This document shows, one piece after another, positions 1 through 27,995 of a stretch of DNA of 27,995 nt. The position numbers and the translations under genes are program-made. Positions within the stretch are counted from its first letter, which is position 1, and every line of letters starts with the position of its first letter. The stretch comes from a virus, in the IMG/VR virus record IMGVR_UViG_3300046660_000252, positions 1 to 27,995 of that record. One strand, given 5' to 3'. The notes under the pieces are model-generated. The model searched no databases. It had not been told where the DNA came from and worked only from the letters and a program-made list of their open reading frames with translations.

Positions 1-410
1 ACACCCTTATTCCTCAGGCTGATACGGCCAAACCGAAGCTTTCGGTTTGACGATTCTTCGACAGCTGTCCGACCGCTACCAGCCGACAGCTCGACCTCTT
101 TTAGAAATGGCACGTACACCTCATCCGCATCCAGAGGCGTTTCGTCATCCCAGACGTCGATTGGCCCAAGCAACTCCGCGTTGGGTTCGATCACTGCGGT
201 CCTTGCAGGCAAATCGCCAGTGATAAGAAACCCAACTGTAGTTGATAAAGCAGCGGCTATTTCGTCCAGCCGACGCCCGCGGGGTACGGACACCTCGGAT
301 TCCCACTTCTGGACGGCCTGAGGCGTGACGGAAAGACGGCGCGCCAGCTCCGACCTATTCAGCCCTGCTTGTTCTCGTTTTTGCGCTATGCGCTTACCTA
401 ATGTGCTCAT
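1..410 (-). CDS. cI: CI-like S24/LexA-family phage repressor, C-terminus cut by window edge
   Basis: I translated this leftward frame by hand; it reads open from the ATG at 408-410 to the window edge (136 codons). Residues about 4-65 form an XRE/Cro-CI helix-turn-helix, with the recognition segment around VTPQAVQKWE. An acidic linker follows. Then comes PFLKEVELSAGSG, which aligns with the start of the S24/LexA autoprotease domain. Ala110-Gly111 sits where lambda CI is cleaved (Ala111-Gly112), so this should be an SOS-inducible repressor. The catalytic Ser and Lys lie beyond position 1 and cannot be checked. It is divergent from the Cro-like gene across 411-516. No good Shine-Dalgarno precedes the ATG, which would fit a near-leaderless maintenance transcript. 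Expected role: a DNA-binding dimer that keeps the prophage silent. Confidence 0.9.
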   Translation of the reverse strand, partial: MSTLGKRIAQKREQAGLNRSELARRLSVTPQAVQKWESEVSVPRGRRLDEIAAALSTTVGFLITGDLPARTAVIEPNAELLGPIDVWDDETPLDADEVYVPFLKEVELSAGSGRTAVEESSNRKLRFGRISLRNKG

Positions 411-516
411 CAGCAAATCATGCAACCCGTAGTTGTAAATTTCACTGTGAATGTAAGTTGTAGTTTTCCAGCGACTGCGATAACCTCTGGTTGTAATTGT
501 AACTTTGAGGTTCAAA
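411..516. promoter_or_regulatory. Immunity operator/promoter region between divergent cI and cro
   Basis: This 106-bp gap separates the divergent repressor and Cro-like genes. It carries three exact GTTGTA hexamers in the same orientation at 432-437, 457-462 and 490-495. Two have an inverted partner 5 nt upstream: TGCAAC at 421-426 (5 of 6 complementary) and GATAAC at 479-484 (4 of 6). The third site also continues into a partial palindrome, GTTGTAATTGTAAC, at 490-503. Three related sites between cI and cro resemble a lambdoid operator right. Promoter hexamers are not clear enough to assign. A related palindrome, CAACTGTAGTTG, lies inside cI at 233-244 and may be chance. Confidence 0.6.
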
Positions 517-720
517 ATGGAAGAGCTACCGATCTGTAAGGCAGCCAAGGCTGCTGGCGGCCAATCCGCCCTTGCTCGCCTCCTCAAGGTCACTCCTCAG
601 GCGGTGCAGAAAATGTGCGCCTCCGGGCGTGTCCCTGCCGAGCGAGTTCTCGAAATCGAAAAGGCTACTGGCGTTTCTCGCCATGAGCTTCGTCCAGACA
701 TCTACCCAATTGCCGCTTAA
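517..720 (+). CDS. cro: Cro-like / YdaS-type DNA-binding protein
   Basis: This is a 67-residue protein that is one compact helix-turn-helix, with the pattern AAKAAGGQSALARLLKVTPQAVQKM then a conserved VPAERVLEIEKATGVSRHELRPDIYP tail. The tail is typical of the YdaS/Cro group found opposite CI in phages of Gram-negative bacteria. I place the start at ATG 517, because GAGG at 507-510 is a well-spaced ribosome-binding site for it. The TTG at 505 would put that site inside the gene. It is the first rightward gene after the operator region. By analogy it represses cI transcription and tunes early expression after induction. Family call is strong; target sites are inferred. Confidence 0.85.
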   Translation: MEELPICKAAKAAGGQSALARLLKVTPQAVQKMCASGRVPAERVLEIEKATGVSRHELRPDIYPIAA

Positions 721-749
721 CCATTTCTGAAGCCAGGAGCATCACCGAT

Positions 750-941
750 ATGTACGACAACAACCGTCACCTGAAGGATCGGGAAATCAAGTCTCGCTAT
801 GACGACGAGACATACGAAGCGCTGAAAGCCGTAGCACGCCTACACAAGCTTCAGCTCGCCGTATTCGTGCGCATGTGCGTCGAGGAAAAGCTGGAGAGCA
901 TCGTGGAACAGGATGTTACCGCTCAACGCAACATGGGCTGA
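750..941 (+). CDS. Small early protein, possible ribbon-helix-helix DNA binder
   Basis: This 63-residue ORF lies directly after cro, with AGGAG upstream of its ATG. The segment YDDETYEALKAVARLHKLQLAVFVRMCVEEKLESI has a short strand, a helix, a turn and a second helix. That spacing resembles Arc/MetJ-type ribbon-helix-helix proteins ('D.ety..L...A...g.....yvr..ve..l'). Position two in the early operon is where lambdoid phages often keep a CII-like or other regulator, but there is no sequence similarity to CII that I can see. I call it a possible transcription regulator on fold pattern only. The protein is short, so the family remains uncertain. Confidence 0.6.
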   Translation: MYDNNRHLKDREIKSRYDDETYEALKAVARLHKLQLAVFVRMCVEEKLESIVEQDVTAQRNMG

Positions 942-961
942 AGTCCCTAAAGGAGCACTCC

Positions 962-1210
962 GTGCCTGAAAACATGATCTGCCACGGGATCGATGGGCAG
1001 CTCTACGAAAAGCTCGAGCGACTGGCAAAACAAGAAGGAATCACGCCAGAGCAATACGCCGCACGCTTGGGTAGAGAAGCGCTGATCGAGAAGACCAGGC
1101 CAAAGGGAGCGCGAAAGATTCGACTCCTACCAGTAACAAAACGAGACCCGCTGCGGGACTCAAAAGGGCCTGAAAAGGCAAGGGGAGGGACTGATGAAGA
1201 CCTCGAATAG
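962..1210 (+). CDS. Small early protein of unknown function, RHH-like N-terminus
   Basis: An 82-residue protein starting at GTG 962, supported by AAAGGAG at 949-955 with a 6-nt spacer. A longer in-frame extension to 875 would overlap the previous gene and lacks a binding site. Residues about 8-38 (IDGQLYEKLERLAKQEGITPEQYAARLGREAL) again look like the two-helix core of a small ribbon-helix-helix protein. The C-terminal half is basic and low in complexity, with many Lys, Arg and Gly. It resembles its 750-941 neighbour in the core spacing, so the pair may be diverged duplicates. The next feature downstream is a terminator-like hairpin. Function unknown. Confidence 0.6.
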   Translation: MPENMICHGIDGQLYEKLERLAKQEGITPEQYAARLGREALIEKTRPKGARKIRLLPVTKRDPLRDSKGPEKARGGTDEDLE

Positions 1211-1237
1211 CTGGACCACCAAATCGGACGCGAAAAA

Positions 1238-1264
1238 AAACCGGGGCGCAATCCCGGTTTCTTT
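1238..1264 (+). terminator. Terminator-like hairpin after the immunity genes
   Basis: An 8-bp perfect stem AAACCGGG (1238-1245) / CCCGGTTT (1253-1260) with a 7-nt loop, followed by CTTTCGTT. The A-run at 1232-1240 gives a U-run on the other strand, so it could work in both directions. It lies in the 77-nt gap before the 1288 gene, where lambdoid phages have an early terminator subject to antitermination. The downstream T-tract is interrupted, so strength is uncertain. Confidence 0.55.
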
Positions 1265-1287
1265 CGTTACATCTGGAGAAAACACAA

Positions 1288-2070
1288 ATGTCTTTTGACC
1301 GGGAAAAGCATAACACCATTGTTTCTCTTTTCAAACAGGGCCGACGTCTTTCTGAGATTGCTAAGGAATATTCGATATCCAAGCAGCGCATAGGCCAAAT
1401 TCTCGCCGCTCGTGGCGTTAAGGCATGCGAAGGCGGCCGGGCGCTGACAACCTCGATTCGGCGCGCGACGGAAAAGGCAAATAAGGAGAGCGCCCACTTT
1501 GAAAAATACGGGTGTTCAATTGCTCAGCTGAAGGCTGTTCGCGGTGAGCGCAGGGATGGAGCGAAGGCTCCATTCTATGCGTTTGATCATCAGTTAAAGC
1601 ACGCCAAATCCCGAGGCATCAAATGGGAATTGAAGTTCTGGGACTGGTGGACAGTCTGGGAGAACTCCGGGAAATGGGCTGAGCGTGGCCGCGGCAAGAC
1701 TGGCTATTGCATGTGCAGGGTTGGCGATGAAGGCGCTTATGCAATCGGGAATATCTACATCGCCACCGTATGCCACAACTCGACTATGGGGCGCACGCTT
1801 GCCCATGAGCGCGCAGCACCAGCTACTGGGTTCAGAGCTCTGATGATTGCTGCCGGCGGACGCATGGCCGTATCGGAGCGACTCGGCCTACCAAGAACTT
1901 ACCTATCTCAGTTAGGCAACGACGGACATATGCCCCGCTCCTGGCTGAGCAACGGCCGTGCTCAGCTTTTAGTCGAGATGACTTGCGGAGCGTACTCGCT
2001 TGCCGACGTTGAAGCTCTTATTGACACGGCAGGTAGTCAGCAACTTCAAGTTTTGCAGGAGGCCGCGTAA
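1288..2070 (+). CDS. Two-HTH protein with HNH-like central domain, putative early DNA-binding protein
   Basis: A 260-residue protein with a good GGAG site upstream. Residues about 5-45 form a sigma-like/resolvase-type helix-turn-helix (LSEIAKEYSISKQRIGQIL). The middle, about 70-170, contains FWDWWTVWENSGKW and then GYCMCRVGDEGAYAIGNIYIATVCHNS. This R.GD.G.Y..gNi...t...N pattern is one I associate with the tail half of phage-encoded HNH-type nucleases; the classical His-Asn-His residues are not obvious. The C-terminus, about 182-245, looks like a second YdaS/Cro-type HTH (MIAAGGRMAVSERLGLPRTYLSQL). It overlaps the next gene by TAATG, so it is translated with the replication genes. Role unproven: a regulator, a replication accessory protein or a degenerate endonuclease. 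Confidence 0.75.
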   Translation: MSFDREKHNTIVSLFKQGRRLSEIAKEYSISKQRIGQILAARGVKACEGGRALTTSIRRATEKANKESAHFEKYGCSIAQLKAVRGERRDGAKAPFYAFDHQLKHAKSRGIKWELKFWDWWTVWENSGKWAERGRGKTGYCMCRVGDEGAYAIGNIYIATVCHNSTMGRTLAHERAAPATGFRALMIAAGGRMAVSERLGLPRTYLSQLGNDGHMPRSWLSNGRAQLLVEMTCGAYSLADVEALIDTAGSQQLQVLQEAA

Positions 2071-2870
2071 TGGCCGGGGACTGGATCAAAATGAGAATTG
2101 AACTTCAAACCCATCCGAAAGTTTTCCGCATGGTGTCCGCATTGCAAGCGGACAGATTGCGCGTTATCGGCGGACTGCATGTCGCTTGGAGCATCTTCGA
2201 CACCCATTCAGACGATGGCGTGCTGCATGGCTACACCCTTGATGCGATGGATGCCGTTATTGGGTGGCAAGGCTTCACTCAGGCCATGGTCGACGTCGAG
2301 TGGGCCTGCATCACTGACAACCACTGTTTGATCATGCCGCGCTTCGATGAGCACAACGGAAAGAGTGCAAAACGCCGCGCAAATGACTCAGAAAGGAAGC
2401 GCAACTCCCGTGAATCCGGTGGTGTCCGCAATGTGTCCGCTAGTGATGCGGACAAAAGCGTGACCAGAGAAGAGAAGAGAAGAGAAGAGAAGAAAGATCA
2501 AGATCAAAAGACTTCCTCGCTTCCCGCTCGAGAAGACCTCTTCGCAAAGTTCTGGGCGCTCTACCCAAACAAGAAGTGCAAAGCGGCTGCGCAAAAAGCC
2601 TGGGCGAAGATCAAGGTCACTGAAGGTCTATTCGCAATGATTACAGATGGTCTTTCCAGGCAGGTTGTGTCGACCGCATGGACCAAGGACGGCGGCCAGT
2701 TCATCCCGCACCCATCGACCTGGCTCAACGGCCGGCGCTGGGAAGACGAGATTGCCGCCGCCCCTAGCAATGTCCACCCATTCCCTAATCAGTCCCGGCA
2801 CACCGGATTTGCTGATCGCGATTACACCGCTGGCCTGACCCAGCGCGAGGATGGCAGCTATGCACTCTGA
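2070..2870 (+). CDS. Phage replication initiator / replisome organiser-like protein (lambda O analogue)
   Basis: A 266-residue protein. The N-terminal 110 residues (WIKMRIELQTHPKVFRM... WSIFDTHSDDGVLHGYTLDAMD...) match the winged-helix start common to phage replication proteins of the O/DnaT-like type. A charged linker, EEKRREEKKDQDQK, follows. Then comes a C-terminal domain with FWALYPNKKCKAAAQKAW and FIPHPSTWLNGRRWEDE, a hallmark of this group and thought to contact the helicase or its loader. The next gene encodes a DnaC/IstB-type ATPase, so the pair corresponds to lambda O-P. The linker is encoded by a purine-only pentamer repeat at 2466-2490, and the origin may lie within the gene, as in lambda. 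Start ATG overlaps the preceding stop (TAATG). Confidence 0.8.
   Translation: MAGDWIKMRIELQTHPKVFRMVSALQADRLRVIGGLHVAWSIFDTHSDDGVLHGYTLDAMDAVIGWQGFTQAMVDVEWACITDNHCLIMPRFDEHNGKSAKRRANDSERKRNSRESGGVRNVSASDADKSVTREEKRREEKKDQDQKTSSLPAREDLFAKFWALYPNKKCKAAAQKAWAKIKVTEGLFAMITDGLSRQVVSTAWTKDGGQFIPHPSTWLNGRRWEDEIAAAPSNVHPFPNQSRHTGFADRDYTAGLTQREDGSYAL
2466..2495 (+). repeat. AGAGA pentamer tandem repeat in the replication gene
   Basis: Five perfect tandem copies of AGAGA (2466-2490), then an imperfect copy AGAAA. Two AAGATCA-type repeats follow (2495-2506). The whole stretch from about 2465 to 2512 is almost entirely purine on the plus strand. It encodes the charged EEKRREEKK linker. A five-base unit is not a multiple of three, so slippage would shift the frame. 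It could also be part of the replication origin. Confidence 0.8.
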
Positions 2871-3666
2871 GCCGACCCGAGCTACTCCAGAACTACCACC
2901 CGGCACTCGCATCCAGCCTGCCGAGTGTGAAACCCACGGCGCCTACGAGCAGCGGGTCTTTCCTGTGCTGGGTCGTGAGCTGAAAAGCAACTGCCCCGAA
3001 TGCGCCCGCATTGCTCGCGAGAAAGCAGAAGCTGCGGAGCAGGCGAGTAACGCTATGCATGCCCGACTGGCTCTCACTCGCAAGCTTGGCGACGCGTTGA
3101 TTCCAAAGCGTTTCAACACCCGCACTCTGGGCAACTATCAAGCCGACAGCGAGGGGCAGCGCAAAGCACTGCGGTTCTGCCAGCACTACGTCCAGATATT
3201 CGACGAGATCCTGAAGACCGGCCGCTGCATGGTGATGATCGGGAAGCCTGGTACCGGGAAAACCCACCTCGGTGCCGCCATGTGCAACGAGCTGCTGCAC
3301 AACACGTCGCGCACGGCGGTGTACCGCACTGGCGGCGCAATCCTGCAAGCAATTCGCGCCACCTACGACAAGCACAGCGAACGCAGCGAGGCCGAGATTC
3401 TGTCGAGCCTGATCGACCCCGATCTTCTGGTGCTGGACGAGGTAGGCGTGAGCAAGGAGCAGCCGAGCGACTTCGAGCTGACGACCCTGTTCGCAATCAT
3501 CAATGGCCGGTACGAGCAGCAGCGCCCGACGGTCGTCATCTCGAATCTTGAGGCCGGTCAGTTGGCAAGCGCTATGGGCGACCGCTGCGTCGACCGGCTG
3601 CGCGAGGGCGGAATGATCGTGGTTCCGTTCGACTGGGAATCACAACGCGGCAAGGAGGGCTTCTGA
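2860..3666 (+). CDS. DnaC/IstB-like AAA+ helicase loader
   Basis: A 268-residue ATPase from ATG 2860; GAGG at 2847-2850 fits this start better than ATG 2851, which lies directly against it. The N-terminus carries CETHG ... CPEC, a probable zinc finger (about residues 23-55). Walker A is GKPGTGKTH near residue 130 and Walker B is LLVLDEVG near residue 192, followed by the sensor segment TVVISNLE. An Arg-rich C-terminus (DRCVDRLREGG) supplies the usual IstB/DnaC arginine. The family loads the host replicative helicase DnaB onto DNA opened by the initiator, matching the gene just upstream, with which it overlaps by 11 nt. Confident on family, inferred on partner. Confidence 0.92.
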   Translation: MHSEPTRATPELPPGTRIQPAECETHGAYEQRVFPVLGRELKSNCPECARIAREKAEAAEQASNAMHARLALTRKLGDALIPKRFNTRTLGNYQADSEGQRKALRFCQHYVQIFDEILKTGRCMVMIGKPGTGKTHLGAAMCNELLHNTSRTAVYRTGGAILQAIRATYDKHSERSEAEILSSLIDPDLLVLDEVGVSKEQPSDFELTTLFAIINGRYEQQRPTVVISNLEAGQLASAMGDRCVDRLREGGMIVVPFDWESQRGKEGF

Positions 3667-3667
3667 C

Positions 3668-3883
3668 ATGGCCGATGAAATAGACATCGCGCAAGAGCGC
3701 ATCGAGGCCGACATGGCCCACCGAATTGCGACGCGCACCGTTTACACCGGCATCAGCGCCAAAGAGTGCGAGTGCGGCGAGGAGATCCCGGAAGGCCGTC
3801 GTCTGGCTATTCCGGGGGTGCAGTTGTGCGTGGCCTGTGCTGAGCGGGTGGCGCTGGTGAAGCAGGGAGTGAGACGCGCATGA
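3668..3883 (+). CDS. TraR/DksA-family C4 zinc-finger protein
   Basis: A 71-residue protein with the complete signature ECECGEEIPEGRRLAIPGVQLCVACAE: Cys-X-Cys-Gly, then Arg-Arg-X-Ala-X-Pro-Gly, then Cys-X2-Cys. This is the short TraR/YbiI branch of the DksA family. Such proteins bind the secondary channel of RNA polymerase and can act without ppGpp. The N-terminal helix IDIAQERIEADMAHRIA is the expected coiled segment with acidic residues. It starts one base after the helicase-loader stop and overlaps the next gene by ATGA, so it belongs to the early operon. A likely role is shifting host transcription during lytic growth. Confidence 0.9.
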   Translation: MADEIDIAQERIEADMAHRIATRTVYTGISAKECECGEEIPEGRRLAIPGVQLCVACAERVALVKQGVRRA

Positions 3884-4107
3884 AGACCATCCACTACGTA
3901 TCGCATAGCTGCGGCCTTCAAGAGTGTGATTGCTCGCCTCACTGCCATCAGTGGGGAGAAATCAAACAAACGAGCGTTGAGGCAGATGTCACCTGCAAGA
4001 ACTGCTTGCGCGTTATGGCTGCCGATCAGAAGCGCAAAGCGAAGCGGATTTCTGCACAGATGGCTTCTCACAAGGCTTGGGCGGATGAGTGCAGGGGGTT
4101 CGAATGA
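3880..4107 (+). CDS. Cys/His-rich small protein of unknown function
   Basis: A 75-residue protein translationally coupled to both neighbours (ATGA overlaps at each end). It is rich in Cys and His: HYVSHSCGLQECDCSPHCHQW near the N-terminus and CKNCLRVM near residue 40. The arrangement suggests one or two zinc sites, a common design among small 'nin'-region proteins. The C-terminal half is basic (DQKRKAKRISAQMASHKAW) and could contact nucleic acid. I do not recognise a named family. Confidence 0.7.
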   Translation: MKTIHYVSHSCGLQECDCSPHCHQWGEIKQTSVEADVTCKNCLRVMAADQKRKAKRISAQMASHKAWADECRGFE

Positions 4108-4568
4108 GTAACATCATCGTCAAACCTCGCCACTTCTGGTCGGCCGGTGCGAGTCGCATCCGCGACGTGTTCCGTCTGGCCTTCCAGTTCGCCGCCGAGC
4201 TGTCCGTCTCGAGCGCGGTCGAGATCATCGTCCGCCCGGTGAAGTCCCGTCGCACCCTGGAACAGAACGCCAAGCTCTGGGCAATGCTCGGCGACATATC
4301 CCGCCAAGTTGATTGGCCGGTCAACGGTGTGATGCAGAAGCTCGACAGTGAGGACTGGAAGGCGCTGATGACCGCTGCAGCTCGCCAAGAGATCCGTATG
4401 GCTCAGGGCATCAACGGCGGCGTGGTCATGCTCGGGGAAAGCACCAAGCGCATGACCGTGGCTGAGCTGGGCGACGTGATCGAGTGCATGTATGCGTTCG
4501 GCGCCGAGAAGAGCGTGGTCTGGAGCGAGCCTAAAGGGCAGATGCCAGAACAGTGGGAGGCAGCATGA
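4104..4568 (+). CDS. ninB: NinB (Orf-type) recombination mediator
   Basis: A 154-residue protein from ATG 4104 with a G-rich ribosome-binding site (4093-4098). The central and C-terminal sequence RRTLEQNAKLWAML... PVNGVMQKLDSEDWKALMTAA... FGAEKSVVWSEP is characteristic of the NinB family (lambda Orf). NinB is a single-strand-DNA/SSB-interacting mediator that can replace RecFOR in phage recombination. The following gene is NinG, the same order as in lambda and P22. ATGA overlaps couple it to both neighbours. An upstream GTG/ATG extension to 4089 is possible but less well supported. Confidence 0.9.
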   Translation: MSNIIVKPRHFWSAGASRIRDVFRLAFQFAAELSVSSAVEIIVRPVKSRRTLEQNAKLWAMLGDISRQVDWPVNGVMQKLDSEDWKALMTAAARQEIRMAQGINGGVVMLGESTKRMTVAELGDVIECMYAFGAEKSVVWSEPKGQMPEQWEAA

Positions 4569-5146
4569 CTCTCCCATCGAAGCCACGCAAAGCAAAGACC
4601 TGCGTCAACGAAGAGTGCAGGGCCTCATTCGTACCGCAGCGCCTCGGTCAAAAGGTCTGCAGCCCAGCTTGTGGACTGGCAGCCAAGGACGTGAACGCTG
4701 ACAAGGCGCGCAAGGCCCTTGCCGAAGTAGGCCGCAAGGAGCTGAGAGCGGCCAAGGAGCGCGTTAAGCCGAAGGGTCAGTACATGCGTGAGGCGCAGGT
4801 GGCGATCAACGCATGGGTGAGGTTGCGGGACGCCGCGCTTCCATGCGTGAGCTGTGGTCGTCACCACGAAGGCCAATACCACGCTGGGCATTATCGGACA
4901 GTTGCAGGCAGCCCGGAACTGCGCTTCGAGCCGCTGAACATCCACAAGCAATGCGCCCCCTGCAACAACCACAAGTCCGGCGACATCGTGAACTACCGCA
5001 TCGAGCTGGTGAAGCGCATCGGCGCCGATCTGGTCGACTGGCTTGAAGGGCCTCATGAGGCCAAGCGCTACACGATCGAAGACCTCAAGGCCATCACTGC
5101 CGAATACCGCGCCAAGACCCGTGAACTCAAGAGGACTGCAGCATGA
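4565..5146 (+). CDS. ninG: NinG (Rap-like) recombination protein
   Basis: A 193-residue protein from ATG 4565, which overlaps the ninB stop as ATGA; GGGAGG at 4555-4560 is its binding site. It has two zinc-type clusters. The N-terminal one is CVNEECRASFVP...KVCSPAC. The C-terminal one is CVSCGRHHEGQYHAGHY... LNIHKQCAPCNNHKSGD, the HNH-like core of the NinG/Rap family. A basic Lys/Arg-rich helix connects them. Lambda Rap is an endonuclease acting on branched recombination intermediates and increases plasmid-phage recombination. Length and motif order match the family. Confidence 0.92.
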   Translation: MTLPSKPRKAKTCVNEECRASFVPQRLGQKVCSPACGLAAKDVNADKARKALAEVGRKELRAAKERVKPKGQYMREAQVAINAWVRLRDAALPCVSCGRHHEGQYHAGHYRTVAGSPELRFEPLNIHKQCAPCNNHKSGDIVNYRIELVKRIGADLVDWLEGPHEAKRYTIEDLKAITAEYRAKTRELKRTAA

Positions 5147-5460
5147 ACGGAAATATGCGTATCACCGCCGATCGTCATCCGTGGAGCCTGCATGTTGAGT
5201 TGCGGGCCGGCGTGGAAGGTCGTGATGGGAAGTTTCAGATCCTCCAGCCAGTCACCTACGGCGAAATCGCGGATGGCCAGCAAGCCGATCCATTTTTGAA
5301 GCTGAGCCCGGCCGATGCACAGCAGCTGCTTGACGAGCTTTGGCGTTGCGGCATCCGCCCATCTCAGGAGCAAGGTAGTACCGGGCAGTCTGCCGCCATG
5401 CAGAAGCACCTCGATGACATGCGGACCATCGCCTTCCACACGCTGAAGGTGAAGCCATGA
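5143..5460 (+). CDS. Hypothetical phage protein
   Basis: A 105-residue protein coupled by ATGA overlaps to ninG and to the next ORF. It opens with a beta-rich stretch (MRITADRHPWSLHVELRAGVEGRDGKF), and the middle FLKLSPADAQQLLDELWRCGIRP looks like a helical segment. The C-terminal part ends with QKHLDDMRTIAFHTLKVKP. I recognise this as a type common in Pseudomonas phage 'nin' regions, but with no assigned role. No catalytic motif, membrane segment or zinc site is visible. Confidence 0.75.
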   Translation: MNGNMRITADRHPWSLHVELRAGVEGRDGKFQILQPVTYGEIADGQQADPFLKLSPADAQQLLDELWRCGIRPSQEQGSTGQSAAMQKHLDDMRTIAFHTLKVKP

Positions 5461-5666
5461 ACTGGACCCCGGTAGGCGAAAGCAAGCGCTGCATCTCGTC
5501 GGAAGAGGGCTATCTGGTCAGCAAGTATTCGATGCAGGAAGGGTTCGCGTATGTCGCGCGCACTCCGGCGCCGGCCTCGAAGATCCTCAGTTCCGGCACC
5601 GATCTGGCTCAAGCCAAGGCCGCATGCGTCACACATCTTGAATCGACACGGGGAGTAGCAGCATGA
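5457..5666 (+). CDS. Hypothetical small phage protein
   Basis: A 69-residue protein with ATGA overlaps on both sides, so it is translated as part of the early operon. It has a pattern of short strands (RCISSEEGYLVSKYSM, FAYVARTP) and a C-terminal helix (LAQAKAACVTHLESTRG). This suggests a small alpha/beta domain. No motif gives a function. Intact and in frame with operon logic, so I consider it real. Confidence 0.7.
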   Translation: MNWTPVGESKRCISSEEGYLVSKYSMQEGFAYVARTPAPASKILSSGTDLAQAKAACVTHLESTRGVAA

Positions 5667-5938
5667 AAGCGCACGAATTTCTCGGTAAGGCCCAGGCTCT
5701 CATGCTCGAGCGTGGCAAGCAGTACGACAAGCCGGAAGGCGAGCGCAGCATGGCAACCACTGTGAGCGCGTTCAACACCATCACCGGGCAGTCGCTGAGT
5801 GAAGCTGAAGGATGGCTGCTGATGCAGATCCTCAAGGACGTACGCCAGTGGCAGAACCCGGCTTACCACGCTGATTCGGCCGAGGACGGCGTTGCCTACT
5901 CCGCGCTCAAGGCCGAAGCACTCGCAGGAGCTCAGTAA
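5663..5938 (+). CDS. DUF6378-like phage protein
   Basis: A 91-residue protein. The sequence LERGKQYDKPEGERSMATTVSAFNTITGQSLSEAEGWLLMQILKDVRQWQNPAYHADSAEDGVAYSALKAEA matches what I recall of the DUF6378 group: an 'RGkqYdkpeGErSm.rtV.aFN' start and a 'D...Y.aLka E' end. The pattern, with a conserved 'D..aY.AL' and acidic residues, is reminiscent of all-alpha nucleotide-pyrophosphohydrolase-like proteins. Enzymatic activity has not been shown, to my knowledge. Overlaps both neighbours (ATGA before, TAATG after). Confidence 0.8.
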   Translation: MKAHEFLGKAQALMLERGKQYDKPEGERSMATTVSAFNTITGQSLSEAEGWLLMQILKDVRQWQNPAYHADSAEDGVAYSALKAEALAGAQ

Positions 5939-7077
5939 TGGCCGAGCGCAAAGTCACCGACGAGCAGCTCATCGAAGCGCTCAAGACCATGAGCTGGCCC
6001 AAGGCTGCCGAGCACTTCGGCGTCAACGTGCGCACCCTGCAGCGGCGCAAGGAGAAAATGGCGCTGAAGGGGCATATCCTGGAGATGCACATCGAAACAA
6101 AGCTGCCGCCGTTCCTCAAGATCAAGGGCACGTCGCAGCTCATGCGTCGGGGTGAAGCTGAACCGTTGCTTTCCTGGGTCAAGACCAATACCGACGGAGA
6201 AGCATTAGAGGCCCTTATTCAGGCCTCTTGTGAGGCAGCGGTGAAGGACTTGCCGCAGATCGTGCCTCGTCCATTCGCTGGCACGTACCTGCCTGACCTG
6301 ATGACGGCCTACCCAATCGGCGACCCGCACTTCGGCGAGTACATCTGGGCCGAGGAGTGCGGCGCTGACTGGGATCTGAGCATTGCCGAGCGCACGCACT
6401 GCGCGGCGATGGCTTCGCTGGTTGAGTCTGCACCACCAACCGAGACGGCGATCATCGTAAACCTCGGGGATGCCGCCCACTACGACTCAATGGCAGCCAT
6501 CACTCCACGCAGTGGCCACCACCTCGACGCAGACAGCCGCTACGCCAAGATGGTCGACATCCTCATCATGGCCATGCGGCAGTGCGTGGAGTCGGCCCTG
6601 ACGAAGCACAAGAGCGTCCATGTCGTGCATGTGATCGGCAACCACGACGAAACCGGTGCCGTCTGGCTCAGCCGCCTGTTCGCCCATCTCTACGCCAATG
6701 AGCCGCGGGTCACCGTCGAAACCTCGCCGAGCGTCTTCAGCTACTACCGCTGGGGCAAGAACCTCATCGGCATGCACCACGGGCACACCAGCAAGGCTGA
6801 CAAGCTGCCAGGCGTCATGGCGACCGACCGCGCCAAGGATTGGGGCGAAACCCTGCACCGCTACTGGTGGACTGGGCACATCCACCACGAGAGCAAGAAG
6901 GAATACCCCGGGTGCACCGTCGAGTCGTTCAACACCCTGGCACCGAACGATAGCTATGCCACTGCCGGCGGCTGGAGATCGCGCCAGAACATGAAGGCGA
7001 TCGTCCTGCACCGGGAACATGGTGAAGTCGCGCGCCACACCGTTCACCCATCCATGTTGAAGGAGGTGGCAGCATGA
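5938..7077 (+). CDS. HTH-linked calcineurin-like metallophosphoesterase
   Basis: A 379-residue protein. Residues 5-45 form a helix-turn-helix (LIEALKTMSWPKAAEHFGVNVRTLQRR). The rest is a metallophosphoesterase domain with the expected metal ligands in order: Asp129-X-His131 (GDPHF), Gly-Asp178, Asn-His-Asp in GNHDE (234-238), His280-His281-Gly-His283, and GHIHH (313-317). Such proteins are frequent in phage early regions, where activity on nucleic acid or nucleotide phosphoesters is suspected but the substrate is unknown. The attached DNA-binding motif suggests a DNA target. It sits in the early operon (TAATG at its start, ATGA at its end) just before the antiterminator. Confidence 0.88.
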   Translation: MAERKVTDEQLIEALKTMSWPKAAEHFGVNVRTLQRRKEKMALKGHILEMHIETKLPPFLKIKGTSQLMRRGEAEPLLSWVKTNTDGEALEALIQASCEAAVKDLPQIVPRPFAGTYLPDLMTAYPIGDPHFGEYIWAEECGADWDLSIAERTHCAAMASLVESAPPTETAIIVNLGDAAHYDSMAAITPRSGHHLDADSRYAKMVDILIMAMRQCVESALTKHKSVHVVHVIGNHDETGAVWLSRLFAHLYANEPRVTVETSPSVFSYYRWGKNLIGMHHGHTSKADKLPGVMATDRAKDWGETLHRYWWTGHIHHESKKEYPGCTVESFNTLAPNDSYATAGGWRSRQNMKAIVLHREHGEVARHTVHPSMLKEVAA

Positions 7078-7172
7078 GTGACCAAGATCAGCGGTTGATG
7101 TGTTTCGGTTTCGGAGTTGTTTGTGGCATAGCCCTTATCCAGTTTTTTTGGCTGATGGCAGGTGCCGCATGA
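7074..7172 (+). CDS. Micro-ORF encoding a single-span membrane peptide
   Basis: A 32-residue ORF filling the space between the phosphoesterase and the antiterminator. Its ATG overlaps the upstream stop as ATGA, its stop overlaps the next ATG the same way, and GGAGG (7062-7066) is well placed. The product has a short polar start (MSDQDQR), then a continuous hydrophobic segment (FGFGVVCGIALIQFFWLMAG). Four-base overlaps at both ends with an intact frame are strong support for translation. It may mainly couple translation of the antiterminator, or act as a small membrane protein. Confidence 0.6.
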   Translation: MSDQDQRLMCFGFGVVCGIALIQFFWLMAGAA

Positions 7173-7528
7173 GAGACGCCGAAGATCTTCTGACCCACTG
7201 GGGCCGTTGGAGTCGTCAGCAGGTTGGTGTGCCGCGCTGCACATCCCCTTCCTACGTCCTGATGCGCGATAACGTGGAGCAGTTCGACAGCTTCCCTACT
7301 GCGGACATCACGGATGAAGAGGCCATGATGGTTGATCACTTCGTCGCGCGCATGGCCCGCAAGCATGCCAAGATGGCCGAGTGCGTAAGGGTGTACTATC
7401 GCGGTCTGGACAAAACCATGGCCGATGTAGGCAAGGAAGTAGGCGAATCCCGGCTCAAGGTGCGCGAGTACATCATCGCCGGGCACGCGTACATTGAGGC
7501 TTGTCTTGAGATGAGGGTGGCGGCATGA
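7169..7528 (+). CDS. Q: Q-type late antitermination protein
   Basis: A 119-residue protein starting MRDAEDLLTHWGRWSR. The pattern 'LL..WGRWSR....g.p.y.SP.y.lmrdnv' followed by ITDEEAMMVDHFVARM and YYRGLDKTMADVGKEVGESRLKVREYIIAGHAYIE matches the phage Q antiterminator group (phage_antitermQ type). The C-terminal half resembles a sigma-region-4-like HTH. I start at ATG 7169 (ATGA overlap with the micro-ORF) rather than an upstream GTG. It is the last recognisable regulator of the early operon. A promoter-leader-terminator unit begins about 0.5 kb downstream, exactly where a Q protein would act on RNA polymerase to read through into the late genes. Confidence 0.85.
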   Translation: MRDAEDLLTHWGRWSRQQVGVPRCTSPSYVLMRDNVEQFDSFPTADITDEEAMMVDHFVARMARKHAKMAECVRVYYRGLDKTMADVGKEVGESRLKVREYIIAGHAYIEACLEMRVAA

Positions 7529-7719
7529 GAAAGACGGTTCCTGGCTGGCTGCTCCTAACGTCTTGCGCTTGCACGCTTGCCACAGTAGCGGCGTCGATGT
7601 GTTTTAGCGGAAAAACTTTCACTGATCTGCCAATCTTTCTATGCGCATTACTCTCGAATGTATGGGTGTTATGGGTTCTTTGGGGGTATCGACCGTGGCG
7701 AAAAGGTCAATCCTCTTGA
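7525..7719 (+). CDS. Small two-span membrane protein
   Basis: A 64-residue protein coupled to Q by ATGA. Residues about 7-27 (GWLLLTSCACTLATVAASMCF) and 35-55 (LPIFLCALLSNVWVLWVLWGY) are hydrophobic spans, separated by a short polar loop and followed by a basic tail (RPWRKGQSS). The basic tail suggests a cytoplasmic C-terminus. No family recognised. Candidates include a small lysis-timing protein or superinfection-exclusion protein; neither is supported beyond topology and position. Confidence 0.6.
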   Translation: MRKTVPGWLLLTSCACTLATVAASMCFSGKTFTDLPIFLCALLSNVWVLWVLWGYRPWRKGQSS

Positions 7720-7816
7720 CGTGTTAACCGAGAACTGGCATATTGCCCAAAGATGCGGTTTTACCGCTTCGAACGGACACAACCAGCGCCAAGGGCCCGC
7801 ACATGCGGCTGTCTTT

Positions 7817-7937
7817 ATCGAAGATCTGCCTGTGACTGAGAGGCCTAAGGTTGAAGTTTGGGATAGACATTTCTGCTGCCACCAAACGGCAATAGCAGGC
7901 GTGCCGAGAGTTCGAATCCTTCAGGCAGATCTTCGAT
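7817..7937 (+). ncRNA. Class-II tRNA-like structured element closed by a 16-bp inverted repeat
   Basis: The 458-nt stretch 7720-8177 has no convincing gene. Within it, ATCGAAGATCTGCCTG (7817-7832) and its exact reverse complement (7922-7937) enclose 89 nt. Just inside are a D-arm-like segment, ACT-GAGAGGCCTAA-GGT (7835-7851), and a T-arm-like segment, GAGAG-TTCGAAT-CCTTC (7906-7922, one mismatch), as in serine/leucine tRNAs. Between them CGGCA/TGCCG (7887-7891/7902-7906) could be a long variable arm. No normal 7-nt anticodon loop forms; the best anticodon-like stem, GAAGT/ATTTC (7853-7857/7869-7873), leaves 11 nt. No CCA follows. It is either a decayed tRNA, a tRNA mimic or an unrelated structured RNA. 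The helix is seen directly; the tRNA likeness is my interpretation. Confidence 0.45.
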
Positions 7938-7990
7938 GCAGATGAATGCGCAGGCTGATGCGCGCAGAAACGAGTAAAGTTCGGAACGTC

Positions 7991-8030
7991 GTTAAAATTA
8001 CTGGCCGTTAAATCGGTATGATGAGGGACT
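7991..8030 (+). promoter_or_regulatory. Candidate late promoter (pR'-like)
   Basis: TATGAT at 8017-8022 matches a -10 box in five of six bases. The best upstream hexamer, TTAAAA at 7992-7997, is only a fair -35 at 19-nt spacing. Location is the main support: downstream of Q, in a gene-free stretch, about 100 nt before a strong intrinsic terminator and the late genes. Q-dependent promoters are often imperfect, with a Q-binding site between or next to the boxes. Confidence 0.35.
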
Positions 8031-8152
8031 GACGTGCCTGACGCCTCCGTCGTGTAGGGGAAACCTGAGGAGGCATCGTATATCCGAATGCCGGAGATCA
8101 GCGCCGGCCATCTGCACCAATTCAAAGCCTCGCCACAGTGCGGGGCTTTTTT
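8029..8152 (+). ncRNA. Predicted short late leader RNA, ending at an intrinsic terminator
   Basis: If the promoter at about 8017 is right, an RNA of about 120 nt would be made without Q and stop at 8152, like the lambda 6S RNA. It can form a GCCTCC/GGAGGC hairpin (8043-8048/8069-8074), a GCCGG/CCGGC hairpin (8090-8094/8104-8108) and the terminator hairpin. The transcript itself is inferred; only the hairpins are visible. Confidence 0.35.
8124..8152 (+). terminator. Strong intrinsic terminator before the late genes
   Basis: Ten-pair stem: AAAGCC-T-CGC (8124-8133) pairs with GCG-G-GGCTTT (8140-8149) with one G-T pair and a 6-nt loop, followed by a run of T to 8152. It lies upstream of every late gene, so late expression would need read-through, consistent with the Q protein at 7169. 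Confidence 0.85.
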
Positions 8153-8177
8153 ATGCCCGCAATCCACGAGGTGGACA

Positions 8178-8423
8178 ATGCTCAAGCAGATCGGTGATTG
8201 GCTGAAGCACGCAGCGCGCTATTCGCATTTCCGTGTCTGCTCCAAGCATGAATGGATCCTCATCAACTTTAATGAGGGTGGCTCGAAGGCAAATTTCTAT
8301 TTCGCCATCTGGCGCAATTCAGAAACCTTCAAATCTGCCTGGATGCTTCGCATATACGTAGGCGGTTACGTTTTCCTGCTACCTGCCCGCCTTGGCCTAA
8401 CCGTCAGCAACCGGTTCAAGTGA
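8178..8423 (+). CDS. Hypothetical protein at the start of the late operon
   Basis: An 81-residue protein. I choose ATG 8178, preceded by GAGGTGG (8168-8174); the longer frame from 8088 would run through the terminator hairpin. It is rich in aromatic residues (HFRVCSKHEWILINFNEGGSKANFYFAIWRNSETFKSAWMLRIYVGGYVFLLPARLG). The alternating hydrophobic pattern suggests a beta-rich fold rather than a membrane helix. It is the first gene after the late terminator. No family recognised. Confidence 0.6.
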   Translation: MLKQIGDWLKHAARYSHFRVCSKHEWILINFNEGGSKANFYFAIWRNSETFKSAWMLRIYVGGYVFLLPARLGLTVSNRFK

Positions 8424-8430
8424 GTAAGCC

Positions 8431-8604
8431 ATGACCATTACCGTCGACGAAAAGCTGATCGAGATTGCTCGTTGCCTCGCAGATTCTGCTGCAACACTGT
8501 CGGGCACGGACATGCGGGTTCTGGCTGCCGAGTTTGCGAGCGCCGCATCGGTTCTGCTTGCTCAAGCCGTAAAGTCATCTGAAACAGTCAAGTTTGTTGG
8601 CTGA
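8431..8604 (+). CDS. Short hypothetical helical protein
   Basis: A 57-residue ORF starting 7 nt after the previous stop. The product MTITVDEKLIEIARCLADSA continues as an Ala-rich helical protein (LAAEFASAASVLLAQAVKSS), with no membrane-length hydrophobic run. The ribosome-binding site (GAGTAAG) is weak. It fits tightly between its neighbour and the 8639 terminator and keeps a normal codon pattern. Function unknown. Confidence 0.5.
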   Translation: MTITVDEKLIEIARCLADSAATLSGTDMRVLAAEFASAASVLLAQAVKSSETVKFVG

Positions 8605-8638
8605 TTTATTCCCCGCACTCCGCTCCCCAGCGGATTTT

Positions 8639-8661
8639 GGCGCCCACCCGGCGCCTTTTTT
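8639..8661 (+). terminator. Intrinsic terminator upstream of the holin gene
   Basis: Six-bp all-GC stem GGCGCC/GGCGCC (8639-8644/8650-8655), 5-nt loop, then six T. A second hairpin, TCCGC/GCGGA (8619-8623/8630-8634), lies just before it. It separates the small leading genes from the holin and would need antitermination. Confidence 0.75.
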
Positions 8662-8692
8662 ATTCCCCAACGCCGAGACCAACGAGGCGCCT

Positions 8693-9097
8693 ATGAGATC
8701 GCAAGCCATGTCAGAACCCGGACCGTTTACCGCTTTGGGTGGCATCGCGCTTTACAAGCTCGGCGCCTTTGGGTTCGTCGCTGTACTGGCAGCCATTGTC
8801 GTTATGGCCATGACGCTGCCCAAGACGGTGCGTGAGTTCGTTGTCGCGATGATCAGTACGACCGTCTCCAGTATCTGTGGCGGCGCGTTCATCGTGCGCT
8901 GGTTCGATCTCGGCGCCTGGGCCAACGACGACATCGGTCTGATTGCCATTGGCGGCATCATCTTCGTCTGCGGCCTGCCTGCATGGGTACTGGTCCGGGC
9001 CTGGTTCAAGTGGGCCGAGAACCGCAAGGACAAGGATCTGGCCCAGCTTGCCACAGACCTGCAAGACCTGAAGAAGACCGTAACCGGCGGACAGTGA
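8693..9097 (+). CDS. Phage holin with three predicted membrane spans
   Basis: A 134-residue protein from ATG 8693 (GAGG at 8684-8687). Hydrophobic spans lie at about 23-43 (LGAFGFVAVLAAIVVMAMTLP), 48-70 (EFVVAMISTTVSSICGGAFIVRW) and 81-103 (IGLIAIGGIIFVCGLPAWVLVRA). A charged cytoplasmic tail follows (KWAENRKDKDLAQLATDLQDLKK). Three spans plus a basic tail is the class I holin layout. A second ATG at codon 6 (8708) would remove an Arg, echoing the lambda S107/S105 antiholin-holin pair. It would open the inner membrane for the GH19 endolysin encoded about 17 kb downstream. Upstream of terminase is a known holin position in some Pseudomonas podophages. Confidence 0.8.
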   Translation: MRSQAMSEPGPFTALGGIALYKLGAFGFVAVLAAIVVMAMTLPKTVREFVVAMISTTVSSICGGAFIVRWFDLGAWANDDIGLIAIGGIIFVCGLPAWVLVRAWFKWAENRKDKDLAQLATDLQDLKKTVTGGQ

Positions 9098-9168
9098 CTC
9101 GCAATAGATTGCGCGAATCACGCCTCAGCTCCAGCAATACCAGCACTTAATTGCACATCGGTGATTCC

Positions 9169-9438
9169 ATGACCCCAGAACAGTTCGCCTACTGGCTCCA
9201 AGGCTACACAGAGCTGACCGCCGGCCAGCAACCAACGCCTGAACAATGGCAGTCGATCACCGAGCACCTGAAGACGGTATTCGTGAAGGTTACTCCGCCA
9301 GTTGAAAGTGCGCCGAGAACTGTTGCCCCAATGTCCATCGAAGAGGCAATGCGCCGCTTCAATGAATCGCAACAGAGAGCGCCAACGCCTTATGGGCCGC
9401 GCGACCCGTATTGGGGTCAGATTCAGGTTACCTGCTAG
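9169..9438 (+). CDS. Hypothetical phage protein preceding terminase
   Basis: An 89-residue protein from ATG 9169 (a TTG at 9151 is in frame but unlikely). The start, MTPEQFAYWLQGYTELTAGQQPTPEQWQSITEHLKTVFVKVTPP, is a sequence type I recall as common in Pseudomonas phages. It comprises two amphipathic helices around an 'EQW..I.eHL..VF' core. The second half is Pro-rich and probably flexible. It is located between holin and terminase genes. No function is known to me. Confidence 0.75.
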   Translation: MTPEQFAYWLQGYTELTAGQQPTPEQWQSITEHLKTVFVKVTPPVESAPRTVAPMSIEEAMRRFNESQQRAPTPYGPRDPYWGQIQVTC

Positions 9439-9440
9439 CC

Positions 9441-9599
9441 ATGCCTCGCCAGATCAACGTCCGCGCCTACCTTCCATGGTGGTTCCGCGCATACGTTCAC
9501 GCTGTCTACGCATTCGCCTACATGACTGGCCTTGAGGTCGACCAAGACGTCATCCGGGCTCAGGCCAAGCAAGTCACTCGTTACCGCGAGATTGAATAA
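9441..9599 (+). CDS. Small hypothetical phage protein
   Basis: A 52-residue protein: MPRQINVRAYLPWWFRAYVH then AVYAFAYMTGLEVDQDVIRAQAKQVTRY. It begins two bases after the previous stop. Upstream in-frame starts would overlap that gene. The central stretch is aromatic and amphipathic, and the C-terminus is basic. Similar short ORFs precede the terminase small subunit in related phages. Function unknown. Confidence 0.65.
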   Translation: MPRQINVRAYLPWWFRAYVHAVYAFAYMTGLEVDQDVIRAQAKQVTRYREIE

Positions 9600-9614
9600 C
9601 TGAAGGAACTCACC

Positions 9615-10043
9615 ATGGCTCGCCCAACCAAGTACAAGGCGGAGTACGTTGAGCAGGCCAGAAAACTTTGCCAGCTTGGTGCAACGGACGCCGAAATGGC
9701 CGACTTTTTCGAGGTCACGATCTCTACGCTCGCCCTGTGGAAAGTGAAGCATCCAGAGTTTTCGGATGCCCTAAAAATGGGAAAGGAGTCTGCCGACCTT
9801 CGCGTTGAGCATGCCTTATACAACCGGGCACTGGGCTTCAGCCACGAAGAGGTAGACATCCGAGTAGTTGACGGCGCTATTGCCATGACCCCAATTGTTA
9901 AGCATTACCCGCCAGACACCACTGCCGCCATCTTCTGGCTGAAGAACCGTCGCCCTGATGAGTGGCGCGATAAGGTTCAGACCGAGTTCAGCGGCAGCGT
10001 TGCCATCGGCAAGATCACTCGTACCATCATCAAGCCGAAATGA
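9615..10043 (+). CDS. terS: Terminase small subunit
   Basis: A 142-residue protein. The N-terminus MARPTKYKAEYVEQARKLCQLGATDAEMADFFEVTISTLALWKVKHPEFSDALKMGK is a typical small-terminase helix-turn-helix that recognises the packaging site. Central KESADLRVEHALYNRALGFSHEE forms the oligomerisation helices, and HYPPDTTAAIFWLKNRRPDEWRDK is the conserved C-terminal segment. AAGGAACT gives a good binding site. Its stop overlaps the start of the large terminase (ATGA). The pair forms the DNA-packaging motor with the portal. Confidence 0.93.
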   Translation: MARPTKYKAEYVEQARKLCQLGATDAEMADFFEVTISTLALWKVKHPEFSDALKMGKESADLRVEHALYNRALGFSHEEVDIRVVDGAIAMTPIVKHYPPDTTAAIFWLKNRRPDEWRDKVQTEFSGSVAIGKITRTIIKPK

Positions 10044-11347
10044 GAGAACTGAACCTGCCAACGGCGGCTGTATTCGAGCCGCTGCTTGAGCCTGCTCGAT
10101 ATAAAGCAGCATGGGGCGGTCGTGGTTCTGGCAAGTCGCACTTCTTTGGCGAGGAGCTCATAGAGGACAGCATGGCCGCGCCGGGTGATAGCGGCGAAGG
10201 CATGCGGGCTGTCTGCATTCGAGAGATTCAAAAGGATCTAAGTCAGTCATCCAAAGCTCTCATCGAAGCAAAGCTGAATGCTCATCGGATCACTCAGGCT
10301 GACGGATTCAAGGTCTATAGCGACGTCATCTCTACCCCTGGTGATGGGATCATCATCTTCAAGGGCATGAACGACTATACCGCCGATTCGGTGAAGTCCC
10401 TTGAGGGCTTCAAGCGGGCATGGTGGGAAGAGGCGCAGACAGCTACGCAGCGGTCTTTGGACTTGCTCAAGCCAACTATTCGAGCGCCCGGCTCGCAACT
10501 CTGGTTTAGCTGGAACCCGCGTCACAAGAAAGACCCGGTGGACAAGATGTTCCGTGGCCTTGAGCTGCCGACTGGTGCCGTGGTGGTCAAGGCCAACTGG
10601 CGTGATAACCCATGGTTCACTGCTGAGCTGGAACAGGAGCGCTTGGATTGCCTCCGATTGCAGCCTGAGAAGTACGAACACATCTGGGAAGGGGGCTACG
10701 AACAAGTGCATGAAGGTGCTTACTTCGCGCAAGCCCTGACTAAGGCCAAGGCTGAGAATCGGGTTGGCCGTGTTGCCGCTGACCCGCTGATGACCATCCG
10801 CCTGTTCGCTGACATCGGCGGCACTGGCGCCAAGGCTGACAACTTCGTGTTCTGGGCTGCCCAGTTCATCGGCAGAGAGATTCGAGTCCTCGACCACTAC
10901 GAGCAGCAGGGCCAGCCGCTGGCGACTCACCTGAACTGGCTCAGGTCGAAAGGCTACACGCCGGACAAGGCACAGATCTGGCTGCCACATGACGGTGACA
11001 CGCAGGACAAGGTTCACGACGTGTCGTACCGCTCGGCCTTCGAGGCTGCCGGCTACATCGTTACCGTCATCCCGAATCAGGGCAAAGGCGCTGCAATGCT
11101 TCGTGTAGAGGCGGGCCGCCGGCTGTTTCCGGCCATGTGGTTCGACGAGACGCCAACCCAGGCAGGCCGCGAGGCGCTGGGCTGGTATCACGAAAAGCGC
11201 GACGAGATTCGCGGTATCGGCCTCGGCCCGTCGCACGACTGGGCCAGCCACAGCGCTGATGCATTCGGCTTGATGTGCGTTGCCTACGAGCAGCCAAACG
11301 CTACGGCCCCGGCCCCTATCAAATATCGTAATCGAGTGATCGCATGA
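10040..11347 (+). CDS. terL: Terminase large subunit (packaging ATPase-nuclease)
   Basis: A 435-residue protein of the PBSX/Terminase_3 type. Walker A is GGRGSGKSH at residues 26-34, the Walker B-like acidic motif is RAWWEEAQ near 131, and the coupling segment LWFSWNPR lies near 154. The C-terminal RNase H-like nuclease begins with FADIGGTGAKADN near residue 257 (first catalytic Asp) and ends with DWASHSADAFGLM near 415, which supplies the last Asp. The length fits the family. It cuts concatemeric DNA and pumps it into the prohead. Overlaps both neighbours by ATGA. Confidence 0.95.
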   Translation: MRELNLPTAAVFEPLLEPARYKAAWGGRGSGKSHFFGEELIEDSMAAPGDSGEGMRAVCIREIQKDLSQSSKALIEAKLNAHRITQADGFKVYSDVISTPGDGIIIFKGMNDYTADSVKSLEGFKRAWWEEAQTATQRSLDLLKPTIRAPGSQLWFSWNPRHKKDPVDKMFRGLELPTGAVVVKANWRDNPWFTAELEQERLDCLRLQPEKYEHIWEGGYEQVHEGAYFAQALTKAKAENRVGRVAADPLMTIRLFADIGGTGAKADNFVFWAAQFIGREIRVLDHYEQQGQPLATHLNWLRSKGYTPDKAQIWLPHDGDTQDKVHDVSYRSAFEAAGYIVTVIPNQGKGAAMLRVEAGRRLFPAMWFDETPTQAGREALGWYHEKRDEIRGIGLGPSHDWASHSADAFGLMCVAYEQPNATAPAPIKYRNRVIA

Positions 11348-13398
11348 CCAAGATGACCGACGCGGATCTGGTGTCCTACCTCGAAGACGAGGCGCGCCAA
11401 GCCCACCTGTTCAATGACGGTGAGCTGCAGGAAGAGCGCGTCAAGGCAATGCGCGCATACACCCGCGAGCCATACGGAAACGAGGAAGAGGGGCGCTCTG
11501 CTGTTGTGGCGTCTGACGTGTTCGACGCTGTTGAAGGCATGCTGCCGGATCTGATCGAGGTGTTCACTAGCTCAGAGAAGGCCGTAGTCTTCGAGCCCGT
11601 CGGCGCCGAGGATGAAGAAGGCGCCGAGCAGGTCACAAACGCCTGCAACTACGTGTTCTACAAGCAGAACAACGGGTTCATGATCCTTTACACGGCCTTG
11701 AAAGACGCGCTTCTGCTCAAGACCGGCTCCGTGAAGTGGTACTACGACAAGAAGCGTGTGCCGACCTTCACTCGATACAACGCCGTCGATGAAATGCAGA
11801 TCGCGCTGTTCATGCAGGACAACCCTGAGGCCGAGATCGTCGAGCAGGAGGAGGCAGAGCCATCCCAGGAGGAAGCTCAGCAGTTCCAGCAGATGGCCGC
11901 CGAGCAGTATCAGATGACCGGCGCCATGCCGGAAATGCCTCGCCGTTTTAATGTCAAGGTTAAGACCATTCAGGAGAAGGGATACTGCTGTGTCGTGGCA
12001 ATCCCTCCTGAAGAGCTGCAGGTGTCCCGCCGGCATGACTCGCCGCTGCTGAAGGACTGCCCCTACGTCTGCCACGTCACCCGCCGCAGCGTCTCTGAGC
12101 TGCGCGAGATGGGCTATGACGTTGAGCCATCGGAAGTCCGCGCCGCCACCTCTGACAACGTGACCGATTACCGCGAGAACAACGGCGGCCGGTTCGACGA
12201 TTGGGAGGATGAAGACCCGGCCGATGAAACCATGGCGCGCGGCTACCTGCGTGATGAATACGTGCTGGTCGACTACGACGGCGACGGCATCGCGGAACGC
12301 CGTAACATCGTGCGCCTTGGTGACCGCATCCTGGCCAACCGCGAGTGCAGCCATGTTCCGATCGCGGCCTGGACGCCGTACATCATGACCCACTCGTTCA
12401 ACGGCATGTCCGTTGCTGATCTGGTCGAGGACTTCCAGCGCATCCACACCACGATCATGCGTCAGCAGCTCGACAACCTGTATCTGGCAAACAATCAGGA
12501 AACCATCGTCACGATGGACAGCCAGGGCAATCCACAGGCAGACATCGACAGTCTGCTCAACCGCCGTCCGGGCGGGATCATCATGGAGAAGCAGGCCGGC
12601 GCTGTTCGTCCATACACAGAACGCTGGCAGGGCATTGAAGCAATGCCGATGCTCGAGCAGTTGCAGGGTGAGAAAGAGAACCGCACCGGCTGGACGCGCT
12701 ACAGCCAGGGTCTCGACGGCGACAGTCTGAACAAGACCGCCACCGGCGCCCAGATGATCATGAATGCCAGCCAGAAGCGCATGAAGCTGATGGCCCGCAT
12801 TGCCGCCGAGTGCCTCGTTGCTCCGATGTTCCAAGGCATCTTCAAGGTGCTGACGGACAACGGCATGGAGGCGCTGAGCTATCGCCTGAATGGCAAGTAC
12901 GTCAAGAGCGACCCGCAAGAATGGCGCGATCAGTACGACATGACGATCAACGTCGGCATCGGCACCGGTGATGTGCAGCAGCAGAACGTGTTCCTGCAGC
13001 AGATCGCGCAGACCCAGGCCATGGTGGCTCAGTCGCCGTTCGCCAAGTCGCTGATGAGCCCTGACAAATTCTTCAATGTGCAGGCGCGATTGGCCGAGAA
13101 TGCCGGGTTCAAGAATCCCGAGGAGTTCTGGGTCGATCCCGCTTCCGTTCCGCCAGAGGCCGATCAGCCACCGCCGCCAGATCCGAAAGTCGTGCTCGAG
13201 CAGGAAAAGCTCAAGAACGACCAGATGAAGACCCAGGCCGAGATGCAGCAGAAGGCCGCTGAAGCCGACAAGGATCGCCAATTCAAGGCTTCCGAGGCCG
13301 ATAAAGACCGTCAGTTCAAGATGGAGATGGAGCTGCTGAGGCTTGACCACGCTGCCGCGCACGCTCACCGCGACGAGGGATACCCGAATGCCCAGTGA
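11344..13398 (+). CDS. Portal protein (P22-like / podoviral type)
   Basis: A 684-residue protein in the portal position, directly after terL. Its long form fits the P22-like portals of podophages: ARQAHLFNDGELQEERVKAMRAYTREPYGNEEEGRSAVVASDVFDAVEGMLPDLIEVF at the start, and the hydrophobic LKDALLLKTGSVKWYYD and PIAAWTPYIMTHSFNGMSVADLVEDFQRIHTTIMRQQLDNLYLANN core. The C-terminus from about residue 620 is a coiled coil rich in Lys, Gln and Ala, with the octad ADKDRQFK repeated in tandem. This may form the barrel-like extension into the head. Twelve copies would form the DNA entry ring and bind the adaptor encoded at 15974. Confidence 0.9.
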   Translation: MTKMTDADLVSYLEDEARQAHLFNDGELQEERVKAMRAYTREPYGNEEEGRSAVVASDVFDAVEGMLPDLIEVFTSSEKAVVFEPVGAEDEEGAEQVTNACNYVFYKQNNGFMILYTALKDALLLKTGSVKWYYDKKRVPTFTRYNAVDEMQIALFMQDNPEAEIVEQEEAEPSQEEAQQFQQMAAEQYQMTGAMPEMPRRFNVKVKTIQEKGYCCVVAIPPEELQVSRRHDSPLLKDCPYVCHVTRRSVSELREMGYDVEPSEVRAATSDNVTDYRENNGGRFDDWEDEDPADETMARGYLRDEYVLVDYDGDGIAERRNIVRLGDRILANRECSHVPIAAWTPYIMTHSFNGMSVADLVEDFQRIHTTIMRQQLDNLYLANNQETIVTMDSQGNPQADIDSLLNRRPGGIIMEKQAGAVRPYTERWQGIEAMPMLEQLQGEKENRTGWTRYSQGLDGDSLNKTATGAQMIMNASQKRMKLMARIAAECLVAPMFQGIFKVLTDNGMEALSYRLNGKYVKSDPQEWRDQYDMTINVGIGTGDVQQQNVFLQQIAQTQAMVAQSPFAKSLMSPDKFFNVQARLAENAGFKNPEEFWVDPASVPPEADQPPPPDPKVVLEQEKLKNDQMKTQAEMQQKAAEADKDRQFKASEADKDRQFKMEMELLRLDHAAAHAHRDEGYPNAQ

Positions 13399-13684
13399 TT
13401 CCGATCTGCTGGACCAGCAAGGCCGTGGACAGGTCGCGCTCCAGTTGCTGGAAAACGAGCTGCTGAAGGAGGCGCTGGACGCCATCGATCGAGAGGTGAT
13501 GGAACAGTGGATTGGCTGCCCGGCTCGCGACAAAGAGGGCAAAGAAGCCCTCTGGCAGCTCATCAAGACCAGTCGCAAGTTCCGAGAGGTGCTGATCGGG
13601 TACATCGATACAGGCAAGCTGGCCACGCACAGGCTTAAGCAGTACGAGGAGCAGGGGCGAATCGCCAGTCTGTTCCGCAAATAA
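13388..13684 (+). CDS. Small protein between portal and scaffold
   Basis: A 98-residue protein, overlapping the portal stop by 11 nt and preceded by GAGGG. It is almost wholly helical and charged: QGRGQVALQLLENELLKEALDAIDREVMEQWIGCPARDKEGKEALWQLIKTSRKFREVLIGYIDTGKL. The 'W...p.rD.e.rE.lw..l.....f...l' pattern is found in small head-region proteins of many phages with DUF5309-type capsids. It may be a head-assembly or packaging accessory protein. I do not know a demonstrated role. Confidence 0.8.
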   Translation: MPSDSDLLDQQGRGQVALQLLENELLKEALDAIDREVMEQWIGCPARDKEGKEALWQLIKTSRKFREVLIGYIDTGKLATHRLKQYEEQGRIASLFRK

Positions 13685-13702
13685 CAACGATTTCAACTAC
13701 AG

Positions 13703-13725
13703 CCCGCCATTGCGCGGGTTTTTTT
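13703..13725 (+). terminator. Intrinsic terminator between packaging and capsid genes
   Basis: CCCGC/GCGGG stem (13703-13707/13714-13718) with a 6-nt loop and seven T (13719-13725). It splits the late operon just before scaffold and capsid, so read-through needs antitermination, or a promoter must follow. Confidence 0.8.
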
Positions 13726-13757
13726 ATGCCCGCCAGCCGGGCGAACTGGAGTGAGTG

Positions 13758-14627
13758 ATGGACACCAACCAAGAAAGTGGAGTGTCGCTGGATGACGTAT
13801 CCGAGCTTCTGGACGAAGCGCCCGAGCAGGTCGAAGAAGGCGAAGCAGCCGTAGCCGAAGCACTCCCTGAAGAGGAAGAGCAAGCCGAGGCCACGGAAGA
13901 AGACGACGGCGAGCTGGTCGAGATCGAGGGCAAGTCCTACCGGGTTCCGAAGGAACTCAAGGGCATGGTCCTCATGCACAAGGATTACACCCAGAAAACC
14001 CAAGAGGTAGCCGATCTTCGTCGTGAGGTTGAGGGGCGTGCGCAAGCCCTCCAGCAGCACGAACAAGTGTTGGGCGCCTCCTTTGAGAAGGCTGTCGAGT
14101 TCCGCCAAGTGCAGGACCGGCTCGCCCAATTCGAGGCTCTGGACTGGAACGCGTTGGTTGATGCGGACCCGGCACAGGCCCAAAAGCTGACCATTGCGTA
14201 TCAACAGCTTCAGCGAGAGGCGCAAACCAAGTTTTCAGAACTGCAGCAGACCCAGGCCCAGGCTCAGCAACTGACGGCAACCCAGCGTCAGCAAATGCTC
14301 GCCCAGGCTGAACAGGATCTGAAGGCACGACTGCCGAACTTTGGGCCGCAGACCGCCCAGCAGATCCGCAAGACAGCCGAAGAGCATTACGGCATCAAAA
14401 GCGAGGAGCTCGAAGGCCTCGCAGACGCCCGTTACGTGCACGTCCTGCATGACGCCATGAAGTGGCGTGAGCTTCAGGCCAAACAGCCTCAAGCCATGCG
14501 CAAAGTCGCTGAAGCGGCCCCGGCAATAAAGCCGCAGCCCGCTCAGCAAAAGCCCCGAACCAATCAAGCCGCCTTCGACCGACTCAAGAAAAATGGTCGC
14601 GCCGAAGATCTGGCTGCTTTGCTCTGA
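13758..14627 (+). CDS. Scaffolding protein
   Basis: A 289-residue protein just before the capsid gene. Residues 1-50 are extremely acidic (EEGEAAVAEALPEEEEQAEATEEDDGE). The segment VEIEGKSYRVPKELKGMVLMHKDYTQKTQEVADLR that follows is a motif I recognise from scaffold proteins of this capsid type. Residues about 70-190 form a long Gln-rich coiled coil, and the C-terminus is a short basic capsid-binding tail (AAFDRLKKNGRAEDLAALL). Acidic N-terminus, coiled coil and basic end match internal scaffolds that guide procapsid assembly and are then removed. GTG 13755 is an alternative start, but ATG 13758 has the better spacing. Confidence 0.9.
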   Translation: MDTNQESGVSLDDVSELLDEAPEQVEEGEAAVAEALPEEEEQAEATEEDDGELVEIEGKSYRVPKELKGMVLMHKDYTQKTQEVADLRREVEGRAQALQQHEQVLGASFEKAVEFRQVQDRLAQFEALDWNALVDADPAQAQKLTIAYQQLQREAQTKFSELQQTQAQAQQLTATQRQQMLAQAEQDLKARLPNFGPQTAQQIRKTAEEHYGIKSEELEGLADARYVHVLHDAMKWRELQAKQPQAMRKVAEAAPAIKPQPAQQKPRTNQAAFDRLKKNGRAEDLAALL

Positions 14628-14639
14628 GGAGAGTAAGCC

Positions 14640-15611
14640 ATGACCCAACCTACCAACACCTTCGACTCCTACGCCGCTGTAGGTAACCGCGAAGACCTGC
14701 AAGACAAGATCTACATGGTGTCGCCGGAGAAGACCCCGATCGTCTCCTCGATCCGCCGCTTCAAGGCTGAACAACGCCTGCACGAATGGCAGCGCGACAA
14801 CCTGGCAACGCCGAACAAGGACAACGCCGTCATTGAAGGCGACGACCGTACCGGCACCGCGCTGACTCCGACCGGGCGCGTGGCTAACACCGTGCAACTG
14901 TTCGACAAGGTTGCCATCGTGTCCACCACGCAGGAAAAGACCAAGTCCGCCGGCCGTTCTTCCGAAATGAAGTACCAAGTCGCGAAGAAAATGGTCGAGT
15001 TGAAGCGCGATCTGGAAGCAATGGTGCTGTCCGACAACGTGGCAGTGGCTGGCAACAGCACCACCGCGCGCAAGTCGGCCGGCCTCGGCGCCATGATCTA
15101 CAGCAACGTGAGCCACGGCGGCGCGGGCGCTACTCCGGCCCACACTTCCGGCCTGGCAACTGTTGCTCAGACCGCCGGCACCAACCGGGCATTCACTGAG
15201 GCGCTGCTGAAGGGCGTGCTGCAAAGCATCTTCACCAACAGCGGCGAGATGCCTTCCATCATCAGCCTGACGCCGAGCCACAAAGGCACGTTCTCCGGCT
15301 TCGCAGGTATCGCGGTCAACCGCTTCAACGTGAGCAAGGGCAAGCAGGGCGTCATCGTCGGCGGCGCGGACGTGTACATGTCCGACTTCGGCGAACTGAC
15401 TGTCGTGCCGAACTACATCCAAGGCACCGCCAACGCCAACACCGCGTTCATCTTGAACCCGGAATACGCGGGCATCGCTTACCTGGGTGGCTTCAAGTCG
15501 GAAGAGCTGGCAAAAACCGGCCACACCCAGAAGGAGCTGGTGTCCGTCGAGGCGTGCCTAGTTGTTACCTCGGAAACCGCTCAAGGCAAGGTTGCCAACC
15601 TGACGCCGTAA
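14640..15611 (+). CDS. Major capsid protein (SU10-like, DUF5309 family)
   Basis: A 323-residue protein with a strong GAGGAGAG site. MTQPTNTFDSYAAVGNREDLQDKIYMVSPEKTPIVSSIRRFKA is the conserved opening of the SU10/DUF5309 capsid group, which has the HK97 fold. The middle (TTQEKTKSAGRSSEMKYQVAKKMVELKRDLEAMVLSDN) corresponds to the spine helix. The C-terminus (YLGGFKSEELAKTGHTQKELVSVEACLVVTSETAQGKV) matches the closing strands. This family is typical of podophages with P22-like portals. It is followed by a strong terminator at 15630, fitting high, separate expression. Confidence 0.94.
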   Translation: MTQPTNTFDSYAAVGNREDLQDKIYMVSPEKTPIVSSIRRFKAEQRLHEWQRDNLATPNKDNAVIEGDDRTGTALTPTGRVANTVQLFDKVAIVSTTQEKTKSAGRSSEMKYQVAKKMVELKRDLEAMVLSDNVAVAGNSTTARKSAGLGAMIYSNVSHGGAGATPAHTSGLATVAQTAGTNRAFTEALLKGVLQSIFTNSGEMPSIISLTPSHKGTFSGFAGIAVNRFNVSKGKQGVIVGGADVYMSDFGELTVVPNYIQGTANANTAFILNPEYAGIAYLGGFKSEELAKTGHTQKELVSVEACLVVTSETAQGKVANLTP

Positions 15612-15629
15612 AGGGCAGCGGCATGGGAT

Positions 15630-15653
15630 GGGGGCTTCGGCCCCCTTTCTTTT
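15630..15653 (+). terminator. UUCG-capped intrinsic terminator after the capsid gene
   Basis: GGGGGC-TTCG-GCCCCC (15630-15645) is a six-pair all-GC stem with the very stable TTCG tetraloop, followed by TTTCTTTT. It ends the capsid unit and would reduce expression of the connector genes relative to capsid. Confidence 0.85.
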
Positions 15654-15680
15654 GCCTGTCGGAAATGCTCGGGAGTGAAC

Positions 15681-15977
15681 ATGACCAAGATTACCGAACA
15701 TGACGCACAGACGGGGATTACCACGTCGGTGCATTACCTTGATGACAAGACTGTCATCCAGAAGACATACGACGCGCAACCACTGATCGAAGCCGCCGCG
15801 AGTATGCGCGCCGCCACAGAAGGTGAGAGCTGGGGCGAGATGCGGCACGTCGGCTTCATCCCGATGGCTGAACTCGGCACGATGATGCGCCAGGATGGGG
15901 GATTTGACCGCGCTCGACTGATCGCATGGCTAAAGGCCAACCCGAAACTCGCAACATTCAGCAAGGTTCTGCGATGA
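15681..15977 (+). CDS. Small protein between capsid and adaptor genes
   Basis: A 98-residue protein from ATG 15681 (GGGAG at 15671-15675). The first half is strand-rich (TKITEHDAQTGITTSVHYLDDKTVIQKTYDAQPLIEAAASMRAAT). The second half, WGEMRHVGFIPMAELGTMMRQDGGFDRARLIAWLKANPKLATFSKVLR, is a motif I recall from small proteins next to DUF5309 capsids. A minor virion or head-completion role is possible. Its stop overlaps the adaptor start (ATGA). Confidence 0.75.
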   Translation: MTKITEHDAQTGITTSVHYLDDKTVIQKTYDAQPLIEAAASMRAATEGESWGEMRHVGFIPMAELGTMMRQDGGFDRARLIAWLKANPKLATFSKVLR

Positions 15978-16543
15978 ATTATTCCGACATCAGCACGCGC
16001 ATTGCAGACTGGATCAACCGTGGCGATCTGACGGCTCGTATCCCAGATTTTATTGCGCTGGCTGAGGAGCGGATGAACCGCGCGCTACGCGTCCGGCAAA
16101 TGGAGTCGTCGCTGGCCGCTACTGCGATCACTGACAACCAGATCACGCCCGCCGCCGACGTGGTAGACGTGAAGGCTCTATGGATTCCGAACTACGAGCA
16201 AACCCCGCTCAAGCCTCAGACCCTTGAGTCCGTCATCGCTGGCGGGTATCAAGGCACGCCAACCATGTATGCATGGGATGGCGCAGACCTGCGCTTTGAC
16301 GGCGCCGGTGACGTTCAGGGCGTGCTGTACGTGAAGATCCCCGCGCTATCCACTGCCACGGTCAACTGGGTCAGCCAGGGCCCATGGAGCCTGTATTTGT
16401 GGGGCGCACTGATGGAGGCCTCCTTATTCGTGAAAGACGATGCAGCGGCAGCTACTTGGGAGGGACGGTTTCAGCAGGTGCTTGATGAGCTGCGCGGCAA
16501 TGATCAGCGCCGGTCCGGGCCAATGGTTGCGAGGGCGCGCTGA
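15974..16543 (+). CDS. Head-tail adaptor protein
   Basis: A 189-residue protein. The opening YSDISTRIADWINRGDLTARIPDFIALAEERMNRALRVRQMES is the conserved start of the phage adaptor family that docks under the portal (P22 gp4 / T7 gp11-like role). The middle LESVIAGGYQGTPTMYAWDGADLRF followed by strands, and LYLWGALMEASLFVKDDAAAATWEGRFQQVLDEL at the end, complete the family pattern. I use ATG 15974, which overlaps the preceding stop. It links the portal ring to the tail nozzle encoded next (TGATG overlap). Confidence 0.85.
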   Translation: MNYSDISTRIADWINRGDLTARIPDFIALAEERMNRALRVRQMESSLAATAITDNQITPAADVVDVKALWIPNYEQTPLKPQTLESVIAGGYQGTPTMYAWDGADLRFDGAGDVQGVLYVKIPALSTATVNWVSQGPWSLYLWGALMEASLFVKDDAAAATWEGRFQQVLDELRGNDQRRSGPMVARAR

Positions 16544-17988
16544 TGATCCCTCTCTTGGGTTTTGCGCCTGACGCAGACGCCACTACGCCGGGCGTGCTTA
16601 CCTTATGCTCGAACCTGATTCCATATGAAAACGGCATGGAAGGTGCGCCTGAACCAACCACCCCGGCATCAACGCCCGCATTGCCCGCCGCGTGTCTTGG
16701 CGCAGCGGTTGTATCAAAGCTCGACGACACACGCCGCATCATCGCCGGCACCACCACGAAGCTGTACGAGCTTGTTTCTGGTGCCTGGAGCGACGTTTCC
16801 CGCGCGTCGCCATACGGTGGCGGTGTGGATACCCGGTGGGCGATCACTCAGTTTGGTGACGCTACCCTCTGCGCGAACCGGGCCGATGTGATTCAGCGCT
16901 CGACCGGGGCTGCTTTCGCTGATGTAGCAACCGCACCGAAGGCTGAGATCATTTTCACTGTTGGGGCCTTCGTCATGGCCCTGAACACCAACGACGGTTC
17001 GGAAAAGCCGGATGGCTGGCACTGCTGTGCCGCGTTTGACGACACGTCGTGGACGCCAAGTCTCGCCACTCAGGCGACGTCCGGGCGCCTTGTGGCCACT
17101 GCGGGGCGCCTGACTGCTGGGGCGCGCCTTGGCGAGTACGCCATCGCCTACAAACAGCGTTCGATTTACCTCGGGCAATACGTTGGCGCGCCGACCGTGT
17201 GGAACTGGATTCAGGTTCCCGGTGGTGACGCTGGCTGCGTGGGCAAAGAGGCGATTTGCGATATCGGCGGCGCCCACTTCTTCGTCGGCGACGACAATAT
17301 GTGGATTTTTGACGGCACTCGGCCTGTCGCGGTTGCCGAGGGCGCGGTGCGTCAGTTCTTCTTCGACAATTCAAACCCAGCCTACCGCTACAGAACCATC
17401 TGCATTTTTGATCGGCAGAAGAACCTTGTGTGGGTTTTTTACCCGTCCCTCGGCGCAAGTTCCCCCAACGCCGCCCTGGTGTACCACATCAGCGCCAAGA
17501 AATGGGGCGTGGCCAATCGCAGCATTGAAGCGGCTCTGAACTACGTCGCTGCCGGCGTTACGATTGATGAGTTGCCTTCGATCTCTCCGACGATTGACGG
17601 CCTTGCGCCTTACTCGTTCGACTCGCAGTTCTGGCTTTCTGGCGGCAAGTCACTGTCGGTGTTCAACACGTCGCACCAGTTGCAGGCGATGACTGGGGCA
17701 TCAACGATCAGCGCAATGGGCACTGGTGAAGTCGGCGATGACGACGCTGTGTCCTCACTCAACAAGATCAGGTTGCGCTACGCCCGATCGCCCGTATCGG
17801 CCACGGTGCAAACCTTCATTCAGATGAACTCAGGGGTTGGCTTTACTGCCGGCGCCAGTGGCGCTGTGGTGGATGGCAAGTTCGACATGCGCCAGACCGC
17901 CCGGTGGCACAAGGCGACATTCAATTTCGTCGGCCCGGTGCGCATCACCGCGATGGACGCAAATCTTGTTCCTGCGGGTGGACGTTGA
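16543..17988 (+). CDS. Tail nozzle / stabilisation protein (P22 gp10-like position)
   Basis: A 481-residue, beta-rich protein right after the adaptor. It contains repeated short blades with W/Y-rich turns and 'GT..L' motifs (RRIIAGTTTKLYELVSGAWSDVS, QFGDATLCANRADVIQ, GEYAIAYKQRSIYLGQYVGAPTVWNWIQVPG, AHFFVGDDNMWIFDGTRPVAV, NLVWVFYPS). This suggests a beta-propeller, the fold of the podoviral nozzle protein that closes the DNA channel. The conserved 'lf.v...nMwifDG..p' pattern is common in phages of this type. Role assigned from fold pattern and gene order. Confidence 0.8.
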   Translation: MIPLLGFAPDADATTPGVLTLCSNLIPYENGMEGAPEPTTPASTPALPAACLGAAVVSKLDDTRRIIAGTTTKLYELVSGAWSDVSRASPYGGGVDTRWAITQFGDATLCANRADVIQRSTGAAFADVATAPKAEIIFTVGAFVMALNTNDGSEKPDGWHCCAAFDDTSWTPSLATQATSGRLVATAGRLTAGARLGEYAIAYKQRSIYLGQYVGAPTVWNWIQVPGGDAGCVGKEAICDIGGAHFFVGDDNMWIFDGTRPVAVAEGAVRQFFFDNSNPAYRYRTICIFDRQKNLVWVFYPSLGASSPNAALVYHISAKKWGVANRSIEAALNYVAAGVTIDELPSISPTIDGLAPYSFDSQFWLSGGKSLSVFNTSHQLQAMTGASTISAMGTGEVGDDDAVSSLNKIRLRYARSPVSATVQTFIQMNSGVGFTAGASGAVVDGKFDMRQTARWHKATFNFVGPVRITAMDANLVPAGGR

Positions 17989-17989
17989 G

Positions 17990-18283
17990 ATGAAGACAAA
18001 CACAACGCCAAGGGTTGGCGTAAACGACCCGATCCTGCAGCGAGAACTGCGCGAGCACGCCACGCAGATCAACCTGCTGTCAGAGGGGCGCATTGCCGGC
18101 TCATACACAGCTCTCGCCGCCGCGCCCACCAGTGGCGCCTGGATGCAAGGTGACAAGGTCGCAAACTCTGCTCCATCAGAGCTCGGCACCGCCGGCTCAA
18201 AATACTTCGTCGATGGCTGGACCTGTGTTGTCTCTGGAACTCCCGGCACATGGGTGCAGCGCCGCTGCCTGACAGGTAACTGA
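17990..18283 (+). CDS. Small tail protein
   Basis: A 97-residue protein starting at ATG 17990, one base after the previous stop region; the longer frame upstream is an overlap artefact. The N-terminus (DPILQRELREHATQINLLSEGRI) is a short coiled coil. The C-terminal domain, YTALAAAPTSGAWMQGDKVANSAPSELGTAGSKYFVDGWTCVVSGTPGTWVQRRCLTGN, is a beta-rich unit. I recall similar units in small tail proteins and in the N-terminal parts of tail spikes. It may trimerise and attach to the tail hub. The exact role is unknown. Confidence 0.75.
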   Translation: MKTNTTPRVGVNDPILQRELREHATQINLLSEGRIAGSYTALAAAPTSGAWMQGDKVANSAPSELGTAGSKYFVDGWTCVVSGTPGTWVQRRCLTGN

Positions 18284-18693
18284 TGAACAAACTGATCGCG
18301 GTGCCTACCACGCATATCGATGTGGCCTGGAAAGAGGGCGCGCACAACCTAGGGCTGGCCTGCGCCACATCTGGCGGCGAGATCACTGGGGACCAGCTGA
18401 AAATGATGCTGAGCCGGGGTGAGCGCAGCCTATTTCGGCTGGACTGTGACGATAAGGTCGCTGGCTGGGGCGTGATTGGCGTTGAGCAGATGCCGAATTT
18501 CCGTGTGCTGTTTGTCTACGAGCTGTATGCGCCGGGCGGCAGCTTTGAAACCTTTTTCGCCGAACTCAAAAACATGGCGGCCGCCTTTGGCTGCTTGCGA
18601 ATTCGCTGTGCGGCCAAGCCTGCACAGGAGCGTCTCTATCGGCAGCGCTGCGGATTTGCGCCTGTCTACCAAGTCCTGGAGGTCGAACTGTGA
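18283..18693 (+). CDS. GNAT-fold-like virion-region protein
   Basis: A 136-residue protein with a TGATG start overlap. The pattern MMLSRGERSLFRLDCDDKVAGWGVIGVEQ ... RVLFVYELYAPGGSFETFFAELKNMAAAFGCLRIRCAAKPAQERLYRQRCGFAPVYQVLEVEL follows the acetyltransferase (GNAT) fold. It has a central strand pair, then a helix and a terminal 'Y...GF.pv...le..l' segment. A clear acetyl-CoA-binding Q/R-X-X-G-X-G/A loop is absent, so catalysis is doubtful. Podophages often carry such a protein just before the internal virion genes, where a structural or assembly role is presumed. Confidence 0.75.
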   Translation: MNKLIAVPTTHIDVAWKEGAHNLGLACATSGGEITGDQLKMMLSRGERSLFRLDCDDKVAGWGVIGVEQMPNFRVLFVYELYAPGGSFETFFAELKNMAAAFGCLRIRCAAKPAQERLYRQRCGFAPVYQVLEVEL

Positions 18694-19574
18694 ATATTGA
18701 TGCCTTGCACGAACAGCTTAGCGCGGAGTTCGGCGGCCCGGCGATGGGTGCTCTGCCGGCGTTCATCGGGGACGTCATTCGCCCTCACAAGGGTGGCAGC
18801 GGGCAATCCAGCTCGACCACTCAAAGCATTCCGACCGAGCTCAAGCCACTGGCCGCCGCGTACAGCGACAAGGCCATGCAGCTGTCGAACACTCCCTACC
18901 AGAGTTACGGCGGCCAGCAGGTCGCGGACATCAACGGGTTTCAGAACTCCACCACAGCTCGTCTCGGTCAGATCTTCAATACCGGCGACTCCTCGATGAA
19001 CGCCGCTCGCAACGCGGTTACCAGTGGGCTCACCTCCGGCAAGGCCGCGACTGCGAACCCGTACGCCGGTTCGAACCAATATCTGCAGCAGAACATTGAC
19101 GCGGCGATGGGCGACATCACCCGCAACTACAACGACGCCATTGCGCCCGGCCTCACCACGCAAATGGTCGGCTCCGGTTCATTCGGGAACACCGGCAATC
19201 AGGCCGCGACCCAAAACTCGATGAACGACCTGACCAAGAATCTTGCAAACACCGCTTCCGGTATGCGCATGCAGGACTACACCGCCCAGCAGCAACTGGC
19301 CGAGAGTTACGCCAACCGCAACGACCAGATGAAGAGCCAGATGTTAGGCCTGGCGCCGGGATACGAAAGCCAAGCCATGAACGTCGCAAACAACTTCGGC
19401 CAGCAGGCCAACATGTATCAGGACAACCAGCAGCAGCAGCTTGACGCGCAGTATCAGAACTGGTCAGACATGCAGAACGACCCGTACAAAAAGCTGGCTG
19501 CGATGTCCGGCGTATTTGGCTCCGGCCTGGGCAACACGTCGTCCACGAAACAATCCGGCGGGGGTGGTAAATGA
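18690..19574 (+). CDS. Putative internal virion / ejection protein 1
   Basis: A 294-residue protein with a GTG start (18690) preceded by GGAGG. It is rich in Asn, Gln, Ser, Ala and Gly, e.g. YAGSNQYLQQNIDAAMGDITRNYNDAIAPGLTTQMVGSGSFGNTGNQAATQNSMNDLTKNLANTASGM. The region HKGGSGQSSSTTQSIPTELKPLAAAY is a flexible linker. Long helical Gln/Asn-rich stretches without enzyme motifs, placed between the tail and further such genes, are typical of podoviral ejection proteins. These leave the head with the DNA and form a channel across the envelope. Homology to P22 gp7/gp20/gp16 is not visible; this rests on composition and gene order. Confidence 0.7.
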   Translation: MNIDALHEQLSAEFGGPAMGALPAFIGDVIRPHKGGSGQSSSTTQSIPTELKPLAAAYSDKAMQLSNTPYQSYGGQQVADINGFQNSTTARLGQIFNTGDSSMNAARNAVTSGLTSGKAATANPYAGSNQYLQQNIDAAMGDITRNYNDAIAPGLTTQMVGSGSFGNTGNQAATQNSMNDLTKNLANTASGMRMQDYTAQQQLAESYANRNDQMKSQMLGLAPGYESQAMNVANNFGQQANMYQDNQQQQLDAQYQNWSDMQNDPYKKLAAMSGVFGSGLGNTSSTKQSGGGGK

Positions 19575-20308
19575 GTTTCTTCGGCGATGTAGGCAGCTTT
19601 GAGCTGTTCAACTTGGGCGCCATGGGCAATCAGGTGAAGGATAACCCGGCGCGCCTGTTCTACGGCTCGGCAGATCCGTTCTCGACCGGTATGTGGAACA
19701 AAGTGCTTGGCACCAATGACAAGCCGCTGGTTGACCAATGGGGCGGCGCCGCGCCGCAGCGCTACGAAGAGGCGCAAGAGGCCGGCATCAATACCGGTCC
19801 TGGCAAAACGATGCACAACATCGCCAAAACCATTGCCTCGATCTATGCAGGCGGTGCGGCTGGCGGATTGCTCAGTGGTGGCGCTGGTGCTGCCGGAGGC
19901 GCTGCTGGTAGTGCCGGCACGGCAGGAACCGCCGGAGCCTCTACAGCTGGTGCTTCGACGGCGAGCGCGGGCTACGGTCTTGGCCAGCCGGTCGTGAGTG
20001 GCGGGGTCAGCAACGCAGCATATGCTGGCGGTAGCCAATCGCCGGGCTTGCTCAGTTCCATGGGCAGCAGCCTGTCGAACTTCAACACCCAGGCCAAGCC
20101 CTACATGGATGCGGCCAGTTACGGCCAAAAGGCCTATGGCTTGCTGAATCAAGGCCAGCAGCAACAGCCCATGGCGAGTGGGCCGATGCAGCAGAATACC
20201 AGCGGGCCGCAGACATTGGCGCAGATCGCGCAAGGTCAGCCGAACCCGCTGATCGCTCAACGTCAGCAGTACGCACAGCAGCGCCGCGCCGGCATGGGGA
20301 GAGTCTGA
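19571..20308 (+). CDS. Putative internal virion / ejection protein 2
   Basis: A 245-residue protein coupled to its neighbour by ATGA. The N-terminus MSFFGDVGSFELFNLGAMGNQVKDNPARLFYGSADPFSTGMWNKVLG is conserved-looking in phages with this gene order. A Gly/Ala-rich low-complexity block occupies about residues 93-140 and may span or insert into membranes. The C-terminus is Gln-rich and basic (IAQRQQYAQQRRAGMGRV). The Gly/Ala block resembles membrane-active segments in ejection proteins. No enzymatic motif. Function inferred from position and composition. Confidence 0.7.
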   Translation: MSFFGDVGSFELFNLGAMGNQVKDNPARLFYGSADPFSTGMWNKVLGTNDKPLVDQWGGAAPQRYEEAQEAGINTGPGKTMHNIAKTIASIYAGGAAGGLLSGGAGAAGGAAGSAGTAGTAGASTAGASTASAGYGLGQPVVSGGVSNAAYAGGSQSPGLLSSMGSSLSNFNTQAKPYMDAASYGQKAYGLLNQGQQQQPMASGPMQQNTSGPQTLAQIAQGQPNPLIAQRQQYAQQRRAGMGRV

Positions 20309-20309
20309 A

Positions 20310-21536
20310 ATGGTTGATGGCATGAATGGACTGCTGGATTTCGTCAAGACTCCGGCAGGGCAGGGTTTGCTGGCAGCGGCATTTGGCGGTCTGGCAAGCG
20401 CGCGCTCTGATCGCGGGCCATTGAACACTATTGGCGCCGCCGGGCTTTCCGGTATTGCTGGGTACTCGGCTGCCAACTCGAACGCGCTGAAGCAGCAGAA
20501 GGCTGATCTGGTCCAGCGTCAGGCCCAGACGATCCCCACCCTCTACGGGAAAGGCGCTGACGGCGGCGACACCTTCGACTGGAAGGCTGCGGCCGCACTC
20601 GGTCTTGGCCCTGAAGATATTGCCAAATACGCACAGTTGCCGAACTCCACCCGTAGCAAGGTGGCGCGCACTGTCGAAGTTCCAGGCCAGAACGGCAGCA
20701 AGCAGACCATGCAGTACGACGAGTACGGCCGACCTGTTGGCGATGCCATTGACTCGTACGTCGCGCCGCAGTTGGTCGATACGGGTGGCGCCAAGCAGTT
20801 TGCCATCCCGACTGCCGGCCAGAGCTTCGCCATGAGCATGTCACCGGGCGAGCGTGCCGCAGATGCCAGAGGCTGGGCCGGGGTAAACAACCAGCGTCAG
20901 CAGAACAGCATCCTTCAGGACGCCAACAACATTAATCGGATGGCCCAGCGCACGCAGATTGTGCAAGGCGCAGACGGCCAGAGCTATCTGGTCGACAAAG
21001 GCACCGGTCAGGCCAAGCCTGCGCAGATTGATGGTGGAGGCACCGTACAGTCCGGGCCGACTGCCGAGGCGGCGGTGAAAAATCAGAAAAACATGGGCAA
21101 GCTGGGAGCTTTGATCACTCAGGCGCGCGGCATTCTACCGGATGCCACCGCAAGCGGCATCGGTGCGAAAATCGATGATGCGAATCGCTTCGTCGGGCGC
21201 ACCACCACTGGCGCTCAGGCTGCCGCGAAACTCAGCGCCATCGGCGGCAACATGCTGATGATGATGCCGCGCATGGAGGGACCGCAGTCTGACCGGGACG
21301 TCGAGAACTATAAGCTGATGACCGGCAAGATCGGCGATCCTACGATTCCAGCAGCAGAGCGCGCGGCAGCGATGGATGCCATCGAAGAAATCGCCAGCCG
21401 GTACGCAGGCGGCGCTCCGGCAGTTCAACAGAGCGCGCCGCCAGCAGCCAAGGCATCCATCGTGCGCACAGGCAAAGATGCATCCGGCCGCAAGGTTATT
21501 CAGTATTCCGACGGGAGAATTGAGTATGGTAATTGA
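20310..21536 (+). CDS. Putative internal virion / ejection protein 3
   Basis: A 408-residue protein with GGGGAGAG upstream. It starts with an amphipathic, Ala/Gly-rich region (LLDFVKTPAGQGLLAAAFGGLASARSD), then a Gln-rich central part. The conserved-looking segment MLMMMPRMEGPQSDRDVENYKLMTGKIGDPTIPAAERAAAMDAIEEI lies near the C-terminus; I recall it from large internal proteins of Pseudomonas and Burkholderia podophages. The last 25 residues form a small beta unit (GRKVIQYSDGRIEYGN). It overlaps the next gene by 11 nt. It lies between two other putative ejection proteins, so I assign the same role. Confidence 0.72.
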   Translation: MVDGMNGLLDFVKTPAGQGLLAAAFGGLASARSDRGPLNTIGAAGLSGIAGYSAANSNALKQQKADLVQRQAQTIPTLYGKGADGGDTFDWKAAAALGLGPEDIAKYAQLPNSTRSKVARTVEVPGQNGSKQTMQYDEYGRPVGDAIDSYVAPQLVDTGGAKQFAIPTAGQSFAMSMSPGERAADARGWAGVNNQRQQNSILQDANNINRMAQRTQIVQGADGQSYLVDKGTGQAKPAQIDGGGTVQSGPTAEAAVKNQKNMGKLGALITQARGILPDATASGIGAKIDDANRFVGRTTTGAQAAAKLSAIGGNMLMMMPRMEGPQSDRDVENYKLMTGKIGDPTIPAAERAAAMDAIEEIASRYAGGAPAVQQSAPPAAKASIVRTGKDASGRKVIQYSDGRIEYGN

Positions 21537-23571
21537 TCCAGGCTCGATTCAGTGGGATGACGCGCCGCAGATTGACCCGGCGGGCGTGACGTGGGATGAC
21601 GCGCCAGCTCCATCGGCTCCAGTGCAGGCAGGGCCAGAGCCGGCCGCACAGGTTGCGGCACCATCCCATCAGGCCGGCCGCTTCGGGAATCTTCCAGCAC
21701 TGCCAGATAACGCCGGCAAACAACTGATGCAGGGCGCCGGCAACATCCTCGGCGGGGCGCTGCGTGGCGCCGGCTCGATCGGAGCAACTATCGTCGCGCC
21801 GTATGACATCGTTCAGGATCTTCGCGCAGGCAAAGGACTGTCGCTGGAATCGAACCGTCAGCGCCGGGCGGATATGGATTGGGCGCTTCAGGATCTGGGC
21901 GCTCAGCCTGATTCCATGGCTTTCAAGGGCGGTAAGCTCGGCGCTGAGATCGCCGGGACTGCTGGCGCGGGCGGGATGCTGGCGAAAGGCGCGGCAATGC
22001 TGCCGGGCGCGGCAAAGATCGCCCCGCTGATCGAATCCATTGGTTCGGGTGGCTTCCGGGTAGGCGGCATGCATGGCCTTTCTGGACTGGCTACGCGGGC
22101 GGCAGGTGGGGCAATTACAGGTGGAGCATCGGCCGGCATCATTGACCCAGAATCTGCTGGATCTGGGGCAGCACTTGGCGCGGCATTCCCAGTTGGCACC
22201 AAGGCTCTTGGGAGTCTTGGCGTGATGATCGGGAACGGCGCAAAGAGTGTTGTTGAGCCGCTATATGATGCCGGCAGGGAGCGGATTATCGGAAGGGCGC
22301 TGAAAGAGTTTTCCGGCGGGCGTGCAGATGAAGCGGCGAGGAATATGCTTTCTGCGCGGGAGCTTGTTCCAGGGTCAATTCCAACTACCGCAGAAGCCGC
22401 CGGGATTCCGAGCCTGTCGGCGCTACAGCGTGCGAGTGTCAACGTTTCTCCTGAGGCTGCAAACTCTCTTGAAGCGCGATTGATGACGAATAATCAGGCC
22501 CGCGTTGATGCCTTGAGTGAGCTTGCCGGGACTTCTGGCGCGCGCGAGGTTGCAGAGACTGCAAGAGATGATGCCGCCGCCGTTGCATATAAGACCGCCA
22601 GACAAAGTGATGCAATGAAGCGCGAACTGGCCACACAGCAGCAGCTAACGAAGGATGCCAAAAACGTCGGGTTTGAGTTTTTGGGTAATGTGCCAAAAAG
22701 GACACAGGCACAATCTGAAGAGTTGGCCATTCGGCCATCGCAAGCGCTCATTGATCTGGCTAAACGCCCAGCGATGAGAGGTTATATCCAAGAAGCCAAA
22801 AACCTAGCTGCCAACCATGGCTTCCTTATTGATAACCCGCTCACGTCAATTGATGGCCTTCATTACCTGAAGTTGGCGATGGATGACGCTTTGAAGGGCA
22901 CCCCCACAACGTCTCTTGGGCGCAACGCGAAGAGCGCCGTCATGGGAATGAAGGAAATTCTGACCAAGGAAATGGATCAGGTTTCGCCAGTTTATGGCGT
23001 TGCCAGGGGGGCTTATCAGGAGGCGTCGAAGCCTCTGAATCAGATGGCCATTGCCGAAGAGCTGATGAAATCGGTCAGCCCACTCACAGGGAAGATCCGG
23101 GCCAACCAATTTGCCAGTAAATTGACCGACAAGACCGCTCAGACTGCAACAGGCTTTAATGGCGCCACGCTGGAAAACACCCTGACTCCGGCACAGCTCG
23201 GACTGCTCACAAGCATAAAAGAAGACCTTGCACGCGCTGAATTTGGCGCAAATGCTGGTCGTCCAGTCGGCACCAACACGGTTCAAAACCTGGCCTATAG
23301 CAACATGATGAATCAGTTTGGCGTGCCCAACATGCTCCGCAACAGTCCGATCGGGCAGGTTGCCGGCGGGTTGCTTGGGAAGGCGGGCGACCTAGTGTAC
23401 GGGAAAGCGAATAAAGAAATTGCTGAGCGACTAGCAAGTGTCATGCTAGACCCGAAAGAAGCCGCAAAGATTATGCTAGCCAAAAAACCTCAGCATCCCT
23501 TGCTGAGGAAGGCTGCGGAGCAAAGCCTACTCTCAACATCCAAGGCGCTCCCTGCACTTATGGCGCAGTGA
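21526..23571 (+). CDS. Large internal virion / DNA-ejection protein
   Basis: A 681-residue protein; I use ATG 21526 (GGGAGA nearby) because the open frame upstream overlaps the previous gene. The N-terminus has a duplicated unit ending in WDDAP (residues 10-14 and 23-27). This is followed by an Ala/Gly-rich region with long hydrophobic helices (AGGAITGGASAGIID, GAALGAAFPVGTKALGSLGVMIGNG). The C-terminal 300 residues are helical and charged (LKLAMDDALKGTPTTS, MKEILTKEMDQV, VYGVARGAYQEASKPLNQMAIAEEL). It is the largest ejection-type gene, at the end of that block. No lysozyme or transglycosylase motif was seen. Confidence 0.78.
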   Translation: MVIDPGSIQWDDAPQIDPAGVTWDDAPAPSAPVQAGPEPAAQVAAPSHQAGRFGNLPALPDNAGKQLMQGAGNILGGALRGAGSIGATIVAPYDIVQDLRAGKGLSLESNRQRRADMDWALQDLGAQPDSMAFKGGKLGAEIAGTAGAGGMLAKGAAMLPGAAKIAPLIESIGSGGFRVGGMHGLSGLATRAAGGAITGGASAGIIDPESAGSGAALGAAFPVGTKALGSLGVMIGNGAKSVVEPLYDAGRERIIGRALKEFSGGRADEAARNMLSARELVPGSIPTTAEAAGIPSLSALQRASVNVSPEAANSLEARLMTNNQARVDALSELAGTSGAREVAETARDDAAAVAYKTARQSDAMKRELATQQQLTKDAKNVGFEFLGNVPKRTQAQSEELAIRPSQALIDLAKRPAMRGYIQEAKNLAANHGFLIDNPLTSIDGLHYLKLAMDDALKGTPTTSLGRNAKSAVMGMKEILTKEMDQVSPVYGVARGAYQEASKPLNQMAIAEELMKSVSPLTGKIRANQFASKLTDKTAQTATGFNGATLENTLTPAQLGLLTSIKEDLARAEFGANAGRPVGTNTVQNLAYSNMMNQFGVPNMLRNSPIGQVAGGLLGKAGDLVYGKANKEIAERLASVMLDPKEAAKIMLAKKPQHPLLRKAAEQSLLSTSKALPALMAQ

Positions 23572-23656
23572 ACCCGATGTAAATGCCATAGATTAGCGCG
23601 CCACCCATCAGCACCAAGCCTTTCCAGATCATAAAATCAGTAAACGCAAAATCCAC
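23558..23656 (-). CDS. Antisense micro-ORF encoding a single-span membrane peptide
   Basis: A 32-residue leftward ORF whose end overlaps the 3' end of the large ejection gene by 14 nt. The GTG start at 23656 has a perfect GGAGGT (23661-23666 on the minus strand), although the 4-nt spacing is short. An in-frame ATG further upstream lies inside the 23667 hairpin. The product VDFAFTDFMIWKGLVLMGGALIYGIYIGFTAP has a short polar start and one membrane helix. I recall similar '.DF.f.d.m.wK...l....iyG...g' peptides in Pseudomonas phages. Expression would be independent of the late operon. Confidence 0.5.
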   Translation of the reverse strand: MDFAFTDFMIWKGLVLMGGALIYGIYIGFTAP

Positions 23657-23666
23657 TAACACCTCC

Positions 23667-23690
23667 AAGCCCGCCATGTGCGGGCTTTTT
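23667..23690 (+). terminator. Intrinsic terminator after the ejection genes
   Basis: Perfect 8-bp stem AAGCCCGC/GCGGGCTT (23667-23674/23680-23687), 5-nt loop and a five-T tract (23686-23690). It divides the late operon before the tail fibre gene. On the minus strand the hairpin lies just upstream of the 23558 micro-ORF. Confidence 0.82.
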
Positions 23691-23706
23691 ATTGGGATGA
23701 AAAAAC

Positions 23707-24618
23707 ATGCCCGTTCCTGCTTCGATTGACGATCTTTCGCCAACGCCGGGGAGCAACAGCCCTGCCGGCTCCGAATCACCCGGCCTCATCGACGACTATC
23801 TGCGGACTATTTCTGCATTTGTTGCTCAGTTGCGTGATGCAGACGCTGTTCTGAGAACCGCCGACAGAGCCATATCGTCTCACGGCGTGCGCATGTCCGT
23901 GCTTGCTGCGAGCGCGACCGGAACACTGACCGCAGACGAGATCGTTTGCAAAGGGACTGGTGTTTCCTGGATCTTAAGCGCCTTCAGCAAGACGATCAAT
24001 CTCTCCACAACTGGCGCCGGAGGCATGGACACTGGCGCCGCTCCGGCCAGTGGATATGTCGCGCTTTATGCGATCTACAACCCGACCACCGTCACTTCAG
24101 CGCTGCTTGCAAAAAACGCCACGTCTGCAGTGCAGACCGAAACGTATACCGGCGCCAATATGCCATCTGGCTACACTGCATCCGCGCTATTAACGGTTGT
24201 TCCTACAAACGGATCAGGGCAGTTCGCCATCGGCACACACGTTCAAGACGATAGCGTCTGGATCCCGGAAAACGTTTTCTATACCAGTTCAACGCCGCAG
24301 GCAGCCCTTTTTATCAGGGACATATCGGCAGTTGCCCCGCCGAACGCCAAGAGCGGAGATTTCAGCACCGCCATCGGTTCAAGCAATGCCACTGTAACCG
24401 TGACGACAGGTCTGGCTGGTACGGCCGCTATAGTTTCCGGGGTAGGTATTGGCGAAAAAAGGGCTGCTGCGACGAGCGCCAATGTTGGCGGGGCTGCGTT
24501 CCCCATGCATTTCGCCAATATTCCGATCATCACACCGCAGACCATCTACTACCGTTGCACGGTAGCAAGCGGAACGCTTTCATTCTCCATCGCTTGCAAC
24601 AGGTATTCAATTCGATGA
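23707..24618 (+). CDS. Tail fibre / receptor-binding-region protein
   Basis: A 303-residue protein. The N-terminus MPVPASIDDLSPTPGSNSPAGSESPGLIDDYLRTISAFVAQLRD is a recognisable phage tail-fibre attachment start ('aSinDL...aGsNsP.GsEs....DDYlR...aFia'). The remainder is beta-rich, with many Thr, Ser, Ala and Gly (TVTVTTGLAGTAAIVSGVG...). It ends with a small domain containing IPIITPQTIYYRCTVASGTLSFSIACNRYSIR. No depolymerase motif is visible within it. Its stop overlaps the start of an SGNH esterase (ATGA), so the two may form one receptor-processing unit at the tail tip. Confidence 0.85.
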   Translation: MPVPASIDDLSPTPGSNSPAGSESPGLIDDYLRTISAFVAQLRDADAVLRTADRAISSHGVRMSVLAASATGTLTADEIVCKGTGVSWILSAFSKTINLSTTGAGGMDTGAAPASGYVALYAIYNPTTVTSALLAKNATSAVQTETYTGANMPSGYTASALLTVVPTNGSGQFAIGTHVQDDSVWIPENVFYTSSTPQAALFIRDISAVAPPNAKSGDFSTAIGSSNATVTVTTGLAGTAAIVSGVGIGEKRAAATSANVGGAAFPMHFANIPIITPQTIYYRCTVASGTLSFSIACNRYSIR

Positions 24619-25247
24619 AGATTCTTGTTATTGGCGACTCGACTGGCGTAAGCGCAAGTCACCTGGGCCCGAACGGGGCGTACAGTGGCGTTTCTCCATG
24701 GACCGAGTGCGTGATCGCCGGCCAGTTGCTGGACGAGAAGTTCGGGTGCGGTGTGTTCACGTTCATCAACGTCAGCCACGGTGGTACGGATTTCCGTAGC
24801 TGGCGGTATGGCGATGCGACCCTGTTCCTGCCTGCGGTGATTCCGAGCTTGTCGAGCCTCCTCGACACATATCCAGACGTTGATTTGGTCTATGTTCAGC
24901 TCGGCATCAATAGCGCCTTGCGCGGACATTCCGTTGCTGGTATCACGACTTTGGCCACAGAGATGTGCCAGATCGTCGCGGCGAAGAACAAGAAGATCAT
25001 CTTCGGCACCCCCAACCCAGTCGTATATGGCAATGGCGACGTCAACACCAAGCTCGCTCTGTACAGTGAATCGCTAGTTAGCATGGGAGGATCTCTCGGG
25101 GTGACCGTGATTGATCACTACAAGGCCATCGGCGCCACCAACGTATGGTGGCGGCTGCTGAAAGACGGCCTGCACCCGAATGAGGAGCTTTATCGATTCA
25201 AGGGCCAAACGCTTTTCATGACCTTGGCGCATTCATTACTGGTTTAA
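24615..25247 (+). CDS. SGNH/GDSL hydrolase, probable tail-associated esterase
   Basis: A 210-residue protein from ATG 24615, overlapping the tail-fibre stop. Block I is GDS with Ser9 as nucleophile, block III is GINS (97-100, Asn99 in the oxyanion position), and block V is DGLHPN with Asp184 and His187. All expected catalytic residues are present; block III ends in Ser rather than the usual Asp. No signal peptide, as expected for a virion component. The family removes acyl (often acetyl) groups from carbohydrates. Coupling to the fibre gene suggests it deacetylates host O-antigen or capsule during adsorption; substrate not known. Confidence 0.85.
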   Translation: MKILVIGDSTGVSASHLGPNGAYSGVSPWTECVIAGQLLDEKFGCGVFTFINVSHGGTDFRSWRYGDATLFLPAVIPSLSSLLDTYPDVDLVYVQLGINSALRGHSVAGITTLATEMCQIVAAKNKKIIFGTPNPVVYGNGDVNTKLALYSESLVSMGGSLGVTVIDHYKAIGATNVWWRLLKDGLHPNEELYRFKGQTLFMTLAHSLLV

Positions 25248-25257
25248 GAGGCCTGAA

Positions 25258-25446
25258 ATGACAATTTACGTACAGTTCAAAGACGATTCAAAAACCGAAA
25301 TCGTCTCTTGGTTCGGCCGCAAGCCAAAGCCGGACAGCGAGCCTCACGTTGGCGAGGTTGAGGCCAGCGATCAGCGCTACAAAGCATACTTCGAGAAATT
25401 TCCCGAGGAAGCTCGTATGGGCATGCCGGCACCTGAGAATTTATAG
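25258..25446 (+). CDS. Small hypothetical protein after tail genes
   Basis: A 62-residue protein with AAGAGG upstream. MTIYVQFKDDSKTEIVSWFGRKPKPDSEPHVGEVEASDQRYKAYFEKFP shows a beta-hairpin start and a conserved-looking 'gevea.D.rY.ay' segment. I recall this from short proteins next to Pseudomonas tail-fibre genes, which are sometimes treated as fibre-assembly factors. Its last six bases overlap the stop of the convergent esterase gene (shared TTATAG). Function unknown. Confidence 0.7.
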   Translation: MTIYVQFKDDSKTEIVSWFGRKPKPDSEPHVGEVEASDQRYKAYFEKFPEEARMGMPAPENL

Positions 25447-26196
25447 AGGCTGGATCGTCTTCAATGATTTGGCGAACAGCTCGCCAAGCTTGATCTGGCC
25501 GGCGGTATCGTAGTGCAGGCTGTCGGGGCCTTTGGTCAAATGGTCGCTGTCAAACCATGCGTAGTTCGCCGAGGCCTGTTTCGCCTGGGCCTCTCGGACA
25601 GCTTGAATGAAGGGGAACTGTTCAAGCGGGGCGGTCACACGGCAGGCCACGAATGGAAGCGATGGTGATTTCAGGTCGGCCCTGATGGTCTTGATGAAGT
25701 TCGTCAGGTTATGGTCGTAGGCCTCTGCCATCTCCCGGGTCCCGCCGTCGCTTTCGCCCTGCATCCACAGAACGCCGGCAATGCGGATGTTTTTCGACTT
25801 CCTGGCCTCTGCAACCATCTTCATGGTTTTGGCGTAGAACCCATCAGCCCTGGCTGGCGACCACTCGCTGGCCAGGGTGGTCGCGCCCGCGCTGACCTTG
25901 ATCAGGCCGAAGGTCTCGCCCTTTTTCGCCATGGCATTGGAGAACGAGATCTCCGGGCCGAAGCCTTTTGGCTCTGTCACGTCCGGGGCGAGTTCAACCC
26001 ACTTGCCATCCGAGAAGAACAGCGCGTAAGGCTGGGTACGCCGGAGGTTTTTCGGCAGGTCATCGGCAATCGAACGCATGCCGACCATGTTGCTCTGCCC
26101 CAGCAGAAGGTAAACCGGCATCGCGCCGCCCTCGTTGGGCTGATGCGCTTTCGGCTGCTTGAAGATGGAAAAGAGAGACTTGAGGATCCCTGTCAT
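25441..26196 (-). CDS. SASA-family carbohydrate acetylesterase on the opposite strand
   Basis: A 251-residue protein. I start at ATG 26196; the longer frame upstream overlaps the endolysin. The sequence has the sialate-O-acetylesterase-like (SASA) blocks: LLGQSNMVGM (nucleophile Ser35), WMQGESDG (GES 147-149) and DSLHYD (Asp225, His228). There is no signal peptide (MTGILKSLFSIFKQPKAHQP is amphipathic and basic), so it is cytoplasmic or virion-bound. It is transcribed against the late operon between tail and lysis genes. This is typical of an independently acquired 'moron' and could be expressed in the lysogen. Possible roles are modifying host surface sugars or recycling sialic-acid-like sugars; the substrate is unknown. 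Confidence 0.85.
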   Translation of the reverse strand: MTGILKSLFSIFKQPKAHQPNEGGAMPVYLLLGQSNMVGMRSIADDLPKNLRRTQPYALFFSDGKWVELAPDVTEPKGFGPEISFSNAMAKKGETFGLIKVSAGATTLASEWSPARADGFYAKTMKMVAEARKSKNIRIAGVLWMQGESDGGTREMAEAYDHNLTNFIKTIRADLKSPSLPFVACRVTAPLEQFPFIQAVREAQAKQASANYAWFDSDHLTKGPDSLHYDTAGQIKLGELFAKSLKTIQPL

Positions 26197-26272
26197 GCCT
26201 GCATGTTCCTTGGAGTTGAATGGCCTGATCGCCGGCCGCCATTGAACTGTTATTTTCCACCGGAGTAAAGCG

Positions 26273-26824
26273 ATGCCAATCACCACGCAGCAGTTGCTGC
26301 AGATCCTCCCGAACGCCGGCAAGCAAGCCGGCGTTTTTGCGTCTGCGCTAAATTTGGCCATGGATCGGTATCAGATCAATACGCCGTTGCGCATGGCGGC
26401 GTTCATTGCCCAGGTCGGGCATGAGTCGGGGCAGTTCCGGTACGTGAAGGAGCTTGGCGGCGACCAGTACCTGGGCAAGTACGACACTGGGACGCTGGCA
26501 AAACGGCTGGGCAACACGCCCGAGGCTGATGGCGATGGGCAAAAGTACCGGGGCCGGGGCCTGATCCAGATTACCGGGCGCGACAACTACCTCGCGTGCA
26601 GCAAGGCGCTGTTCTCAGATGATCGGTTACTCCTAACACCTGAGCTGCTCGAGCAAGCCGAGTGGGCCTGCAAGTCTGCGGCGTGGTTCTGGAACTCGCG
26701 CAACCTGAATGCCCTGGCCGATGCCGGCGACATGAACGGCATCACGCGGCGCATCAACGGAGGCCTGAACGGTCTGGCCGAGCGGCTGGAGTTCTACGAG
26801 CGCGCACTGAAGGTGTTGGCATGA
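26273..26824 (+). CDS. Endolysin, glycoside hydrolase family 19
   Basis: A 183-residue protein with CGGAG at 26261-26265. The GH19 signature is clear: MAAFIAQVGHESGQFRYVKE, with Glu51 and Glu60 as the catalytic acid/base pair, then YRGRGLIQITGRDNYLACSKAL (residues 92 on) lining the sugar cleft, and WACKSAAWFWNSRNLN. These enzymes, first known as chitinases, cleave peptidoglycan in phages. No signal peptide or SAR anchor, so release depends on the holin at 8693. Coupled by ATGA to the spanin gene. Confidence 0.94.
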   Translation: MPITTQQLLQILPNAGKQAGVFASALNLAMDRYQINTPLRMAAFIAQVGHESGQFRYVKELGGDQYLGKYDTGTLAKRLGNTPEADGDGQKYRGRGLIQITGRDNYLACSKALFSDDRLLLTPELLEQAEWACKSAAWFWNSRNLNALADAGDMNGITRRINGGLNGLAERLEFYERALKVLA

Positions 26825-27330
26825 ATGCGATCTTGCTGCGACTTCTTCCTTATATGGCTGCGGTGCTGATCGGGGCCATCGGTGCCTGGATGTGGCAGGC
26901 CAACAGCTATACCGCGATCCTCGCAGTCAGCGAGGCCAATCATCAATCTGAATTGGCTGCCATCTCGGCCGCCGGCGCTGCGCAGGCCCGGCAGGCAGTG
27001 GAGAAACAGCAGGCCGCCGAACAAGCACTCGCCGCCCTCGATCAGAAAGCCCAGAAGGAAAAGAACGATGCCCTCGCTGAAAATGAAAAGCTGCGCGCTG
27101 ATATTGCTGCTGGTACTCGCCGGCTGCGCATCGCGGGAAGTTGTCGTGCCAGTGGCGGCGACGTGCCCAGCACCGCCGGAGCCGCCAGCGTGGACAATGC
27201 AGGCTCCGTCGAACTCACTGGACCTGCTGGACGGGCTGTTCTCGACGTTCGGGCAGGAATCATTGCCGACCAAGCAGCCTTGAAAGCGCTTCAGGAGTAT
27301 GTGACTCGGGTATGCAGACCGAATGGCTAG
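26821..27330 (+). CDS. Rz: Inner-membrane spanin subunit (Rz-like)
   Basis: A 169-residue protein from ATG 26821, overlapping the endolysin stop. It begins with a membrane anchor (LLPYMAAVLIGAIGAWMW, about 8-25). A long Ala/Gln/Glu-rich coiled coil follows (NHQSELAAISAAGAAQARQAVEKQQAAEQALAALDQKAQKEKNDALAENEKLRADIAAG). The periplasmic end carries a few Cys. This is the Rz layout: anchored inside, reaching across the periplasm to fuse inner and outer membranes. Rz1 is nested in another frame within it (27068-27283), which confirms the call. Confidence 0.9.
   Translation: MNAILLRLLPYMAAVLIGAIGAWMWQANSYTAILAVSEANHQSELAAISAAGAAQARQAVEKQQAAEQALAALDQKAQKEKNDALAENEKLRADIAAGTRRLRIAGSCRASGGDVPSTAGAASVDNAGSVELTGPAGRAVLDVRAGIIADQAALKALQEYVTRVCRPNG
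27068..27283 (+). CDS. Rz1: Outer-membrane spanin lipoprotein (Rz1-like), embedded in Rz
   Basis: A 71-residue ORF fully inside Rz in the +1-shifted frame, from ATG 27068 with AGAAGGAAAAG before it. MPSLKMKSCALILLLVLAGCAS is a lipoprotein signal with a lipobox LAGC; mature protein would start at Cys20. The mature part is Pro-rich (CPAPPEPPAW), as in Rz1 proteins. Together with Rz it completes host lysis by joining the two membranes. Signal, lipobox, Pro content and nesting all agree. Confidence 0.88.
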   Translation: MPSLKMKSCALILLLVLAGCASREVVVPVAATCPAPPEPPAWTMQAPSNSLDLLDGLFSTFGQESLPTKQP

Positions 27331-27692
27331 GCTTTTTGCATAGCCAGATATTGATCCACCCGAGCCTGTTCTCGCGCATAGTCATGCGCCCCTTTCATGG
27401 CGGCGACCTCGATGATTGTCGAGCGCTCTGCTTGCTCTGCATCAAAATTATCAAGCCATAGAGGGGTTAGCACACATCCAACAAGAATTCCGGCATGGGA
27501 CCGGCGCCCAGTAATGCCTGCCTCGCAGGCCTCGATATGAATATCCAGCCTGCTTTTGAGTATTTCGCTATGCGCTGAGTTGTAAGCTGGCTCAAAAATC
27601 TCACCGTTAAGGTACGGGGTGCCGTCAATCCACTCAACTGGTAGCTCTGAGTTGTGAATGGCCATGGTTACAAGCTGCCTGTTGGGGATCAT
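27327..27692 (-). CDS. Leftward hypothetical phage protein next to the att region
   Basis: A 121-residue protein; ATG 27692 has GAGGT about seven bases upstream. It meets the Rz gene tail to tail, the two stops sharing CTAG. The sequence MAIHNSELPVEWIDGTPYLNGEIFEPAYNSAHSEILKSRLDIHIEACEAGITG then a helical part (ERSTIIEVAAMKGAHDYAREQARVDQYLAM) suggests a soluble alpha/beta protein. The segment HAGILVGCVLTPLWLDNF is hydrophobic but short. It lies outside the late operon, between lysis genes and ssrA, where phages often carry lysogen-expressed genes. No known family. Confidence 0.7.
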   Translation of the reverse strand: MIPNRQLVTMAIHNSELPVEWIDGTPYLNGEIFEPAYNSAHSEILKSRLDIHIEACEAGITGRRSHAGILVGCVLTPLWLDNFDAEQAERSTIIEVAAMKGAHDYAREQARVDQYLAMQKA

Positions 27693-27789
27693 GGTATTAC
27701 CTCGGGATGATGGCGTGGACGATTATAGCTTGCAGACACGCGAATAGGATTTCAGGGGGGATGTGCAGTAGGCAGAACGCCTGAGATGG

Positions 27790-27855
27790 ATGTTGCTGAA
27801 ATGCTGCTGAACGCCGCGTGAATCGACATCAATCCACAACAACCCTCAGCAACAT
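27790..27855. repeat. Inverted and direct repeats beside ssrA, candidate integrase arm sites
   Basis: ATGTTGCTGA (27790-27799) is exactly repeated in inverted orientation at 27846-27855. TGCTGAA also occurs as direct copies at 27794-27800 and 27804-27811 (with one variant base). The stretch 27693-27875 holds no gene. Position next to the presumed attachment site suggests binding sites for integrase or excisionase, but host origin is not excluded. Confidence 0.4.
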
Positions 27856-27875
27856 TCCAAGGCCAAGATGCAACG

Positions 27876-27896
27876 AAACCCGCGCTGGGCGGGCTT
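27876..27896 (-). terminator. Terminator of ssrA (minus strand)
   Basis: CCCGC/GCGGG stem (27879-27883/27889-27893) with a 5-nt loop. Read leftward it is followed by a T-rich run (TTTCGTT), 15 nt after the CCA end of tmRNA. Suitable as the ssrA terminator; a weak fit in the plus direction. Confidence 0.65.
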
Positions 27897-27911
27897 CGAA
27901 GGTGTCTCAAT

Positions 27912-27945
27912 TGGTGGAGCCGGGGGGATTTGAACCCCCGTCCGC
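27912..27945 (-). other. Candidate prophage attachment core in ssrA 3' end
   Basis: Phage DNA with no other visible boundary ends next to an intact tmRNA 3' terminus. The ssrA 3' end is a common integration target, with the T-arm/acceptor part used as the core. No second copy is visible here, because the other prophage end lies beyond position 1, so the exact core cannot be set. Confidence 0.45.
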
Positions 27946-27995
27946 CAGTACTCCGCTGTCGGTACTACATGCGTAGCCGTTTCTATTAAGTTAAC
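27912..27995 (-). ncRNA. ssrA: 3' end of tmRNA (ssrA), cut by window edge
   Basis: Read leftward from the window edge, the sequence ends GGACGGGGGTTCAAATCCCC then CCGGCTCCACCA, a T-arm, acceptor strand and encoded CCA. Upstream GTTAAC...GCATGTA...ACCGACAGCGGA...CTGGCGGAC matches the 3' part of Pseudomonas tmRNA as I remember it, with small differences. Only the last 84 nt are present, so the tag-coding region is outside. tmRNA rescues stalled ribosomes together with SmpB. Confidence 0.9.

Follow-up and report, generated by a model that had tools for sequence, protein, structure and literature searches.

The tRNA-like stem of a viral DNA window is the 5' module of a modular phage RNA with a conserved kissing-loop core

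What is the tRNA-like stem that follows a Q-like antiterminator gene in the viral record IMGVR_UViG_3300046660_000252, and does it stand on its own? The window analyzed here is the whole 27,995-nt stretch (positions 1 to 27,995 of that record). A reading of its letters alone (the sequence-only reading) had proposed a perfect 16-bp inverted repeat around 89 nt at 7817-7937, and our repeat search bore this out, with both arms where they had been placed (Table 1). No other 16-mer inverted repeat with arms at most 200 nt apart occurs in the window, the mean in mononucleotide shuffles of the window being 0.02, and the extended repeat has 21-nt arms at 90%. In addition, the folding stability of the hairpin stretch lies 4.5 sd above that of dinucleotide shuffles, and in a 400-nt context the pair probabilities of the closing helix are ~1, with 0.69 for the outermost pair.

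The interior had been described as carrying D-arm-like and T-arm-like sequences close to the class II tRNA consensus. Both pieces are indeed present (~7836-7850 and 7906-7919), but their likeness to the consensus is weak, the T-stem having one A-C mismatch, and tRNA programs reject the element. The minimum-energy fold of the hairpin is not a cloverleaf. Reading of the sequence by eye agreed that there is no normal anticodon loop and no CCA; the anticodon arm, in its best reading, has a loop of 11 nt and the closing helix measures 16 bp, whereas a 7-nt loop and a 7-bp acceptor are expected for a tRNA. ARAGORN, suggested earlier as a check, found no tRNA in the window, also at relaxed cut-offs, and the Rfam tRNA model gave no match to 7600-8200 even at E<=5. 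On these grounds (ARAGORN, Rfam tRNA model, helix length, loop, and CCA), a class II (Ser/Leu type) tRNA gene was rejected. A coding role was also rejected, as PHROG gave no match for the 95-aa ORF that runs across the element (7658-7945).

Our reading of the hairpin changed because a conserved RNA core was found in its flank, outside the coordinates first reported. This core, at 7937-8116, directly adjoins the hairpin and consists of P1, P2, a variable insert, P3, and P1' (Table 1). The window shows each of the defining parts of the core, namely a covarying P1, AAU, a P2 with the loop GGCUGA, a P3 whose loop contains UCAGC, and P1', and it forms row 1 of the 53-row alignment considered below; its P2 loop is complementary to the P3 loop AGAUCAGCG. 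The view of the hairpin as a self-contained unit is thus not borne out: the tRNA-like stem forms the 5' module within a larger, modular phage RNA. Counting the closing helix with its G.U extension, arm B and P1 overlap by 2 nt; the fold predicts both helices together, and since only these 2 nt are common to them, both can coexist.

Table 1. Features of the element and its surroundings in the window
Feature	Position	Strand	Basis or remark
Q-like antiterminator gene	7100..7528	+	phrog_79, E=3e-23
Promoter-like site TTGACG-17-CATATT with TG ahead, probable late promoter	7716..7744	+	0.8 such sites expected by chance
Small hairpin GCGGTTTTACCGC just 3' of the promoter-like site	7755..7767	+	also in PAJU2 and UFJF_PfDIW6
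Arm A (5') of the closing helix (16 bp), upstream module	7817..7832	+	repeat search, pair probabilities
tRNA-like interior, 89 nt, D-arm-like and T-arm-like pieces	7833..7921	+	sequence
Arm B (3') of the same helix, abuts P1	7922..7937	+	repeat search
P1 5' strand TGCAGATG	7937..7944	+	covariation
P2 hairpin GCGCA-GGCUGA-UGCGC, loop 7953-7958 complementary to P3 loop	7948..7963	+	alignment, covariation
Variable insert, 126 nt	7964..8089	+	unrelated in sequence to the L077 insert
P3 hairpin GCCGG-AGAUCAGCG-CCGGC	8090..8108	+	alignment, covariation
P1 3' strand CATCTGCA	8109..8116	+	covariation
Intrinsic-terminator-like hairpin GCCTCGC-CACAGT-GCGGGGC-TTTTTT	8127..8152	+	sequence

A blastn search of 7700-8200 against phage genomes returned short matches only, mainly to the 3' flank and in scattered phages. 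The matched loci have a common arrangement, which runs from a long-armed hairpin through GCAGATG, AATGCGCAGGCTGATGCGC, a variable stretch, and GCCGGAGATCAGCRCCGGC to CATCTGC. The outer pair of P1 reads GAGTG/CACTC in PAJU2 and GATTGGATG/CATCCAATC or GTTGTGATG/CATCACAAC in coliphages, and P1 therefore covaries wholesale. Pattern scans of viral contigs, together with the phage loci, yielded at least 234 distinct cores in Pseudomonas, enterobacterial, and Burkholderia phages, including phage P1 and lambdoid phages. Of 5426 complete E. coli genomes, 844 match the phage P1 copy at least in part, and 216 of them do so over at least 80% of its length. When genome matches with one mismatch were followed up, 12 of the 41 fetched loci passed the full-core test, one of them (L360) looking spurious, and tallies of genomes by the P2 pattern only (20/398 and 47/299) hence overstate the spread; the long core pattern matched genome contigs once. 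A search of the window and representative loci with Rfam 15 (4227 models) gave sub-threshold matches only and no family match, with C4 and theta among the families that returned none. One sub-threshold match, to isrJ, covers 8077-8149 (30.4 bits; cut-off 37) and lies chiefly on the terminator hairpin.

Support for the fold comes from several collections of loci. Among 131 loci picked by P3 alone, 99 have a perfect 7-nt P1 complement ahead of the GGCTGA hairpin, and in 212 loci picked by loop motifs, with no pairing test, 91.8% of the six inner P1 pairs are Watson-Crick. The mispairs in these 212 loci include 40 G.U against 15 A.C, a bias that points to an RNA of this strand. In the 53-row alignment, from which the insert was trimmed (its length ranges from 12 to 180 nt among relatives), 94.6% of cells are paired, a value inflated by the choice of rows partly by pairing, whereas slid controls reach 25-54%. 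The stronger evidence lies in the double-sided changes (16 pairs, 165 cells) and in the checks on unselected loci; the covariation score of the alignment is 0.381, compared with 0.111 after shuffling. Collectively, we regard it as nearly certain that the core is a structured RNA fold.

Given that the pairing between the P2 and P3 loops is near-invariant in the alignment, mutated P2 loops were sought without any condition on P3. The loop GGCCGA was accompanied by UCGGC in P3 (L317/L322, L321, and L324), and GGUUGA by UCAAC (L337 and L349); the mutated loops of L316, L352, L353, and L354 are uncompensated in P3. The P2-P3 loop-loop pairing has compensatory changes. A second recurrent hairpin type, GCCGG-A(G)ACGTAA-CCGGC, which is like P3 with another loop, occurs near elements (L128, L131, L011, and others).

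These data bear on whether the conserved unit acts at the DNA level, as a hairpin for recombination, packaging, or transposition. The shuffling of modules about conserved segments is what a recombination hot spot would give, but the excess of G.U over A.C in P1 and a loop-loop compensation typical of an RNA tertiary contact speak for RNA, as does the strand of the element, which is that of the neighboring downstream genes and tRNAs in the window and in annotated examples. We consider a DNA-level element very improbable.

The position just upstream of P1 is occupied by hairpins elsewhere too. Those with a 3' arm that terminates at the 5' strand of P1 or within it were found in 69 of 221 loci, as opposed to 7 in shuffled sequences (38 and 0, respectively, at a strict cut). 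In relatives, the arms in this slot are wholly different in sequence yet paired, which supports the earlier suggestion that the closing helix is under selection as a structure. T-arm motifs lie upstream of P1 in 20 of 221 loci (0.7 expected, ~30-fold) and in the inserts of 12 of 222 (0.1 expected). Some modules are derived from tRNAs. That of the relative L321 is clearly so: it matches the Rfam tRNA model at 51.2 bits, its anticodon arm is enlarged, and its acceptor stem is extended by flanking pairs. This favors the sequence-only view of a structured, tRNA-derived-looking RNA that is not simply a decayed tRNA. An origin from tRNA genes that decayed inside a tRNA cluster and left the inverted repeat behind would fit the several loci that adjoin tRNA genes and the several tRNA-like modules; against it, most modules are not tRNA-like and still have unrelated arms that pair at the same place, and the core covaries strongly, so we give this explanation hardly any weight. 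In L131, L016, L068, and L209, tRNA-like pieces are located within the P2-P3 insert and not upstream.

The modules also move independently of each other. Only one other record found, L077, has the window's module; its arms are the same and one interior base differs, while the flanks and the insert are unrelated. Across the family, 23 of 27 upstream clusters (built on the 136 nt 5' of P1, not on hairpins only) are paired with more than one insert cluster, and 30 of 33 insert clusters with more than one upstream cluster. Phages exchange modules around the conserved core. Two further stretches recur near the elements, one resembling CAACCAGCGCC...CTGCCCGAT 5' of the module in Pseudomonas loci (L004, L011, L316, L317, and the window at ~7780), and the other an additional long stem, CTTAATATCCAGC...GCTGGATATTAAG, right after the core in the enterobacterial phages of L130 (~1625-1720) and L133.

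The element had been placed between Q and the late promoter, which is inexact, as the only promoter-like site in 7500-8700 is 5' of it. The order in the window is Q-like gene, promoter-like site, GCGGTTTTACCGC hairpin, module, core, and terminator-like hairpin, the last having been missed by a first scan and found by a second terminator scan of our own. A similar TTGAC/GTGTTAAC stretch is seen in UFJF_PfDIW6 and PAJU2. In UFJF_PfDIW6, the similar promoter region and GCGGTTTTACCGC are followed immediately by a terminator, i.e., an empty site. A relative lacking the element had been named as grounds for dismissing it; such a relative does exist, but it shows an accessory module rather than an artefact. 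At the end of the window lies the 3' part of a tmRNA gene (27912-27995, minus strand; Rfam, 65.8 bits), consistent with a prophage attachment site.

Other settings are more diverse. In lambdoid phages the core lies between nutL and the start of N, and phage P1 has four copies in tandem between tRNA-Thr and tciA, two of them complete and two partial (L128, 1600-2260). The proposed tie to the Q switch gained no support; the same RNA is also present in N leaders and tRNA clusters. Downstream neighbors vary among N genes, late genes, and tRNA clusters, with no gene common to all, which favors a role in trans or in stability.

Nevertheless, competing helices and terminators favor a role in cis, as an RNA antiterminator like HK022 put, an attenuator of the following terminator, or a control of N translation; the switch would lie between A-B and B-C pairing. 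In 22 of the 38 strongest cases, the upstream helix takes up 4 or more nt of the P1 5' strand, which puts arm A in competition with the P1 3' strand for one segment; a terminator follows the core within 140 nt in 54 of 227 loci, compared with 1 in controls; and the placement between nutL and N in lambdoid phages speaks for this role as well. However, a cis-acting leader lacks a common target, most loci have no nearby terminator, no terminator separates the core from N in N leaders, and the two helices of the window, with their small overlap, need not exclude each other. We therefore hold this alternative to be unlikely, albeit the foremost of the rivals.

Processing or stability would assign the long helices to RNase III, which would free the RNA from leaders or tRNA clusters while the core guards its end and the contents of the modules are irrelevant. 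Long stems (14-23 bp) are common. L136 resembles lambda in nutL, outer stem, and N; within the stem that surrounds the N leader of lambda, an established RNase III site in that phage, the core takes the place of the inner sequence. Position and outer stem sequence are the same, whereas lambda's stem encloses an unrelated sequence with no core. Such a role leaves unexplained both the near-invariant kissing core and the enrichment of T-arms in modules, and we judge it rather less likely again than a cis-acting leader.

Comparison with known systems identified partial likenesses. Antitermination by the put RNA of HK022 involves two adjacent hairpins early in operons; compared by description, our RNA is similar as a probable phage leader RNA with hairpins in a compatible position, but neither an outer P1 helix nor a variable insert or modules of tRNA-like type are known from put. 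The 6S RNA of lambda pR'-tR' and the late-leader sRNAs of prophages are short late-promoter transcripts that run to a Q-sensitive terminator. The window has what appear to be the matching signals, a promoter-like site upstream and a terminator-like hairpin downstream, although those RNAs are not known to contain a conserved kissing core. GOLLD is often near tRNAs in prophages, a neighborhood that several loci of our RNA share. The pairing topology of the core, P1-P2-insert-P3-P1' with kissing loops, differs from that of the HDV fold, a nested double pseudoknot, and the core gave no Rfam match to theta ribozymes. The latter are structured phage RNAs beside tRNAs (PMC10879173). The ornate RNAs GOLLD and ROOL, large structured noncoding RNAs of bacteria and phages, resemble ours as structured phage RNAs with kissing contacts (PMC12286853); the phage core differs in having no Rfam match, in its size (~60 nt plus modules), and in its hosts.

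On the basis of the sequence signals, the element is probably a leader RNA. Each RNA polymerase leaving the putative late promoter would make the RNA, which would end at the predicted terminator as a ~400-nt leader unless Q gives read-through. The closing helix of the hypervariable hairpin stacks on P1 or competes with it. Action in trans, which we infer from the hypervariability and the lack of a common cis target, is possible but somewhat doubtful. The least certain step is that the RNA, once released, would work in trans, providing a stable scaffold or a decoy that would bind, for instance, a host or defence factor acting on tRNA or dsRNA, the hypervariable modules offering a fast-changing contact surface. 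A phage pseudo-ToxI RNA that evades ToxIN by mimicry (PMC3475682) is a precedent for a phage RNA decoy in trans; no toxin gene and no repeat of the ToxI type came to notice in the present analysis. The hypervariability of the insert may also reflect neutral drift, and module matches outside the elements were mostly other family copies or unmasked flanks, with no antisense target standing out among the matches listed; neither a partner nor a target of the RNA was found. That the window encodes a late-promoter leader RNA with a modular core, acting mainly in trans, we see as an evenly balanced proposition. The most far-reaching reading, to which we assign a probability of roughly 35%, is a new class of phage RNA, shared by many temperate phages, in which a fixed kissing-loop scaffold carries swappable hypervariable modules, some of them taken from tRNAs, and serves as an evolving decoy or sponge that counters, in trans, factors of the host or of competitors. 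It is the structure, not the function, that has good support.

A text search of the open-access literature, including exact core strings, found no study of this RNA. We read the result as a widespread phage RNA for which no named family was found, and any categorical newness belongs to the class and not to the tRNA-like hairpin alone. This widespread structured RNA, which has no Rfam match in the tested loci, is represented in two of the best-studied settings, phage P1 and a lambda-type N leader. For an RNA, it is unusual to combine a fixed scaffold with shuffled modules; this one can be taken directly to phage P1 and laboratory E. coli for testing.
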